Assembly: GCA_013177855.1 (NCBI GenBank)
Contig: JABLYA010000001.1
Location: 1,039,231 to 1,103,230, forward strand
Direction of reading: 5' to 3'
From: Ignavibacteria bacterium
GTDB taxonomy: Bacteria; Bacteroidota; Ignavibacteria; Ch128b
Length of the DNA: 64,000 nt
The position numbers and the translations under genes were made by a program. The notes under the pieces were generated by a model. It was not told the DNA's origin, ran no database searches, and saw nothing but the letters and a program-made list of their open reading frames with translations. Shown piece by piece: positions 1-64,000 of this stretch. How positions within the stretch are numbered: the stretch's first letter is position 1; every line of letters starts with the position of its first letter.

Positions 1-1427
1 TATTGGTTTACAGGCAAGTTATAAATGATTTGCCTTATACCACTTGGCCATTGAATTATAAGGCTATCAACTATATTTGAGTTTCCCAAGCCAAAATGAA
101 CAGGTAGCATACTCTGGGGTACATGTTTTGACCCTGCATATCTAACTTGTTGCAGATGCTTAATGCCTGCTGAGCTGTAAGAAGATAATTTACTCCCTAT
201 GCCATCGCGGTTACTTTTTATTCCAACTAAATTAATCACTATCCAATTGTTGCTACCATCATACCTATCTGAGAGGTTATTTCGGTACAAGAAATTTTCA
301 TAATTGTTATACGGTTGCAAAGCTTCATTCCCCGCATATATATCAAGGTCTCCATCACGGTCAAAGTCTAATATTACTGCATAACCGCCATGGCGTAAAT
401 TCCCGCTATCTGGTATTATATTTACAAAGGTGTTATTTTTTTTATTTATGAACAAGAAATCTAATGAATCATTTTGTGAAATATAGATATCCAGATAACC
501 ATCATTATTGAAATCAGCCATTGAGGGTCCACCGTAACTAACATTAATGTTAATTCCTGCAGCGGTAGTTATATCTGAGAACGTACCATCATTATTATTT
601 CTGAAGAGTTTAATAACATTTGCCGGATTTGTAATTATAAAATCTATATCCCCATCATTATCGATATCACCAAAGTCTCTTTCACCCTTTATGAAAAAGC
701 CAGCGGATGATAATGGTAGAAAATTTGTTGTTCCTTGGTTTAAATAGATATCAGTAACAAGATATCCGATTTGTGGAGGACGTCTTTGAAGCATTAAATC
801 TGGTTTGATGTCATTGTTAAAGTCTGCCCAAAAAACTCTGAATGAATGTGGTAGCCCAAATTCAATAAGATTTTTATCCTCAAAGACATTATTTCCTTTA
901 TTGATCAAAACCATAGAATACTCTAATGATTGCCAAGGATAGTATGTCATTAGAATATCTACTAAACCATCATTATTCAAATCTAAAGTGTAAGCTCCCC
1001 TCGTGATATCCTGAGGAAAGTTAAAGCCATTAAGAATTTTAATTGGGGAAAAACTACCAATTCCGTTGTTTATATAAAGTGTATCATTTCCAATATATAA
1101 ATCTAAATCACCGTCGTTATCATAATCACCAAAAGCTACACTATGGCCGTGAAATCCATGACGCCGGAGTCCGGATTCATCGTAAACATCCCTAAATGTA
1201 CCGTTTCTGTTGTTGAGAAATAAATAATCATTCTGCCCACTACTTCCCCAAATATCTCTTGCAACATAAAGGTCTAAATAACCATCTCTATTTATGTCTC
1301 CTACTGCTAGATAGTCAGCAAACATTATATTTACCCCAGCTTGCTGGCTTATATTTGTAAAAGTTTGTGATTGTATTTCTGATATTAATAATATTAAAAA
1401 TAATATAATCTTTAAACTAAACTTCAT
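1..1427 (-). CDS. Secreted FG-GAP/VCBS-repeat protein with C-terminal ASPIC/UnbV domain (3' end beyond window)
   Basis: Reading the minus strand from ATG 1427 gives one open frame to the window edge with no stop, about 475 codons. A GGAG site lies about 7 nt upstream of the start. An N-terminal hydrophobic signal peptide is followed by many calcium-binding-like repeats of the type DxNxDGxxD (for example DINRDGYLD, DYDNDGDLD, DFNNDGYLD, DFDRDGDLD), the mark of FG-GAP/VCBS beta-propellers. The last visible part has NRDGIGSKL, HFGLGNS and WPSG, typical of the ASPIC/UnbV domain. Such proteins (CRTAC1-like) are exported and probably bind polysaccharide or partner proteins; the ligand is unknown. 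A T9SS sorting domain may follow outside the window. The 66-aa plus-strand frame at 547-747 is a shadow of this gene. Confidence 0.88.
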   Translation of the reverse strand, partial: MKFSLKIILFLILLISEIQSQTFTNISQQAGVNIMFADYLAVGDINRDGYLDLYVARDIWGSSGQNDYLFLNNRNGTFRDVYDESGLRRHGFHGHSVAFGDYDNDGDLDLYIGNDTLYINNGIGSFSPIKILNGFNFPQDITRGAYTLDLNNDGLVDILMTYYPWQSLEYSMVLINKGNNVFEDKNLIEFGLPHSFRVFWADFNNDIKPDLMLQRRPPQIGYLVTDIYLNQGTTNFLPLSSAGFFIKGERDFGDIDNDGDIDFIITNPANVIKLFRNNNDGTFSDITTAAGININVSYGGPSMADFNNDGYLDIYISQNDSLDFLFINKKNNTFVNIIPDSGNLRHGGYAVILDFDRDGDLDIYAGNEALQPYNNYENFLYRNNLSDRYDGSNNWIVINLVGIKSNRDGIGSKLSSYSSAGIKHLQQVRYAGSKHVPQSMLPVHFGLGNSNIVDSLIIQWPSGIRQIIYNLPVNQ

Positions 1428-1495
1428 GGTAAAACTCCAATTATCTAAAATTAATTCAGAGGCATCCATGATAGATGCCTCTCTGAGTCAAAATA

Positions 1496-2545
1496 TTACT
1501 TCGTTAGTAACATTTTTTTTACCGAAGTAAATCCGTTCGATGTTAATCGGTAAATGTAAGTACCGCTTGGTAGAGTTCCTCCATCAAACGTTACTTCGTA
1601 TTTACCTTGAGGTTTTACTTCATCTATAAGTGTTGCAATGTGTGTTCCTAAAATGTCGTGCACGGTTAATAAAACTTTACCAGTCTCTTTTATAGAGAAA
1701 CGTATCTTAGTCTGCGGATTGAAAGGGTTTGGATAATTACCGATTAAATTATATTCCAAGTTGCTAGCTACAAAACCCCTCTTCTGCATCGAATTTCCTC
1801 AATCCAATGAAACTGTGCTTGAAAACTCTGAGACGTGGTAAGTTCTATCAATTGCCTTGAGTTTATATTCAACATCGTAAGGACCAGAGCCTGCACCGTA
1901 AATGTTATAATCTGTATATGAATTAACATTTCCATTAGTTGTTGCAATACATGACCAATTTTCCCAATTGGTAATTTTTTTTCTTCTCCACAACTGATAA
2001 GTTCCATAAGGAAAATTGCTAACATCCTCTTCAGGGCTTAAGTTCCAAGTAACTTTTGCGAAAGACTCGCCCCCACTAACAACTGTAGTTACTTGAACAT
2101 TCTCTGGTGTTGCCGGAGGTCCGTTCGATGCATATCCCCCAACAAAATCACTAAATTGGGCTGAATCGAAAAAGTATAAAAATAGAATATCTTCTTCAGC
2201 GGGTAATGTATAATTACCACTACCATTGAATGGTGAGCTCGGACCCAATGCAATATTCCATGTTAGGTTTTGATCATAGTTAGAATCTTTTCTTGCAATC
2301 GTAAATTTAATTGGTGTACCTGGTATTCCTAAATAGGTTAAATTCCACTGTGCATCGTAATTACCCAATCTTTGTCTATGAATCCTTCCAACACCTTCTT
2401 TTGTTCTTACAATTCTATCAGGGTATTTTAATTTATAAATTACAGTACCATACTCTGTTGAGATTCCTCCTGCAACATCTTGGGCATATGTGGAAGTATA
2501 GAATATTAATATTAGTGATGTTAAAAAATTGAAAAACTTTTTCAC
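1496..2545 (-). pseudogene. Secreted FnIII-domain protein whose T9SS sorting domain is cut off by an in-frame TGA
   Basis: The open frame from ATG 2545 encodes a signal peptide (MKKFFNFLTSLILIFYTSTYAQ), a beta-rich region and a fibronectin type III-like domain at about residues 143-245, then stops at TGA 1799-1801. In the same frame, three codons later, it resumes with MQKRG and a complete type A T9SS sorting domain (NYPNPFNPQTKIRFS near its start, GTYIYRL and VKKMLLTK at its end), stopping at 1496. Without the TGA the protein would be 349 residues, a normal exported-cargo plan. The truncated 248-residue product could enter the periplasm but lacks the signal for T9SS export and anchoring. It may be a nonsense mutation, a sequencing error or recoding. 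No SECIS-like or readthrough element was recognised. Confidence 0.75.
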
Positions 2546-2918
2546 TTTTTCTTCTTCTGTAGTTTTTAATTATTATTTTGTTATCAAATTATCACCCAAA
2601 GATATTCATTCAGATAAATCCTGTCGTAAACCTACAGCAGTCACCTACCTCCGCTTTTGTGACTGAATAAAAATCGATTGTAGATTTTATAATTAGAATA
2701 GCATAAGAGAAAACTAAACATAAATAAATTAGTAGTAAGTAGTAAGTAGAACTCAACCCTATAGAAATTTTTTAAACCAGAGAGGGATAAAATAGAGTGA
2801 ATATTTATCCGAAGTCTCCTTCGGACTATTTTCGTTTTCATTGCTTACCTTTGTCTTAAATAAATATTAATAAAGCAAAATTTAAACGCAAGATGGTTTA
2901 GTAAAAAAAATGACATTT
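2546..2918. repeat. Non-coding spacer, copy A of a duplicated intergenic module
   Basis: This AT-rich spacer lies upstream of the FnIII protein gene. Blocks of it match the spacer at about 4370-4680. CTGTCGTAAAC at about 2623 recurs at about 4402. A CAACCCTATAGAA...TTTTTTAAACC block at about 2755 recurs at about 4546 as CCACCCTAAAGAA...TTTTTTAAACC. The segment leading into the hairpin at 2919 is shared too. A 66-aa minus-strand frame at 2641-2841 lies inside but shows no domain, so I leave it out. Confidence 0.6.
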
Positions 2919-2956
2919 TAGAAGCCCAACAAATTAATTTACTAGTCGGGCTTCTA
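2919..2956 (-). terminator. Hairpin after the FnIII/T9SS remnant, copy A
   Basis: TAGAAGCCC at 2919-2927 pairs with GGGCTTCTA at 2948-2956. On the minus strand it follows the 2963 stop of the sorting-domain remnant and is followed by AAAATGTCATTTTTTTT. The T-run is displaced, so termination is plausible but not ideal. A near-copy lies at 4685-4722 with one changed stem base. Confidence 0.5.
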
Positions 2957-2962
2957 ATTTAT

Positions 2963-3379
2963 CTACCGCAGGTAGACAAGCTTCTTTGTTGAACTAAACG
3001 AACCTGAACGTAGTTGATACAAATACACTCCCTAACTCAATCCATACTTACTCGCATCGAATTCAATTTCATATACACCAGGTTGCTTTGGCTCATTGAC
3101 GAGCGTTGCTAATTCTCTACCGAGTAAATCGAAAACTTTCAAGGTAACCAATCCTTTATATTTAATTGAATATTTTATTTTTGTTGATGGGTTGGATGGA
3201 TTAGGGTAGTTTTGATGCAATTGATAAGACAATACTTTGCTTGGACTTAATGCTTTTTCCACTGGTGGTCCATATACTCTTGTAGAAGCCACATCAGACG
3301 GTACAGATTCTTTACTAGTATTATCTACCGCAGTTACTTTATACAAAACAATGCGTTTATTCGCAATTGGCAGACCGGA
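2963..3379 (-). pseudogene. Remnant of a FnIII plus T9SS sorting-domain protein
   Basis: Minus-strand reading gives the end of a FnIII domain (LYKVTAVDN, ESVPSDVAS), a linker, and a type A sorting domain with the variant core QNYPNPSNPSTKIKYS. It is broken twice in one frame. A TAA at 3380-3382 closes it upstream, so the N-terminal part of the gene is missing. A TAG at 3032-3034 sits inside the sorting domain where a serine codon is usual (KYGLS, stop, GVYLYQLRSG). The final LVYLR and stop at 2963-2965 survive. It is the 3' end of a cargo gene left behind when the neighbouring gene's end was joined to it. The 104-aa frame with a TTG start at 3346 is not a real gene start. Confidence 0.75.
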
Positions 3380-3472
3380 TTACTCTAGCCAAGATTTCTT
3401 CTTTCCCATGAGTTTACCATATATGAGCAAACTTCGTATCCAGAAAACATCGCCCAGAATGCGTGGCCTTGG

Positions 3473-4327
3473 TTATTTTACGCAAAGCATTTTTTTAGTT
3501 ATTGAACCTTTTGGAGTTGTTAAGCGATAAAAGTATATGCCCGATGAGAATCCGCTAGCATCAAATTTAATTGTGTAATTACCAGGTCTTAGCAGTTCGT
3601 TTTTAAGTACTTTTATTCTTTCACCCAAACAGTTATAAACACTTAATTCGACAAATTCTTCCCTTAGAATTGTAAAAGATATAGTGGTCGATGAATTAAA
3701 TGGATTAGGGTAGTTCTGGTACAATTCAAATTTATCCGGTTTATTTTCTTTTTCGTCATCAACATTAACAATAATGCCAATGGTATCTCCATCTATTACG
3801 CAGCCGATCAATGTTTTATATTCTACTTCCCATCCCCACCAAATTAGTCCAAGTCCATCTGCAAGCTCATCAGTATACATCCATTCTGTCGTTGGGAATG
3901 TTGTATCCAAGTTTGCATGATATCTAATATCGGCGACAGTAGTCAGTTTACCCCAAAATGAAATTGGAAAAATATCAACTACATGAGCTGTAATTGGAAA
4001 TGTCCCAGTATCGTATTGAACTCTCCACCATTGCCCTCGATGTGTTATCGGGAATTTGTAGATTAACCGGTCAGGGTATCCACCACCCGAAATAAGTATA
4101 ATACTATCTTTTGCTGGGCTGACTTTATATAATTCGCCACTTACCCAAAAATATCTATATCCATTTTCATCAATCGAATCTTGCCATACTTGTATTCGAC
4201 TTAACCTTCCATCATCATACATATACTGCCAGATATTACCAACGGCAAGGGGAAAAAAGTTCTGTGTTGTATCTATTTTAGCGAATAAAGTACTCGTTAA
4301 TATTAATAGCGTTATTAAGCTTCTCAT
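3473..4327 (-). CDS. T9SS-exported protein with type A C-terminal sorting domain, function unknown
   Basis: This 284-residue protein starts with a signal peptide (MRSLITLLILTSTLFAKID). A central beta-rich region of about 180 residues carries several Trp and Tyr residues (for example VGNIWQYMYDDG, THRGQWWRVQYD). It ends in a complete type A sorting domain (YQNYPNPFNSSTTISF ... SGIYFYRLTT ... KKMLCVK). The sorting domain directs export across the outer membrane by the T9SS and cell-surface attachment or release. The central part is like the surface-exposed proteins common in Ignavibacteria but I cannot assign it to a family. It is the only intact cargo gene in the first 4.9 kb, and a broken homologous tail lies on each side. 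Confidence 0.82.
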   Translation of the reverse strand: MRSLITLLILTSTLFAKIDTTQNFFPLAVGNIWQYMYDDGRLSRIQVWQDSIDENGYRYFWVSGELYKVSPAKDSIILISGGGYPDRLIYKFPITHRGQWWRVQYDTGTFPITAHVVDIFPISFWGKLTTVADIRYHANLDTTFPTTEWMYTDELADGLGLIWWGWEVEYKTLIGCVIDGDTIGIIVNVDDEKENKPDKFELYQNYPNPFNSSTTISFTILREEFVELSVYNCLGERIKVLKNELLRPGNYTIKFDASGFSSGIYFYRLTTPKGSITKKMLCVK

Positions 4328-4937
4328 TTAATCAACTCCAAAAGGTTTTATACAATTTTACTGATTCAATCTATAACTGATTTTCTTTGCTCAAGTAAAC
4401 CCTGTCGTAAACTCACAACAGGCATCCACCTTCCGTTTTTAATTTAAAAACTAACTGGACATTTTGTCTAAAGGTAAAAAACGAATTGAGCACAAGCAAG
4501 TTTGAAATAATGTGTAAACAGCAAAACGCAACAAGAATTCCACCCTAAAGAATTTTTTTAAACCGTAGCAGTAACCCCCGCAGTGTTTATATACTGCTTT
4601 TGTTTTCACTACTAACTTCTTCTTGCGGCAAGTATTAAAAAGGGAGAAATCAAAGCACAGGACAGTTGAGTAAAAAGGACATTTTAGAAGTCCAACTAAT
4701 TAGTCTACTAGTCGGGCTTCTAATTTATCTACCGTAGGTAGACAAGCTTCTTTGTTGAACTAAACGAACCTGAACTTAGTTGATTCAACTAAAGGATCTG
4801 AATATGGTGCATCGATACCAAGAACAAATTCCAAAATATATTTCTCAAATCTTAACTCTTTCTCAAAACTAACTTAATTTTGTAATGAAATTCTCTAAAA
4901 TCTTTTTCAATTTGTATACAAATTTATGAGGTTAGAG
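4328..4937. repeat. Divergent gene-free region with copy B of the duplicated sorting-domain tail
   Basis: This 610-bp region lies between the T9SS cargo gene and the phosphodiesterase gene. Positions about 4675-4785 nearly match 2910-3015. They contain the hairpin TAGAAGTCC/GGGCTTCTA (4685-4722) and an orphan minus-strand peptide tail reading SSGSFSSTKKLVYLR and a stop. That is the C-terminal end of a sorting domain with the rest deleted. Positions 4370-4650 align in blocks with 2580-2850. The promoters of both flanking genes must lie here, but I could not single one out. Confidence 0.65.
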
Positions 4938-6161
4938 ATGAAGTACTTGACCAAACTATTTCTTCTTCAAATTTTAATTCTCTCATTAAGTCTAAGTCTT
5001 TATGCTCAAAACAAACCTTATGTAATTCTTATCTCAATGGACGGTTTCAGATGGGATTACATCTATCGAGGCATTACTCCAAATCTTAATAAACTCAAAG
5101 ATGAAGGCGTTCACGCTCTTTCACTTCGACCGTCGTTTCCATCAAAAACATTTCCAAATCATTATTCAATTATCACCGGAATGTATCCAGAAAATCATGG
5201 AATAATTTTTAACTCGTTCACAAATATTTTCACTGGAGAAACTTACCGAATTGGTGATACTATTACAACGCGTCAAAGCAAATGGTACAAAGGCGAAGCA
5301 TTCTGGGAAACAGCAAATCGTCATAACATAAAAACAGCTAGCTTCTTCTGGGTCGGATCCGAGCAGGATGTAAGTTACAAACAACCAACTTATTTTCATC
5401 CCTACGATCAAAAAATTTCTTTCGAAGAAAGAGTTAACGGAGTTATCAAATGGCTGCAGCTTCCCGAAAATGAACGACCACAATTTATAACGCTGTATTT
5501 CGAGGAACCTGATTCAAAAGGACACTCCTTCGGACCAAACTCACCAGAAACAAACAAAGCCATTGCATTGGTTGATAGCATGCTCGGGCTTTTAATCAAC
5601 AGCTTAAAGAAAATTGAAATGGAAGATAAAGTTAACATCATTGTTGTTTCCGATCACGGTATGACTGAAGTAAGTGATAAAAGAATTATCAAAATCGAAG
5701 AAATATTGAAAGACTATAAATGCAAATTTTATGGAATGGGCACATCAATTATGATTGACGCTGAACCCGATAAATTAAACGAAATTTATCAAGTGCTGAA
5801 AAAGAACGAAAAAAATTATCGCGTCTATACGAAAGAGAATATCCCCGAATACTTTCACTTTTCAGAGAATCCATTCATACTCCCAATAATTGTAATTGCT
5901 GAAACTGGCTGGACACTTGTGACAGATGAGTATTTCAAAAGAGGCAGAACTTACAGCGTTCGCGGTGATCATGGCTTTGATAATCATCATCTTGATATGC
6001 ATGGAATTTTTATCGCAAAAGGTCCTGCTTTTAAGTCAGGCTACCAAACGGGAACCTTATGGAATGTTGATGTATATCCTTTACTGTGCAAAATCTTCAA
6101 CATCACACCAAATAATCTAATTGATGGAGACATTAACAGAATTGGATTTATATTGAGGTAA
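4938..6161 (+). CDS. Ectonucleotide pyrophosphatase/phosphodiesterase-family protein (alkaline phosphatase superfamily)
   Basis: This 407-residue protein has an N-terminal signal peptide ending near LYAQ. It is predicted to hydrolyse phosphodiester or pyrophosphate bonds of nucleotides or similar substrates in the periplasm or at the surface. The two-zinc site is complete: Asp 35 in ISMDGFR, the Thr 71 nucleophile in PSKTFPNHY, Asp 192 and His 196 in DSKGHSFGP, Asp 239-His 240 in VVSDHGM, and His 345 in RGDHGFDN. I chose ATG 4938 over 4926 because GAGG at 4928-4931 sits 6 nt before it; 4926 has no ribosome site. It is monocistronic and converges with the methyltransferase gene. The exact substrate cannot be read from sequence. 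Confidence 0.9.
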   Translation: MKYLTKLFLLQILILSLSLSLYAQNKPYVILISMDGFRWDYIYRGITPNLNKLKDEGVHALSLRPSFPSKTFPNHYSIITGMYPENHGIIFNSFTNIFTGETYRIGDTITTRQSKWYKGEAFWETANRHNIKTASFFWVGSEQDVSYKQPTYFHPYDQKISFEERVNGVIKWLQLPENERPQFITLYFEEPDSKGHSFGPNSPETNKAIALVDSMLGLLINSLKKIEMEDKVNIIVVSDHGMTEVSDKRIIKIEEILKDYKCKFYGMGTSIMIDAEPDKLNEIYQVLKKNEKNYRVYTKENIPEYFHFSENPFILPIIVIAETGWTLVTDEYFKRGRTYSVRGDHGFDNHHLDMHGIFIAKGPAFKSGYQTGTLWNVDVYPLLCKIFNITPNNLIDGDINRIGFILR

Positions 6162-6211
6162 CAATGAAAAAAGTTTTAGCTTAGCAAAAGAGATAATCCG
6201 ATACTTCACAA

Positions 6212-7138
6212 TTACTTTTTATTTAATTCAAACAAATTTGGCGAATTGAATTCCAGTGAAAACTCTCTAATTCTTTTCTCGGCTAACTTTACATAACTTT
6301 TGTTGATTTCATAACCGACAAAGTTTCGTCCAGATTTTAAAGCAGCAATTGCAGTTTGCCCGCTTCCCATAAATGGATCAAGAATAACCTCATTTTCAAA
6401 AGTATAAAGTTGAATCAAACGATATGGCAGTTCAACCGGGAAAGGAGCAGGATGCCCAACTTTTGTAGCGGGTTCTGCAGCAAATGTCCACACACTCTTT
6501 GTAAATTCAAGAAATTCTTCTTTTGAAATTGTGCTTTTTCTCTCCAGGTTTTCTCTCGAGTAAGTCCCTTTAGAAAAAACTAAAATATACTCGTGAATAT
6601 CTCTTAAAGTCGGATTTTTAGCAGATAACCAGCTGCCCCATGCTGTCGAAGGGCTCCCGCTCGATGCTTTATTCCAGATTATTTCACCGCGCATTAAAAA
6701 TCCTAGATCAAGTATATCTTCAATTAAGAAAGCATGAAGTGGAATGTATGGCTTCCTTCCGAGATTGGCAATGTTGATACACATTCTACCACCGGGCACC
6801 AGTACTCTTTTTGTTTCTTTCCAAACTTTTTTTAGAAATTTTCTGTATTCTTCAAGAGTAAGATTTTCATCATACTCCTTACCTACATTATAAGGCGGAG
6901 AAGTAACCATCAAATGAACACTACTATCAGGAAGTTCGTCCATATTTTCACTTGATTTGCAAAAAATTGTATTTATCAATTCCTTAGAAATTGAATTTTC
7001 TACATAATCTACAATTTCTTCCTTAGGTAATCCTTCATACAATCTACTTGAATAAAAAGAGGTAGAATCGTGATTAATTCTGCCAGGCGAGCCAAAAGAA
7101 CTGGTTTTTGTTCCATTTTTCCTTTTGTTCACATTCAT
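6212..7138 (-). CDS. Site-specific DNA methyltransferase, beta class (N4-cytosine or N6-adenine)
   Basis: This 308-residue protein transfers a methyl group from S-adenosylmethionine to an exocyclic amino group in DNA. The catalytic motif IV TSPPY is at residues 79-83, before the AdoMet-binding motif I-like DPFMGSGQT at 254-262 and GRNFVGYEI. This order, with the target-recognition region between them (about 130-235), defines the beta class. SPPY occurs in both m4C and m6A enzymes, so the base is open. No restriction endonuclease is adjacent. The start codon overlaps the stop of a short upstream remnant (ATGA), which suggests it was once second in an operon. It may act as an orphan regulatory methylase or as the survivor of a restriction-modification pair. 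Confidence 0.9.
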   Translation of the reverse strand: MNVNKRKNGTKTSSFGSPGRINHDSTSFYSSRLYEGLPKEEIVDYVENSISKELINTIFCKSSENMDELPDSSVHLMVTSPPYNVGKEYDENLTLEEYRKFLKKVWKETKRVLVPGGRMCINIANLGRKPYIPLHAFLIEDILDLGFLMRGEIIWNKASSGSPSTAWGSWLSAKNPTLRDIHEYILVFSKGTYSRENLERKSTISKEEFLEFTKSVWTFAAEPATKVGHPAPFPVELPYRLIQLYTFENEVILDPFMGSGQTAIAALKSGRNFVGYEINKSYVKLAEKRIREFSLEFNSPNLFELNKK

Positions 7139-7215
7139 TGCTCTTCACTCCACATATCAATCCATTCAACAAGACGCTCATCTTCAAAAATTTCTGTTAC
7201 TCTGCTCGATATTTT
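7135..7215 (-). pseudogene. 27-codon C-terminal remnant translationally coupled to the methyltransferase
   Basis: Minus-strand reading after an in-frame TAA (7216-7218) gives an open stretch containing RVTEIFEDERLVEWIDMWSE and ending in TGA at 7135-7137. This overlaps the methyltransferase ATG by the ATGA arrangement typical of coupled genes. The acidic, Trp-containing peptide reads like real protein sequence and not random translation. It is too short for a family call. By position it may be the end of a lost restriction endonuclease or other partner gene. Confidence 0.45.
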
Positions 7216-7377
7216 TTATTCAAATTTTACAAGCAAAATAATCTAAGTTTTGATTTATGCAAATTCTTAAATCCGATTGCACTCAGTTTTATCTGAACTT
7301 TTATTCCGCCTCTGCTTATGCTCTCGCCATCTCAGTCACAGAGGACTGATTTTTCTTTCCAATCGAGACTTAAAAAT

Positions 7378-7401
7378 AATACCATACATTTGTATGGTAT
7401 T
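7378..7401. promoter_or_regulatory. Perfect 11-bp inverted repeat (operator-like)
   Basis: AATACCATACA is followed by two bases and TGTATGGTATT. The arms are perfect and nearly touch, which fits a dimeric regulator site better than a hairpin. It lies in the 475-bp spacer (7139-7615) about 240 bp upstream of the methyltransferase start and downstream of the aldehyde dehydrogenase. The protein that would bind it is unknown. The TTTTAA that follows could also make it a weak terminator. Confidence 0.4.
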
Positions 7402-7409
7402 TTAATAAT

Positions 7410-7530
7410 TATTTGGGAATTTGTCAAATGGGAGATGAAAAAGGGAATTGAAGAAATTTTGTAAGGAAATAAATGATAATCTTAGAGAGAGACCTTAAGG
7501 GATTAAATTAAATGCTGGATGAATAAAAAA
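7410..7530. other. Gene-free stretch with resemblance to the 21-bp repeat region at 34.8-35.2 kb
   Basis: No gene is seen here. The 13-mer AGAGACCTTAAGG at 7488-7500 also occurs at 35165-35177 inside the degenerate 21-bp repeat array. Both copies read, in one frame, as ERDLK followed a few codons later by a stop. This may be a short, more decayed relative of that array. Confidence 0.25.
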
Positions 7531-7532
7531 AC

Positions 7533-7560
7533 TTTCGAGCACCAAACCGATACTCGAGAA
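7533..7560 (-). terminator. Probable terminator of the aldehyde dehydrogenase gene
   Basis: On the minus strand an imperfect stem (TTCTCGAG with CTCGAAAG, one mismatch) lies about 55 nt beyond the 7616 stop and is followed by a run of seven T. The stem is short but the T-run is good. Confidence 0.5.
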
Positions 7561-7615
7561 CTTTTAAAAATTCCTAACAGAAAAATTATTAGGCTTAAAA
7601 GAATAAACTGGTCAA

Positions 7616-9223
7616 TTAACTCTTCTTGAATTCTCTAATAATTCTCTCAACTTCTTCTTCGGAAATTCCTGAACCAAGAGTTCCCGTTTTTGGTCCTGTT
7701 GGATACTTTCCTTTTTCGTAAGTGTAAGTTTCCTTTAATGGCGGATTGCCTGCTCGAATTCTCATTCTTTCTTCAATTTCCTGAATCCAACCTGTAGATG
7801 GTTTATCTGAATGAGAATGAGATACAAAACTTGCCCCAGTAAAAGAATTCAAGCTTGCACCTGAGTCGGGATTCATTGGGTTGGTTTCGAAGGCAAGTTT
7901 TTTGTAATTAAGCAAATGCTTTGCTGTTACATTTTCTGAGATAATCGAGCCGCCCCAGGTTCCTGGACCAAGCGTCATCGATGGATAAAGTGCTGTCGTG
8001 TAACCAACAGCACCAAGTGCTGCAACTGTATTGACAAGAATTCTAAACGTTGGCTTCTCTAAAGCAAATTTCATAATTATATCTTTATCATTTGAATGAA
8101 TAACCAGTGTGTGACCCAATCCGCCAAATTCAAGAATATCAATGCAACGATGACAGGCATTTAACCAACCTTCCTCTGTATAAAAAGCAAGAATAGGAGA
8201 AAGTTTTTCCATTGAGAGTGGTTCTTGTTTACCAACAGAATTTAATTCACAGATTAGAACTCTGGTATTTGGTGGAACATTGAAACCAGCCTTTTGAGCA
8301 ATTACCGGAGCTGATCTTCCAACAATCTCTGGATTAATTCTTCCATCTCTAACAAGAACGGCTTCGAGCATTTTCTTTTCTTCAGCGTTAACAAAGTAAC
8401 CGCCGTTTCTTTTACATTCTTCAATTACTTTTTCACGAATAGGTCTGTCACATACAATTGCTTGTTCAGACGAGCAAAGAACACCATTATCGAATGTTTT
8501 GCCTGTAAAAATGTCGGCAACAGCTTTTTTGATATTTGCTGTTCGTTCTATAAATGCTGGTACATTTCCTGGACCTACGCCATAAGCCGGCTTCCCGGCA
8601 CTATATGCAGCTCTCACCATCTGACTGCTTCCCGTAGCCAGAATAATAGCGACATCCCGATGCTTCATCAATTCGTTTGTCCCTTCAAGAGTTGGGATGG
8701 AAAGACAATTTATCAGCCCTCTTGGAGCTCCTTCTTTTACTGCAGCTTCTTCTAAAATTTTTGCTGTTTCAAGTGTACATTTTGCTGCTGCTGGATGTGG
8801 TGACGCGACAATTGAATTCCGAGCTTTAACGGAGATCAAAGCTTTGTAAATCATTGTTGAAGTTGGATTCGTGGAAGGTATTAGAGCAGCCACAACTCCC
8901 ATCGGCTCGGCAATTTCAATTATTTTTCCATTCTCATAAACATTTACTACACCAACCGTCTTTAAGTCTTTTATTGATTCATAAACAAATTTAGAACCAA
9001 AAATATTTTTTGTGATTTTATCCTGAACATTTCCGAAACCAGTTTCTTCAACTGCCATCTTTGCAAGTTTTTCTCTGGCCTCATACGCAGCATCTGCCAT
9101 TGCCTTGACGATTTTATCAACTTGCGATTGTGTGTAGTGCTTAAATTCCAATTGAGCTTCTTTTGCTCTCTTGCAGAGATCTCTTACTTCTTGGATTGAT
9201 TGCAAATCTTTATCCAGCTGCAT
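7616..9223 (-). CDS. CoA-acylating aldehyde dehydrogenase (acetaldehyde dehydrogenase, EutE/PduP/AdhE-N-like)
   Basis: This 535-residue enzyme is predicted to interconvert an aldehyde plus CoA and NAD+ with an acyl-CoA and NADH. Its Rossmann region ([19 protein letters not shown], residues 112-130) and the [10 protein letters not shown] motif belong to the acylating branch of the family. The catalytic Cys 250 is in NGVLCSSEQ. It is longer than typical EutE/PduP (about 460) because of an added C-terminal tail of about 75 residues after the ALDH fold ([15 protein letters not shown] to the end). It stands alone: no microcompartment shell gene or alcohol dehydrogenase is adjacent. GAGGA precedes ATG 9223. 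A role in fermentative ethanol/acetate balance or aldehyde use is inferred. Confidence 0.85.
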
Positions 9224-9331
9224 TTTTTATCCTCAAAATTTATATGAAAAATTAAATTTATAACTAACAAAAGGCAAACTGATTTTCAATCAATTTGTTA
9301 TTCAAAAATAAACAAATCATTAAAATAAGAT

Positions 9332-10417
9332 TTATCTAACTGCTGGCTCGAGCAATGCAAATTTTTCTTTTTCTACATCAATCATTGCTCTTACGCCAAT
9401 GGGTAAAGTAAATTTATTTTTTATGTGACCGAATGATAATCCATAAATCACTGGAATTCTGAGGAAACTCAATCTATCAACTAATACTTCTCGCAAAGTA
9501 AATGAATCTCTAAATGATGGATTTTCTTTTTTCACTTCACAGTTAGAGAATACTCCCATTACAACTGCTTTGCATTTCCCAATTTTCTTTGAATTTATTA
9601 GATGAGTTAACATCCTATCAATTCGATACGGTTCTTCACCAACTTCTTCAATGAAAATAATTTTGTTTTCAGGATTAAAATCGAATTCTGTCCCGAGCAG
9701 ACTTATAAGAAGTGAAAGATTACCGCCGACTAAATTTCCTTCTGCTTTGCCAGATGAAATTTTAATTATCTCGTTTCCAATTGACGATATTTGCTTTTCG
9801 TTTTCATCGAGTGTTTCAGGTTCACTAATCAAATCGACATAATCGCTTGCTTCGAAAAGAATTTGCTTCATATAATTTTTTGTAAAATCATTGAATGTCG
9901 AGATTCCAACGGGTCCATGAAAAGTTATCAAGCCAGTCTTCACATAAATTGCAATTAATAAAGCAGTAATATCCGAATAGCCAATAATTACTTTAGGATT
10001 TTTTCGAATTAAATCATAGTTTATCAAATGAAGAATTCTTGGTGTTCCGTATCCACCTCGTGCACAAAAGATTCCGGCTATATCTTTTCGTGCAAACATT
10101 TCGTGTAAATCTTCAACTCTTTCCTGATCAGCTCCTGCAAGATATCCTGTCTTTTTGAACAAATTTTTTGATGGAACTGCTATTAGACCAATATTTTCTA
10201 AATTTACTTTGATCTTTTCGAAATCTTCTTCTGTTATAAAACTTGCAGGAGCGATTATTCCAACTCGCTCACCTTCTTTTAATCTTTTCGGTTTGATAGA
10301 TCTTTTTTCTTTTGACTTCAATTTGCTTTGAGAAAATAAAAAAGGTTGAGTGTATGAACTCAACCCTGAAGCAAAAAACGTAAATGCTGATGCAGCTAAA
10401 AATTTCCTTCTATTCAT
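9332..10417 (-). CDS. Secreted LD-carboxypeptidase-like peptidase (S66 family)
   Basis: This 361-residue protein has a twin-arginine-like leader (NRRKFLAASAFTFFASG), so Tat export is likely. The S66 fold recurs in peptidoglycan LD-carboxypeptidases (LdcA) and in MccF. Catalytic candidates are Ser 148 in GYSDIT, a Glu in FIEEVGEEPYRIDRM (about residue 257) and a His in SFGHIKN near the C-terminus. The substrate-loop motif FCARGGYGTPRIL is present. The likely role is removing the terminal D-alanine from murein tetrapeptides during recycling. The start overlaps the stop of the thioredoxin-like gene by 4 bp, so the two are translationally coupled as the last gene of a three-gene operon. Confidence 0.85.
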   Translation of the reverse strand: MNRRKFLAASAFTFFASGLSSYTQPFLFSQSKLKSKEKRSIKPKRLKEGERVGIIAPASFITEEDFEKIKVNLENIGLIAVPSKNLFKKTGYLAGADQERVEDLHEMFARKDIAGIFCARGGYGTPRILHLINYDLIRKNPKVIIGYSDITALLIAIYVKTGLITFHGPVGISTFNDFTKNYMKQILFEASDYVDLISEPETLDENEKQISSIGNEIIKISSGKAEGNLVGGNLSLLISLLGTEFDFNPENKIIFIEEVGEEPYRIDRMLTHLINSKKIGKCKAVVMGVFSNCEVKKENPSFRDSFTLREVLVDRLSFLRIPVIYGLSFGHIKNKFTLPIGVRAMIDVEKEKFALLEPAVR

Positions 10418-10923
10418 TTTGATGCAAGAACTTCCTGTATGGCTTTGTCAAAAAATTCAAAATCTCTCATTCCAATTATAAATTTTTTCTCATTACCATT
10501 CTTATCAAAAATCACAGTGAGTGGAATTGCTCCTTCCCATTTAGGGAAAAAGCTTATTAACTCTTCGATACTTTTGAAATTTTGAATGTAGATTTTAAAG
10601 TTAACCTCATTCTTTTGTAAGAAGGGAATTACTTCCGAATTTAAATCACTCTTATCATCAACACTCAAACCAACTATATCAACCTTAGAATTTTTATACT
10701 TCTCAGCAAGTTTAACCAAGTCTGGAAATTCTTTCTTGCACGGCGGGCACCAGCTTGCCCAGATATTTAATAACAGGACTTTACCTTTTCGATTTTTGAT
10801 TAACTTCTCGAGTTTTGCTTTATCAATCTCTTCAACTACAATTTTTTTTGAGTTTTGAGCAAATAAATTTAGACTAAAAATTAAAACTAAACTAAGAATG
10901 ATTGCTATTTTATTTTTATTCAT
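10414..10923 (-). CDS. Exported thioredoxin-fold protein (TlpA/ResA type)
   Basis: This 169-residue protein has a signal peptide ending near LFAQ and a thioredoxin fold with redox pair Cys 59 and Cys 62 in WASWCPPCKK. The TlpA/ResA type reduces disulfides in the periplasm, often in apocytochrome c or envelope proteins. It shares an operon with a second thioredoxin-fold protein upstream (8-bp overlap) and the S66 peptidase downstream (4-bp overlap). Several CXXCH heme proteins are encoded in this window, so a role in cytochrome c maturation is possible but not shown. Confidence 0.88.
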   Translation of the reverse strand: MNKNKIAIILSLVLIFSLNLFAQNSKKIVVEEIDKAKLEKLIKNRKGKVLLLNIWASWCPPCKKEFPDLVKLAEKYKNSKVDIVGLSVDDKSDLNSEVIPFLQKNEVNFKIYIQNFKSIEELISFFPKWEGAIPLTVIFDKNGNEKKFIIGMRDFEFFDKAIQEVLASK

Positions 10924-11485
10924 CTTCTACCCTCTTAATTGTACAACCAAATGCTTTTGTTTCTTTTACTGAGACTTCTTTGCCCGCTAAGATTTCATCG
11001 AGAGCTCTTCTAAGGTCCTCGCTTTTGACATTGTTAATTTTTCTTGAGTCATCAATCCTGCCATGATAGAGCAACTCGAAGTTGGAGCTTAAGATAAAAA
11101 CTTCAGGCGTGTATGATGCTTTGAATTTATCCGCAATCTTATTGCCATAGTCTTTTAAGATGATGAAAGTAAGATTATTTTTCTTTGAATGCTCATTAAT
11201 TTCTTCAACTGTTTCTTCCTTGTTTGAATTTATCCCAAGAAAAGCGATGCCTTTATTTTTATAATCCTGATAGATTTTTTCCATCCTCGAATTATAATCG
11301 TTTGATACCGGACATCTAGTCGATATAAAAATGATTACTATTGCTTTCGAACTTTTGAAATCGGATAATGAATAGGAATTTCCTTTATAATCTTTAAGAG
11401 TAAAATCTTCATAAACTTTTTTTTCTTTCTGGGAATAGGCAAGCGAGAAGAAAAAAAGTAAAAGAACTAAGATATAATTTTTCAT
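10916..11485 (-). CDS. Exported redoxin-family thioredoxin-like protein
   Basis: This 189-residue protein has a signal peptide (cleavage near LAYSQ) and an AhpC/TSA-like thioredoxin fold. The motif ISTRCPVSNDY has a single Cys 58 in the peroxidatic position. A second cysteine lies near the end in FGCTIKR. The CPVSNDY signature marks a Bacteroidota-type family of redoxins usually annotated as thioredoxin-like. It may reduce peroxides or pass electrons to the adjacent TlpA-like protein. It is the first gene of the operon and GGAGAAAA precedes its ATG. Confidence 0.82.
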   Translation of the reverse strand: MKNYILVLLLFFFSLAYSQKEKKVYEDFTLKDYKGNSYSLSDFKSSKAIVIIFISTRCPVSNDYNSRMEKIYQDYKNKGIAFLGINSNKEETVEEINEHSKKNNLTFIILKDYGNKIADKFKASYTPEVFILSSNFELLYHGRIDDSRKINNVKSEDLRRALDEILAGKEVSVKETKAFGCTIKRVEDE

Positions 11486-11519
11486 ATTTTCTCCTTTTTT
11501 TTATTTGCAACAAACCTAT

Positions 11520-12785
11520 TTAATAAAAAATTTCATCAATAATTTTTTCACCTCTAATTAAATCGTCAAATGTTTCTCGTTCGCGAATTATATAAAACTT
11601 ATCGTCATCAACCAGAACTTCAGCAACTCGTCTTCGCGAATTGTAATTTGAAGACATACAGAAGCCGTACGCTCCTGCAGACATAATTGCAATCAATTCA
11701 TCTCTGTTTGTCTGGATAAATTCTCTGTTTTTTGCAAAAAAATCGCCTGTTTCACAAGCTGGTCCGACTATGTCGTAAGTCAATTTTTCTCTTTCAGATT
11801 GGACAACCGGAAGAATTTCATGATAAGCATTATACAATGCAGGACGCATTAAGTCGTTTACTGCAGCATCTACTACTAAAAAGTTTTTTTCTCGATGATT
11901 TTTTACATAAAGAGTTTTTGAGATAAGCGCTCCAGCATCGGCTGTTAAATACCTGCCAGGCTCAAAAATAATTTTACAATTTGATTTCTTAAGTTCATCT
12001 TTAATTGTATTTGCATATTCAAATACATCCGGTACTGGCTCGTCATTGTATTGGACTCCAAGTCCACCGCCGACATCAAAATGTTCTATTTGGATTCCTT
12101 CATCTCTCAACTTTTGTATTAATTCATTCATTACAATAATCGCTTCACGGAAAGCAGATACATCGGTAATTTGTGAACCGATGTGCATATCAATTCCAAG
12201 GATTTTAATATTTGGTAACCTTGATGCAATTTTGAAAGCATCTAAAGCAGCTTCCTGATCAATTCCAAATTTGCTTTCATATAATCCAGTAGTGATGTAT
12301 GGATGAGTTTTAGGATTTACATTAGGATTTATTCTAATTGCAATGTTTGCAACTTTGTTTTGTTTTTTGGCAAGCTCATTAAGTAATTCAAGTTCCTGCA
12401 GCGATTCGATTTTGAAGAGAAAGATATTATTTTTTAAGCCCATTAAAATTTCTTCATCAGTCTTTCCAACACCAGTAAAAAGAATTTTTTCGGGTTTTGC
12501 ACCAGCTTTTAAAGCTCGATATAATTCCCCACCAGAATTTACATCCAGTCCTGCACCTAATGAGCAAAACAATCTTATAATGTTAATATTCGAATTTGAT
12601 TTTACTGCGTAATGAGTTTGATGTGGAATGTCTTCAAAAGCTTTTTCAAAATCACGAAATCGGTCAACCATTGTTTTTTTACTATAAACATAAAATGGAG
12701 TACCGATTGCCTCAGCTAATTGATTTAGATCTACATTTTCACAATAAAGAATTCCGTTTTTGTAATTAAAATTTTCGTGTCTCAT
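11520..12785 (-). CDS. lysA: Diaminopimelate decarboxylase
   Basis: This 421-residue protein catalyses the last step of lysine synthesis, meso-diaminopimelate to L-lysine plus CO2, with pyridoxal phosphate. Lys 62 in HYAVKSNSN binds PLP. The alanine-racemase-like barrel shows DMHIGSQI and the phosphate-binding GGGLGVQY. The C-terminal beta domain has the conserved GPACETGDFF and AGAYGF. Length is typical. It is divergent from the cupin gene across a 58-bp gap, so both promoters must lie in that short spacer. Confidence 0.96.
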   Translation of the reverse strand: MRHENFNYKNGILYCENVDLNQLAEAIGTPFYVYSKKTMVDRFRDFEKAFEDIPHQTHYAVKSNSNINIIRLFCSLGAGLDVNSGGELYRALKAGAKPEKILFTGVGKTDEEILMGLKNNIFLFKIESLQELELLNELAKKQNKVANIAIRINPNVNPKTHPYITTGLYESKFGIDQEAALDAFKIASRLPNIKILGIDMHIGSQITDVSAFREAIIVMNELIQKLRDEGIQIEHFDVGGGLGVQYNDEPVPDVFEYANTIKDELKKSNCKIIFEPGRYLTADAGALISKTLYVKNHREKNFLVVDAAVNDLMRPALYNAYHEILPVVQSEREKLTYDIVGPACETGDFFAKNREFIQTNRDELIAIMSAGAYGFCMSSNYNSRRRVAEVLVDDDKFYIIRERETFDDLIRGEKIIDEIFY

Positions 12786-12843
12786 TTTTTCTTTTAAAAT
12801 TTGTCAAAAATAAAAAAGATTAAACAATTATTAAGAGTTGGAA

Positions 12844-13209
12844 ATGAATAAATATATCGTTCAAAGAAGTCCGTTGAGAATTCCAACCAACGATGGAAAA
12901 ACAATACTTGAACATTTTGGAGTTCCTTCAACTGGAACAGATGAATTTAGTTTTGCTCATATGATTGCCCCTCCCAAATGGAGCGAGCCTTTTCAATCGC
13001 CTGAATTCGATGAAATTACGTTTGTAATTCGTGGAAAAAAACAAATTGAAATCGATGATGAGAAAATAATTCTTAATGAGAATGAAAGTATTTTGGTAAG
13101 AAAAGGTACCAGAGTTCGTTATTCAAATCCATTTGATGAACCTGTTGAATATGTTTCAGTATGTATCCCTGCTTTTTCAATTGAAAAAGTTCACAGAGAA
13201 ATTGAATAA
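12844..13209 (+). CDS. Small cupin-domain protein
   Basis: This 121-residue single-domain cupin has metal-site-like residues in EFDEITFVIRGKKQIEIDDE and a C-terminal strand ending GTRVRYSNPF. The first cupin motif has Glu and Asp where His is usual, so metal binding is uncertain. I start it at ATG 12844, with AAGAG eight bases upstream, instead of TTG 12838. Small cupins of this type are often found beside amino-acid genes but have no single function. It converges with the heme-barrel protein. Confidence 0.8.
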   Translation: MNKYIVQRSPLRIPTNDGKTILEHFGVPSTGTDEFSFAHMIAPPKWSEPFQSPEFDEITFVIRGKKQIEIDDEKIILNENESILVRKGTRVRYSNPFDEPVEYVSVCIPAFSIEKVHREIE

Positions 13210-13225
13210 CTTTTGCACTTATCTT

Positions 13226-14302
13226 TTAATACCAAAAATGAAATTGTAAGACAAAGCTATTGTTTTTCTCAACTTTTGGATTTTCAAGATTAATTCTAAA
13301 CTGTGGTTTAATCTCAACAAAACTATATGGATAAAAGTCAAATCCAATTATAACATGAGATGAATAGTTAGTCTTAATATTTAAGTCACTCACCGCTCTG
13401 TCATAGCGTGCAACAAGATCAAGACCATTTCTAATCCGGTAAGATATCTCCATCATCCAAAATTGAGAATCAACGTTTTGTGAAACATAATTTGATGCAT
13501 TAACAAATTCAGTTAAAAGGGAAAAACGTCTGAAACCCAACCCAGCAAAAACACTTAACAGATCAAATTTATTAGTAAAGTTTCTAAAAATACCATATGA
13601 ACTACCAAACAAAAAGTTTACATTATATAACTCTGGCGTTAATTCAATTCTACCAATGTAAGATAAATCACTCCGAAAAGGAGATTTGTCCTGACCTGCG
13701 CTTAAGGTAATAAAAGAATAATCTGTTGGGAAAAAGCCCGCTTCAATACCAGTCTGAAAATAACCTGATTCAAATATCAATCCCTGTGAGGTAGATGAGC
13801 TCAAAAGCCCTGCATCTCCACTTCGTGTGTAAGCAGTATGATCATCTAAATGAACACCGAAACTTGGATAGAATGAACCTATTTTAATGTAACCCTCCTT
13901 CTGCAAAATGTTTAATATTCCGTAACCCTGAAAGTAACCTCGATACAAATCGTAAGTTGAAATAAAATTTAGCTTATCAGTTAATTCAAAATTCGAATAA
14001 ACACTTCCAGCCATTTTGTGGAAATCTGTTTTTTTCAATTCTTGAGAGTATAGATATTGAAAACGAAAATCAAAACCAAGAGTTAAGTTTTCAGATAATT
14101 TATTGGTTGTAGTAGTTGTATTTGATCTCAAGAGAGTTAAATTATTTTTACCATAAGTCCAACCATCTTTATTTCTTATTATTCCACCAGTTGGATTAAA
14201 ATGACAATCTTTACATTGATTACCCCGCATCAATGCAAATCTCGGAACAGAAAACAATTCAATTGAAAAAATAAAAAAGATGATTAAATAAATTTTTCTC
14301 AT
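13226..14302 (-). CDS. Putative outer-membrane barrel protein with an N-terminal CXXCH heme motif
   Basis: This 358-residue protein has a signal peptide followed at once by one c-type heme site, CKDCH (about residues 32-36), in the pattern NQCKDCHFNPTGG...RNKDGW. The remaining roughly 300 residues alternate polar and hydrophobic positions with aromatic girdles and end FVLQFHFWY, with a terminal aromatic residue. That is the pattern of a transmembrane beta-barrel. The CxxCHxxPTGG head fused to a barrel recurs in respiratory bacteria and may place a heme at the periplasmic mouth of a porin. A role in electron transfer across the outer membrane is inferred. It is a single gene, divergent from the 14399 gene. 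Confidence 0.72.
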   Translation of the reverse strand: MRKIYLIIFFIFSIELFSVPRFALMRGNQCKDCHFNPTGGIIRNKDGWTYGKNNLTLLRSNTTTTTNKLSENLTLGFDFRFQYLYSQELKKTDFHKMAGSVYSNFELTDKLNFISTYDLYRGYFQGYGILNILQKEGYIKIGSFYPSFGVHLDDHTAYTRSGDAGLLSSSTSQGLIFESGYFQTGIEAGFFPTDYSFITLSAGQDKSPFRSDLSYIGRIELTPELYNVNFLFGSSYGIFRNFTNKFDLLSVFAGLGFRRFSLLTEFVNASNYVSQNVDSQFWMMEISYRIRNGLDLVARYDRAVSDLNIKTNYSSHVIIGFDFYPYSFVEIKPQFRINLENPKVEKNNSFVLQFHFWY

Positions 14303-14398
14303 AATAACTCCGTTTTACTGTATAATAAAGGAATGGATAAATTTTTACAATGACTAATAATTCCGCATTAGATATTTTTATAAAAAAGCGGAGTAAAA

Positions 14399-14872
14399 AT
14401 GAGCATATATCAACTTTATCCAATTATCCTTTTGTTTCATATACTTTCTGCCATCATTTGGCTTGGATTTTTCCCTGTCGAAATTTCTGTATTCAGATCG
14501 CTAAAAAAAGAGCACGACCAAACCAATAAAAATTTGCTTTTAACTAAACTTCTCTCGTTAACGAACTTAACAGGAATGATTGGCTCAATCGGAATTTTAT
14601 TTACGGGAATTATATTGGTTTTAATTTCACCTTTTTATCATTTTTTTGAAATTAAAGCAAACCACTGGTTAACAACAAAGCAAGTTATTATTCTTATCAT
14701 TCTCATTATCACTTTTACAGCTATAATCCCGATATCTCGAAAAATCAAAAATTCAGTCGATAAAGCTTTTGATGAAAAATCATTTAGAAAATTTGTGAGA
14801 TGGGCATACACTGAAAAAATTTTGGTTTTAATAAATTTTCTTCTTGCATTCTTTCACAGATACTATTTCTGA
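14399..14872 (+). CDS. Small integral membrane protein, DUF2269/CopD-like
   Basis: This 157-residue protein has four predicted membrane helices (about residues 4-24, 52-76, 92-112, 136-155). It opens with HILSAIIWLGFFPVEISV, where a His in the first helix followed by IWLG matches the DUF2269/CopD-type small membrane families that may bind heme or metal. No enzymatic motif is visible. It is divergent from the heme-barrel gene with a 96-bp shared upstream region. Confidence 0.6.
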   Translation: MSIYQLYPIILLFHILSAIIWLGFFPVEISVFRSLKKEHDQTNKNLLLTKLLSLTNLTGMIGSIGILFTGIILVLISPFYHFFEIKANHWLTTKQVIILIILIITFTAIIPISRKIKNSVDKAFDEKSFRKFVRWAYTEKILVLINFLLAFFHRYYF

Positions 14873-14937
14873 AAGATTACTTGAAAAATCATTTGTCGTA
14901 TCTCGAATTCAAAATATCAAACAAAGTTAAAAAAGTT

Positions 14938-14963
14938 AGAGCCCGTGCAGGCAAACGGGCTCT
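14938..14963 (-). terminator. Strong hairpin terminator of the 33-residue membrane peptide gene
   Basis: AGAGCCCGT at 14938-14946 pairs perfectly with ACGGGCTCT at 14955-14963. On the minus strand it is followed by AACTTTTTT. It lies 45 bp beyond the small minus-strand gene at 15009-15110 and between convergent genes. Confidence 0.8.
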
Positions 14964-15008
14964 ATTGAATAAGAGAGTAGAGAGCTGAGGTGGGAAACTT
15001 GAAAACTC

Positions 15009-15110
15009 TTATGGAATTACGATCATTAAAACAAGCAATATGATCAATAAAGCTGTATAAACTAACAGCTCTTTAATCTCTTTATTATTTTTTAATGTTG
15101 TCTCTTTCAT
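15009..15110 (-). CDS. 33-residue single-pass membrane peptide, unknown function
   Basis: This short frame has a strong ribosome site, AGAGGTGACAA directly before ATG 15110. It encodes a charged N-terminus (MKETTLKNNKEIKE) and then a single hydrophobic helix (LLVYTALLIILLVLMIVIP), giving a one-pass N-in membrane peptide. A perfect hairpin terminator follows at 14938-14963. It lies 186 bp downstream of the NarL-type response regulator on the same strand. The plan resembles accessory subunits of respiratory complexes or small stress peptides, but I recognise no family. Confidence 0.65.
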   Translation of the reverse strand: MKETTLKNNKEIKELLVYTALLIILLVLMIVIP

Positions 15111-15296
15111 TTGTCACCTCTTTAATTCTGATGCAAACATAACTTTTGCAACTTTTAGAGTAAGTCGGCACAAACCGAATTAATTGTAAGTTTTTCCTTG
15201 CAATGAAATAATAGGATAGATTAACAAAAGAGTGGTGAAAAATCTAAACCGAGTAGAGCTTAAACCTAATCACATTTTTTTAGTTTATGAATAAAA

Positions 15297-15929
15297 TTAA
15301 GCATCAATTTCTATATTATGTTCTATACAATACCGAACCAAATCGGAATTACTATCTAAGCCCAATTTTTTCAATACTCTTCCACGGTAAGTTGTTACTG
15401 TTTTTTCACTGATTTTCAAATAATTAGCAATTTCTTTTGATCTCCAGCCTTTTGCGATTAATTTCATAACCTGAAATTCTCTATCAGAAAGTTTTAAATG
15501 AGGTTCTTCTAATTTTCCTTTTCCTTTGATTACTCTTTCTTTCAAAGCTTCACTCATTAATTTTTTGCCGGAAGCAATATCTTTTATTGCCTGAAGCACT
15601 TCCATTGGTGTTGTCTTTTTTGTCAGATATCCACTGGCACCCGCTTGAAGGACTCGCTGTTCATATTGCTCTTCAGGATGCATACTAAAGATTAAAACCG
15701 GTAAATCAGGGAACTCACTTTTAATTTGTTTTAAACAGTCAAGACCGCTCATCTCGGGCATTGACATATCTAAAATTACTACATCAATATTTTTTGACCT
15801 TACCATCTGGAGTGCTTCAATGCCATTTTCAGCTTCAGCTACAATTTTTAATTCTGGATCATTTTCAACCATTTTTCTAAATCCTTCACGCACAACAGCG
15901 TGATCGTCAGCAATTAGAATTTTGATCAT
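15297..15929 (-). CDS. NarL/FixJ-family response regulator
   Basis: This 210-residue regulator has an N-terminal receiver with acidic pair DD at 8-9, phospho-acceptor Asp 54 in VVILDMSMPEMSG, a Thr/Ser region and KKTT near residue 105. Its C-terminal LuxR-type helix-turn-helix spans about 143-205 (LSDREFQVMKLIAKGWRSKEIANYL). It should activate transcription after phosphorylation by the histidine kinase, whose stop codon overlaps its start by 4 bp (ATGA). Targets are unknown. Confidence 0.94.
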   Translation of the reverse strand: MIKILIADDHAVVREGFRKMVENDPELKIVAEAENGIEALQMVRSKNIDVVILDMSMPEMSGLDCLKQIKSEFPDLPVLIFSMHPEEQYEQRVLQAGASGYLTKKTTPMEVLQAIKDIASGKKLMSEALKERVIKGKGKLEEPHLKLSDREFQVMKLIAKGWRSKEIANYLKISEKTVTTYRGRVLKKLGLDSNSDLVRYCIEHNIEIDA

Positions 15930-18415
15930 TTTTTCGCTCCATTAATTGGTATTGTTAATGTGACTTTCGTTCCTTTTTTATTTTTTGATTCAATGTTTAA
16001 TTCGCCTTTAATTGAATAAGCTCTTTCTTTCATTCCAATTATTCCAATAGATTTAGGATCTGAAAATTTCTCTTCTGGAATACCTATACCATTATCTTTG
16101 ATGATCATTTTAAACTCACCATTTTGTAAACCTAAGTCAATGGAGACTTTGGTCGCTTCTGAATGTCGAGCAACATTTGTTAATGCTTCTTGCAATATCC
16201 TGTAAATAACAGTTGATTCAGATTTTGAGAATTCTAAATCATGAACTTTCTTTCTCAGAGTTGTTTTAATCCCAGTTCTTTTCTGAAAAGCTGAAACTTC
16301 CCACTCAATTGTTGGGATGAGACCAAGATGATCAAGAATTGCTGGCCGCAGTTCAGAAGAAATTCTTTGAACTGATTCAATCAACTGATCAATTAATTTA
16401 TTTATACCATCTAATCTTTCCTCAATTGATTTTTTTGTCCAGTTACGCATTGTTCGAATTGATGATACTTCGAAATAAAGAGCAGTTAACTGCTGTCCGA
16501 GATGGTCATGTATATCTTGGGCAATCTTTGCTCTTTCTTCTTCTCTTATTGTTTGCAAATGTAAAGCCAATCGTCTGTATTTTTCTTCTGATACTTTAAT
16601 TTTTCTTTCATATTCTTTTTGTTCTGATATGTCTCTAAAAATACTTAATAAAACTCTCTTGCCATCATGAAATTCAATAAATGAATTTGAAATTTCAACC
16701 GGTATTTCTTCTCCATTCCACAATTTTATGGTTGTAATCTGTCGAGTTGGAATTTGGTTATTTAATAAATTTTCTCTGAATTTTTTTATCTCCACTTCGT
16801 TACTTTCATTATAACAAATATTATAAGGCTCACCGATTAATTTTTCATAAGGCATCTGAACTAATTCACAAAATGTGCGGTTGACCAATTTAATTTTTGC
16901 ATCTTCATCAACTAACCTCATTCCATCAGCTGAATTTTCCCAAACATTTCTAAACATCTCTTCATTTTGAATAAGAGCAAGTTCAGTAATTTTATTTTGA
17001 GTGATATCTTCACCAATGCTCGATAATCCAATGACTTCGCCTTTCTCATCGATAATTGGGGAGACAGTAAGATTAACCCAGAGTTGTTTGCCATTTTTAT
17101 GATAGAACAAAACCTCTGTTGATTGTGTTCTTTTCTGTTCCTTAGCAATTAGACTAATATTATATAATTTTGACCTTGTAACCTGATCTTCTTCTTTAAC
17201 AACAATACCAACAACTTTTTTACCAATTACTTCTGAAGCTTTATAGCCAAATAAATTTTCAGCACCTGAATTCCAGTATTTAATTACTCCCGATAGATCT
17301 ACAGTTATTATTGAAATTGTAATTGAGCTTTCTAAAATACTAGATAAAAATATATTAGTCTCCTGCAGTTGCTTTTCAAATTGCATTAATCCAATAAGAC
17401 CACCAATTGAACCAGCAGCAGTTTTTAGAACTGATTTTTCAGTCTCAGTCCATTCTCTTTCATTTGTGCAATCATCGAATCCAATAAATCCCCAGAAATG
17501 TTTACCAATGTAAATTGGGATAACTAAGATGGACTTTATGTTTTGTGGTTCAAGAATTTCTCTTTCTGCTTCAGACATATTTTTAACTACACCAGAATAG
17601 ATGCGGCCATTTTGAATGTGATGAAAAAGAGGTTGGGCATAAGGATGAGAATAAGGTAAATTTTGTAAAAGCGGATTATCAATTTGTGGTTCTATGCCTT
17701 CTCGGCACCATTCAAACTTTTGACTCATTAAAAGCTCACCTGTAACTGGATCGTTATGATTTTCGAAAACATAAACTCTATCCACTTCCGTTGCCTCTCC
17801 CAGGATTCTCAGGACTTCATTTATCGCAACTTTATGATCTGGATGTACAAGTAAAAAGATTGAAGCATCAGCAACAGCAGAAAGCAAAGCATCTTTTCTT
17901 TTAAGTTCTAATTCAGCTTTTATTCTTTCCGTTACATCTCTGGCTATTCCTCTTATTGCACTCGTTAGATTAAACTCTTTTGCTATAGTGTTTTGATACT
18001 CAAAAATTCGTTCACGCCCATTCCTATCTTTTAGTTTAATAGTTCCAATTACAGAATTTTCATTGTCAAGTGAATGAATGTATTTGTAAAAAACATCATT
18101 AGGAATTTTGAATACATCCTGAAATTTCTGACCAATTATTTCATCGCTTCCATACCCGAGCAGCTTTTTAACAGCTTGATTTATTTTAAGAATTGTCCCA
18201 TCAAATTGATGAATATAAACGAGATCTGAAACATTATCGAACAGATCGGCATACATTCTTTCCGATTTACGGAGCTCGTTATATTTCTCCTGTTGAACGC
18301 GCAGTAATTTCTTATTGCTAATTAAAACACTAACTATAATAAGTCCAATAAGAGTCAGCAGGACGATTATCCCAGCTAAAATCAGCCACCAGATTTCGTT
18401 TGATATCTCTGCCAT
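15926..18415 (-). CDS. PAS/GAF sensor histidine kinase, NarQ/DegS (HisKA_3) type
   Basis: This 829-residue kinase has one N-terminal membrane helix (about 9-32) followed by cytoplasmic sensory domains: PAS (about 47-165), GAF (about 175-345), PAS (about 350-475) and PAS (about 480-600). The HisKA_3 region has the phospho-acceptor His in KIAQDIHDHLGQQ. A short HATPase ends in DNGIGIPEEK and KGTKVTLTIP. It phosphorylates the overlapping response regulator downstream. The PAS at 480-600 (ENSADGMRLVDED) closely resembles PAS units of the giant kinase at 29898. The gene overlaps the 205-residue membrane protein gene by 34 bp, which suggests coupling. The stimulus is unknown. Confidence 0.92.
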   Translation of the reverse strand: MAEISNEIWWLILAGIIVLLTLIGLIIVSVLISNKKLLRVQQEKYNELRKSERMYADLFDNVSDLVYIHQFDGTILKINQAVKKLLGYGSDEIIGQKFQDVFKIPNDVFYKYIHSLDNENSVIGTIKLKDRNGRERIFEYQNTIAKEFNLTSAIRGIARDVTERIKAELELKRKDALLSAVADASIFLLVHPDHKVAINEVLRILGEATEVDRVYVFENHNDPVTGELLMSQKFEWCREGIEPQIDNPLLQNLPYSHPYAQPLFHHIQNGRIYSGVVKNMSEAEREILEPQNIKSILVIPIYIGKHFWGFIGFDDCTNEREWTETEKSVLKTAAGSIGGLIGLMQFEKQLQETNIFLSSILESSITISIITVDLSGVIKYWNSGAENLFGYKASEVIGKKVVGIVVKEEDQVTRSKLYNISLIAKEQKRTQSTEVLFYHKNGKQLWVNLTVSPIIDEKGEVIGLSSIGEDITQNKITELALIQNEEMFRNVWENSADGMRLVDEDAKIKLVNRTFCELVQMPYEKLIGEPYNICYNESNEVEIKKFRENLLNNQIPTRQITTIKLWNGEEIPVEISNSFIEFHDGKRVLLSIFRDISEQKEYERKIKVSEEKYRRLALHLQTIREEERAKIAQDIHDHLGQQLTALYFEVSSIRTMRNWTKKSIEERLDGINKLIDQLIESVQRISSELRPAILDHLGLIPTIEWEVSAFQKRTGIKTTLRKKVHDLEFSKSESTVIYRILQEALTNVARHSEATKVSIDLGLQNGEFKMIIKDNGIGIPEEKFSDPKSIGIIGMKERAYSIKGELNIESKNKKGTKVTLTIPINGAKK

Positions 18416-18999
18416 ATAAATGATAAAGTAAAAATTGACCAGAGTAATACAAGCAAAATATTATGAACTATCCAGATACTAAACTCATTGCTTAGTGCAA
18501 AGACAAACAAATTACCGCCAAAGTAAATCATAAAACCAATTGTCAATAAAAATCTGTAATCACGAATCTTAATAATCAAATTATCAGACAAATATTCTGT
18601 TAAATAAATTGATGATTGAATTAGCAATAAAATACTTTCCAATGTAAGCGTATAATTGTCAATCTTATCAATCGGTTCAAGAAACATTTTATTCAAAATT
18701 ACACCACCTAAAAATACACCAATTATAATTTGTATAATCTTCTTAAAATATTTTTTTTGAGTTAAATAATAGAAATACGAACTAATAAGTAAATATTCAA
18801 TTATCGTGTAAATGTGGAATAATGGAACGCTAGGTTTTTTATTAAAGACCAAAATTATATCCGTAAGATTAAAAATAAACCCTATTCCTAATAAAATTGA
18901 GATAATCTTTAAACTTTTGTCGAGATATTTAAAATTTAAAATTGAAACGGTAAAAGGTATCAATATTAGTAACGAAATAATAAGAAAAATGTAATTCAT
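18382..18999 (-). CDS. Multi-pass membrane protein partnered with the sensor kinase
   Basis: This 205-residue, very hydrophobic protein has about seven predicted membrane helices and ends WQRYQTKSGG. Similar seven-helix proteins precede histidine kinases in Bacteroidota. They look like detached membrane-sensor modules for kinases that have little membrane part of their own. The 34-bp overlap with the kinase gene supports a joint function. No binding motif or enzymatic signature is visible. Confidence 0.65.
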   Translation of the reverse strand: MNYIFLIISLLILIPFTVSILNFKYLDKSLKIISILLGIGFIFNLTDIILVFNKKPSVPLFHIYTIIEYLLISSYFYYLTQKKYFKKIIQIIIGVFLGGVILNKMFLEPIDKIDNYTLTLESILLLIQSSIYLTEYLSDNLIIKIRDYRFLLTIGFMIYFGGNLFVFALSNEFSIWIVHNILLVLLWSIFTLSFIWQRYQTKSGG

Positions 19000-19007
19000 T
19001 TGTCAGC

Positions 19008-19328
19008 TTATTTTTGATTTAATTCAGAATCAGACCAGCAATATGGCGGACAGGGCCAGACTCTTTCGAGAATTACTCCTTCGGTTAAATCTCGACCTTC
19101 CTCAGTAACCCCAACCAGTACGAGTTCAGGTTTACCATCATCTGACTCGGCGTAATAAATCCTAACTCCGACACAATTCTCCTGATCAAGTAATTTTTGA
19201 AGAGCTTCTTTCCCTACATAATGTGCCCTGACTTCATCACCTTTTAGTTTTGATTGAAAATTAGATGTAAGTTTTTTCGCTTCTTCAAGAGAAATTATGT
19301 GATCCTCTTTCCCGGTAAAGACTGCCAT
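19008..19328 (-). CDS. Small conserved hypothetical protein with C-terminal CPPYCW motif
   Basis: This 106-residue soluble protein has a strong GGAGGTACAAT ribosome site before ATG 19328. It contains a predicted helix (residues 12-30), a mixed alpha/beta core (VGVRIYYAESDDGKPELVLVGV) and a Cys pair in WPCPPYCW near the end that could bind metal or form a disulfide. It ends 8 bp before the membrane protein gene, so it leads the four-gene sensor operon. I recognise no named family; similar short proteins with this ending occur in Bacteroidota. Confidence 0.65.
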   Translation of the reverse strand: MAVFTGKEDHIISLEEAKKLTSNFQSKLKGDEVRAHYVGKEALQKLLDQENCVGVRIYYAESDDGKPELVLVGVTEEGRDLTEGVILERVWPCPPYCWSDSELNQK

Positions 19329-19546
19329 TATTGTACCTCCAATTTTTTTGTTAATATTTTTTATTTAATTCAATTTAAAAGTATAAATCCAATAAATTAA
19401 ATTCAAAATCATGTGAATAGCATCTGGTATTATCTTTAAAAGAAACACAGGTCGAAAGAAAAAAATTTTCAAACGTATTTTTAATAAAGCCTTTTAATTT
19501 TAAGCGTTATAAAGAATAACTCTAAAAGCCGCCCCTCAAATTTCAA

Positions 19547-20164
19547 TCAATCTTTTAAGTTCTCTTCGTGCTTGTCCAGAACAGCAAGTTCTGTTTGAAG
19601 AAATTCACGTATCTTTATTTCAAGATCGCGTTTAAGTTTTTCGAGCTCCTGAACTTTTTTCTTTGCATCAAAAATTAGTTCGTTAGCTTTCACTTCAGCT
19701 TCTTTTTTTAAGATTTCAGCTTCTCGTTTTGCATCGAGAACATTCTGTTCATAAAATTTTATTTTTTCATCAGCCCTAACCAGTTCTTTTGAAAGAAAAA
19801 TATTTTGCCAGATTAATACTCCCAATACACCAAACATAGAAGCTAAACCAACTTTTAAAATTTGAAGCGCGACATTAGCAAGAGAAGCATTTTCGAATTG
19901 AAAGGAACCTGGTTTAATCAGAACAATGAGTGACGATATTAATGAGATTGCTAAAAATGTCAGAAAAACTATCCATAATGATTTCTTCAATCCAAATAAA
20001 TATGAAATAATAAATCCCAGACATCCAGCGAAAAACATCACAACAAACCAATAACCAAATCCATAAGGATAAAAGGTGATTACTTTGGTCTCACCAAAAT
20101 TGGCGAAAAAAATGATTGCAGCATAGAAAAATACTGCTAACCAATAATAAAATGGTTTATTCAT
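19547..20164 (-). CDS. Membrane protein with four helices and a C-terminal coiled coil
   Basis: This 205-residue protein has four membrane helices (in about the first 130 residues) and then a charged coiled coil rich in Glu, Lys and Ala (KREAEILKKEAEVKANELIF onward), the style of DivIVA or ATP-synthase b-type helices. The listed frame starts at TTG 20179; ATG 20164 is preferred because it lies just past the PNP stop. Together with the DivIVA-domain protein two genes upstream it could form part of a cell-pole or division-site scaffold. That is inferred from context. Confidence 0.6.
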   Translation of the reverse strand: MNKPFYYWLAVFFYAAIIFFANFGETKVITFYPYGFGYWFVVMFFAGCLGFIISYLFGLKKSLWIVFLTFLAISLISSLIVLIKPGSFQFENASLANVALQILKVGLASMFGVLGVLIWQNIFLSKELVRADEKIKFYEQNVLDAKREAEILKKEAEVKANELIFDAKKKVQELEKLKRDLEIKIREFLQTELAVLDKHEENLKD

Positions 20165-20165
20165 A

Positions 20166-20999
20166 TTAAATTCTTTCAATGAGTTTTTTCATCAGCAAAG
20201 TCATTTTTGGTTCTGACTTGCTTGCAACTTCAATAACTTCTTCAACAGTCAATGGTTGAAGATTATCTGGATCGCATAAATCAGTTATGATGGTCATACC
20301 GAAACATTTCATTCCCATATGATTTGCAACAATATTTTCTGGAACAGTTGACATTCCAACTGCATCGGCACCAATTATTCTTAAAAATCTGTACTCAGCT
20401 CGTGTTTCCAAATTCGGACCTGTTAAAGCTACATAAACGCCTTTTCTAACTTTTATATTTTCTTCTTGAGCAATTTTTTCTGCAAGAGCAATCAATTCCT
20501 TTGAGTATGGTTCAGACATATCGGGAAATCTTGGACCAAGTTCCTCATCGTTTGGACCAATAAGAGGATTATCACCGAGCAGATTTATGTGATCTGTCAT
20601 TATCATTAAGTCACCACGTTCAAATTCAGGATTTAATCCACCACCAGCATTTGAAATAAAGAGCGTTTCAACTCCAAGTCCAACTTTGTATGACATAACT
20701 CTAACAGGAAAAGTAATTTGCTGCATTGTGTAACCTTCGTAATAATGAAATCTACCCTGCATTGCTACAACTTCTTTTCCACCAATTCGACCAAAAATTA
20801 ATTTGCCATGATGGGATTCAACCGTTGAAACAGGGAAATGCGGAATTTCTTCATAATCAATTACGACTTCCTGATCAATCTCTTTAACGAGTCCACCGAG
20901 ACCGGTTCCTAAAATTATTCCTATTTTTGGTCTCATTTGAGTTTTTGTTCTGATGTAATTTACTGCTTCGTTTATTTTGTTTCTTAATTCTGTCATCAT
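20166..20999 (-). CDS. punA: Purine nucleoside phosphorylase (trimeric type)
   Basis: This 277-residue enzyme cleaves inosine or guanosine with phosphate to free purine plus ribose-1-phosphate. The phosphate-binding GIILGTGLGGL is at residues 25-35. Other active-site motifs are VESHHGKLIFG, FISNAGGGLN, MTDHINLLGDNPL and LTGPNLETRAEYR. The length fits the trimeric PNP family. The start overlaps the DivIVA gene by 4 bp. A role in purine salvage is well supported by the family. Confidence 0.93.
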   Translation of the reverse strand: MMTELRNKINEAVNYIRTKTQMRPKIGIILGTGLGGLVKEIDQEVVIDYEEIPHFPVSTVESHHGKLIFGRIGGKEVVAMQGRFHYYEGYTMQQITFPVRVMSYKVGLGVETLFISNAGGGLNPEFERGDLMIMTDHINLLGDNPLIGPNDEELGPRFPDMSEPYSKELIALAEKIAQEENIKVRKGVYVALTGPNLETRAEYRFLRIIGADAVGMSTVPENIVANHMGMKCFGMTIITDLCDPDNLQPLTVEEVIEVASKSEPKMTLLMKKLIERI

Positions 21000-21523
21000 A
21001 CAATCCTTGTAATTATTGATTCGACATCAATTGATTTATTTTTTTCTTCCTGTGATTGTTTTTGAGTTGTTTTGTTGTTTTCTGTCAGGATATTTAGTAA
21101 TTGAATTTGTGCGTTGATAATTGCTTTGAGTCGAGTTATGAGAGTTCTTTTTCTCTCTTCGAGTTCCTGAACAGAATTTTGAATTGCTCTGGCTTCTTCC
21201 TGTGCTTTATCAATTATCTGTTTTGCTTTTAGTTCAGCTTCTTTAATCAGCAAAACTGCCTGTCTCTTTGATGCTTCCATTGCACGATTTGAAGTTTCTT
21301 GAGCTGCTAATAAAGTTTGTTGCAAACCCTTTTCTATCTGTTGATAATCTTGAAGTTTTTTTTGCAACTGAGTTACTTTTGCAGTCAACTCTTCATTTTG
21401 CTTTAATAATTGATCAAATTCATCGGCAATGATTTCAAGGAATGTATTGACTTCATCAGGGTCATAACCACGAATGTTTCGTTTGAATTCCTGTCGTTTT
21501 ATACTGAGAGGTGTAATTTTCAT
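20996..21523 (-). CDS. DivIVA-domain coiled-coil protein
   Basis: This 175-residue protein has the DivIVA N-terminal domain: ITPLSIKRQEFKRNIRGYDP followed by DEVNTFLEIIADEFDQLL, residues 3-40. A long coiled coil rich in Gln, Glu and Lys continues to the end. DivIVA proteins mark curved membrane at poles and septa and recruit partners. It sits directly after a YggS gene, the same neighbour pair as in the ylmE...divIVA division cluster of Gram-positive bacteria. Four bases overlap the PNP start. Confidence 0.85.
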   Translation of the reverse strand: MKITPLSIKRQEFKRNIRGYDPDEVNTFLEIIADEFDQLLKQNEELTAKVTQLQKKLQDYQQIEKGLQQTLLAAQETSNRAMEASKRQAVLLIKEAELKAKQIIDKAQEEARAIQNSVQELEERKRTLITRLKAIINAQIQLLNILTENNKTTQKQSQEEKNKSIDVESIITRIV

Positions 21524-21526
21524 TGC

Positions 21527-22222
21527 TTAATTCCTTTCTCCAAAAATTGCGGTTCCAATTCTAACAATTGTTGAACCTTCTTCAATTGCTATTTCAAAAT
21601 CAGAAGTCATTCCCATAGAAAGTTCTCTCAAATCTATATTATCTGATTGAAAATGTGAATAGGTATCCCGCAGTTTTCTTAAAAGAGAAAAACAACGCCT
21701 TATTTCGGTTTCATCATCTGTCAAAGTTCCTATGGTCATCAATCCAATAAATTTAATGTTTTTTAGATTTTTAGCTTCATTCAGGAAATTTTCAAGTTCT
21801 TCAGGATTAAGGCCAAACTTCGTTTCTTCTTTTGCAGTGTGAATCTGAATCAATGCTTCGATTGATTTTTGTTTTTCACCAAATCGTTTGTTTACTTCTT
21901 GAGCTAATTTGAGGGAATCGATAGAATGAATTGATTCTACTTTATCAATTAAATATTTCACTTTATTTGTCTGAAGATGACCTATCATATGAAAAGATGC
22001 AGATGGATTCACTTTATCAAATTTTTTCAACAATTCCTGTACGCGGTTTTCTCCAAAATCTTTCAGTCCAAAATCAAAAGCAAGATTTATCGTCTCTGCG
22101 TCAACTGTTTTAGTAACAGCAATAAGTTTTATTTCTTGTGGTTTTCGTCCACACTTTAATGCAGCTTTTTCAATTCTTTCTAAAACTTGTTCTATATTCT
22201 GTCTTAATAAATCTGGCGACAT
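21527..22222 (-). CDS. YggS-family PLP-binding homeostasis protein
   Basis: This 231-residue alanine-racemase-like single barrel binds pyridoxal phosphate at Lys 38 in IAVTKTVDAE and has no known catalytic activity. It buffers PLP and amino-acid balance. GENRVQEL, FHMIGHLQTNK, IHSIDSLKLA and the GMTSDFEIAI phosphate motif are conserved. It is the first gene of the YggS-DivIVA-PNP operon and reaches DivIVA with 3 bp between. Confidence 0.93.
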   Translation of the reverse strand: MSPDLLRQNIEQVLERIEKAALKCGRKPQEIKLIAVTKTVDAETINLAFDFGLKDFGENRVQELLKKFDKVNPSASFHMIGHLQTNKVKYLIDKVESIHSIDSLKLAQEVNKRFGEKQKSIEALIQIHTAKEETKFGLNPEELENFLNEAKNLKNIKFIGLMTIGTLTDDETEIRRCFSLLRKLRDTYSHFQSDNIDLRELSMGMTSDFEIAIEEGSTIVRIGTAIFGERN

Positions 22223-22285
22223 ATTTCCATTAAGACTTATTTCTCATTTTATGAACAAAATTTAAATCCACAGTTGATACAAAAT

Positions 22286-22315
22286 AAAAAGGAACGATAT
22301 AATTCGTTCCTTTTT
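22286..22315 (-). terminator. Terminator of gyrA (symmetric, bidirectional in form)
   Basis: AAAAAGGAACGA at 22286-22297 and TCGTTCCTTTTT at 22304-22315 form a 12-bp perfect stem with a 6-nt loop and T/A runs on both sides. It lies 41 bp past the gyrA stop and ahead of the YggS operon on the same strand. Confidence 0.9.
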
Positions 22316-22356
22316 ACAATTAGTTCAATTGATTAACTAAAATTTGACTGAAATTT

Positions 22357-24795
22357 TTATTCTTCATCTTCATCCTCAGGGACTACTCTTGCGATTGCAG
22401 AGATCCTATCATTAGGACCTAGTTTGATCAATTTAACTCCCTGAGTATTCCTTCCCATTACTCTTAAATCTTTTGCATGTTGACGAATTATCATTCCTTT
22501 TTCAGTGATAATTACAATATCATCGTTATCATCGATTTCTTTTATATCAACCATCTTGCCATTCTTATCACTAGTTTTAAGTGTTCTTACACCTTTACCA
22601 CCACGACGAGTAATTCTATATTCATCAATTTCAGTTCGTTTGCCATATCCATTTTCAGTGACGACAAGAATTGTTGATTTTCGTTTTGAAACGACCATAC
22701 CGACAACTTTATCATTTTTATCGAGATTAATGGCTTTAACACCAGCGGCATTTCTACCCATATCACGCACTTCCTGTTCGTTAAATCGAATTGCCATTCC
22801 CTCGCGTGTTCCAATAATTATATCATCTGCGCCGTCGCTGATTTTTGCATCAATCAAGCGATCATTTTCATTCAAATTGATTGCAATAATTCCGGTTTTT
22901 CTTGGATTGCTAAAAGCATCCAATCGTGTTTTCTTAATCAAACCTTTTTCAGTCACCATTACAACAAATCGATTTGGATCGAATTCCCTGACAGAAACAT
23001 AAGCACGAATATTATCACCCTTATCAAGTTGGACAAGATTCAGAATTGATCTTCCTCGTGAAGCTCTTCCACCTTCAGGAATTTCGTAAACTTTCAACCA
23101 GTGACATTTACCCTGATCTGTAAAGAGCAAGATATAATTATGAGTTGATGCAATAAACATATGCTCAATAAAATCGTCTTCACGAGTTGTTGCCGCTGTT
23201 ACTCCTTTACCACCGCGAGACTGTCTACGATATCCACTAACTGGGAATCTCTTTATATAACCATTGTGGGAAATGGTAATTACAACATCTTCCTCAGCAA
23301 TAATATCTTCGATGCTGAATTCAGAATAATCCTTGATCACTAAAGTTCTTCGTTCATCGCCATATTTCTCTTTGAGTTCAAGCAACTCATCACTGATAAT
23401 TTGCATTCGTTTTGCTTTGTTAGCAAGAATGAATTTTAATTTTTCAATTAATTTAATTGTCTCACGATATTCATCTTCGATTTTCTTTCTTTCAAGTCCT
23501 GTCAATCTTTGCAATCTCATATCAAGAATAGCTTTCGCTTGAATTTCTGAAAGCTTGAATCTCCGCATCAAACCATTTTTAGCAGTCTCAACATCTTTTG
23601 ATTTTTTAATTAACTGAACAATTTCATCTATATTGTCAAGAGCAATTTTGTAACCTTCAAGGATATGAGCTCTTCGTTCTGCAGCATCCAGATCAAACTT
23701 TGTTCTTCTTACTAATACTTCGTGACGGTGATCAATAAAATGCTGCATCATTTGTTTGAGAGTAAGAACAGTCGGAACACCATTCACCAGTGCAAGCATT
23801 ATTACACCGAAAGTCACCTGCATATTTGTATGCTTGTAGAGTTGATTCAAGACAACCTCGGGCTGAGCATCTCTCTTTAACTCAATTACAACTCTTAACC
23901 CGTCACGATCTGATTCATCTCTTATATCTGATATGTCATCGATTTTACCTTCTTTGACCAGTTCGGCAATCTTCTCGATTAAATTTGCTTTATTAACCTG
24001 ATAAGGTAACTCAGTTATGACGATGTTTTCTTTTCCAGATTTAAGAGTTTCAATGTTAGCTTTAGCTCTTATGATAATTTTGCCGCGGCCTGTTTTGTAA
24101 GCTTCTTTAACTCCTTCATAACCGTAAATAATTCCACCTGTTGGAAAATCTGGTGCCGTTACATATTTCATTAATTTCTCATCGGAGATTTCAGGATCTT
24201 TAATCAAAGCAACTAATCCATCGACAATCTCATTCAAATTGTGAGGTGGAATATTCGTAGCCATTCCTACAGCAATTCCACTTGCACCGTTGATTAAAAG
24301 ATTTGGAATGTAAGAAGGTAAAACAACAGGTTCCTGCAAACTATCATCAAAGTTTGGGACAAAATCGACTGTGTTTTTATCGAGATCACGCAGCATTTCT
24401 TCAGCAATGCGTGAAAGTCGGGCTTCTGTATATCGCATTGCTGCAGGTGAGTCACCATCGATTGAACCAAAGTTACCCTGACCATCAACAAGTGGATAGC
24501 GCAAAGAAAAATCCTGAACCATCCTCACCATTGTATCATAAACTGCTGCATCACCGTGCGGATGGTATTTACCTAAAACTTCTCCAACTATTCTTGCCGA
24601 TTTCTTAAATGGTTTATTGTGAAAAAGTCCCAGTTCATACATTCCATAAAGAACTCTGCGATGAACTGGTTTTAAGCCATCTCTTACATCGGGCAATGCA
24701 CGGGCTACTATAACCGACATTGCATAATCGATGTAAGAGCCTTTCATTTCATCTTCTATCGTAACAGGTACAATCTTTTCAAATAATGTAGACAT
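22357..24795 (-). CDS. gyrA: DNA gyrase subunit A
   Basis: This 812-residue subunit breaks and rejoins DNA. The catalytic tyrosine is Tyr 122 in [11 protein letters not shown]. The region that sets quinolone sensitivity reads [12 protein letters not shown] at residues 79-90. It matches E. coli numbering but has Ala at position 83 in place of Ser and keeps Asp 87. The C-terminal pinwheel has repeated blades ([21 protein letters not shown]). Length is typical. It follows gyrB after a 283-bp gap that contains no gene. Confidence 0.97.
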
Positions 24796-25078
24796 AAATT
24801 ATTTACTTCCTCAATTTTATTTTACTCAAAATTTGATTCAACCTTTGCCAAACCTGGGTTGATAATGTTTTTCTCTGTAAAATTCATTTTATCGAAAAAT
24901 TGCAGTGATCATTTTTTCAAGATTAAATTTCAGGTTGAACTTTTTGAAAGCTGAGTGACAAACATTTTTTGATAACGAATATCACTCATTATCAGGCTCA
25001 ATCTGAAAATTATTTAACTAAATCCGTCATCATACTAAGTTTATCAAAGTACGATAACAATTGAGATTAAATTTCAAA

Positions 25079-27130
<2,052 letters not shown>

Positions 27131-27135
27131 TTAAA

Positions 27136-27423
27136 TCAAAGAATGTTTATTTGTTTAACTAAATCTTTTCCAAATGATTTGTTAATTTTCTCAATAATTT
27201 GTTCACGTAATAAGAACAACTCATTCTTCCATGATGAGCTTTCAACTTTAATTTTCAATATTCCACGCTCAAAACTTAAAAACTCGACTTGCTTTGCAAT
27301 TTGCTCACCTACAATCTCATTGAACTTTTCAATCAATAAGTTTTTCTGTATGATTTCATTGAGCTCGTATTTTTTTACGATTTCATTTAAAAGCTGTGAA
27401 AGACTTTTGATATCAGTTGACAT
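27136..27423 (-). CDS. DUF721/DciA-family protein (candidate helicase loader)
   Basis: This 95-residue protein belongs to DUF721: SLSQLLNEIVKKYELNEII, then WxN-like EIVGEQIAKQVEF and the C-terminal strand GILKIKVESSSWKNELFLLR. In several phyla DciA loads or recruits the replicative helicase DnaB. Its place between recF and gyrB is the common context. It overlaps the recF end by 11 bp. Confidence 0.85.
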   Translation of the reverse strand: MSTDIKSLSQLLNEIVKKYELNEIIQKNLLIEKFNEIVGEQIAKQVEFLSFERGILKIKVESSSWKNELFLLREQIIEKINKSFGKDLVKQINIL

Positions 27424-28528
27424 TTACTACACTTCCATTTTGAATTTGAATTACACAATCCATATCTGTCTTTTGTAAATTCTTCATATCATTTAAATCT
27501 GTTAAAGTAATAAATGCCTGTCCAAGCTCACTGAGATGCTCACTGATTTTTTGACTTCTTTCTCTATCAAGATGACCAAAAACATCATCAAGCAAGAAAA
27601 ATGGTGACTTCCCAAGTTTATTTTTTAAGTAAAAATATTCTGCAAACCTTAAAGCAACCTGAAAGGTTTTATGTTGACCCAGTGAACCAAAATCTCTCAA
27701 ACTAATTCCATTAATAGAGAACTTAAAATCATCTTTATGAGGTCCAACCAGATTAGCAGCTCTCCTCAATTCATTTTCTCTCTGTCGCTCAAGCTCCGAA
27801 TACAAAACACTTTGAATTTCATCATCTGAGTTGTGATTTATTGTCTGGTACTCAATAGAAGGTTCTTCGTTTCCATTTAGTATTTTTGCATAAATGTCTT
27901 TCACATAATCATTAAATTCAAATACAAATTTCTTTCTTGCGACTATCAGTTTTGAACCAACTTCAATCAATCTTGCATTCCACACATTAAGTTCATTAAA
28001 AAGCTCAGTGGAAAAGCTTTCTCTTATTTTAAGCAGAAGCGAACTTCTTTGCTTGAGAATTTTTTTATACTCAAGAAGATTTTCAAAGTAAGTTTTACTT
28101 AATTGTGAGATTACTGAATCAACAAACTTTCTTCGCTCCTGTGGAGCTTCTTCAGTAATTTTTGAATCAGATGGAGAAAGAAAAACCACGGGGAATCTTC
28201 CAACAATCTCCTTTGGCGAAGAAATCAACTTACCATTCAAAGAATAAAATTTTCGATTTTCAGATTTACTATACCTTACAATCATTGTATTCTGCGTCAG
28301 ATCAAAAATATTTCCATAAATTTCAAAGTAATCTTCATTGAAATTAACAACCTCTGCATCAGAGTTTGAAGTAAAACTCTTTGTCGTTGATATGTAATAA
28401 ATGGCTTCTAAGATTGTTGTTTTCCCCTGACCATTACCACCGATTATATAATTCAGCCCATTGCTGAACTGAATAGATGTATTTTTGTGAAGCCTGAAGT
28501 TAGTCAATTTTAAAGAACTTAAATACAT
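27413..28528 (-). CDS. recF: DNA replication and repair protein RecF
   Basis: This 371-residue SMC-like ATPase helps load RecA at gaps in single-stranded DNA. Walker A is GGNGQGKTTILEAIYY near residue 32. The RecF signature LVGPHKDDFKF and the Walker B region FFLLDDVFGHLD are present, and the first strand carries LTNFRLHKN. It sits between dnaN (57 bp upstream) and the DUF721 gene in the classical order. Confidence 0.96.
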   Translation of the reverse strand: MYLSSLKLTNFRLHKNTSIQFSNGLNYIIGGNGQGKTTILEAIYYISTTKSFTSNSDAEVVNFNEDYFEIYGNIFDLTQNTMIVRYSKSENRKFYSLNGKLISSPKEIVGRFPVVFLSPSDSKITEEAPQERRKFVDSVISQLSKTYFENLLEYKKILKQRSSLLLKIRESFSTELFNELNVWNARLIEVGSKLIVARKKFVFEFNDYVKDIYAKILNGNEEPSIEYQTINHNSDDEIQSVLYSELERQRENELRRAANLVGPHKDDFKFSINGISLRDFGSLGQHKTFQVALRFAEYFYLKNKLGKSPFFLLDDVFGHLDRERSQKISEHLSELGQAFITLTDLNDMKNLQKTDMDCVIQIQNGSVVNVN

Positions 28529-28584
28529 TAATTTTTGAATTCCTGTCCAAAACTCCGTTCAAATCAATTCTCAACTTCAACGGG

Positions 28585-29697
28585 TTAAATGTTTACTCGC
28601 ATTGGCATAACCAGGATCAACAAATTCTCATTTGCTTTTTGCTCTGAAGGTTCAATAATGCAAGGTTTTATTGGCGAATTGAATTTGAAAACTACTTCAT
28701 CTGAATAAATATGTTCCATTGCATCAGCAATAAAATCATGCTTGAATGAGATCTGCATTTTTTCACCTTTGTATTCACACAAAATCTTTTCATTCATCTG
28801 AGTTCCGAGTTCGGGATTTTCTGCAGTCAAAGAAAGCATATCGTTAGAAATTTCGAGATCAATTCTTCTAATTTTACTGTGAATATAGTAGCTTGCTCTT
28901 CGAAGTGTCTTTAATAACTCGGTACGATTGACTTTCATCACATTATCGTTATCAAGCGGAATTACAGTTTCATAATTTGGATAAGTATCATCAATCAATC
29001 TTGTAAAATATAATCCACCATCGAACTCAAATTTTACAACTCTATCTCCAATGGTAACCAGTACTTCCTTCTCATCCAGAATTTTTGTCAATTGTTCAGC
29101 AGATTTTGCTGGAATAATCAACTGAGCTTCAAATTCCGGTTGATAATCTTCATAAGTCAACTTAACTAATCTATGCCCGTCAGTAGAGACAAAAACTAAT
29201 TTATCTTTTTTCAAATCCATCAAAATTCCGCGCATTGCAGCTCGCTGCTCATCCTTACCGCACGCAAATTCTGTAAGATTGAATGCCTCTTTTAATCTCT
29301 CACCGCTGATTTTAAAGGTCAGCTTTCCCTCAAATTGTGGAAATTTGGGGAAATCCATCGGGTCAACATAACTGATGATGTACTTACCCGTATCTGTATG
29401 GATTACACATTTTTTCTCATCTTGATTAAAGGTAACCTTCAAGTCTGTATCAGGAAGGTTGCTAACTGTATCATTAAATATTTTCCCCGGAACCGCAACC
29501 TGTATTTCACCATCTGAAAAAACAGGCAATGTTTTCTGATAAGCAACATTAAAGTCTGTCGCAAAAATCGTTAGATGGTTATCCTTTAATGTTAAGAGGA
29601 AATGGTTCGTTATTTCAACTGTTGTTTTCGAGGGTAATACCAACGAAAGTTGAGATAAAATCTTGTCTAAATCTTTTGTGTTTATTTTGAATTCCAT
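28585..29697 (-). CDS. dnaN: DNA polymerase III beta sliding clamp
   Basis: This 370-residue protein forms the ring that tethers the polymerase to DNA. Three repeated clamp domains are visible (starts near residues 1, 128 and 246), with the conserved RGILMDL, STDGHRLVKLTY, IPAKSAEQL and DDTYPNYETVIP. The terminal MPMRV is the usual C-terminal end. The listed frame begins with TTG 29703; ATG 29697 is chosen as the usual start, with AAAGGA upstream. The gene heads the dnaN-gyrA block. No dnaA is adjacent, and no DnaA box cluster is seen in 29704-29897. Confidence 0.96.
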   Translation of the reverse strand: MEFKINTKDLDKILSQLSLVLPSKTTVEITNHFLLTLKDNHLTIFATDFNVAYQKTLPVFSDGEIQVAVPGKIFNDTVSNLPDTDLKVTFNQDEKKCVIHTDTGKYIISYVDPMDFPKFPQFEGKLTFKISGERLKEAFNLTEFACGKDEQRAAMRGILMDLKKDKLVFVSTDGHRLVKLTYEDYQPEFEAQLIIPAKSAEQLTKILDEKEVLVTIGDRVVKFEFDGGLYFTRLIDDTYPNYETVIPLDNDNVMKVNRTELLKTLRRASYYIHSKIRRIDLEISNDMLSLTAENPELGTQMNEKILCEYKGEKMQISFKHDFIADAMEHIYSDEVVFKFNSPIKPCIIEPSEQKANENLLILVMPMRVNI

Positions 29698-29897
29698 TCT
29701 CAAAATCCTTTATTATTCTTTGAAAATTACGAAAAAATATAGACCTTCTCAATTTAAAATTTGCCTGATTTTGATTGAAAAGCTTTAATTTTTTAAAAAT
29801 TTTTGAGGTTTCTGATGAGATTTGGTGTAAATCAGATTATAAGCTAAAAATTTATGTTAATTTCTTATTCAACCGTAAAAATTTCTAAAAAGCAGTG

Positions 29898-32800
29898 TTA
29901 AGTTTTATGTATTGGTAAAATTACCTCGAATTCAGTGCCTTCTCCCTTTTTGCTCCAAACTTTGATTTCACCTCCCATTAATTCTACAAATGTTTTGGTT
30001 AATGCTAATCCGAGACCGGTTCCTTCATAAGGTCTTGCATAACCAACTTCTTCCTGACTGAAAGGCTGGAACAAGTGTTTCTGATACTCCTCACTCATAC
30101 CAATACCATAGTCTCTAATTCTTAACGAAACCTTATCACCCAATTTTTTACTGGAAATTTCAATCTTTAAACCCGGAGAACTAAATTTTATAGCGTTATT
30201 AATCAAATTAAACAAAATTCCATCTATACAATATTCGTCTAATTTTAATTGAGGGATTGAGTTGTCGAGAGAAATTTCAAATTTTATTTCTCTGTTTTTA
30301 GCCAGAACATCAAGCTGGTTTATGATTTCTCTAATTTTTTGATTTATATCAATATCTTTTAATTTAAGATCAAACTCTCCAGCTTCAATTCGAGAAATAT
30401 CAAGTATCTGATTAATTGTATTGAGCAGCCTTTTGCCGGCTTTCTCAACTGCCTCGAAATATTTAGAAATCTCTTCATCTTTTCCTGTATCGAATAATTC
30501 TCTAATTACATTATTAAAGCCGAGAATAACATTCAAAGGAGTTCTAATCTCGTGAGACATCATAGAAATGAATCCGCTCTTAAGTCGGTTCGCTTCTTCA
30601 GCTTCTTCTTTTGCACGAATGAGATCATCAATCAACTTCTTGCGCTCAGTAATGTCCCTGATTATTGCAAAATAAAGATTACCCTGATCTGTTTTTAAGA
30701 CTGAAAATTTTGCATCTATCCAAATTTTTTTCCCATTGTGTAAGACAGCTTCACCTTCAAATTTCAGTCCAATATCACCACTTAAGAATTTCTTGAGATG
30801 AATTTGAAAAAATTGTTCTCGTATCTGTGGATGAAAAACTTTGCTGAGGGACGAGCCAATTAAATCATTTTCTGGTAAATCTACTAATTTGCAAAGAGCT
30901 TCATTTACCATTTTAATATTGCCGAACTGGTCTGTGATGATCATTGCATCTTTACTATTTTCCCAGACATTTCTAAAGAGTTTTTCAGACTTTGCGAGTT
31001 CTTCCGAAAGTCTTTTCCTTTCCGTTACATCCCTGAAGATTGCAAGGAGTAATTTTTTCCCACCGATATTGACAAAAGAGTTGGAGACTTCAAACCAAAC
31101 TTTTCTGCCATTAAACAAAGTGACTAAAGTTTCTGTATGTGCTTTAACTTTTCCAGTCCTAAATCTTTCTTTATGTTTTCTTAAGATTTCATCTTTTCGT
31201 TCAGGAGAATAAATTTCAGATAACAATTTGCCTTCAATTTTTTCACTGGTTAACCCAACCATTTTACAGAAAGCAGAATTAACTAAAATAACTTTACCAT
31301 CCTCGTCAGTAAGTCGCATTCCATCCTGACTGTTTTCCCAGATTAGTCTGAATTGCTCTTCGGATTTTTTAAGTTCTTCCTGAAGCTTTTTTTCTTCTGT
31401 TATATCTGAAAAGAAAGCAAATGACCCGATATATTTTCCATTATCATCATATATACCTGTAGCAGAAACTCGCGTCCAGATTACTGAACCATCTTTCTTC
31501 TTTAGTTTTATTTCATAAAGTCCAGCTATTCCCTGTTCTCTTTCTTTCTCTCTAAGTTTTTGTTTTTCTTTATCTTTCTCAAAAAGGAAAAATTCACTAA
31601 AATTTTTACCAATTATTTCGTCTTTATCATAGCCAGTCATTTCACAGAATTTTTTATTTACTTCTGTAAAGTTCGCATTAAAGTCAGCAATACAAATTCC
31701 TTCATTCGCTGTTTCAAAAATTGTTCTCCATTTTTTTTCACTTTCGATCAATTGTTTTTCAAGAAGTATTTTTTCTGTTATATCTTCGCAAATAGATAAA
31801 ATTCCCGTTGAACCATCGGGAAGAATAAATTTTGTCTCTATCAGATGAAAAAACTTCCTAGAACCATCTTTCACTATTGATTCAACTGTATGATCAAGTA
31901 TCTCACCACTTAAAATTCTCTGAATATGAGTACTTACTTTATCTCTGTTTTCAGGAGCAACAAACAAATAGACTGAATTTCCAATCAGTTCATCCCTTGT
32001 GTATCCAACAATTTCCTCATACTTCTTATTTGCATCAATTATAGTTCCTTTAGAATCTTCAATTAAAATTCCAACAGGTGCATTATTTACAATTGCTTTA
32101 AATCTCTCATTAGCTTTTTCAATATTTTCAATTGCTTTTTTTAGCGGAGTAATATCATAAGCTGTTCCGAGACCTGCCGGTTTTCCAAACCATTTAATTA
32201 AGCTTCCTGTAAAATCAACCCATTTTTCTTCGCCATATTTTGTAATTATTTTGAATTCGTAATTTATAGGAACAGGCTCGCCCCTCTGCCTTTTCAAACC
32301 TCTTTCTTTTACAAGTTCTCGAAAATCAGGATGTACTAAATCATAAAATTTTTTATTCTTTATTTCTTCAATGGTATAACCAGTTAAATTCACACCTGCC
32401 CTGTTCATATAAACAAAATATTCACCCTGATAAACAAAAATTGCAGTGGTAGTAGAATCTGCTAACTTCTCAAAATGTTCTTTTCTCTGTTTTAGCTCCT
32501 CTTGAAGTTTTCGGCTTTCAGTAATATCCTGAGAGGCACCATATATTTTAATTACTTTACCCTTATCATCAAAGATTGGAACAGCATAATCAATAACCCA
32601 GCGCATTTCATTAGATTTAGTAATCATTCTCCCTTCCATTCGATCTGGCACACCACTCAAAACTTTCTTTGCATGTTCGATCCAGTTTGGTAAATCCTCT
32701 TTGTACATTGCATTTTGCCAGCCGCCGAGCGCATCCAATTCTGTAATTGTCCATCCAAATGTTTGAATAAATGATTCAGATACCCATTCACCTTTCATAT

Positions 32801-33671
32801 TGCCATTTTCGTCAACAATGAAAGAATAAGTGTAATCAGTAACAAGATTGGTAATGGTTCTAAATTTTAATTCGCTTTCTTTTAATTCCTCTTCTAATTT
32901 TTTTCTTTCCGTTATGTCTCGAGCAATACCTTCAATGGCAATCAAATTACCTTTATCGTCATAAATCGGTACGTTTTTTTGTTCAGTCCAGATTATACTT
33001 CCATCTTTTTTGATCCATCTAAAAGTTACAGGTTTATCAATGCTGATTTCTCCTTTAGCAATCTTTTCTAAGATATACCGATCATCTGGATGAACTATTT
33101 TAAATACTAAATCTGGATCTGCATAATGTTCTTCGGGTGTGTATCCTGTTATTGTAGTTGCCGATGGGCTGACAAAAGTAAATCCTCTTTTAGGGACAAA
33201 TTCATATCTGTAAATTAAATCCTGAGCATTTTCTGCAAGTAAACGAAACCTTCTTTCGCTTTCCCTTAATTCTTCATAAACTTTTTTGTTTTCTTTTATA
33301 AGCTTATATCTAACAAGAGCCTCTTCAATTGCAATGGGGACTTTTTGCAAATGTTGTTTTAAGATATAGTCATAGGCTCCACGCTTCATACATAAAATAC
33401 CAAATTCTTCATTGGCTGAGCCAGTTACAATTATGAAAGGAAGATCGGGATACATTTCATGAGTAATATGCAAGGCGGTTAAACCATCAAAACCCGGAAT
33501 ATTATAATCTGAAATGACGACTTCAGGTTTAAATTTCGAAAGTTTAATTATGAAATCTTTTCGGTTAGAGGCTGTTTCTATTAAAACTTCACTGAAATAG
33601 TTCTCTATCTCTCTTTTAATTAATTTAATATCCGACTGGGAATCATCTAAAATCAAAATTCGGAGTTCCAT
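29898..33671 (-). CDS. Giant receiver-multi-PAS histidine kinase
   Basis: This protein of about 1257 residues has no membrane segment. It begins with a response-regulator receiver (ILILDDSQSD, acceptor Asp in VVISDYNIPGFDG). Then come seven PAS units, read from seven repeated starts between about residues 144 and 1020, most with PAC tails ending in IxRDITERK or DITEEK. HisKA follows (phospho-acceptor His in ISMMSHEIRTPLN), then HATPase (IRDYGIGMSEE, GTGLGLALTK). An N-terminal receiver upstream of a kinase suggests that it takes phosphoryl input or that the receiver tunes the kinase. Several PAS units likely arose by internal duplication (ENSQDGMRLTDED and ENSKDAMIITDQF). No cognate output regulator is adjacent. 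Start at ATG 33671; neither it nor TTG 33680 has a ribosome site. Confidence 0.9.
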   Translation of the reverse strand: MELRILILDDSQSDIKLIKREIENYFSEVLIETASNRKDFIIKLSKFKPEVVISDYNIPGFDGLTALHITHEMYPDLPFIIVTGSANEEFGILCMKRGAYDYILKQHLQKVPIAIEEALVRYKLIKENKKVYEELRESERRFRLLAENAQDLIYRYEFVPKRGFTFVSPSATTITGYTPEEHYADPDLVFKIVHPDDRYILEKIAKGEISIDKPVTFRWIKKDGSIIWTEQKNVPIYDDKGNLIAIEGIARDITERKKLEEELKESELKFRTITNLVTDYTYSFIVDENGNMKGEWVSESFIQTFGWTITELDALGGWQNAMYKEDLPNWIEHAKKVLSGVPDRMEGRMITKSNEMRWVIDYAVPIFDDKGKVIKIYGASQDITESRKLQEELKQRKEHFEKLADSTTTAIFVYQGEYFVYMNRAGVNLTGYTIEEIKNKKFYDLVHPDFRELVKERGLKRQRGEPVPINYEFKIITKYGEEKWVDFTGSLIKWFGKPAGLGTAYDITPLKKAIENIEKANERFKAIVNNAPVGILIEDSKGTIIDANKKYEEIVGYTRDELIGNSVYLFVAPENRDKVSTHIQRILSGEILDHTVESIVKDGSRKFFHLIETKFILPDGSTGILSICEDITEKILLEKQLIESEKKWRTIFETANEGICIADFNANFTEVNKKFCEMTGYDKDEIIGKNFSEFFLFEKDKEKQKLREKEREQGIAGLYEIKLKKKDGSVIWTRVSATGIYDDNGKYIGSFAFFSDITEEKKLQEELKKSEEQFRLIWENSQDGMRLTDEDGKVILVNSAFCKMVGLTSEKIEGKLLSEIYSPERKDEILRKHKERFRTGKVKAHTETLVTLFNGRKVWFEVSNSFVNIGGKKLLLAIFRDVTERKRLSEELAKSEKLFRNVWENSKDAMIITDQFGNIKMVNEALCKLVDLPENDLIGSSLSKVFHPQIREQFFQIHLKKFLSGDIGLKFEGEAVLHNGKKIWIDAKFSVLKTDQGNLYFAIIRDITERKKLIDDLIRAKEEAEEANRLKSGFISMMSHEIRTPLNVILGFNNVIRELFDTGKDEEISKYFEAVEKAGKRLLNTINQILDISRIEAGEFDLKLKDIDINQKIREIINQLDVLAKNREIKFEISLDNSIPQLKLDEYCIDGILFNLINNAIKFSSPGLKIEISSKKLGDKVSLRIRDYGIGMSEEYQKHLFQPFSQEEVGYARPYEGTGLGLALTKTFVELMGGEIKVWSKKGEGTEFEVILPIHKT

Positions 33672-33814
33672 AAGTATCAAATCATTTTGTTGGGATATTT
33701 ACATTAATTCTACTAAACAATTTAATTTTAATTATTTGAATTAAAAAATTCGCCTTCAGAAACTTTTCAAAAAAATTTTCATCAAATCTTGATGATAAAA
33801 AATGAGAAGGAGAT

Positions 33815-34057
33815 ATGAATCAACCAAAAGTTATTATCTTTACAACACCGACTTGCAGTTTTTGTAATGCTACAAAGCGATACTTTAGAGAAAAAAATAT
33901 CCGATTTACAGAAGTGGATGTTTCTAGAGACCAGAAAGCTGCGATGGATATGTATAGAAGAACTGGTCAGATGGGTGTACCAGTAATTTTAATTAACAAC
34001 AGGCCAATTGTAGGTTTTGATGTAAATAAAATTAATCAAATGCTAAACATAAAATAA
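33815..34057 (+). CDS. Glutaredoxin-family protein
   Basis: This 80-residue single-domain glutaredoxin has the redox pair in TPTCSFCNAT (Cys 12 and Cys 15), the cis-Pro motif MGVPVILIN and the glutathione-site-like GFDVNKI. CSFC with no following Pro resembles NrdH/glutaredoxin-like small proteins fed by thioredoxin reductase or glutathione-like thiols. An AGAAGGAGAT ribosome site precedes ATG 33815. It is 24 bp upstream of groES and probably cotranscribed. Confidence 0.92.
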   Translation: MNQPKVIIFTTPTCSFCNATKRYFREKNIRFTEVDVSRDQKAAMDMYRRTGQMGVPVILINNRPIVGFDVNKINQMLNIK

Positions 34058-34081
34058 TGTCAAACAAAAAAGGAGTTAAAT

Positions 34082-34357
34082 ATGACCATAAAACCATTAG
34101 ATGATCGTGTACTTGTTGAGATAATCGAAGAAGAAGAAACTAAAACCGCCTCAGGATTATATATTCCTGACACTGCCAAAGAAAAACCAAGAATGGGAAA
34201 AGTATTAGCTGTTGGAACCGATGAAGATTTAAGAGAAAAAGTCAAAGTTGGTGATATGATTTACTTTGCGAAATATGGTGGTGAAGAGATTGAATTGGAT
34301 GGAAAGACTCTTAAAATTATTCCTCGCTCTGATATTCTTGCAATAGTCGAAAAATAA
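34082..34357 (+). CDS. groES: Co-chaperonin GroES
   Basis: This 91-residue protein forms the seven-membered lid of the GroEL chamber. The typical [12 protein letters not shown] start, the mobile loop with [15 protein letters not shown] (residues 19-33) and [16 protein letters not shown] are clear. A ribosome site (AAAGGAG) precedes ATG. groEL does not follow: the next 1.1 kb holds no gene and the next gene is on the other strand. No CIRCE-type operator is seen upstream of the glutaredoxin gene. Confidence 0.96.
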
Positions 34358-34368
34358 CTTGAAAAACT

Positions 34369-34481
34369 GAAATCACTACCCATTCTTTTACCTTCAAATT
34401 AAGAAGCAATGTTTGAAATTTTTGAAACATTAATTAAATTTGTGGTGAAAAGTGTGTTCTAATTTTGAAGGTAGTGACTTC
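34369..34481. repeat. Long inverted repeat with alternative pairings downstream of groES
   Basis: GAAATCACTACC at 34369-34380 pairs with GGTAGTGACTTC at 34470-34481 (11 of 12). A second left segment, TACCTTCAAATTA from 34389, can pair with TAATTTTGAAGGTA ending at 34473. The two pairings share GGTA. An inner AATGTTT/AAACATT hairpin (about 34409-34431) sits inside. It may be the 3' end structure of the glutaredoxin-groES message or part of a structured RNA. Confidence 0.5.
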
Positions 34482-34491
34482 AGTAATCGAA

Positions 34492-34520
34492 TTGAAAAAT
34501 TGAAAATTAGTTCTTTTAGA
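34492..34520 (+). promoter_or_regulatory. Candidate promoter for the C-rich RNA
   Basis: TTGAAA at 34492-34497, a 17-bp spacer and TTTAGA at 34515-34520 form a sigma-70-like pair. The predicted start about 7 nt downstream falls at the left edge of the RNA's stem. The -10 matches the consensus at only 3 of 6 positions and Ignavibacteria promoters are poorly known, so this is tentative. Confidence 0.35.
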
Positions 34521-34526
34521 GTTTGA

Positions 34527-34627
34527 AATTTGGAGATCGCAGAGTAGCCCTAACCGGTCACCTCACTTAAATCCCACCTCAATAACGATGCCCCTAACCC
34601 AATGCGATCTCCAAATTCTTTTTTTTT
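34527..34627 (+). ncRNA. Candidate C-rich small RNA with anti-Shine-Dalgarno-like motifs
   Basis: A perfect 15-bp stem (AATTTGGAGATCGCA at 34527-34541 with TGCGATCTCCAAATT at 34603-34617) encloses a 61-nt loop and is followed by nine T at 34619-34627. It would be about 100 nt. The loop is strikingly C-rich for this AT-rich genome. It holds CCCTAACC at 34548-34555 and 34592-34599, and CACCTC at 34559-34564 and 34575-34580. CACCTC matches the anti-Shine-Dalgarno end of 16S rRNA, so the RNA could pair with GAGGTG ribosome sites. The same element could be no more than an elaborate terminator. No known RNA family was recognised. Confidence 0.5.
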
Positions 34628-34819
34628 AAATATCTCCCTTCAGTTTAATCTCCGAATAAGTTTAAAATCATTATTCATTTGATAAACTTTTAAAGCAACT
34701 CTGTAAATTAATTCATTATTAAGTTTTCATTAATTTTCAAATTTGTATTTGTGAATATTTATCATTCAGAAATTCAGGAAATTCTGAAATGATATATCTC
34801 ATCTCAAAAAATGTCAGAT

Positions 34820-35240
34820 TTGTCTCAAAAAGAGTAATAGTTAAGTAAAAAAGGGCCAAGCGTGTATCGAGAAAACTAATACTTGATTGTAAAAGAACCA
34901 ATAAGAATTAAAAAAAAGCCTTTTTTGAATGAAAAAGAAACATCGATGGGTCTAAAAGAGCCAATTTTGAGTGAAAAAAAACCATCGATGGGTCTAAAAG
35001 AGGCAATTTTGGGTGAAAAAGAACCATTTTTGTATGAAAGAGAACCTTTATTGAGTTAAAGAGAGTCATCGGTATATCTGTAAGAGGCAATTTTAGTTGT
35101 AAAAATCTTAACAGGGAGAAAAGAAAATTTATTGATAAATGAAAAGGAACAATCTTTCAATGAAAGAGACCTTAAGGCTGAAACATAAAATGCAATTCTT
35201 AAATGAGAAGAATTAACAATTGAATAAAAGTCGCTTTGCT
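34820..35240 (+). repeat. Degenerate 21-bp tandem repeat array (about 20 units)
   Basis: Units recur every 21 bp without any insertion or deletion from 34820 to at least 35219. Read in one plus-strand frame they give seven-residue repeats of the form LxxKEPx, for example MGLKEPI, LSEKKPS, MGLKEAI, LGEKEPF and LYEREPL. The best-kept DNA units are TCATCGATGGG-like, at 34925-35050. In-frame stop codons interrupt the frame at both ends (for example 35057-35059 and from 35183 on), so no complete gene is present. The minus-strand frames at 34908-35090 and 35056-35283 arise from the repeat. It could be a decayed repeat protein or a non-coding minisatellite. Confidence 0.6.
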
Positions 35241-35455
35241 CAAGTATAAAGTTTCTGTAATGCCTGAAACATTGTATGACCAAAGATGATTTTAGTCAAA
35301 CAAAAAATTTTTAAAAGCTTAGATAATTTTTATTATATCTTACACAATAACAAAACTTTTGAGATTTAGTGAGGCTGTGAATTTGATCTGAGAGTATTTC
35401 GAATTAATTAAAAATCAAAATTTTTATGATGCACAAATTATCTGATTATAATTAA

Positions 35456-36400
35456 TCAATTAACACCAAAAATCTCCGCAACTTTCTCTTGAACATCGGA
35501 TTTGAATTCACTTTCAAACTTTGCATCAAAGACATAGGCTCTTACTTGAAATTCAAGGTTACCTTTATCATTCCTGCCTTTATAAATTACCTCAACTGGT
35601 TTATTGATTGAATTAAAAATTGAAAGCGATACAATTTCATTTAATGCAGTTTTGATTTTTGATATTTCAGCCCTGGGCGGTATCTCAATAATAAATGTCA
35701 CCTGTTTATTCTTAGAAATAACATTTAAATTTTCAAAAGCCGATGAAATAAAAAGTTGATTTGGAATCTTTATCAACGAATCATCTTCAGTTATTATATC
35801 AGTCGTTCGTAAATTTTTTGAATGTACTTTACCTGAATAATTGCTGATCTTTATCCAATCACCGTACTCAAATGGTTTATCAATCAAAATCATAATTCCA
35901 CCAACAACATTTTTCGCAAGCTCACCGATTGATATAATCAAAACAATGAAAACAAAAATCAAAAAGAGTAAAACTAAAATTCCCGATGTTTTCAAAATCA
36001 CAAACAAAATAAAGACAACAGTAAAAGTCCATATTAAAATGTGCGAGATTACCTTTATTAAATCCGCATTCTTGAATTTTGAGGAGAGATTATATTTATT
36101 GTAGAAGTGATTCAATCGGTAGTTTAAAAATCCCATCAAAAAAACAACTAGTAAAATTAATAATATCTTCCAGCCAACAGGAATTATTTGTGAGATTAAA
36201 TCATCTATAAATTTTTCTGACTTATTCTGTTCATTTATAAGAGGAGTATATTCTTTCTCCTTTATTACAATTTTTACTGTTTCTACTTTGGCTGGAGTAA
36301 CGATTGTTGTGCTCGTATCGATTGGGAAGTCTCGATATGTTGTGTCCATCTGGACAACTTGAAAAACAAAATTAAGCAATAAAAACACAATCACTTTCAT
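35456..36400 (-). CDS. MscS-family mechanosensitive ion channel
   Basis: This 314-residue protein has an N-terminal signal-like or membrane helix, a short periplasmic loop, then about four helices ending in the pore helix (ISIGELAKNVVGGIMILIDK). The MscS beta domain starts at PFEYGDWIKI and includes GKVHSKNLRTTDIITEDDSL and IPNQLFIS, followed by a C-terminal alpha/beta domain. Such channels open under membrane tension to release ions. It is the last gene of the antiporter operon: ATG 36400 lies 1 bp past the preceding TGA. An alternative TTG at 36409 would overlap it. Confidence 0.88.
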   Translation of the reverse strand: MKVIVFLLLNFVFQVVQMDTTYRDFPIDTSTTIVTPAKVETVKIVIKEKEYTPLINEQNKSEKFIDDLISQIIPVGWKILLILLVVFLMGFLNYRLNHFYNKYNLSSKFKNADLIKVISHILIWTFTVVFILFVILKTSGILVLLFLIFVFIVLIISIGELAKNVVGGIMILIDKPFEYGDWIKISNYSGKVHSKNLRTTDIITEDDSLIKIPNQLFISSAFENLNVISKNKQVTFIIEIPPRAEISKIKTALNEIVSLSIFNSINKPVEVIYKGRNDKGNLEFQVRAYVFDAKFESEFKSDVQEKVAEIFGVN

Positions 36401-36401
36401 A

Positions 36402-39400
36402 TCATTCAAAGATGTGTAATTTTCTTAATTCTATTTCAATTGGTTTATAGAGAGCTGGATTGATATAAAATACTTTTTCGCCTAACTCATTCAATTCAAA
36501 ATGGACAAGATTTGCAGCGTTCAAGAAATTTAAGATCGTTTTCGATTTCTCTAAATCACAACTGAAAATTTCTTGATGTTCGGCAATAGTTAGACTACCA
36601 TGCTGAATTAAATTTGAAAGCGTAAGCAATTTTTCAATTTCAAAGGTTTGAAGGAAACGAAAATCAAGTTTCTTAAACGGAGCGATGTAAATTTTATTAT
36701 TCTTGAATTCCTTAATTGATTTCATCCAATAGAACATTGCCGAAGTAATATTGCCTTCACAGGCATCATATAAACGATCAAAGTATTCTTCTTCAAGATT
36801 TGATTGCCTGTCTTTATTAGAAAGACTTAATTTCAAATACTTATAAGATTTCAAATGTTCATCGGCTAAAAATTCAAGATCATATCCAGAGGTTCGATGT
36901 CGTTTTAGAATTGCTTCTTTGATTTGATCTTTTGTCAGTACTTCTGTTTTAATCTGAAATGGGAAGAAGTTACTGATATTTAAAATTCGATTTAACAATT
37001 CCCATGCATGATATGAAATTGAGACAACCCAGAAAATTTTATGATTAGTTTCAGAAATAATTAAAAGTAATTTCTTCATTGCTTCTAAATAACCATACTT
37101 ACGGAGGAAGATCTTATGAATGTCTTCAAGAATTATCACTTTGTATTTTGGATTGATGTTCAGCTCACTTATCAATTCTTCGTAAGTTGCGATATAATCG
37201 AGCCCAAGCATTTTGGATAAAATATTTAATAACTCTTTTTCCGATTTAATTGTCTTTTCAAAAGTGTAACGATGTATTTGCGTATCTATTTGAGTTTTCA
37301 TTAAAAATGAACTAATCAAGCTACTTTTACCAGTTCCACTTTCACCAATGATGGCAGTTGAACCAGGCAAGCCATTTAAAGTTCTTTCATAAGCTTTATG
37401 AAGAATTGATTTCTCTTTTTCTCTTCCAACGAGTATCTCAACTATTTCTGAAGAAGTGTAATCGAAGAGTTTTTTGTAAACGAAAGGAAGGGAATTATAA
37501 ACATTCTTGTCGTAGATTGTTTGCTCATAAGAGTAAATTATAACGCTTTTACCTTCAAGATCAATTTCTAAAATATCCTTGACTTCTCTCAGGAGCGGTT
37601 TTAAAATTTGATTATATCTTCTTTTAAGAATTACCCATTGCTTTCTGAGTTTCTTTAGATTTTCTTTAAAAGAGACAACGACAGTGTCCAGTAATTCTTC
37701 GTATTTACTTTTCTTAATCCTCTTCTCAAGTTCAATTGTTAATTCTTTTGTAAATGCTTCTTTTATTGCAGTAATTTGTTTGTAGATTTTTTCTGTTAGA
37801 GCAAGTTCAATTTCTCTCTCGAATTTTTCAATTTGACGTTCCCAGACTTTAATTTTCTCTCGAACCAGTTTAGTAGTTGTCTTTAAAGTATCATCAAATA
37901 CTTTCTGGAAGCTTTCACCAATTTGGTCTCGATCAATTTCTTTTTCTAATGTATTTATCTCTTCAATTGCGATGTTGAAATGATAATAAATCACATTTTC
38001 AATATTTTTTAATTCTAAGATTGAACTACTCAAATGGTCATTGACGATCTCATTGAGTTTGATAATCTCTTGGAGAATTTCATTTTCAAAATAACTTTTA
38101 ATTACATCTGTAAAATGAAGAGTTTTAAGTTCAATGTATCTGGTTCTGGTTTCTTTAATCTCAAAATCTCGATCATCAAGAACTTTAATTTCGGTTTCAT
38201 ACTCTTTTATGAGCGAATTGAATCTTTCTTTAAGAGAATTTATTGTATTAATCAGGCTGTAAGTTTTTTTCAAATAGTTTAATCGGGCAATGCCTTTCTC
38301 ATTTAAAGTTAAAATCACCTCATCACGATACTTTGAGATCAAATTTTTGATAATTGAAATCTTTTCAAAACTCAATAAACTTTTATTCTCAAGCTCCTTT
38401 TCGAATGATTTGAGAATTGTATTAATTTCATTAATTAATTCTTTTAGCACTTTATTGATCGTATCAGAATGATGAACCATCGTATCGTTTACAATAGAAT
38501 TGATCCTTCCCGTAATCTCGAAAATTCGTGCATCCCGCTCACAAACTCCAAGAAAACCTAAGAAATAGTTGACCCAGAATCTAATCGTTTCAAGAGTTGT
38601 CTCTTTTGCTTTAAGCGATTCAGAATAAATTTTTGAGAAATGAAACTTTCGAATATTTAGTTCAATTGTTCCAGCTTTGAGAATCGCTTTCAGGAATTGA
38701 TTGAAAGGATTGGCAAATGCATAATTTAATCTTGTACTGATATTTTGATTTGAGCTTTCGATTTCCTCACCAATTGAGGAGATTTCCTGTTTAAGCCTAT
38801 CGTGAATTTCGTTCAATTTATCGATAGCAAGTAGCGAAACAGCATCTATATCTTTGTATTCAGTAATAAGATTGAGTAGCTCTTCGAGATTGTTAGTTAC
38901 ATCGTCGTAAATTCTTTTAACTTTTCTCAGTATGTTCAATCTTTCCATTCCCATTAAAAATGCAGCTTTTTCCATTTCAAGTGCAATCTGATACTCAAAG
39001 AAATACTTTACCAGAATTACATATGGTATCTTTCGTTTTAATACAAACTTTAAGCCTAAGAATTTTTTAATCTTTCTTAATAACCTTTTGTAAGATTTTA
39101 CAAATTTGATTAAGTAGCTGTCATCTGATTCTGTTTCATACTTATCAAGCTCCTGTTCAACTACAATAAATTCAGGCACTGTTTCGGAGTATTCTTTCAG
39201 ATCATCAAATAATTTTTGAAGCAGATATTCAGCATTTAGTATTTGTTGCTCAACAGATTTACGCTTGACGCTGAGCTCGGCAAACCAGGAAGAAATCTCC
39301 TGCTGAATATTTAAAACTTCTTCTTTTATTTCTTTCCCTGTAATCTTCCCTTTCGTGAATAAATTTTTAAGTTTTTGATATTCTTCGATGTATTTCTCAA

Positions 39401-40928
39401 CAACCTGATAATAAAATTCAAGAGCATCTTCGCTTCGTTTGTTGATAAGATTATTTTCAAATTCCTTCAAATAATTAATTAATTTTTCTCTTAGAGAAAT
39501 TATCAGATTGTTTAATTCAGGATCTTCGAATTGTGGGACATCAAATTTCTTTTGCGGGACAATATCTTTTCGAATTTTTTCTATTATCTTCTTTTCTTCC
39601 TTCTTCTCCGCAGTTTTAGAAACTCGATTAAAACGCTTTATAGCAATCTTAAATAACGCTGGACCAATCAATAGATTTAATCCAACTATTGAAACAATTA
39701 TCGGTGTAATTAATTCTTGCACCTGATTGATATTTGATGTGAAGTAAATCATAAAACCCAGAGCCATTGCAGACTGAGAAACAAATCCGAGCCATAAATT
39801 ATTCTGTAAAAGAGGTACTTCACTTGCAAGTTTTGCTGCGATTTTAGTGGAAGAATAGAGAAGAATTAATCTTACAACAAAGATTAAAATGGTAAGTTGA
39901 AAAGTTAAAACAAGAGCATTCAAATTTAAACCAGCACCGGCAATCGTAAAGAAGATTACATAAACAGGCAGAGAAAGTTTTTTTATTGGCTCTATTAAAT
40001 CATCAGAATATTTCGAAAAATTTTTTACAACAATACCAATGGTGATGAATACAAGCAGAACATCGAGATGTAAAAGTTTACTTACTTCAGAAATGATTAA
40101 AATAGATGCGAGAATAAAAATTAGCAATTCTTCTTTGATATATTTTAAGTACAGAATTATCAAATAAGCAGCAGTTGAACCTGCAACAATGGATAAAACT
40201 ATTTCCTTTAATCCATCTAAAAGCACACTTGAATTAAATCCTGCACCACCTAAAATACTTTTAGAAAAGGCTATTAGTAAGCTAATCAGAATAACCAGAA
40301 TAATATCCTTAACAACTGCGATGCTTAAAACAAGTTGAGATAATTTACTTCTATCACCTGTTTCGTTCATCACAGCGATAGTTGCAGCTGGAGAAGTTGC
40401 AAGCATCAAAACACCAGTAAAAAGAGCGGTGATCAATATCACATTATAAGGTACATTATTAAAAATAGGAATATAAGGAGCGGTAAATAAAATTATACCT
40501 GTTAAAACTGCTGGTAATAAAATCAGTTTGAACAAAACTATTAGAGAAATAATTTTCTTTTCAGCCAGAAATTCTTTTAATACAATTTCACCGCCGGCAG
40601 AAATAGCAATTAATCCTACTGCTAAACCATTTAATAATCTTAAATCATTTACTGATGTATCAGTAAAAATACTTAATAGATCAGTTCCAAATATTACAGA
40701 TGAATAAGGTCCGAAAATAATTCCAGCGATTAAATAACCACTGATTCTTGGAAGTCCAAGATAATAAGTTAATTCACCAAACGAATAAGCAGCGATCAGG
40801 ATAAATCCTAGCGAAATTAAAGTATCGGCATGAAATATCTGGCCAGTGTCAACTTGAAGGACTTCGAAAATGTTTACTAAAAATATTAGGCTTATAATAA
40901 TTCCAAGTTTTCGGATAAATGAAATCAT
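36402..40928 (-). CDS. Fusion of CPA2-type antiporter, long helical/coiled-coil region and C-terminal P-loop ATPase
   Basis: This 1508-residue protein has three parts. Residues about 1-430 form a 10-13-helix cation/proton antiporter-like domain of the CPA2 type (ATSPAATIAVMNETG near 177, then VVKDIILVI, where Asp matches the conserved ion-site acidic residue). Residues about 430-1120 are mostly charged helix and coiled coil. Residues about 1160-1508 form an AAA+/STAND-like ATPase with Walker A GESGTGKSS at 1195-1203, Walker B VIILEDIHKI ending near 1273, and a C-terminal region that could be a winged helix (GSLTIAEHQEIFSCDLEKSK). A REKE motif lies before Walker A. I know of no described protein with this whole plan. 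Transport may be gated by ATP binding or by a signal to the ATPase. Its start overlaps the upstream antiporter by 4 bp. Confidence 0.82.
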   Translation of the reverse strand: MISFIRKLGIIISLIFLVNIFEVLQVDTGQIFHADTLISLGFILIAAYSFGELTYYLGLPRISGYLIAGIIFGPYSSVIFGTDLLSIFTDTSVNDLRLLNGLAVGLIAISAGGEIVLKEFLAEKKIISLIVLFKLILLPAVLTGIILFTAPYIPIFNNVPYNVILITALFTGVLMLATSPAATIAVMNETGDRSKLSQLVLSIAVVKDIILVILISLLIAFSKSILGGAGFNSSVLLDGLKEIVLSIVAGSTAAYLIILYLKYIKEELLIFILASILIISEVSKLLHLDVLLVFITIGIVVKNFSKYSDDLIEPIKKLSLPVYVIFFTIAGAGLNLNALVLTFQLTILIFVVRLILLYSSTKIAAKLASEVPLLQNNLWLGFVSQSAMALGFMIYFTSNINQVQELITPIIVSIVGLNLLIGPALFKIAIKRFNRVSKTAEKKEEKKIIEKIRKDIVPQKKFDVPQFEDPELNNLIISLREKLINYLKEFENNLINKRSEDALEFYYQVVEKYIEEYQKLKNLFTKGKITGKEIKEEVLNIQQEISSWFAELSVKRKSVEQQILNAEYLLQKLFDDLKEYSETVPEFIVVEQELDKYETESDDSYLIKFVKSYKRLLRKIKKFLGLKFVLKRKIPYVILVKYFFEYQIALEMEKAAFLMGMERLNILRKVKRIYDDVTNNLEELLNLITEYKDIDAVSLLAIDKLNEIHDRLKQEISSIGEEIESSNQNISTRLNYAFANPFNQFLKAILKAGTIELNIRKFHFSKIYSESLKAKETTLETIRFWVNYFLGFLGVCERDARIFEITGRINSIVNDTMVHHSDTINKVLKELINEINTILKSFEKELENKSLLSFEKISIIKNLISKYRDEVILTLNEKGIARLNYLKKTYSLINTINSLKERFNSLIKEYETEIKVLDDRDFEIKETRTRYIELKTLHFTDVIKSYFENEILQEIIKLNEIVNDHLSSSILELKNIENVIYYHFNIAIEEINTLEKEIDRDQIGESFQKVFDDTLKTTTKLVREKIKVWERQIEKFEREIELALTEKIYKQITAIKEAFTKELTIELEKRIKKSKYEELLDTVVVSFKENLKKLRKQWVILKRRYNQILKPLLREVKDILEIDLEGKSVIIYSYEQTIYDKNVYNSLPFVYKKLFDYTSSEIVEILVGREKEKSILHKAYERTLNGLPGSTAIIGESGTGKSSLISSFLMKTQIDTQIHRYTFEKTIKSEKELLNILSKMLGLDYIATYEELISELNINPKYKVIILEDIHKIFLRKYGYLEAMKKLLLIISETNHKIFWVVSISYHAWELLNRILNISNFFPFQIKTEVLTKDQIKEAILKRHRTSGYDLEFLADEHLKSYKYLKLSLSNKDRQSNLEEEYFDRLYDACEGNITSAMFYWMKSIKEFKNNKIYIAPFKKLDFRFLQTFEIEKLLTLSNLIQHGSLTIAEHQEIFSCDLEKSKTILNFLNAANLVHFELNELGEKVFYINPALYKPIEIELRKLHIFE

Positions 40929-42157
40929 TTTATTTCACTTAAATCTATCAATAAATCTTTTGTCAGTTTTGTTGAGAGTATTTCGTTAATTAGGACAGCA
41001 GTTATTATTACAGCAAATAAAGTATTTGTCAATGGATTATCATAAACCTGCTGGAAATTAACCATCATTGTAATTGCAATAATTCCCTGAGTGTTTAAAC
41101 CCAAACCAATTCTTGGACTAAATTTATTTTTATCGAAACAAGAATGATAACTAAGCCACCCATTAAAGTATTTAATTACTACTCTGATTAATATATATAA
41201 GAACAAACCCGCGAAGAAAATCCAGAAATTATCAATACGAATAATTGCGCCAGCGTAAATTAAAATAATCACATAGAAAGGATGTTCTAACTTTTTAAAG
41301 ACTGACACAAGTATATCTTTTGATTTAATAACATTCCCTATTACAAATCCTGCAAGCAAGTTCAAAAATAATGGTGAGAAATTCATATAATAGGCAGTCC
41401 CTGAAGAAAAGATTATAATTCCAAGCAAAGCCACTAGGAGTTTATTTTCATTTTCTTCTCTTTCAAGAAAAACGAAAAATAAAAATCCAATAATCAATCC
41501 AAGAACGATGTTCAATACAAACCATTCAACCGGAGTAATGTGAATTCCGCTTGTTTGTCCTTTGTGAAAAATTGTAAACATCAAACCAAGAAATGTAATT
41601 GCAAGAAAATTATTAATCTTTGAAATTCTTTGAAGTGTATTAAAATTAGTTCCTGAGACCTCAAACTTACTCTGAATTGATTCAAGAACTCCATTCGAAA
41701 AAGTCGAAGCAGAGATTCCAATGATCAATGAATTAGTAATTATGTTTTCAATTGATAAAATATTTTGAAACAGATAATACATCAAAAAGAAGCTAAGCCC
41801 GCTCATCGAAATTGTGGTGAGTATAATGTCATTAACAGCAAGTTTGAAATGCTCAATTGAATAGTTGAAAAGTTCTTTAATTCTAAATTGAAGTCCTACA
41901 GAAAAACCTACAGCACCTAAGATTGTTGCAATTATTGGTTTTAACTGAAGCAAACCTTCACTATCAAGTAAAATTGGAAGTTTGATATTAAATATTCCAT
42001 TCAAAAAATTTATAAAAGGCTCACCAATAAAAATACCAATAAACAAGAATTCGAGTCCTGTAAGATAAAGTAATCGCTTTTGCAGTTTTTGATTTATAAA
42101 GTGAAAAGAAAGAAAGCCAAAAATGACAATTAAGATAAGAAGTAAAAATGTATTCAT
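40925..42157 (-). CDS. CPA2-type antiporter-like membrane protein
   Basis: This 410-residue protein has about 12 predicted membrane helices in the Na+/H+ (K+/H+) antiporter-like fold (VGFSVGLQFRIKELF in the first half; GLNTQGIIAITMMVNF in the last). Charged ion-site residues are not clearly kept, so it may be a structural partner of the fused antiporter and not a second transporter. It ends in TGA overlapping the ATG of the 1508-residue gene. ATG 42157 is chosen over TTG 42163; no good ribosome site is visible for either. Confidence 0.75.
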   Translation of the reverse strand: MNTFLLLILIVIFGFLSFHFINQKLQKRLLYLTGLEFLFIGIFIGEPFINFLNGIFNIKLPILLDSEGLLQLKPIIATILGAVGFSVGLQFRIKELFNYSIEHFKLAVNDIILTTISMSGLSFFLMYYLFQNILSIENIITNSLIIGISASTFSNGVLESIQSKFEVSGTNFNTLQRISKINNFLAITFLGLMFTIFHKGQTSGIHITPVEWFVLNIVLGLIIGFLFFVFLEREENENKLLVALLGIIIFSSGTAYYMNFSPLFLNLLAGFVIGNVIKSKDILVSVFKKLEHPFYVIILIYAGAIIRIDNFWIFFAGLFLYILIRVVIKYFNGWLSYHSCFDKNKFSPRIGLGLNTQGIIAITMMVNFQQVYDNPLTNTLFAVIITAVLINEILSTKLTKDLLIDLSEIK

Positions 42158-42213
42158 TGGCAAATATGTGTTTGTATCTGAATCATCACTTCACAAATAT
42201 GCAAATGAATTAA

Positions 42214-43392
42214 TTAATTTCCATAAGGAGTTTGAAGATATCTTTTAGCGGATGAGTGAGCGTCACTCCAATTCTTTATGGAAAGAACATAATTATAGGC
42301 TTCGATTGCTTCATCTCGTCTGCCCATTAAATCATAGACTATTCCTAAATTCAAAGCAGCGTAAGATTGAAAACCAGACTCATCCCCCTTTTTATCAATT
42401 TCCTTGCTGATATCTACGCATTTTTTAAAGAAATATGCAGAGGAATCGAATTTGCCCTCAAATCTATAATTCATTCCAATGTAATAAGCTGCTTCGCGCA
42501 TCGCATTTTTGTTATAACCAGGGAGACCCGCTTCAGCTCTTGAATAAATTTCTGTAAAAACCTCTGAAGCTGTTTTGTAATCTCCAGCTCTGATATAAGT
42601 CCTTCCCAGATAACGATGAAAAATTGGATTCAACGGATATTTTTCATGAAGGATTGATGCGTAACGCCTCGCCTCGAAAATATCATCCTCATAATGATAA
42701 TTAATGTAAAGTAAGAAATACATTGATTCAGTTGAGGCAAATTTTGCCTTTTCAGCTGCAGTTTTAAGCTGTTGAATTCCCAGTTTCTTATTCCCTTTTG
42801 GGAAAAAAATCATAAGAGGTTTGACATATGGAAATTCATCGGGGATTACTTCAGCAAAATAATTGTAAATGCCCATTCCAAAGAGTAAGTCATAATTAGT
42901 TGAATCAATTGACCAGGCAATTTGAAGAAGTGGTAAAGCTTCTCTTCCATCATCTGCAGCTTTGATCCAGCTGTCTCGCAATCCTCTTAATCGTCCACGA
43001 AAACCAATTGCACCTCCTTTAAAGAATATTGCGTCAAGATTTTTTTCATCGTTTTTTAAAATTTGATCACAATGGTAAATCACATCCTCAAGTTTTTCAA
43101 AAAATAAATTATCTAAGGATTCATTTTCAGGTTCAATCGCAATTCTCCACCAATCAATCATCGCAAGGAAAAATCTGCCTGCAGGACTATCCGGATATTC
43201 TAACATCAATTTTTTGAAAACTACCTCTGCCGAATCAAATTGAATATTATAAATGTAGTCAATTCCTTTTTTAACTCTTAACTCAAAATCTATGGTGTGA
43301 GCAAAGCGAGCAGAGTCTTTAATTATTTCATTAGAAAATGCAAATGTCAAGAAAATATGAACAAATAAAATTGAAAGGATTGCCCTTTTCAT
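42214..43392 (-). CDS. Exported TPR protein
   Basis: This 392-residue protein has a signal peptide (MKRAILSILFVHIFLTFAFS) and a series of TPR-like helical repeats, for example the final YAALNLGIVYDLMGRRDEAI and FHRYLGRTYIRAGDYKTASE. TPR proteins act as scaffolds. It precedes the antiporter genes by 57 bp on the same strand and is likely cotranscribed with them, so it may be the periplasmic partner of the transport complex. That is inferred from context. Alternatively it is an unrelated leader gene. Confidence 0.78.
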   Translation of the reverse strand: MKRAILSILFVHIFLTFAFSNEIIKDSARFAHTIDFELRVKKGIDYIYNIQFDSAEVVFKKLMLEYPDSPAGRFFLAMIDWWRIAIEPENESLDNLFFEKLEDVIYHCDQILKNDEKNLDAIFFKGGAIGFRGRLRGLRDSWIKAADDGREALPLLQIAWSIDSTNYDLLFGMGIYNYFAEVIPDEFPYVKPLMIFFPKGNKKLGIQQLKTAAEKAKFASTESMYFLLYINYHYEDDIFEARRYASILHEKYPLNPIFHRYLGRTYIRAGDYKTASEVFTEIYSRAEAGLPGYNKNAMREAAYYIGMNYRFEGKFDSSAYFFKKCVDISKEIDKKGDESGFQSYAALNLGIVYDLMGRRDEAIEAYNYVLSIKNWSDAHSSAKRYLQTPYGN

Positions 43393-43531
43393 AGAAAATA
43401 TGAGTTAGTTTCGATTTGTTGTGATCTTAAAGAAATCAAATTGATAGCTTCGAAAATCAATTATCACTTTACAATGAAAATCATTTTTTATTAGGGAAGA
43501 CATTCTTTAAAACTTATGATTTAAAAAAGAA

Positions 43532-43565
43532 AATGCTCAGGTTGAGAAGGCACAACCTGAGCATT
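43532..43565 (-). terminator. Terminator of the FnIII lipoprotein gene
   Basis: AATGCTCAGGTTG at 43532-43544 pairs perfectly with CAACCTGAGCATT at 43553-43565. On the minus strand it is followed by TTCTTTTTT. It lies just beyond the 43576 stop. Confidence 0.9.
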
Positions 43566-43575
43566 CAGAAAATTT

Positions 43576-44469
43576 TTATTTTTTAACTACTCTTAGATTT
43601 ACAATTGGTTGAATTTTATATTCAAACTCAGCGGATTTGTAAGCATCAGTTCCGGAACCGGTTGTTTTAATATTTTTGACCCAAACTTTTACATAAATGC
43701 TGTCCTGAGTTTTTAATAAATACACATTATCTTTAACAACAGAAACTGCTGAAAGAGTTGGTTCTTCCAAACCTTCTACCAGGTCAAAACCTTCCTGTGC
43801 TGTTTTTGGAACAACAGCAAACTTCGTAATTCTTGCACCTGGATAAGCTGCTTTCACATTAGGTGAATAAAAAGTTAAAACATTGCTTGCTGAGTCCACT
43901 CTCATATGTAAATCGATATTTGGATAATATGTTTGACCGAATGAATATTGCGTTCCTGCACCTGTTGATGGATTCCATCCAAAACCCGATTTTGCTGCTC
44001 CTGTTAATTTGAACTCATCAATAACTCCTTCACCATAATAAACACCAGCATAAATCACAGTTCCGAATGGGATACTTCTTTTATTGTCCTGATTTACAGC
44101 ATATATAAAAGTTTTGTATCTAATTCCTCTTTGAATGTTTTGAATAATCCTTCTTCTTGAATCAATTTTGGAAACAAATGCAGAATCAAATGTGCTTTGC
44201 GGATCACCCATCTGATTGACGACATAAGTTACAACAATGTAACCCTTGAAATTTGCATCATCATGTTGGGGTGATTTTTCCCAGCTTACGATCGCAAATG
44301 CATCACCTCCAGCAACTGCATCAACAACTACAGATACATTAGCTGGCGGATTTGGTGGATTGGAGATTGGCTGCTCAGGTTCAGTTGATTTACTGCAATC
44401 AGCTGCGGTAAATGCAAAATAAATTGTAAAAACTGTTAGAATGCTAATTAACTTTTTATAAGTATTCAT
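43576..44469 (-). CDS. Exported FnIII-like protein, possible lipoprotein
   Basis: This 297-residue protein starts at ATG 44469 with GGGAGGAATT just before it. The listed start four codons earlier lies inside that site. The leader MNTYKKLISILTVFTIYFAF is followed by TAADCSKS, a weak lipobox with Cys. Lipid attachment is possible. A Pro-rich linker leads to a FnIII-like domain (AFAIVSWEKSP, FKGYIVVTYV, and IRYKTFIYAVNQDNKR) and a beta-rich C-terminal domain. No T9SS sorting domain is present, unlike the other FnIII proteins here. It is 13 bp after glycyl-tRNA synthetase. Confidence 0.75.
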   Translation of the reverse strand: MNTYKKLISILTVFTIYFAFTAADCSKSTEPEQPISNPPNPPANVSVVVDAVAGGDAFAIVSWEKSPQHDDANFKGYIVVTYVVNQMGDPQSTFDSAFVSKIDSRRRIIQNIQRGIRYKTFIYAVNQDNKRSIPFGTVIYAGVYYGEGVIDEFKLTGAAKSGFGWNPSTGAGTQYSFGQTYYPNIDLHMRVDSASNVLTFYSPNVKAAYPGARITKFAVVPKTAQEGFDLVEGLEEPTLSAVSVVKDNVYLLKTQDSIYVKVWVKNIKTTGSGTDAYKSAEFEYKIQPIVNLRVVKK

Positions 44470-44482
44470 AATTCCTCCCATT

Positions 44483-45811
44483 TTATTTTAATTTTTCTTT
44501 TAAGAATTCAGCAATTTTATTAATGTTAATCCTTATTTGTTCCATTGAATCTCTTTCTCTAATTGTCACTGTTTGATCTTCCAGAGTTTGACTATCGACT
44601 GTTACACAATACGGAGTTCCTACCTCATCCTGCCTTCGATATCTTCTGCCAACGGCACCTTTATCATCATAAAACACTCTGAAATCTTTTCGTAAATCTT
44701 CCGTTATCTTTCTTGCAATTTCCGGCATTCCATCACGATTAACCAACGGGAAAATGCCAACTTTAATCGGAGCGAGTTTTGGGTGTAATTTTAAAACAAC
44801 TCGTTTTTCACCTCGAACTTCTTCTTCGTAATAAGCATCAATTAGAAAAGTCATAAAACTTCTACTGGCACCTGCTGAAGTTTCAATTATATAAGGAATG
44901 TACCTCTCCTTGGTCTCATCATCAAAATAATCAAGAGCTTTGCCTGAATAATTAGTGTGTTGAGTCAAATCGAAATTAGTTCTGTTATGAATTCCTTCAA
45001 TCTCACCCCAGCCAAATGGAAATTCGTATTCGATATCAACAGCAGCGTGAGCATAGTGTGCAAGTTTATCTTCGGGATGTGGAGAAAATCTAAGTTTATC
45101 TTTGTTCAAACCAAGTTCGATAAACCATTTCATCCTTTCTTCTTTCCAGTATTCAAACCATTTCATATCCTCACCTGGTTTGACGAAATATTGCATCTCC
45201 ATTTGTTCAAATTCTCTTGTCCTGAAAAGGAAATTCTTAGTGTTAATTTCATTTCGAAAAGCTTTTCCGATTTGAGCAATTCCAAATGGAATTTTTTGCC
45301 TGGATGAATTTAATACATTCAAAAAGTTAACGAAAATTCCCTGTGCAGTTTCAGGTCTTAAATAAACAATCGCTGCATCTTCTTCAACTGGACCGATGAA
45401 GGTTTTGAACATCAAATTAAATTGTCTTGGTTCAGTGAATTTTCCTTCCTGTTGACATTTAATTGCTTTTCGTCCTTTGTAAGCTGGATTACCGCACATT
45501 GCATCTTCCAGTTGATCTGCACGGAAGCGAGCTTTACATTCTTTACAATCAACCATTGGATCTGTGAAATTGGCAACATGACCTGAAGCTTCCCAGACTT
45601 TTGGGTGCATTAAAATGGCAGCATCAATTCCTTCGATATCTTCCCTGAAAGTCATTGATTGCCACCATTCTCTTTTAATGTTGTTTAATAGCTCAACTCC
45701 AAGTGGACCATAATCCCAGCATCCATTAAGTCCACCATAAATTTCAGATGATTGAAATACAAATCCTCTTCTTTTCGCTAATGAGACAATTGTTTCAAGG
45801 GATACGCTCAA
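44483..45811 (-). CDS. glyS: Glycyl-tRNA synthetase (homodimeric class II)
   Basis: This 442-residue enzyme charges tRNA-Gly. Class II signatures are present: YGGLNGCWDYGPLGVEL near the start, motif 2 region FRNEINTKNFLFRTREFEQMEM, and motif 3 region TSAGASRSFMTFLIDA. A Cys cluster (CKECKARF, CGNPAYK) may bind zinc. The anticodon-binding domain ends in IAEFLKEKLK. I start it at TTG 45811, where GGAGGTAAGA precedes; the upstream TTG 45823 overlaps that site. It uses the single-chain form common outside the gamma-proteobacterial alpha2beta2 type. Confidence 0.96.
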   Translation of the reverse strand: MSVSLETIVSLAKRRGFVFQSSEIYGGLNGCWDYGPLGVELLNNIKREWWQSMTFREDIEGIDAAILMHPKVWEASGHVANFTDPMVDCKECKARFRADQLEDAMCGNPAYKGRKAIKCQQEGKFTEPRQFNLMFKTFIGPVEEDAAIVYLRPETAQGIFVNFLNVLNSSRQKIPFGIAQIGKAFRNEINTKNFLFRTREFEQMEMQYFVKPGEDMKWFEYWKEERMKWFIELGLNKDKLRFSPHPEDKLAHYAHAAVDIEYEFPFGWGEIEGIHNRTNFDLTQHTNYSGKALDYFDDETKERYIPYIIETSAGASRSFMTFLIDAYYEEEVRGEKRVVLKLHPKLAPIKVGIFPLVNRDGMPEIARKITEDLRKDFRVFYDDKGAVGRRYRRQDEVGTPYCVTVDSQTLEDQTVTIRERDSMEQIRININKIAEFLKEKLK

Positions 45812-45879
45812 TCTTACCTCCAAATTTGTTTTAATTAAACATAAAATTACTTAATGATAAAGTGTTTACAAAATCAACC

Positions 45880-46740
45880 CTAATTTGAAAAAAGTTTTTT
45901 TATTTCCTGAAATGTTTGTTTATCAAGTTTTTGTTCGACAAGTTCTAAGCTTAAAAGTCCAAAACTTTTATAAATCAACTTTAATTCTTCGTTTAAATTT
46001 TCTATTGACGTTAGATTTCTTTTAATTGTTAAAACATCGCCTCTTATAACCGGACCCGTTAATGCATTCTCCACTCCTAAGTTTTTAAGATTTTGAATTG
46101 TAGAAAGTAATAAGTTCAAATAAGATTTGACTGCCTTATTACCGAGATATTTTTTTATCTGAAAAAACTGAGTTACTGTATAATTCGATAAAATAACGGC
46201 AAAAGCATGATAAATTGGTTTTTGATCTTTTTTAAGAATGATATAGTCCCAATTCATTTTTTTACAGAAATCTATTGCAAAATGCTTTGATATTTTTGAA
46301 TCAGTCTCAATTGCAAATACACTATCATTAAAATTAATTAGATTATCTTCGAAATAGTCAGATGCAAAACTATAATTTGGATGAAAAGAAAAAACATTAC
46401 AGCCTCTTTCGGCTAAATCAATTAATTCATCAGAGTTTAAAGAACCAGAAGTGTGAAATGCAAATTTCCCTTTCCAATCAGAAAAATTTTTTGACAGTTC
46501 CTGTGAAACTTCTTTTATGAATCTGTCTTGAACAGAAATAATAAAGAGATTAGTCTTTTCAGGGATTTCCGAAATTTTTTTTGAATAGTGGTTAGCCTTT
46601 ACTTTTGCTGCTAAAGTTTTAGCTTTTTTATGATTCTTATCAATTATTGAAGTGATTTTGATTCTTTTCTTTTTCAACGAAACAGCAAAAGCGCTCCCGA
46701 CTTTTCCAGCACCAATAATCGCAACCGATAAATTTTTCAT
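45880..46740 (-). CDS. Rossmann-fold protein with DUF2520 domain
   Basis: This 286-residue protein starts with a Rossmann dinucleotide-binding motif (VAIIGAGKVGSAF) and continues with the DUF2520 C-terminal helical domain (ALTGPVIRGDVLTIKRNL). HTSGS and FSFHPNYSFA are family features. It resembles 6-phosphogluconate-type reductases but no substrate is known for the family. It follows the AmmeMemoRadiSam B gene by 11 bp and may be in the same operon. Confidence 0.85.
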   Translation of the reverse strand: MKNLSVAIIGAGKVGSAFAVSLKKKRIKITSIIDKNHKKAKTLAAKVKANHYSKKISEIPEKTNLFIISVQDRFIKEVSQELSKNFSDWKGKFAFHTSGSLNSDELIDLAERGCNVFSFHPNYSFASDYFEDNLINFNDSVFAIETDSKISKHFAIDFCKKMNWDYIILKKDQKPIYHAFAVILSNYTVTQFFQIKKYLGNKAVKSYLNLLLSTIQNLKNLGVENALTGPVIRGDVLTIKRNLTSIENLNEELKLIYKSFGLLSLELVEQKLDKQTFQEIKKLFSN

Positions 46741-46751
46741 CTACTGATTAG

Positions 46752-47582
46752 TTACTCCTTATAAAATACAGCTGATAGATAACCAACTACCTGATGTTTA
46801 TCCCCGCTTGCTTCACTTGAATCATTTCTATAAAGGACTTTTGATTTATTTGCGCCAAGAAGTTTAGATGTTTTCATTACAGTTACAATTGGTCCGCCTC
46901 CGCAAGCCTGAACTTTTTCCTCTTCAAGTTCATCTATTAGTGTTTCATCATCAAATTTGTTTATTAAATGTTCTATTCTTGAATCAAGGCTATTTGCGAC
47001 ATCGTGAGAGAAATAATGTGAAAGATCTGAACTTGCAACCAGCAAAACATTTTTATTTTTTAGAACCTCAGCTAAAAGCTCTGCAAGCGAGTAAACAAAT
47101 TCTTTGCTCTGATCACCCATTACAATAGGAAGTAATTTAAAGTCCTCCAACACCATTTGCAGGAATGGCAGTTGGACTTCAAGTGCATGCTCTCTTCCAT
47201 GACCACGCTTTGAAAATTCAATGATATTATTATAATCTTTTAGCTCATCTCGAAGTTCAGAATCAATTGAAATTGTACCGAGCGGTGTCTGATAAGCAAT
47301 ACCGTTATAAATGGAAATTCCACGAAAATATTCATAATGACTTGGAGAAATAACAACGACAGAATTATATTTTTTACCTTTAATAAGTTTATAACCATAG
47401 GCTGCTGTTTTTGCTGAATAAAAATACCCAGCATGAGGTGAAACAAGTCCAATTATCTCACCTTCAATTTTAGGTGGATGAGCTTGATTTAAATAATTTT
47501 CTATTGCTTTTTTCAATCGCACTGGTTCTCTTTCATAAAACATTCCAGCAACTGCCGGTGGACGAATTTCACTAGTTAACAT
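46752..47582 (-). CDS. amrB: MEMO1-family protein (AmmeMemoRadiSam system protein B)
   Basis: This 276-residue protein has the MEMO fold, related to non-heme iron dioxygenases, with conserved LVSPHAGYFYSAKTAA, VVISPSHYEYFRG, HALEVQLPFLQ, VASSDLSHYFSHDV and ACGGGPIVT. His and Cys residues match the putative metal site. AGGAGGGAAGCAAG precedes the start. The 11-bp overlap with the AMMECR1 gene is the usual pairing of AmmeMemoRadiSam genes A and B. The radical SAM third member is not in this window. Confidence 0.9.
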   Translation of the reverse strand: MLTSEIRPPAVAGMFYEREPVRLKKAIENYLNQAHPPKIEGEIIGLVSPHAGYFYSAKTAAYGYKLIKGKKYNSVVVISPSHYEYFRGISIYNGIAYQTPLGTISIDSELRDELKDYNNIIEFSKRGHGREHALEVQLPFLQMVLEDFKLLPIVMGDQSKEFVYSLAELLAEVLKNKNVLLVASSDLSHYFSHDVANSLDSRIEHLINKFDDETLIDELEEEKVQACGGGPIVTVMKTSKLLGANKSKVLYRNDSSEASGDKHQVVGYLSAVFYKE

Positions 47583-48144
47583 CTTGCTTCCCTCCTATTT
47601 CGTTTTCTGAAAAAACTTCCGCCGAAAAAATTTCTATTTTAGTTTGGGGATCTTTCCATTCATTTTTACTTAATCCTGCTTTTAAACATGTGTGTTCGAG
47701 AAACTCTTTAACTGTCCAATTGTATCTTGTGGCAACTTGCGGCAGAAGCAATCCGTGAAAAGGTCCCTTTTGAATTATTAAACCGTGTTCTCCAACTTTT
47801 ATTTCATCAATCGATTTTATTCTTTTTGGTGGAGAAAGAACTGAAATTTCAATTTCGATATGATCAACTTCCTCCTTTGATAATGGATAAAATCTCGGAT
47901 CCTCAAATGCTGATTTCTTTGCAACTTCATAAATTAATTCATAAAGAGGCTTATCACTAACAATATAACCTATGCAGCCGCGAAGTTCTCCATCAATTGT
48001 TAATGTGACAAATGCACCACATTTTTGCTTAAGCGTCTCAGAAAAATCTCGATTTAAATCCACAGTTGCTAGACCGAATTCCTCCTTTATCGAATCTCTT
48101 GCAATTTCTAAAAGTATCTTCTTTTCCTCATAAGTTAATTTCAT
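47572..48144 (-). CDS. amrA: AMMECR1-domain protein (AmmeMemoRadiSam system protein A)
   Basis: This 190-residue protein has an AMMECR1 domain with the signature LRGCIGYI and a conserved C-terminal half (GPFHGLLLPQVATRYNW, LEHTCLKAGL). The family's exact biochemical role is unresolved. It is coupled to the MEMO-like gene by 11 bp of overlap. AGGAGGCAAC lies just before ATG 48144. Confidence 0.9.
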   Translation of the reverse strand: MKLTYEEKKILLEIARDSIKEEFGLATVDLNRDFSETLKQKCGAFVTLTIDGELRGCIGYIVSDKPLYELIYEVAKKSAFEDPRFYPLSKEEVDHIEIEISVLSPPKRIKSIDEIKVGEHGLIIQKGPFHGLLLPQVATRYNWTVKEFLEHTCLKAGLSKNEWKDPQTKIEIFSAEVFSENEIGGKQDVN

Positions 48145-48152
48145 GTTGCCTC

Positions 48153-48977
48153 CTATGGATTTATTCTATAACCAACGAGTTCCATTTTATCTTTTATAAA
48201 ATATAAATCATCATCATACATAAAAAACGAGTCAGGAACTGGGGCAGGAGTAGAGCTATTAAGTGTTTCAATTAAAATTGGTTTTTCTTCTATCTTGTCG
48301 AAAACTATTAATCTGTTTATCAAACTGCGTGGTTCAATTTTATCATAAACATTAAAAATCAATAAATCTCTTCGATCAATATACTCACAAAAATTTAAGT
48401 ATGAACTATTCGGTAAAAATCGATTGATTAAGCTGGAAATTTCTTCTTCGCCATCTGACCCGCTTAACATTTGCGTGAATTGATATCTGGAATAATCTTT
48501 TTCGTTAATAGAATTCAAAACTGCTCTAGCTTCATCATCGCCTCCGAGATTGCTTACAACTTTTCCATCTTCAATGGATAACTTAAAGAACTCGTTTTTA
48601 TCAAACTGAGGAATGTAACCGTACACATAATTCTCATCGATGTTGAAAAAAGTTAAATCATCGTTCACCCATAATATTTCACCCGAGTTAAGATCAACAT
48701 TTATAATTTTTTTGTGATTTGGCATATCAGGTTTTTCGAATTGATGAAGAATAAGATATTTAGAGATTGTGCTTTCAATACCAATCCAGAATTTCTCGTC
48801 GAGGAAGGTTTTATTTTTCCAGAAAAAATTTCCATTTACTCTGTCAATGCAAGAAAAGTAGACTTCCTTTTTTTGAACATCCCTTTCCTCAATTATAATC
48901 TGTTCAAGGTCAGTTAGAATAATTCTCCAGATATTTCTGCCCTGATTAAATGAAAATAGTTTTTGGATTTTGGACAT
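48153..48977 (-). CDS. Conserved hypothetical protein, possible DUF4905 beta-propeller
   Basis: This 274-residue soluble protein has repeated strands with a Trp/Gly rhythm (DRVNGNFFWKNKT, DLNSGEILWVNDD, DDLYFIKDKMEL) similar to PQQ-like or propeller blades. The architecture recalls DUF4905 of Bacteroidota, but I am not certain. No signal peptide is visible. It is 8 bp upstream of the AMMECR1 gene, so it likely belongs to that operon. Confidence 0.6.
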   Translation of the reverse strand: MSKIQKLFSFNQGRNIWRIILTDLEQIIIEERDVQKKEVYFSCIDRVNGNFFWKNKTFLDEKFWIGIESTISKYLILHQFEKPDMPNHKKIINVDLNSGEILWVNDDLTFFNIDENYVYGYIPQFDKNEFFKLSIEDGKVVSNLGGDDEARAVLNSINEKDYSRYQFTQMLSGSDGEEEISSLINRFLPNSSYLNFCEYIDRRDLLIFNVYDKIEPRSLINRLIVFDKIEEKPILIETLNSSTPAPVPDSFFMYDDDLYFIKDKMELVGYRINP

Positions 48978-49079
48978 ATTACGCTCTCTTTCTTATAAAA
49001 TTTAGAAATTTATCTTGTTTAATTCCAACTGAATTGAGAAAAATTTATTGCAAAGGTAAGAATTTCAAAAATTAAAGAA

Positions 49080-49104
49080 GCGAAGAGCTAGAAAAGCTCC
49101 TCGC
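49080..49104 (-). terminator. Terminator of the cytochrome P460 gene
   Basis: GCGAAGAGC at 49080-49088 and GCTCCTCGC at 49096-49104 form a nine-pair stem with one G-T wobble. On the minus strand it is followed by TTCTTTAATTTTTG. It lies about 29 bp beyond the 49133 stop. Confidence 0.7.
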
Positions 49105-49132
49105 AAAAGGACAGGCAACTTTTTGATGATTA

Positions 49133-49624
49133 TTATTTTCTGTACTCACTGAAAACAAAATCTTTATCTTTTACCTGCATATGACAAGCGAAACATTCAC
49201 CTTCCATATTTTTTACAACTCTCTCCCTCGTATCACCGGCAAATCCTTCAAATCCCCAGCCGCCAGTGTTTTTATATTTTTTCGAATTCTTTACCATTAC
49301 GCCTACAACTTTCCTTTTTCCTTCTGTGATTGCATTGTCTTCTGAGACGGCTTCAAAAAGATCAAAGACAATCACTGAGCCGTCTTTGAACTTATTGCCA
49401 GATTTATACCCAGCGAGTGCGGTTTTATTTGCGTAGATGTGGTGAATTCCACCAAAGGCTTCATAGAGAGGATGCCCTTTTTCAAGAACCATTGATTTGA
49501 TATGAGTCCATCCTCTATATCCCTCTGGATACGGAACATCTGTTCCACTTTGATTTAATGCTAAGAATCCAAAAGCAGTTAGAGCTATGAAAATATAGAA
49601 AAGTTTGTGTTTTAAGGTTTGCAT
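49133..49624 (-). CDS. Cytochrome P460-family protein
   Basis: This 163-residue protein has an N-terminal signal peptide or anchor (residues about 9-25). A P460-type beta-sheet core follows (YRGWTHIKSMVLEKGHP, GGIHHIYANKTAL, GSVIVFDLFEA). A single c-type heme site CFACH lies near the C-terminus. P460 proteins have a heme cross-linked to a lysine and oxidise hydroxylamine or detoxify nitrogen species in ammonia oxidisers and methanotrophs; many relatives have no known substrate. A short GGAGGACTT precedes ATG. Confidence 0.88.
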   Translation of the reverse strand: MQTLKHKLFYIFIALTAFGFLALNQSGTDVPYPEGYRGWTHIKSMVLEKGHPLYEAFGGIHHIYANKTALAGYKSGNKFKDGSVIVFDLFEAVSEDNAITEGKRKVVGVMVKNSKKYKNTGGWGFEGFAGDTRERVVKNMEGECFACHMQVKDKDFVFSEYRK

Positions 49625-49730
49625 AAGTCCTCCATTAATTTGGTTTTTATTATATTTTAGGATTCCTAATGATTATATCGATTGTAAATTTTCAAGTCAA
49701 GAGCTTTTTTTCACCCTGATCTTAGGTAAA

Positions 49731-50681
49731 TTAGACCATTCTTAAGAGATTTAAGGCTGTCTGATCAAAATCCTCTAATAATTTCTCAAAAACTCTTTTT
49801 ACAGGAAGAATTTCTTTAATCAAACCTGCTGATTGCCCTGCTTCAAGTGCGCCCTCTTCGGTATCACCTTCAAAAATGCCAAGTCGTTCTCGTTTTTCGC
49901 CCCAGATCTCCCTTAATTCTTTTTCATCGGCACAATTTTTTTCTGCTTCAATTGCTCGTAATGCAAAATTATTTTTAATCATCCTAACAAGTCCAATTTT
50001 TCTAAATCCAATCACCGTTCCATTATCTTCAGCTTCAACAATTTTTCGTTTATAATTTTCATGAGCTGATGATTCGAAAGTTGCAGCAAATCTTGTCCCG
50101 ATCTGAACTCCCTCAGCACCAAGAGCTAATGCAGCAGCAATCTGTTTACCAGTTGCAATTCCACCAGCAGCAATTACAGGAATTCTTACACTTTCTACAA
50201 GCATTGGAATTAGACAGAAAGTTGTGATTTCATCAAAGCCATTATGTCCACCTGCTTCATATCCTTCCCCGACAATTGCATCGCAACCAACTTCTTCTGC
50301 TTTCTTTGCATATTTTACAGACGGAACAACATGCACAACTTTTATTTGATTTCTTTTTAATTTATCAATGAACTTTCCTGGATGCCCAGCCGATGTGAAA
50401 ACAATCTTTACATTTTCTTCGATTACAACATTTATCAAGTCTTCTGCATCTCCGCGAAGCAGCGGAATATTAACTCCAAACGGTTTTGAAGTTTGAGCCT
50501 TTGCTTTCTGGATATGTTCTCTCAGAAGATCAGGTTTCATAGAACCTGCACCGATAAGTCCAAGCCCTCCGCACTCGCTCACTGCTACGGCTAATTTGTA
50601 ACCAGAAACCCAGACCATTCCAGCCTGAATGATAGGATATTCAATTTCAAAGAGGTCGGTGATGCGATTTTTAATTTTCAT
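49731..50681 (-). CDS. NPD/FabK-like flavin enzyme (nitronate monooxygenase family)
   Basis: This 316-residue TIM-barrel flavoprotein has EIEYPIIQAGMVWVSG at residues 13-28, GVNIPLL, VIAAGGIATGKQIAAALALG and GAEGVQIGTRFAAT, all conserved in FabK enoyl-ACP reductases and nitronate monooxygenases. The GEGYEAGGHNG motif binds FMN phosphate. The two functions cannot be separated by eye. FabK-type enoyl-ACP reductase is plausible because lipid genes (gpsA, plsY) lie just upstream, though in a separate transcription unit after a 217-bp gap. Confidence 0.85.
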   Translation of the reverse strand: MKIKNRITDLFEIEYPIIQAGMVWVSGYKLAVAVSECGGLGLIGAGSMKPDLLREHIQKAKAQTSKPFGVNIPLLRGDAEDLINVVIEENVKIVFTSAGHPGKFIDKLKRNQIKVVHVVPSVKYAKKAEEVGCDAIVGEGYEAGGHNGFDEITTFCLIPMLVESVRIPVIAAGGIATGKQIAAALALGAEGVQIGTRFAATFESSAHENYKRKIVEAEDNGTVIGFRKIGLVRMIKNNFALRAIEAEKNCADEKELREIWGEKRERLGIFEGDTEEGALEAGQSAGLIKEILPVKRVFEKLLEDFDQTALNLLRMV

Positions 50682-50898
50682 TGCTCGTCCATTTTTTATT
50701 TAATTTACTAAAGTTTAATTATTCTCTATTCAATTAAATGAACTGGAATAGTTTTAAATGAAAATAACTTTAAACAAAGAGGTTTTGAATGTGATTTTAA
50801 TTTATGATTGAAAATGAATTTTGAATTGGAATGCTAAGTCAATTTTATGATTATAAAAATTGAACAGGGAAGTTGAAAATTAAATTTTTATTCGGTTA

Positions 50899-51900
50899 CT
50901 AAATACTTTCTTCTTTTGGTCTGCGGGTCATTAGTTCAGTTGTTGCAAGAATTGGATCTTTGTCTTCGTAGAGAATTCTATAAACTTCAATACAAATTGG
51001 AACATCGACATTAACTTTTTGTGAGAGTTGATAAACACTTTTAGCAGTCGTTACACCTTCAGCGACCATTTCCATTTCAGCTAAAATATCTTTTAATTTT
51101 CTCCCTTTGCCGATTTGTTCACCGACATATCTATTTCTTGAATATTTGCTCATACAGGTTACAATTACATCACCCATTCCAGATAAACCTGAAAATGTTT
51201 CAGGTTTTGCACCGAGAGCAACTCCCAATCGAGAAATTTCGGCAATACCACGCGTCATAATTGCGGCTTTAGTATTATCACCAAATCCAGCACCATCGCA
51301 AATACCAGCACCAATTGCAATTACATTTTTTAATGACCCACCGAGCTCAACTCCAACAATATCAGTTGTCGCATAAACACGGAAATAAGGATTCATAAAT
51401 TCATTCTGAACAAATCTTGCAGTTTCAATTGATTTTGATCCGACAACAACTGCAGTTGGAATTTTTCTGGCAACTTCTTCGGCGTGACTTGGTCCTGAGA
51501 GTGTTGAAATTTGAGCCTCATCGATTGCGGGAAAAACATCCTTAATGATTTCAGATACTCGTTTTAATGTTGATATCTCTATTCCTTTCGCAACATTCAC
51601 AATGACCGAATTCTTTATAGAATCATATTTAATTTTTTCCAGTACGCCTCTTAAGTATTGAGTTGGAACAGCTAAAACGATTATATGTCGGCTTTTTGTT
51701 GCATTATCAAGATTAGAGGTGATTTCAATCTCTTCGGGTATTTTTACATCGGGCAGGTAAATTTCATTAATTCTTTTCTGTCGAAGGAATTCAGCATAAT
51801 CTGGTTTGTATTCATAAAGAGTTATTTTGTGTCCATTATCATGAAGCAAAATAGAGAGGGTGGTTCCCCAACCACCCGCTCCAAGAACAGCTACATTCAT
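50899..51900 (-). CDS. gpsA: Glycerol-3-phosphate dehydrogenase (NAD(P)+)
   Basis: This 333-residue enzyme reduces dihydroxyacetone phosphate to glycerol-3-phosphate for phospholipids. The Rossmann motif VLGAGGWGTTLSILL is at the start. SGPSHAEEVA, the catalytic Lys in GSLKNVIAIGAG and GLSGMGDVIVTC are conserved. It follows plsY by 2 bp, so both steps to the first acylated lipid are encoded together. Confidence 0.97.
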   Translation of the reverse strand: MNVAVLGAGGWGTTLSILLHDNGHKITLYEYKPDYAEFLRQKRINEIYLPDVKIPEEIEITSNLDNATKSRHIIVLAVPTQYLRGVLEKIKYDSIKNSVIVNVAKGIEISTLKRVSEIIKDVFPAIDEAQISTLSGPSHAEEVARKIPTAVVVGSKSIETARFVQNEFMNPYFRVYATTDIVGVELGGSLKNVIAIGAGICDGAGFGDNTKAAIMTRGIAEISRLGVALGAKPETFSGLSGMGDVIVTCMSKYSRNRYVGEQIGKGRKLKDILAEMEMVAEGVTTAKSVYQLSQKVNVDVPICIEVYRILYEDKDPILATTELMTRRPKEESI

Positions 51901-51902
51901 AC

Positions 51903-52583
51903 TTACTCAGATTTTTTTTGAATGAGAGGTATTCTCTTTATTCGATTTTCCGTTCCTTCAATTAACCTTTTAATGTTAGAGCGATGAGTATAAATAATGA
52001 AGATTGCAATAAATATTGAAAAGGAGATAAGTGTAGTGTAACCTTCAATATGTACATGAAAGATATTTTCTCTAATGAAGAGAATTATTGGAAGAGCAAC
52101 TGCTGCACTGATCGATCCTAAGGACACATATCTAAATTTAATCAACATTAAAAGAAAAACTGCAGCAGCAATTAAAACATCTATGGTCATTAAACTCGCT
52201 GCCATTCCAACGGCAGTAGCCATTCCTTTTCCGCCGCGAAAACCTGCAAAAACAGTAAACACATGACCTATCACAGCAAAAATCCCTGCAAGTAATTGGA
52301 CAAAAGTAAAATCATCGAAGGGTGTTGGATTATCAAAAGGCATTTCGGTTAAGAAAAAAAGTCGTGCAATAAATACAACCGCAACTACACCTTTAAAAGC
52401 ATCAAACAGCATAACAAGAATTCCATATTTCCATCCTAAAACACGAAAGACATTTGTTCCACCCGCATTTCCACTTCCATAATTTCTTATATCAATGCCG
52501 GCAGCTAATTTACTCACAATTATCGCTGTCGGAATTGAACCTACAAGATATGATAAAAGCAGAATCAATATTATTGTTAACAT
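51903..52583 (-). CDS. plsY: Glycerol-3-phosphate acyltransferase PlsY
   Basis: This 226-residue membrane enzyme transfers an acyl group from acyl-phosphate to glycerol-3-phosphate. About five to six membrane helices are present. The conserved loops are VGSIPTAI, NYGSGNAGGTNVFRVLG, DAFKG and GFRGGKGMATAVG. It has an extra charged tail (about 20 residues). It is the first gene of the plsY-gpsA pair. Confidence 0.95.
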   Translation of the reverse strand: MLTIILILLLSYLVGSIPTAIIVSKLAAGIDIRNYGSGNAGGTNVFRVLGWKYGILVMLFDAFKGVVAVVFIARLFFLTEMPFDNPTPFDDFTFVQLLAGIFAVIGHVFTVFAGFRGGKGMATAVGMAASLMTIDVLIAAAVFLLMLIKFRYVSLGSISAAVALPIILFIRENIFHVHIEGYTTLISFSIFIAIFIIYTHRSNIKRLIEGTENRIKRIPLIQKKSE

Positions 52584-52653
52584 ATTAACCTATTATTTTT
52601 TGAACTTATTTATTTTATAACTTATTCAATTAATTTTTATTTACCAAACTCAA

Positions 52654-53328
52654 TTATTTAAGAAAAAGTTTAGCAAACTCTAAGTCTTTTCTCAAAGTGA
52701 TTTTTCGATTTTCACTTTGAATTTGATAAAAGTAAACTTTAACTCCGAGTCTTTCAACAAGCGATGACTCATCTGTACCTAAAAAACCTTCTTCGTAAGC
52801 TTTGGCGAATGCTTCGCTCAGAATTTTATAAGTAAAAATTTGTGGTGTTTCAACAAGCCAGATTTTATCACGATCAAGAGTAGTTTCGACAAAACTAAAA
52901 CCAGTTTTTACGGTATCTACAGCTTTTTTTGCAGCTATCACAGCTTTCTTTTTACTCGCAAATTCAATTAACTCATCAATATCTTTTGATGAAATAAGCG
53001 GTCGAACCGCATCGTGAACACAAATTAAATCATTAGGTTCAGCTTTGATAGACTTTAATGCTAAGTAAACTGAATCCTGTCTTTCCTTTCCACCTTCAAC
53101 TATATCAATTACTTTCGTTAGCTTAAATTTTTTAATAAGCTTTTTACATCGATCAATGTAATCTTTATTTACTGAAACAATAATTTTATCAACTCTCTTA
53201 GCCTTTTGAAATTTCAAGATTGTATGAACAAGAATTTCTTTACCATTGATTTTCAAAAATTGTTTGGGGGTGTCGGACAAAAATCTTTTACCGGAACCAG
53301 CAGCTGGAATAATTACGATTGTTTTCAC
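52654..53328 (-). CDS. ispD: 2-C-methyl-D-erythritol 4-phosphate cytidylyltransferase
   Basis: This 224-residue enzyme of the MEP isoprenoid pathway makes CDP-methylerythritol. The nucleotide-binding PAAGSGKRFLSDTPKQFL at residues 8-25, HDAVRPL and DRDKIWLVETPQIF motifs are present. It starts with GTG 53328, preceded by AGGAGTTAAAA. ispF does not follow; other MEP genes are not in the window. Confidence 0.95.
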   Translation of the reverse strand: MKTIVIIPAAGSGKRFLSDTPKQFLKINGKEILVHTILKFQKAKRVDKIIVSVNKDYIDRCKKLIKKFKLTKVIDIVEGGKERQDSVYLALKSIKAEPNDLICVHDAVRPLISSKDIDELIEFASKKKAVIAAKKAVDTVKTGFSFVETTLDRDKIWLVETPQIFTYKILSEAFAKAYEEGFLGTDESSLVERLGVKVYFYQIQSENRKITLRKDLEFAKLFLK

Positions 53329-53353
53329 TTTTAACTCCTAATTAATACAAAAA

Positions 53354-53375
53354 GTCAGGCTGAAATTCGCCTGAC
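53354..53375 (-). terminator. Terminator of queA
   Basis: GTCAGGC at 53354-53360 pairs with GCCTGAC at 53369-53375, extended by A/T pairs. On the minus strand TTTTTG follows. It lies 39 bp past the queA stop. Confidence 0.85.
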
Positions 53376-53413
53376 CAAAAAAAATTAAAACTATTTTATT
53401 TGCACTTTTAATT

Positions 53414-54478
53414 TTACAAGATTAACATTGCATCGCCATAACTTAAGAAGCGATACCCATCTTTGATAGCTTTCTTGTAAGCTTTCATAGTAAAATCATA
53501 ACCAGCAAAGGCAGCAACAAGCATTAATAAAGTTGATTCCGGTGCATGAAAATTAGTTACTAAAGCATCAACTATTTTAAAATCATATGGAGGAAAGATG
53601 AATTTATCTGTCCAGCCTCGATTAGGTGCAGATAGTCGGCTTGCTGTTACACTTGTTTCAAGTGCTCTTACAGTACTTGTACCTACAGCAAACACTCTTC
53701 CTCTGTTTAATTTTGTTTTATTGATTACTTCAGAAGTAGATTCTGGAATTTCATAAAATTCAGAATCCATTCGATGTTTGGTTAAATCTTCAACTTCAAC
53801 TGGTCGAAATGTTCCGAGTCCAATATGCAAAATAACAGGAACAATTTTTACACCTTTCTTTTCGATCTTTTTTAATAGTTGAGTTGTGAAGTGCAATCCC
53901 GCAGTTGGAGCAGCAACTGAGCCAGCAACTTTAGCATAAACAGTCTGATAATTTTTCTTATCAGCTGGTACTGGATCACGTTTAATGTAAGGAGGAAGAG
54001 GTACTGTTCCAATTTTTTCAACTATTTCAAAAACATCTTTATCGGTTAAGAAGCGAATAGTTCTACCGCGAGATGTTGTATTATCAATAATCTCACAGAC
54101 AAGTCCTTCGTCAAAATAAATTTTATTTCCTATTCTGACTTTTCTTGCTGGTTCAACAATAACATCCCAGATTTTATCCTGCGAATTTAATTCCCTTAGA
54201 AGTAGAACTTCTATCTTTGCACCTGTTTTCTCTTTCCTTCCAAAAAGTCTTGCAGGAAAAACTTTAGTTTGATTTACAACCAGACAATCACCTTTTTGGA
54301 AATAATCAACAATATCACTGAACTTTTTATCTTCAATTTCTTGAGTTTCTCTGTGTAATACCATCAAACGGCATTTGTCTCTCGGCGTTACAGGGAATTT
54401 TGCAATTAAGTTCTTCGGTAAAACATATTTAAAATCTGATAATTTTAATTCTCTATCGCTTAAATCAAATCCTGCCAT
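53414..54478 (-). CDS. queA: S-adenosylmethionine:tRNA ribosyltransferase-isomerase
   Basis: This 354-residue enzyme moves a ribosyl group from AdoMet to preQ1 in tRNA to form epoxyqueuosine. Signatures are KFPVTPRDKCRLMVL, VVNQTKVFPARLFGRKE, VAAPTAGLHFT, GLGTFRPV and VTNFHAPESTLLMLVAAFAG. The listed start at 54550 adds 24 residues that match no QueA. ATG 54478, with GAGAAG just upstream, gives the family length. Confidence 0.95.
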   Translation of the reverse strand: MAGFDLSDRELKLSDFKYVLPKNLIAKFPVTPRDKCRLMVLHRETQEIEDKKFSDIVDYFQKGDCLVVNQTKVFPARLFGRKEKTGAKIEVLLLRELNSQDKIWDVIVEPARKVRIGNKIYFDEGLVCEIIDNTTSRGRTIRFLTDKDVFEIVEKIGTVPLPPYIKRDPVPADKKNYQTVYAKVAGSVAAPTAGLHFTTQLLKKIEKKGVKIVPVILHIGLGTFRPVEVEDLTKHRMDSEFYEIPESTSEVINKTKLNRGRVFAVGTSTVRALETSVTASRLSAPNRGWTDKFIFPPYDFKIVDALVTNFHAPESTLLMLVAAFAGYDFTMKAYKKAIKDGYRFLSYGDAMLIL

Positions 54479-54553
54479 AAGCTTCTCACTATTTTGTTTT
54501 TGATGAATTGATTCTTTTTCGAAAACACAGACTAATATCTGCTTAAACAAAAA

Positions 54554-54590
54554 ATAGAGCTTTCAGCCGGAAATTGACTGAAAGCCCTAT
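54554..54590 (-). terminator. Terminator of ppdK
   Basis: ATAGAGCTTTCAG and CTGAAAGCCCTAT form a 13-bp stem with one mismatch. On the minus strand it is followed by TTTTTTG. It is 13 bp beyond the ppdK stop. Confidence 0.88.
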
Positions 54591-54602
54591 TTCAAATAAC
54601 AA

Positions 54603-57404
54603 TTATTTCTTTCCTGATTTTTTGTTAACGGTCTTTTTCACTTTAGCAGTTTTCTTTGCTACAGCTTTAGGCTGTGACATTTTTTCAAGAACAACTGCTC
54701 TTGCAGCAGCAAGTCTTGCAATTGGAACTCTAAATGGTGAACAGCTTACATAATCAAGACCAATTCTATGGCAGAACATAACTGAATCGGGTTCACCGCC
54801 GTGCTCGCCACAAATTCCAACTTTAAGTTTTGGTCTTGTTGATCTTCCTTTCTCAACACCAATTTTCATTAATTCACCGACGCCATTTATATCAATCGAT
54901 TCGAATGGATCTCTCGGTAAAATATCATGCTCGACATATGCTGGCAAGAATTTTCCAGAATCATCTCTGGATAAACCAAAAGTTGTTTGAGTTAAATCAT
55001 TAGTTCCAAATGAGAAGAATTCAGCGACCTGAGCAATTTCGTGAGCAGTAACGCAAGCTCTTGGTAATTCAACCATTGTACCAATTGTATATTCAATCTT
55101 CTCGCCCATTTCATTCATTACTTCTTCGGCAACTCTACGCACAATCTTTTCTTGAAGTTTCAATTCATTAACATGACCTACAAGAGGAATCATTATTTCA
55201 GGGAATACTTTAATTCCTCTCTTCTTCACATTACAAGCTGCTTCAAAGATTGCACGAGCTTGCATTTCAGTAATCTCGGGATAACTAATTCCAAGTCGGC
55301 ATCCACGGAAACCTAACATCGGATTGAACTCTTTCATACTTTCAATTTTATTCTTAACTGCTTCGAATGACATTCCCATTCTATCAGCAAGTTCCTGAAT
55401 GTCTTTATCTTCATGAGGCAAGAATTCGTGTAATGGTGGATCGAGTGTTCTAATTGTAACAGGTCTTCCTTCCATTACTTCAAAGATGCCTTCAAAGTCT
55501 CCTCTTTGAAGTGGAAGTAATTTATTAAGAGCAGCTTTTCTACCTTCAACAGTATCAGCAAGAATCATCTCACGCACTGCTTGAATTCGATCACCTTCAA
55601 AGAACATATGTTCCGTTCTGCAAAGTCCAATTCCTTCAGCACCAAAAGCAATCGCATTCTTGGATTGTTCTGGTGTATCAGCATTGGTTCTAACTTTTAA
55701 TCTTCTCAATTTATCTGCCCAGCTCATCAGGTCGGCATATTTTTGATAAACTGGTGCATCTTTTGGATCAAGAGTTTTTTGAATCAGTACCTGAATAATT
55801 TCTGAAGGTTTTGTTTCAATCTTACCTAAGAAGACTTCACCAGTAGTTCCATCAAGTGAGATGTAATCGCCTTGCTTGATCACAATGTCTTTATTTTTAA
55901 TTTTCATTTGTTGTGCAGTGTAATCAATTTCGAGATCACCGCAGCCGGCAACGCATACTTTACCCATTTGACGGGCAACAAGTGCAGCGTGTGAAGTCAT
56001 TCCACCACGAGCTGTTAAAATACCTTCCGCAGCATTCATTCCTCGAATATCTTCTGGTGAAGTTTCAATTCTAACTAAAATTACTTTTTCACCTTTCTTT
56101 GCCCATTCTTCTGCATCAGGAGCACTGAAAACGACTCGACCGGTTGCTGCACCAGGACCAGCGTTTAATCCTTTTGCGACTAATCTTCCTTCTTCAATTG
56201 CTTTTCTTTTTTCATTGTGATCAAAGATTGGTCTTAATAACTGATTAAGTTGATCTGGTTCAATTCTGCGAATAGCTTCTTCTTTCGTGATTAATTTTTC
56301 ATTAACCATATCAACTGCCATAGTAACAGCAGCAAATCCTGTTCGTTTTCCAACACGGCACTGCAACATCCAGAGTTTACCCTGTTGAACAGTAAACTCG
56401 ATGTCCATCATATCTTTATAATGCTTTTCAAGAATTTTTCTAATTCTTTCAAGCTGGTTATAAATTTCGGGCTTGGTTTCTTTTAATGTTTTAATTGGAA
56501 GCGGAGTTCTAATTCCTGCAACAACATCTTCACCCTGTGCATTGGTTAAATACTCACCATAAAATTCATTTTCACCTGTGGCGGGGTCACGAGTAAATGC
56601 AACGCCAGTTAATGAGTCTTCACCCATATTTCCAAAGACCATTGCCTGAACATTAACAGCAGTTCCCCAATCTTCTGGAATGTTATTTAATTTACGATAT
56701 GCTTTTGCTCTTTCGTTATTCCAAGAACCAAAAACAGCACCAATTGCACCCCAGAGTTGTTCCCATGGATCTGTTGGGAAATCGTGTCCAGTTTTTGCTT
56801 TTATTTCAGCTTTGAACTCTTCGACTAACTCTTTCAAATCGTCGGTTGTTAATTCAATGTCCTGAGTAATTCCTCGTTCGTGTTTCTTTCTTTCTATAAT
56901 TGCTTCAAATGGATCAATTTCATCTTTCTTTTGAGGTTTCAATCCTAAAACTACATCACCATACATTTGCACAAATCTGCGATAAGAGTCGTAAGCGAAT
57001 CTTGGGTTGTTAGTTTTTTTGATTAGTCCCTGAACGGTCTCATCGTTCAAACCAAGATTAAGAACTGTATCCATCATTCCTGGCATTGAAGCACGTGCAC
57101 CAGAACGAACGGACACGAGCAATGGATTTTCGGGATCGCCAAATTTGGCTCCCATAATTTGCTCAACTTTTTTGAGAGCATCTTTAACTTGTTTCTCAAG
57201 TTCTTTTGGATATGTTTTATTGTGTTTGTAGAAATATGTACAGACTTCAGTGGTAATTGTAAAACCTGCTGGAACTGGTAGACCGATATTTACCATTTCA
57301 GCGAGATTGGCACCTTTACCGCCTAAAAGTTCTTTCATATCGGCTCTACCTTCGGCTTTTTTACCACCGAAGAAGTAGACATATTTTTTTACTGCTTTTG
57401 CCAT
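54603..57404 (-). CDS. ppdK: Pyruvate, phosphate dikinase
   Basis: This 933-residue enzyme interconverts pyruvate, ATP and phosphate with phosphoenolpyruvate, AMP and pyrophosphate. It has the N-terminal nucleotide-binding domain ([29 protein letters not shown]), the swivel domain with phospho-His in [15 protein letters not shown], and the PEP/pyruvate barrel ([45 protein letters not shown]). A Lys-rich tail of about 20 residues ends the protein. The start at ATG 57404 has GGAGA 8 nt upstream, inside the end of the upstream gene. The listed start 57419 sits on that site. Length is normal for the family apart from the tail. Confidence 0.97.
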
Positions 57405-57408
57405 ACTA

Positions 57409-58107
57409 TCATTCTCCATTATTTATTTGACAATTAATAAACCAGTTTAAAATTTCTTTTGAGAATGGATTTTCGTTCCGATCCTTCATTCTTTCAGGAT
57501 GCCATTGAACAAGAAGAAGCGGTGATTTAATTGATTTATCTTTCCATTCGAGAGCTTCTACAATTCCATCTTCTGAAAACGCGGATGCAACTAAATAATC
57601 AGAAACTTTATCAATTGCTTGATGATGAGAACTATTGACTAAACCTTCTTCTAAATTTACAATTTCAAACAACTGAGAATTTCGATTTACTTTAACTGAA
57701 TGAGTTAGATCTTCATCATTATCTGAATTACGATGATTATCAATATGTTGAAATAGTGTTCCGCCGAGATGAACATTCACAAGTTGAAAACCGCGACAAA
57801 TTCCAAGAATAGGCATATTGTTTTTTAGTGCGACATCAATCAATTCTCTCTCAAACTTATCACGGATCTTACTTTCCTCATCAATTTTTGATAAACCCTT
57901 ATTCTCCTGATTATAGTTTTCTGGATTGATATCCACACCACCTGGCAAAACCAGACTGTTGCATTTAAGTAAGTCTTCTGGTTTATTAGTGGAATGATGA
58001 AGCTTTAGAATCTCGACTTGATCAGATGAAGACTTAAGCCAATCAATATAATTCAGAATTTTTGAACCGTAATAAGATAAACCAATCGTCACTCTTTTTT
58101 CAGACAT
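57409..58107 (-). CDS. Gamma-glutamyl-gamma-aminobutyrate hydrolase-like glutamine amidotransferase (peptidase C26)
   Basis: This 232-residue class I amidotransferase-like enzyme has the nucleophile Cys in [13 protein letters not shown] and a His in the later VQWHPERM motif. The conserved [13 protein letters not shown] and NSSHHQAID occur too. PuuD-type enzymes release GABA from gamma-glutamyl-GABA, but other substrates are common. It overlaps the lpxK end by 19 bp and supplies the ribosome site of ppdK at its own end. Confidence 0.85.
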
Positions 58108-59132
58108 AAAATTTTCTGTATTAGATTCTCCTCATCAAAAATTCTTGCTGTGATTTTCGCATAATAGAGGAAAACCCCAGCTCTCTTAAACTCATTAATA
58201 AAGTTTGTAAGTCGGACAAAGTCCTTCTCAGTAGTTACAAGGTGATTGCACCCAAATTTTTCTACAAATTTAATCAATATTTCGAAATCTTGTACACCAT
58301 AGCGGTGATGATCAGGGAAAATCTTTAAAAAAAGCGGCGAAATTTGAAGTTTTTCAAACAATTTCTTAAACGATTCGGGTTGAGCAATACCGCAAAAAGC
58401 TCCAAATTTTTTCAAATTTAAATCGTCTGATTGAAGAACATTCCCCTCAAAATCTTCAAAATATTCAAACCGATATTCTGACAGAAGAAAGTTTTGAGCG
58501 AGCTGGTTAGCTATCCCTTGTTCTTCAAACTTTTTATTGTAAATAACAAAATCATAATCAAATATTTTTTTCTTAGGTTCACGGAGATTTCCTGCAGGCA
58601 ACAAAAATCGTTCAATTAAATTTTTTGAGTAAAAGTTTTTGTCAATTAAAACTATTTTCATGTCTTTGTGGAAACTCAAATTTTGCAATCCATCATCCAA
58701 TAAAATGAAATCGAAGTTCCCATTCTCATCAATTTTTTGTAAAGCCATTGCACGATCTTCAGAAACAAAAACTTTTGCATTCGGAAGATTTTTTTTCAAG
58801 AGAACAGGTTCATCTCCATTTTTCTCAGTATCAAAAGAGACTACTTCAAAAAATCCTTTTGACTTTCTTCTATAACCTCTCGAAAGAATTGCAATCCTAT
58901 TACCTTTCTCCAGAAGTTTTTTAGCAAGCTCCAGAACAATTTGAGATTTACCTGTTCCACCAACGCGAATGTTGCCAATGCAAATGACTGGAATCCGTGA
59001 ATAATAAATGTTAAGCCCTAAAATCCTTTTAATAAAATTCGAATGATATGCAAACTCTTTGATCTTAATTGCTAAGAAATAAACGAATGAAAAAGGAAGT
59101 AAAAAAATTCTGAGATAATTTATCTTATTCAT
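58089..59132 (-). CDS. lpxK: Tetraacyldisaccharide 4'-kinase
   Basis: This 347-residue inner-membrane kinase phosphorylates the lipid A precursor at the 4' position. It has an N-terminal membrane helix (residues about 8-25), Walker A in GNIRVGGTGKSQIVLELAK, and the family motifs ILSRGYRRKSKG, FILLDDGLQN and FPDHHRYG. It begins 8 bp before the end of the acyltransferase gene and shares the operon with lpxB, consistent with lipid A synthesis. Confidence 0.95.
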   Translation of the reverse strand: MNKINYLRIFLLPFSFVYFLAIKIKEFAYHSNFIKRILGLNIYYSRIPVICIGNIRVGGTGKSQIVLELAKKLLEKGNRIAILSRGYRRKSKGFFEVVSFDTEKNGDEPVLLKKNLPNAKVFVSEDRAMALQKIDENGNFDFILLDDGLQNLSFHKDMKIVLIDKNFYSKNLIERFLLPAGNLREPKKKIFDYDFVIYNKKFEEQGIANQLAQNFLLSEYRFEYFEDFEGNVLQSDDLNLKKFGAFCGIAQPESFKKLFEKLQISPLFLKIFPDHHRYGVQDFEILIKFVEKFGCNHLVTTEKDFVRLTNFINEFKRAGVFLYYAKITARIFDEENLIQKILCLKKE

Positions 59133-59748
59133 CGAAATTTTCTTTTGAAAGTTCTTTCAATTCAAATTCAAGTTTCTGGCGAATTTGTTCATATTCATCA
59201 TTTGATAAACCTGATGGAAATAATTTGGGATCCGATAATCTAACTTTCACTCTGGAAAAGAATTTTGGTAATTCAAATTTATCCCAGCTTTTAAAAATTT
59301 TTTTCTTCTCGTAAGAAATTCCACAAAGCACAATTGGTTTTTGAGCTCGAACAGAAGCAATAAGTCCACCAATTTTCATTTCTTCTCGTGGTCCGCGTGG
59401 ACCATCTGGAGTTATAGCAAGTGAAAAACCTTTTTTCAAAACTTCAACCATTTCTCTCATCACTTCTTTTGAATCTTTTGAACTTGAGCCGCGAATTAAT
59501 TTAAAATTCCATCTCTTCAGTAAACGCGAGAGAATTTCACCATCTTTACTCTGACTTACAACAGCGTAAAAATTTTTATTTCTACCGAGCCACCAGCCAG
59601 CAAGCATTTTCCCATGCCAGAACATAAAAACAGCATTACCAGATTTCAATGCTTCTTTGTTTTCTATTTCGATTTTCAAAGTCTTCGTTAACAAATCCAG
59701 AATTGGAGGAAGAAGAAAAATTCCTAATTGTTGTATAAACTCTTTCAT
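59125..59748 (-). CDS. DUF374 acyltransferase-like protein
   Basis: This 207-residue protein has the lysophospholipid acyltransferase-like DUF374 core with FMFWHGKMLAGWW, VVSQSKDGEILSRLL and ITPDGPRGPREEMK. It may add an acyl chain in lipid A or a related glycolipid, which fits its place between lpxB and lpxK. It begins 1 bp after the end of the lpxB gene. Confidence 0.85.
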   Translation of the reverse strand: MKEFIQQLGIFLLPPILDLLTKTLKIEIENKEALKSGNAVFMFWHGKMLAGWWLGRNKNFYAVVSQSKDGEILSRLLKRWNFKLIRGSSSKDSKEVMREMVEVLKKGFSLAITPDGPRGPREEMKIGGLIASVRAQKPIVLCGISYEKKKIFKSWDKFELPKFFSRVKVRLSDPKLFPSGLSNDEYEQIRQKLEFELKELSKENFDE

Positions 59749-59749
59749 T

Positions 59750-60871
59750 TCAAATCTCTGATAAAATTATTTGAGCAGCTCTTTGAGAAGCACCTTTATC
59801 GCCCAGCAAATTTTTGATTCTCTTTAACTTCATTTTTATATGAGTTGATTTCTCTTCACTCACAAGTAATTCTTTAATCTCACTATAAATCTTTTGAGGA
59901 TTGCAATCTTTTTGAATCAATTCTGTTACAATCTTTTCACCTGCTACTATATTGGCGAGAGATATTTTATCTATTTGAATCAAGTTTTTCCCGATCAAAT
60001 AACTAAGAAATGAAGTCTTGTAAACAACAACAAACGGCAGTTCAAACAAAGCCGCTTCAAGGGTCGATGTACCTGATTTAATTATTCCTGCATCTGCATA
60101 TTTCATTAGTTCATAATTTTTATTGAAGATTAATTGGAATTCATCTTTAAAATATTCTGTATAGACTTCAGGCGGGATTGTTGTAAGTCCTGCAACAGCA
60201 ACATTCAGATCCAGATCTTTTTTTAATCTATAAGCTGCATCTGAAACGACAGGTAAAATTTTTTTTAATTCCTGTTTTCTACTGCCAGGGAAAATCGTAA
60301 GTAATTTTTTTGACGGATCGAGTGAATTTTGTTCAAAAAATTCTTCTTTTGAATCAAACTGATAATTTTCAATCACATCAAGAAGTGGATGACCAACGAA
60401 AGAAACATTAACATCAGCATCACGGTACATTTTTTCTTCAAATGGAAAGACAACAATAATTTTATGCACAACTTTTCTTATCAGATCAATTCGATTTTTC
60501 CCCCACGCCCAGATTTGCGGTGAAATGTAATAGAAAATCTTTTTACCAAGTTTGTGAAGTTCTTTTGCAATGCTAAGATTAAATCCAGGATAATCAATAA
60601 GTATTACCGCATCGGGATTTTTTTCATTGACCAGCCTTAAGATGTGACTTTTTACTCTTTTCAAATATGGAATGTGTTTGATAACCTCAATAAATCCCAT
60701 AAACGAAAGCGAATTAATGTGATAAACTAATTCAACGCCGGCTTCTTGCATTCTATCACCGCCAATACCAAAGAATTTAATTGAAGGATTAAGTTGAATG
60801 ATCGATTTTACAAGATTGCTTCCGTGTAAATCCCCTGAAGTTTCTCCAGCGATGATTAGAATATTTTTCAT
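59750..60871 (-). CDS. lpxB: Lipid-A-disaccharide synthase
   Basis: This 373-residue glycosyltransferase joins UDP-2,3-diacylglucosamine and lipid X. Signatures are IAGETSGDLHGSNLVKSI at the start, GIGGDRMQEAGVEL, YISPQIWAWGKNRI, FEEKMYRD, FPGSRKQEL and KSGTSTLEAALFELPFVVVY. It is the first gene of the lpxB-DUF374-lpxK block. Confidence 0.96.
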   Translation of the reverse strand: MKNILIIAGETSGDLHGSNLVKSIIQLNPSIKFFGIGGDRMQEAGVELVYHINSLSFMGFIEVIKHIPYLKRVKSHILRLVNEKNPDAVILIDYPGFNLSIAKELHKLGKKIFYYISPQIWAWGKNRIDLIRKVVHKIIVVFPFEEKMYRDADVNVSFVGHPLLDVIENYQFDSKEEFFEQNSLDPSKKLLTIFPGSRKQELKKILPVVSDAAYRLKKDLDLNVAVAGLTTIPPEVYTEYFKDEFQLIFNKNYELMKYADAGIIKSGTSTLEAALFELPFVVVYKTSFLSYLIGKNLIQIDKISLANIVAGEKIVTELIQKDCNPQKIYSEIKELLVSEEKSTHIKMKLKRIKNLLGDKGASQRAAQIILSEI

Positions 60872-61044
60872 AAAATAATTAAAAGTTTATCTCATTAACC
60901 ATTATTATTTTTTCACAGCTACAAGTATGTCGTAGCTTTTCCGCCGTTATCTTCAAAATTTTAATTTTTATCTAAAGCTTTAATTCAAAAATTTAAGGTT
61001 ACTTAAAATATCTAAGTCAATTTTTCTTTGTCAAAAATAGATGA
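60872..61044. other. Short spacer without a gene
   Basis: This AT-rich spacer separates the lipid A block from the upstream genes. It carries a small hairpin AGCTAC/GTAGCT at 60917-60937 with TTTT on the plus-strand side, where no gene ends. Its meaning is unclear. Confidence 0.4.
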
Positions 61045-61629
61045 TTAAACTCTTCTAATTAGCCAGATTAGAAGTAAAATTCCAATCACACTTAAAGATG
61101 CTTGAATTGAACGAACTTCTGACTGCCAACCTTTTTTCCAAGAAAACTCCGGCTGCTCGATTGATTGGTTTTGATACTTTTTTAATTTCGGCAAAAATCT
61201 ATTCACATTTTTACAATAATCTTCATAAGCCTGACCAAATTTCGTCTTCAAAAAATTTTCTTCCTCTTTGACAATCGCATAATATTGATAAAGGAAGTAT
61301 ATCAAAGCAACAATCTGCAAGTAAGGAAATACCGCATTAGACATTATTCCAAGTCCGAAATAAATAATCACATTTCCAATATAGAGCGGGTTTCTTACAT
61401 AAGCATAAGGTCCGCTGATAACCAAAAAAGTCCCGCCGACTCCACCAGTTGTTCGTGTTTCTGAACCAGCCCATGAGTTTGCCCAGATTCGGATAAACTC
61501 ACCCACACAAACAAATATAAATCCAATAAGCATCGAATAAATGTTTGGATTGGAATACAAAATCATCAGTATGAGAAAAGGAAGTGGTGTGTAACTGCGA
61601 TATTTAAAGAAAAATTGTCCTGCTGTCAT
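61045..61629 (-). CDS. Isoprenylcysteine carboxyl methyltransferase-like membrane protein
   Basis: This 194-residue protein has four to five membrane helices and the ICMT/PEMT signature: SGPYAYVRNPLYIGNVIIYF in the middle and EEENFLKTKFGQAYEDYCKN near the end, which bind AdoMet and substrate. Bacterial members methylate varied lipid or small substrates; no specific substrate is known here. It directly follows the HAD phosphatase gene and is probably in the same operon. Confidence 0.88.
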   Translation of the reverse strand: MTAGQFFFKYRSYTPLPFLILMILYSNPNIYSMLIGFIFVCVGEFIRIWANSWAGSETRTTGGVGGTFLVISGPYAYVRNPLYIGNVIIYFGLGIMSNAVFPYLQIVALIYFLYQYYAIVKEEENFLKTKFGQAYEDYCKNVNRFLPKLKKYQNQSIEQPEFSWKKGWQSEVRSIQASLSVIGILLLIWLIRRV

Positions 61630-62352
61630 TTAGGGCTCCAATAAATATAATTCTCTTCGTTTGAGGATGGCTGTATTTCTTTTTTTGATTCTCTTTTTAC
61701 TTAAAAGTTTTTCGATTGCAAGTTTAACATCAGAAAAATTTTCAAAAGGTGAATAGGAAATTCGATTTATTTCACAATATTTCAACAAATGCTTTTTAGC
61801 AAAAATGTAATCAACATATTCAATCGGACATCGATCTGAATGTCCATCGCCAATGTAAATTGTTATGTCATCGTCTGAGGAATTATTGATGATGTGATTT
61901 CGTTTACAATTAGCGCATTTCAAACACACTGAATCTGAGTAAGGGAAAATCATCTCAGCTGTTCCATCATCATTAATTCGAATTGAATTTGCAAAGAATT
62001 TAATATCTAGGTTATATTTTTTTAAGATATAATTGATGTATAAATCAAGTCCATCACTTATGATAATCAAATCAAGATTTTTTTCTTTGCAGAATTTTAC
62101 GAAGTCAATGAATGTTTCGTCAATTTTTTGTTGATCAATAAAATCGTAAGCTTTTTCGAGAGTTAGATTTCTAATTGTTCGGCATTCTGTACTCAGGCAT
62201 CCGATTGAGGTAATTTTACCTTCTCTCCATTTAGATACAACATCGTCACAAATTTGTGGGTCACCAAATTCTCGATAGAATAAATTTCCGATATCTTCAA
62301 CTGCTATTGTTCCATCGAAATCGCAAAAGATTTTGATCTCAGGTTTTTTCAT
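61630..62352 (-). CDS. HAD phosphatase (MtnX-like)
   Basis: This 240-residue HAD-IB phosphatase has motif I FCDFDGTIAVEDIGN, motif II Ser in IIISDGLDLY and motif III GDGHSDRCP. It resembles MtnX (2-hydroxy-3-keto-5-methylthiopentenyl-1-phosphate phosphatase of methionine salvage) and phosphoserine-phosphatase-like enzymes. A Cys-rich insert CLKCANCKRN could bind metal. The exact substrate is uncertain. The 4-bp overlap with the T9SS gene is the ATGA type. Confidence 0.85.
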   Translation of the reverse strand: MKKPEIKIFCDFDGTIAVEDIGNLFYREFGDPQICDDVVSKWREGKITSIGCLSTECRTIRNLTLEKAYDFIDQQKIDETFIDFVKFCKEKNLDLIIISDGLDLYINYILKKYNLDIKFFANSIRINDDGTAEMIFPYSDSVCLKCANCKRNHIINNSSDDDITIYIGDGHSDRCPIEYVDYIFAKKHLLKYCEINRISYSPFENFSDVKLAIEKLLSKKRIKKRNTAILKRRELYLLEP

Positions 62353-64000
62353 TTTGAGTAAATCATTTTTTTAACATCATAAAAATTCGAAGCAAAAATT
62401 CTGTAAAAGTAAATTCCACTTTCCATTGAACTAAATGGAACAAATTCAAAATCGTATGTTCCGGGTTCAAAAATATCATTTAGAATTGTTCCAATTTCTT
62501 CAAGGCGTGAATTATATAATTTAATTACGACTTTTGTTTTAATTGGAACTCTAAAAGCAATTTTTGTTGATTGACTGAAAGGATTAGGTGAATTCTGAAA
62601 CAAGTAAAAACCCTCAGCTGGTGGAACAACATCTACTTCAATTTCTTCTTTGAAAAATTCATTCCCTTCAGGGTCAAACCCAGTTAAACGATAACGCAAA
62701 TTTTCTGAGTAAAGCACCTGATCATCATAGGACATTTGCTTTATTACAGACTTTTCATTTGAATGATAACTAAAAATTTTTTTCCACTCTTCATTTTCAG
62801 CTTCATTTCTTTCAAGAAAAATTTTTGTATTTGGTCTTTCATTAATTAAATCCCAACGAAGTTTCACAAGCCCATCAAAGTATGCAGCAGTAAAATTTTG
62901 AAGTTTTGGATTTTTGTAATCGCTCAAATCGAAAAGCAGAAAACTGATACTGTTTTTATTATGATAATTGTAAGCCACACATTCAACTGGATTATCTAGA
63001 CTTAAATAAAATTTAGAAGCTGCATCAATATCATCATTGTTAATTTTTAATCCATCGGATTTTAAGATTTCGCCTTTGGTGGTAATCGTCTGGATGAATA
63101 ATGAAATTTTATTTTTTTCATTATGATGACAGGTCCAGTAAATAAAAAATCCTTTGTCATCAATTTTCATTTCTGGTTTTTGATGAAAGTCACAGCCTGA
63201 ATGAATTTTAATTGGATTTTTAAACTTAGGTTTTTCACCTTGACTAAAAATTTGTAAGTAAGCTGTCTGTAAGTTTTCCTGTTCTTCAATTAAAAACAAA
63301 ACAGCTAAATCGTTGTTTAGAAATTGAAAAGCTTTTAATAATTCCTGATTTCCATTTTTCAAACAAATTTCTTTCCCATATTGACCGAATTTCTTTGCGC
63401 CTTTTTTAGAAAGTTTCTGAAAGTAAACTTTGCTTTTTTGGTCTCTACTTGTGTAGAAAATAATCAGCTCATTTCTGTGATTGGTAATAATATTTTGAGC
63501 TGTACAGTCTTCCATCGGATTGGAGATGAAAATTCCATACTCACCAAACGATTTTTTGCCTGCTGAATCAATTCGTTGAACATACAGCTTTTGTATTTTT
63601 AAGATTGCTTCGATCCAAGAAACAAAACAACCACCATTATCATCAGCCACAACTTCAGGATAAAATTCTTCTCCTCTCAAATTCGAGACAACAAGTCCAT
63701 TTCTTTTCCAGAGTGAATTACCAAATAAATCCAGTTTCTGGACATAAATATCACCCTGAGGATCATCACGAAAATCCTGCCAGGCAACAAAAATATTTTT
63801 TGAGCTGTCAACACTAACAGATAGATTTCTTTGTTTTCCTTTTACTGTTGCGATTGGAATTCCACTGCCATCCCACAGAATTCCATTTTCATCAATCAAT
63901 TGAGAATAGATATCTCCTTCTGCATCATCTCTAAAATCAACAAACGAGAGAAAAATTAGATTATTAGAGATGATTGAATATTTTAATTCATCTTGAAAGG
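62349..64000 (-). CDS. T9SS-exported repeat protein with type A sorting domain (5' end beyond window)
   Basis: The listed start at TTG 63899 is not real: the frame stays open to the window edge with no stop, reading FRDDAEGDIYSQLIDENG just upstream. The visible part is 550 codons. Its N-terminal half repeats a motif of the form DxRxxxxGDIYxQxLDxxGxxLW, as in DFRDDPQGDIYVQKLD and the edge unit above, typical of beta-propeller-like surface proteins. A FnIII-like domain follows, and the type A sorting domain ends it (FQNSPNPFSQSTKIAF, SGIYFYRIF, VKKMIYSK). It should be exported by the T9SS. It overlaps the HAD phosphatase gene by 4 bp. Confidence 0.88.
   Translation of the reverse strand, partial: FQDELKYSIISNNLIFLSFVDFRDDAEGDIYSQLIDENGILWDGSGIPIATVKGKQRNLSVSVDSSKNIFVAWQDFRDDPQGDIYVQKLDLFGNSLWKRNGLVVSNLRGEEFYPEVVADDNGGCFVSWIEAILKIQKLYVQRIDSAGKKSFGEYGIFISNPMEDCTAQNIITNHRNELIIFYTSRDQKSKVYFQKLSKKGAKKFGQYGKEICLKNGNQELLKAFQFLNNDLAVLFLIEEQENLQTAYLQIFSQGEKPKFKNPIKIHSGCDFHQKPEMKIDDKGFFIYWTCHHNEKNKISLFIQTITTKGEILKSDGLKINNDDIDAASKFYLSLDNPVECVAYNYHNKNSISFLLFDLSDYKNPKLQNFTAAYFDGLVKLRWDLINERPNTKIFLERNEAENEEWKKIFSYHSNEKSVIKQMSYDDQVLYSENLRYRLTGFDPEGNEFFKEEIEVDVVPPAEGFYLFQNSPNPFSQSTKIAFRVPIKTKVVIKLYNSRLEEIGTILNDIFEPGTYDFEFVPFSSMESGIYFYRIFASNFYDVKKMIYSK

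Follow-up and report, generated by a model that had tools for sequence, protein, structure and literature searches.

We identify a C-rich hairpin element that is conserved in two genera of a single Ignavibacteria family, occupies a different locus in each, and descends almost certainly from a segment of pilB, the gene for the type IV pilus/type II secretion ATPase; in one of the two genera the corresponding stretch of pilB is itself nearly frozen at the nucleotide level. Our favored explanation, to which, taken as a whole, we give about an even chance, is that the element is a lineage-restricted, trans-acting small RNA gene that came from pilB and works through its C-rich loop. It would specify an independent non-coding RNA of ~100 nt, read from the plus strand and restricted to this one family. 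A piece of pilB folding into the same hairpin would have been duplicated to give the free-standing element, whose stem would close and terminate the RNA and hold the loop, most likely for pairing in trans with G-rich mRNA stretches, be they Shine-Dalgarno (SD) regions or leaders.

The element was noticed in a window of 64,000 nucleotides, the whole stretch of DNA analyzed here, by a sequence-only reading that described a perfect 15-bp stem with a 61-nt loop followed by nine T residues. All of this is borne out: the 5' arm AATTTGGAGATCGCA (34527-34541; plus strand, as are the other parts of the element, the conserved stretch upstream of it and groES), which is kept in 5 of 5 known elements, pairs perfectly with the 3' arm TGCGATCTCCAAATT (34603-34617) around a C-rich loop (34542-34602), and the T run follows at 34619-34627. 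When loops of 3-90 nt were allowed, this stem was the longest of three perfect stems of at least 13 bp in the window, and none of that size arose in five first-order Markov shuffles of it. The loop order reported earlier is likewise exact, namely CCCTAACC (34548-34555), CACCTC (34559-34564), CACCTC (34575-34580) and CCCTAACC again (34592-34599), and so is the contrast of a C-rich loop with an AT-rich genome: a 60-nt stretch of the loop is 40% C, a value matched or exceeded by 25 of 63940 plus-strand 60-nt windows, in a window of 33% GC. Within the loop lies a 22-nt core, TAGCCCTAACCGGTCACCTCAC (34545-34566), which is invariant in all five elements and holds a GCC/GGU mini-helix and an anti-SD-like TCACCTC. 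The element folds with z = -4.06 (1 of 200 dinucleotide shuffles as good), and the predicted structures leave the first CACCTC partly paired (mean unpaired 0.39-0.55) and the second mostly free (0.84-0.87).

BLAST searches of 61 related genomes located the element in five of them (E < 1e-16), and a covariance model built from these five elements was then searched across the family, class and phylum. It recovered a single full element in each of five of the six family genomes, which also make up the whole order among the genomes examined and fall into three genera: g1 (G000, the source of the window, with G001 and G002), g2 (G003 and G005) and g3 (G004), the last of which yielded no full element with this model. 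The 391 class genomes gave the same five family genomes and no further full elements, and the 395 phylum genomes gave G000 alone; the exact core is found in three public contig records, all from genomes of the same group. All five elements share the core and most of the stem without change, and the second CACCTC reads CACCTT in g2. One stem pair (columns 17-83) changes from A-U to G-C between the genera and another (columns 13-87) from U-A to U-G. With one pair altered on both sides in five sequences, covariation is thin, and it leaves the stem unproven because the paired-cells and covariation measures are reached by 55 of 500 shuffles and the count of doubly changed pairs by 346 of 500. A covariance search of relatives had been named in advance as a check of the element, and absence of the loop motifs outside the source genome as a refutation; the loop is conserved beyond that genome. 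We are highly confident that the element is real and conserved.

A family-wide search with GGTCACCTCAC turned up a further match in each g2 genome, located within pilB (T2SSE domain). Over ~125 nt this second site runs parallel to the element in sense orientation. In G005, the element and pilB nt 1250-1375 agree at 94 of 122 aligned positions, and the window's own element aligns in sense, over 34532-34623, to nt 1284-1374 of the same gene. The match between element and pilB has an E-value of 1e-10 with the database size set to 3 Mb. In a test that left out ~30 loci holding or overlapping elements and that drew on a pilB-rich set of loci, the element core scored 38 against the pilB segment, 1000 shuffles giving a mean of 8.4, a standard deviation of 1.6 and a maximum of 17; the G000 element scored 29 in the same shuffle-controlled test. 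Consistent with this, the best matches of the covariance model after the elements themselves, in the family search, were pilB of G003 and G005 (E 1e-9), and outside the family two of the four weak class matches and both phylum matches fall in pilB. Weak hits of the model include L051, L054, L058, L065 and L067, L058 being the leader region of a FecR gene. The pilB genes of g1 and g3 are unremarkable against the element (scores 14-21). Taken together, these observations leave us with very little doubt about the pilB origin of the element. As read from the sequences, the element has stops in frame relative to pilB and so is no coding copy of that gene.

Comparison of the two g2 pilB genes, both from fragmented assemblies (160 and 540 contigs), uncovered a second peculiarity. 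They differ at 346 of 1791 nucleotides, but nt 1252-1388, a stretch of 137 nt, contain a single difference, and outside it no run with one difference or none exceeds 33 nt. Synonymous differences affect 250 of 538 codons (46%) gene-wide versus 1 of 28, or 1 of 35, among codons of the element-like stretch. Freezing of this kind was absent from the pilB genes of g1 and g3 in a comparison of seven pilB genes that left out L068, 13-15 of 28 codons differing between g1 pairs. An embedded working copy of the RNA element would explain why the g2 stretch seems unable to change even synonymously, and our favored explanation supposes that g2 pilB still holds such a copy within its coding sequence; as judged from these comparisons it would be g2-specific at most, because the g1 and g3 genes are not frozen. 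The g2 stretch is predicted to be able to adopt a comparable hairpin that has the GCC/GGU mini-helix and five T residues behind the stem, and as a 160-nt segment it is no more stable than its shuffles (z -0.41; 63 of 200). The stem arms of pilB pair at 6.93 of 9 positions within a gene versus 6.66 of 9 when dealt among genes (0 of 2000 shuffles), a result to which we give no weight as it is uncontrolled for kinship. We also considered an RNA constraint on pilB throughout the class and rejected it: among 91 pilB genes (31 from the search loci and 60 hand-picked among matches in 202 of 391 genomes), the closest 70 of 1146 species pairs, with pairs counted at a synonymous difference below 55% and over more than 380 comparable codons, were without freezing like that of G003 and G005.

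The descent from pilB could be correct and the frozen stretch could nonetheless be the trace of recent recombination between the two g2 species rather than of selection. In favor of this, the stretch is a single contiguous tract and is known from two genomes. We nevertheless regard it as unlikely, since the ends of the frozen tract coincide with those of the element-like stretch (nt 1250-1375) to within 2 nt on the left and 13 nt on the right, and since pilB alone among nine orthologous genes of G003 and G005 has 35-codon windows with at most one difference (9 of 3070 such windows), the minima of the other genes ranging from 5 to 14.

A more specific history can be proposed tentatively, and we rate it as possible but short of an even chance: the RNA would have been born inside the coding sequence for the catalytic core of PilB and copied out later, so that g2 pilB would be dual-coding, its 137 nt specifying both an ATPase motif and a functional RNA hairpin, and in g1 the free-standing copy would have taken over and released pilB. 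The origins of bacterial small RNA genes are poorly documented, and if this history is true it would provide a traceable case, with the parent stretch in a protein gene, the free RNA copy, and a different locus per genus all in view; one genus may even hold both copies, one of them within a conserved motor ATPase. The analysis also yields a covariance model, and synonymous freezing in g2 pilB offers a prediction testable with more genomes.

With regard to possible partners of the loop, the piece CTCAATAACGATGCCCC (34578-34594) is complementary, with at most two mismatches, to GGGTCANCGTTATTGAGG, a conserved sequence that each of the three g1 genomes carries in a FecR gene leader, immediately ahead of a terminator-like hairpin. 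The predicted duplexes have energies of -35 to -39 kcal/mol, and 5 of 4242 windows of a 64-kb background pair as well as or better than the FecR leader, figures to be read in light of the fact that the pairing pattern was picked after sight of the BLAST list. In g2, a search for a counterpart of this complement matched only the elements themselves without mismatch, and neither g2 nor g3 yielded the FecR gene. G000 has one more exact match, at the start of an ORF that we call STAS-like from reading it rather than from a search. From such complementarity we treat the FecR leader as a candidate pairing partner and a lead only, not as a target call. The conserved leader sites are found in L081 (1360-1475), L071 (around 1501) and L070 (around 281), and the leader with GGGTCANCGTTATTGAGG and its hairpin could itself constitute a small RNA or an attenuator.

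These data bear on a different way in which the element could act, that is as a sense-strand mimic of the pilB hairpin, a decoy that titrates a protein or small RNA binding the pilB mRNA. The sense orientation, the blocks GGAGATCGC, AGCC, ACCGGTCACCTCAC, AATGATGCCCCAA and GCGGTCTCC shared by element and pilB in g2, and the near-frozen state of both copies in that genus are what such mimicry would produce, and in g1 the FecR leader with its conserved complement is a conceivable partner RNA. Yet the g1 pilB genes are devoid of the blocks (alignment scores of 17-19 against the G000 element) although the element is conserved there, and g2 has neither a complement nor, like g3, a FecR gene that we could find. 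We thus consider mimicry improbable, on a par with recombination as an account of the frozen tract, and continue to favor a small RNA whose loop would pair with G-rich mRNA stretches.

The genomic setting of the element speaks to whether it is more than a transcription terminator. In g1 it is found 3' of groES (34082-34357 in the window), which neighbors it in that genus only; in g2 it adjoins a convergent gene for a small membrane protein, lying 3' of that gene, and in G003 it sits between this gene and glnA. Both G001 and G002 have another hairpin, with its own T run, between groES and the element. It follows that the element cannot simply be equated with the groES terminator, an outcome that the sequence-only reading had itself named as refuting its proposal, and given that the g2 copies lie elsewhere we also reject the assignment of the element to groES terminators as a class. 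The broader possibility of a mere terminator or DNA hairpin with no function in trans gains something from the stem and T run and from the position 3' of groES or of the convergent gene, but termination has no need of a 22-nt loop core invariant across genera or of a 61-nt loop, and, with groES of G001 and G002 already having terminators of their own, we regard it as rather improbable. In G000 the position between groES and the element is taken by a long hairpin that lacks a T run (34367-34480, directly 3' of groES; z -4.54 and 0 of 200 shuffles as good in a 146-nt fold). Separately, 54 nt of the G003 sequence that separates the element from glnA (L032, about 9879-9932) recur elsewhere in G005 (C226 and C223) and are probably an intergenic repeat.

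Conservation among the g1 genomes begins ~25 nt upstream of the element, with a stretch common to all three (34502-34526), and similarity of the window to G001 and G002 ends at the T run, beyond which, as upstream of the common stretch, the flanks diverge. This upstream conservation and the stop at the T run suggest transcription from the plus strand. The common stretch is a candidate promoter region, although a sigma-70 consensus scan recognized no promoter for the element; the promoter earlier placed at the stem edge finds no support, as the scan returned 13 sites versus 12.5 expected, with none ending at the stem. Were the minus strand transcribed instead, the RNA could pair with pilB mRNA as an antisense regulator, given that in g2 blocks of 9-14 nt in this strand of the element complement pilB, and that the strand folds well too. 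The g1 T run and upstream conservation point to the other strand, however, and the match to pilB has been lost in g1, making antisense action a slightly poorer prospect still than a mere terminator. Poorest of all is a small protein-coding gene with the open frame GGAGATCGC..GTAGCCCTAACCGGTCACCTCAC, which we consider very improbable: a 3-nt indel between the genera appears by eye to preserve the frame, but every wobble position of GTA GCC CTA ACC GGT CAC CTC is invariant, and g1 and g2 differ, as read from the sequences, in where the stop falls.

The sequence-only reading also proposed that the CACCTC copies sequester the ribosome sites of mRNAs. Their match to the anti-SD sequence is confirmed, the 16S tail TGGATCACCTCCTTTC, which TCACCTC matches, being present in the source genome. 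As to its statement that SD sites are common in the window, among the first-ATG starts of 46 ORFs of at least 150 aa, an SD-like word precedes 21, whereas a control position gave 4 of 46, but GAGGT, sought at -18 to -4, precedes none of the 46. The cited example of GAGGTG near 15115 does not stand, since it lies on the minus strand (the plus strand reads TCACCTC) and no ORF of at least 80 aa begins there. Because the invariant core extends beyond CACCTC to include the GCC/GGU helix, and because the cited SD example is without a long ORF, anti-SD action, as deduced from the motifs, is possible but unproven. What survives of the earlier proposal is a conserved, discrete, non-coding-RNA-like element independent of groES; the sequestration it invoked is unproven, and it overlooked both the descent from pilB and the frozen stretch in g2.

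No Rfam 15 model matched the window at the gathering thresholds, the best sub-threshold match being a microRNA model (E 0.31), and we found no published account of this RNA or of any Ignavibacteria small RNA in the open-licence literature. A MITE or dispersed repeat can be rejected, as five of the six genomes hold one full element each and not several copies; a phage- or plasmid-borne RNA is likewise rejected, with no match to the G005 element as query, and two patterns searched for had no matches in viral contigs. With intrinsic terminators the element shares a stem followed by a T run, but it differs from them in its very large conserved loop, in the different locus per genus, and in adjoining groES genes that in G001 and G002 have their own terminators. 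Functionally, small RNAs with C-rich loops, of which RsaE of Staphylococcus is another example, would be the closest kind. The sX13 RNA of Xanthomonas has C-rich loops through which it acts on G-rich motifs in mRNAs (PMC3771888). By analogy, the element would be a stable stem exposing a C-rich loop suited to G-rich motifs near translation starts, but in place of the three short loops of sX13 it has one large 61-nt loop and descends from a coding gene, with no sequence relation seen. Gene duplication is a stated route of small RNA origin (PMC8557413, citing Dutcher and Raghavan 2018). The element resembles such RNAs in its proposed origin by duplication, and differs in that it derives from a conserved part of a protein gene, which in a sister genus shows nucleotide-level freezing.

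Finally, each of the three g1 genomes has 21- to 24-bp units arrayed in tandem downstream of the element (window 34911-35064; L002 1868-2095; L003 1235-1423), and from one g1 species to another these units appear unrelated.

What the first reader, a model, noticed from the sequence alone, without database searches (positions are those of the whole stretch)
35456..43392. Operon of a TPR protein, two CPA2-like antiporters (one fused to coiled coil and an ATPase) and an MscS channel
The 1508-residue product joins a full antiporter domain, about 700 residues of helix/coiled coil and a P-loop ATPase (GESGTGKSS, VIILEDIHKI) in one chain. A second antiporter-like protein overlaps it by 4 bp, and an MscS channel follows 1 bp past its stop. 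I know of no described system with this plan. It could be ATP-gated ion flux in osmotic or ionic stress. By analogy with defence systems that pair STAND/AAA ATPases with membrane effectors, it could also trigger ion leakage during phage attack. Domains and overlaps are seen; function is inferred.
Basis: partly seen in the sequence, partly recalled or inferred. Interest (0 to 1): 0.85.

Follow-up and report, generated by a model that had tools for sequence, protein, structure and literature searches.

The report
Switch ATPase paired with MscS protein
The window holds one branch of an apparently undescribed bacterial system in which a long-armed, ORC/STAND-like nucleotide-switch protein is always encoded next to an MscS-type membrane protein and, in some lineages, is fused to an ion transporter; it looks like a nucleotide-controlled valve for potassium and osmotic balance.

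Summary
In detail: 35456-43392(-) encodes TPR, antiporter-like, 1508-aa antiporter-coil-ATPase and MscS-like proteins, tightly packed. The fusion is no artefact: intact frames recur in all five relatives of its family (one truncated by a contig end) and in a dozen more loci. But the fusion is not the core. A ~1000-aa coil-ATPase family lies directly beside an MscS gene, same strand, in 94 of 100 distinct loci; the other six are five contig-cut loci and one fragment of a broken gene. Three layouts recur: ATPase alone; fused to a CPA-type antiporter (here); fused to a KCC-like SLC12 cotransporter. All 12 antiporter-fused loci outside the window's family also carry TrkH/TrkA potassium genes. The MscS pore-helix motif is kept in 68 of 70 unfused loci and lost in 23 of 23 fused ones, and the second antiporter lacks the ion-binding Asp. 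The ATPase models as an ORC1/Cdc6-type AAA+ with STAND-like Walker B. Best reading: a nucleotide switch controlling osmolyte/K+ release, with effector swapping. Defence is unlikely (near gyrAB-recF-dnaN, vertical, no PADLOC, phage or viral match). No description found in the papers searched. Function is inferred.

The parts
36402..40928 (-). 1508-aa fusion: CPA-type antiporter domain (res ~36-440), duplicated helical arm (~460-1130), ORC/Cdc6-like AAA+ ATPase with winged-helix-type C-terminus (~1136-1508)
39609..40823 (-). Antiporter domain of the fusion; Asp 208 aligned with the CPA ion-binding Asp (NHE6 'ND'), preceded by Lys ('KD')
37539..39551 (-). Helical arm, two related halves each with a small beta-hairpin; homologous in all layouts
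36405..37523 (-). AAA+ ATPase domain: Walker A GESGTGKSS (Lys 1201), Walker B VIILED
40925..42163 (-). Second antiporter-like protein (412 aa) without the ion-binding Asp; probable inactive partner of the fused antiporter
35456..36409 (-). MscS-type protein (317 aa): beta-domain kept, Gly/Ala pore-helix motif lost (ATG start at 36400)
42214..43392 (-). TPR-repeat protein with signal-peptide-like N-terminus; family-specific neighbour, not part of the conserved core

Best explanation
The locus is one branch of a conserved system whose core is a cytosolic ORC1/Cdc6-like (STAND-like) nucleotide switch with a long duplicated helical arm, paired with an MscS-family membrane protein. SHOWN by sequence comparison: the pair is inseparable across the Bacteroidota/Ignavibacteriota/Balneolota genomes examined; the arm and ATPase are one family in all layouts; transporters of two unrelated folds (CPA antiporter, SLC12 cotransporter) were fused to its N-terminus; MscS partners of fused proteins lost the pore-helix motif. 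INFERRED: nucleotide state and arm position control the membrane effector. In the unfused systems the effector is the MscS channel itself, letting solutes out. In fused systems the effector is the attached K+-linked transporter (here a CPA antiporter that probably pairs with the inactive 412-aa paralogue), and the MscS-type ring has become a scaffold or membrane-tension sensor. The likely purpose is matching K+ and osmolyte release to cell volume and energy state.
For: MscS adjacent and co-directional in 94 of 100 distinct loci, the rest contig-cut or a gene fragment, while the window genome has only 2 MscS genes. Arm homology across layouts by profile comparison 94-99.8% vs under 3% for a reversed control. 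The KCC-like fusion has AA_permease and SLC12 domains, best PDB match KCC4, 3e-81. All 12 antiporter-fused loci outside the window's family carry TrkH and TrkA genes. Pore-helix motif 0/23 fused vs 68/70 unfused. Walker A Lys 23/23 in fused types. ATPase model pLDDT 89; Foldseek and VIA top hits ORC/Cdc6, Z up to 16.4, 246 residues, 3.1 A. A- and B-type ATPases each fall on one side of one branch (support 94 and 84). MscS and ATPase distances correlate, r 0.95 within type A.
Against: No functional data. K+ specificity of the fused antiporter is not shown: it has 'KD', not the KefC 'QD', and lacks KefC's SST motif. A few fused copies have changed the Asp (L022 KS; L069/L091 KE; L071 none). Walker A Lys is lost in the whole 'MscS-upstream' clade and some others, so hydrolysis cannot be essential family-wide. 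In the window's family no K+ genes are adjacent; the only TrkH lies far away. Fused loci form only two clades, so the 0/23 count reflects about two events, not 23. Mirror-tree correlation is expected from shared ancestry too.
Confidence: 0.5

Rival explanations
1. Anti-phage defence: the STAND-like ATPase senses infection and triggers ion leakage through the MscS protein or transporter.
For: ORC/STAND/NLR-like ATPase (Apaf-1, NLRC4 and plant NLR among hits) coupled to membrane effectors; effector swapping is typical of defence systems (general knowledge).
Against: No PADLOC match for any of the four proteins; none in viral contigs or phages, only two weak plasmid matches; locus sits beside gyrA-gyrB-recF-dnaN and glyS with the same neighbours across a family; another fixed housekeeping neighbourhood in several Balneolaceae; no patchy, island-like occurrence seen.
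Confidence: 0.07
2. The MscS protein remains a working mechanosensitive channel in all branches and the ATPase only anchors or assembles it; transporter fusions merely co-localise K+ export with it, without nucleotide control.
For: Invariable pairing; Walker A loss in a whole clade and catalytic-type residues weakly kept.
Against: Pore-helix Gly/Ala motif lost in 23/23 fused loci; Walker A Lys kept in all fused types.
Confidence: 0.2
3. Envelope or chromosome-linked role unrelated to osmosis: ORC-like ATPase with winged helix binding DNA or a division component, tethered to the membrane by MscS or transporter domains.
For: Closest folds are DNA-binding initiators; weak MarR-type winged-helix match; the window copy lies near dnaN/recF.
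Against: Winged helices also occur in STAND switches; other families hold the locus elsewhere; repeated recruitment of ion transporters and K+ uptake genes is unexplained.
Confidence: 0.1
4. Ordinary conserved operon of unlinked transport genes (gene order without functional coupling).
For: Each component family is common on its own.
Against: Adjacency in all testable distinct loci across many families, fusion of arm-ATPase to two unrelated transporters, correlated pore-motif loss.
Confidence: 0.03

Closest known systems
Kef systems (KefC/KefF, KefB/KefG)
   Same: CPA2 antiporter with a large cytosolic nucleotide-binding regulatory domain and an ancillary protein; K+ efflux under control (PMC10224563)
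   Different: Kef uses a short KTN/RCK domain and an oxidoreductase; here the regulator is an ORC-like ATPase with a ~700-residue arm, the partner is MscS-type, and the ion-site motif is KD not QD
MscS/MscK/YnaI mechanosensitive channels
   Same: Partner protein has the MscS beta-domain; best PDB matches YnaI and MscS
   Different: Always paired with an ATPase gene; pore-helix motif lost in transporter-fused branches
Cation-chloride cotransporters (SLC12, KCC)
   Same: N-terminal half of the B-type fusion matches KCC4 over membrane and C-terminal domains
   Different: C-terminal arm and ORC-like ATPase, and a downstream MscS-type gene
ORC1/Cdc6 and STAND (Apaf-1, NLR) ATPases
   Same: AAA+ core, fold by model comparison; STAND-like Walker B
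   Different: Long helical arm, membrane transporter fusion, fixed MscS partner
KtrAB/TrkAH potassium uptake
   Same: Encoded in the same cluster in 12 antiporter-fused loci
   Different: Separate genes, absent from the window's cluster

Membership tests
CPA antiporter (fused domain) | Na_H_Exchanger domain above Pfam cut-off | tested here: met
   63 bits vs 26.2
CPA antiporter (fused domain) | Ion-binding Asp in the TM5-type motif | tested here: met
   Asp aligned with NHE6 'ND' Asp; kept in most fused relatives
Kef K+ efflux subgroup | QD and SST motifs, KTN/RCK domain | tested here: not met
   KD and TSP motifs; no TrkA_N domain in the fusion (motifs from PMC10224563)
CPA antiporter (412-aa partner) | Same fold family | tested here: met
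   hhalign 99.6%
CPA antiporter (412-aa partner) | Ion-binding Asp | tested here: not met
   Asn at the aligned position in the window; no conserved acid there among type-A partners
MscS channel | MS_channel beta-domain | tested here: met
   74 bits vs 20.2
MscS channel | Gly/Ala-rich pore helix (GIAxGFA type) | tested here: not met
   LFLIFVFIVLIISIGE in the window; 0/23 fused vs 68/70 unfused
MscS channel | Mechanosensitive conductance | not testable with these tools
   needs electrophysiology
ORC/Cdc6-STAND AAA+ ATPases | AAA+ fold followed by winged-helix-type domain | tested here: met
   model pLDDT 89; ORC/Cdc6 top, Z 16
ORC/Cdc6-STAND AAA+ ATPases | ATP binding/hydrolysis | not testable with these tools
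   Walker A Lys present in the window; Walker B is ED
Known anti-phage defence systems (PADLOC 2.0.0) | Match to a defence protein model | tested here: not met
   no family at E up to 0.1

The most novel reading that the evidence does not exclude
A previously undescribed, widespread class of nucleotide-switched membrane valves: an ORC/STAND-like ATPase forms a ring or arm assembly on an MscS-type heptamer and opens it, and evolution has repeatedly swapped the effector from the MscS pore to fused K+ transporters, leaving the MscS fold as a pore-less sensor or scaffold.
Probability: 0.35. Interest if true: 0.88.

Novelty: categorically new. Interest (0 to 1): 0.74.

Why it matters
MscS channels are thought to answer mainly to membrane tension; a dedicated ORC/STAND-like nucleotide switch encoded beside an MscS protein in nearly a hundred distinct loci would add energy-state or signal control to osmotic safety valves. 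The system also shows a KCC-like cotransporter, the human volume-regulating type, joined to a bacterial ATPase, and offers natural 'effector swap' comparisons. Culturable halophiles and others (Gracilimonas, Fodinibius, Thermonema) carry it, so it can be tested.

Tried and rejected
Defence reading: PADLOC, viral-contig, phage and plasmid searches empty or negligible. Frameshift or assembly-join reading: rejected by intact relatives. Rfam and tRNA scans of the window: nothing. First genome-contig query (A5) was too diverse to yield a pattern; a narrower one worked. Relatives in other phyla could not be centred on the Acidobacteriota locus. The arm has no PDB match of its own in these lists, but Foldseek and VIA lists were filled by the ATPase, so a known fold for the arm is not excluded. 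The 412-aa partner finds no PDB sequence. Eight literature searches found no description of an MscS-ATPase pair or these fusions; the library lacks most subscription papers. An MscS tree did not separate partner from non-partner MscS by one branch. The careful ATPase tree did not finish; the quick tree is quoted.

Full report
WHAT IS THERE. The four ORFs are as described. On the minus strand, in order of transcription: TPR protein (42214-43392), 50 bp gap, 412-aa antiporter-like protein (40925-42163), 4-bp overlap, 1508-aa fusion (36402-40928), then the 317-aa MscS-type protein (35456-36409), whose ATG lies 1 bp past the fusion's stop. Pfam finds Na_H_Exchanger and AAA domains in the fusion and the MscS beta-domain in the last gene; the 412-aa protein matches nothing by Pfam but is a distant member of the same fold family as the fused antiporter.

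NOT AN ARTEFACT. All five held relatives of the window's family have the same protein in one open frame, the G005 copy cut by a contig end, and the four complete ones have the same TPR, antiporter-like and MscS neighbours and syntenic flanks (glycyl-tRNA synthetase-type gene, MEMO, AMMECR1). Within the family the arm and ATPase are better conserved than the antiporter.

THE CORE IS WIDER THAN THE FUSION. A profile of the ATPase found relatives across the phylum and in named genomes: Ignavibacteria, Melioribacter, Balneolaceae such as Gracilimonas, Balneola and Fodinibius, Thermonema, Splendidivirga, and one Acidobacteriota MAG. Of 100 distinct matched frames, 94 have an MscS gene directly beside them on the same strand (82 downstream, 12 upstream). 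The other six are five loci cut by a contig end and one fragment of a broken gene (L025) whose other fragment does adjoin an MscS gene. The window genome has only two MscS genes in total, so chance adjacency is negligible.

LAYOUTS. Type A: antiporter-arm-ATPase (17 distinct loci plus the window). Type B: SLC12/KCC-like cotransporter-arm-ATPase (5). Type C/D: arm-ATPase alone, ~1000 aa, no membrane helices, MscS downstream or upstream. A weaker, more distant set (L129-L132) has a separate Na_H_Exchanger gene next to the ATPase and a short membrane protein only doubtfully MscS-like. The arms are homologous across types (hhalign 94-99.8% vs under 3% for a reversed control). In the quick tree, A and B each need one change only, so fusion probably happened once per transporter. 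A clade of Balneolaceae has an ATPase without the arm.

POTASSIUM CONTEXT. All 12 type-A loci outside the window's family carry TrkH and TrkA genes in the same cluster (HMM; Pfam on examples). The window's family lacks them there; the window genome has one TrkH elsewhere. The type-B transporter is closest to KCC4 among solved structures. Together with MscS these are volume- and K+-handling families (established knowledge). Balneolaceae are known from hypersaline soils, and Fodinibius salsisoli, which carries a locus (L162), has Ktr and Msc genes noted in its description (PMC9909488).

EFFECTOR SWAP. The MscS pore helix in types C/D has the usual Gly/Ala pattern (GIAVGFA type) in 68 of 70; in types A/B it is absent in 23 of 23 and replaced by bulky aliphatics, in the window LFLIFVFIVLIISIGE. 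This reflects about two evolutionary events, but both go the same way. The fused antiporter keeps an Asp aligned with the ion-binding Asp of NHE6, preceded by Lys, while the 412-aa partner has none. My inference: where a transporter is attached it is the effector, and the MscS-type and 412-aa proteins have become structural or sensory partners.

THE ATPASE AND ARM. The ATPase model (pLDDT 89) matches ORC1/Cdc6 best (Foldseek 1e-9; VIA Z 16.4 over 246 residues, 3.1 A), with TnsC, NSF, Apaf-1 and NLR proteins behind. Walker A Lys is present in all fused types and most unfused ones, but lost in the MscS-upstream clade. Walker B reads hhhhED here and hhhhEN in many relatives, like a slow switch rather than a motor (inference). 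The arm (pLDDT mostly 80-90) consists of two related halves (92% vs 0.4% for a reversed control). Only the ATPase has structural matches in these searches, so whether the arm's fold is new is open.

FUNCTION. Most likely a nucleotide switch that controls solute release through an MscS channel or, in fused branches, through a K+-linked transporter. Shown: anatomy, pairing, fusions, pore-motif loss, fold of the ATPase model. Inferred: physical complex, gating, K+ as substrate, osmotic purpose. Defence is unlikely: the locus sits near gyrA-gyrB-recF-dnaN, is vertically inherited within the family, and PADLOC, phages and viral contigs are empty (plasmids show two weak matches).

NOVELTY. Eight literature searches found no description of the pair or fusions; the library misses subscription papers, so prior mention is possible. 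The parts are known families; the system they form has no known counterpart that I could find.

Noticed in passing
L024:5088-10014 and L025:7177-9920: In two genomes of the window's own family the SLC12-type fusion is interrupted: split in two frames in L024 and broken into several frames in L025, either decay or assembly error.
   Followed up: partly
L067, L087, L094, L096-L099, L111: A clade of Balneolaceae-type genomes has the ATPase (440-466 aa frames) beside MscS but without the helical arm.
   Followed up: partly
L116, L118, L122, L123: A second, divergently oriented MscS gene with a normal pore motif flanks the pair.
   Followed up: no
L066:2782-6998: Three MscS-type genes and a CorA-type gene in a row downstream of the ATPase.
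   Followed up: partly
window:22357-29703: gyrA-, gyrB-, recF- and dnaN-like genes in one run, suggesting a replication-origin-type neighbourhood; dnaA was not looked for.
   Followed up: partly
window:29898-33680: 1260-aa sensor kinase with a response-regulator domain and about six PAS domains next to dnaN.
   Followed up: no
L129-L132: Distant ATPase relatives, two without any P-loop match, next to a separate antiporter of another motif type (SSA/SD).
   Followed up: partly
NZ_CP009292.1 and NC_015583.1 (Novosphingobium plasmids): Weak matches (23% identity) to the ATPase; neighbours not examined.
   Followed up: no
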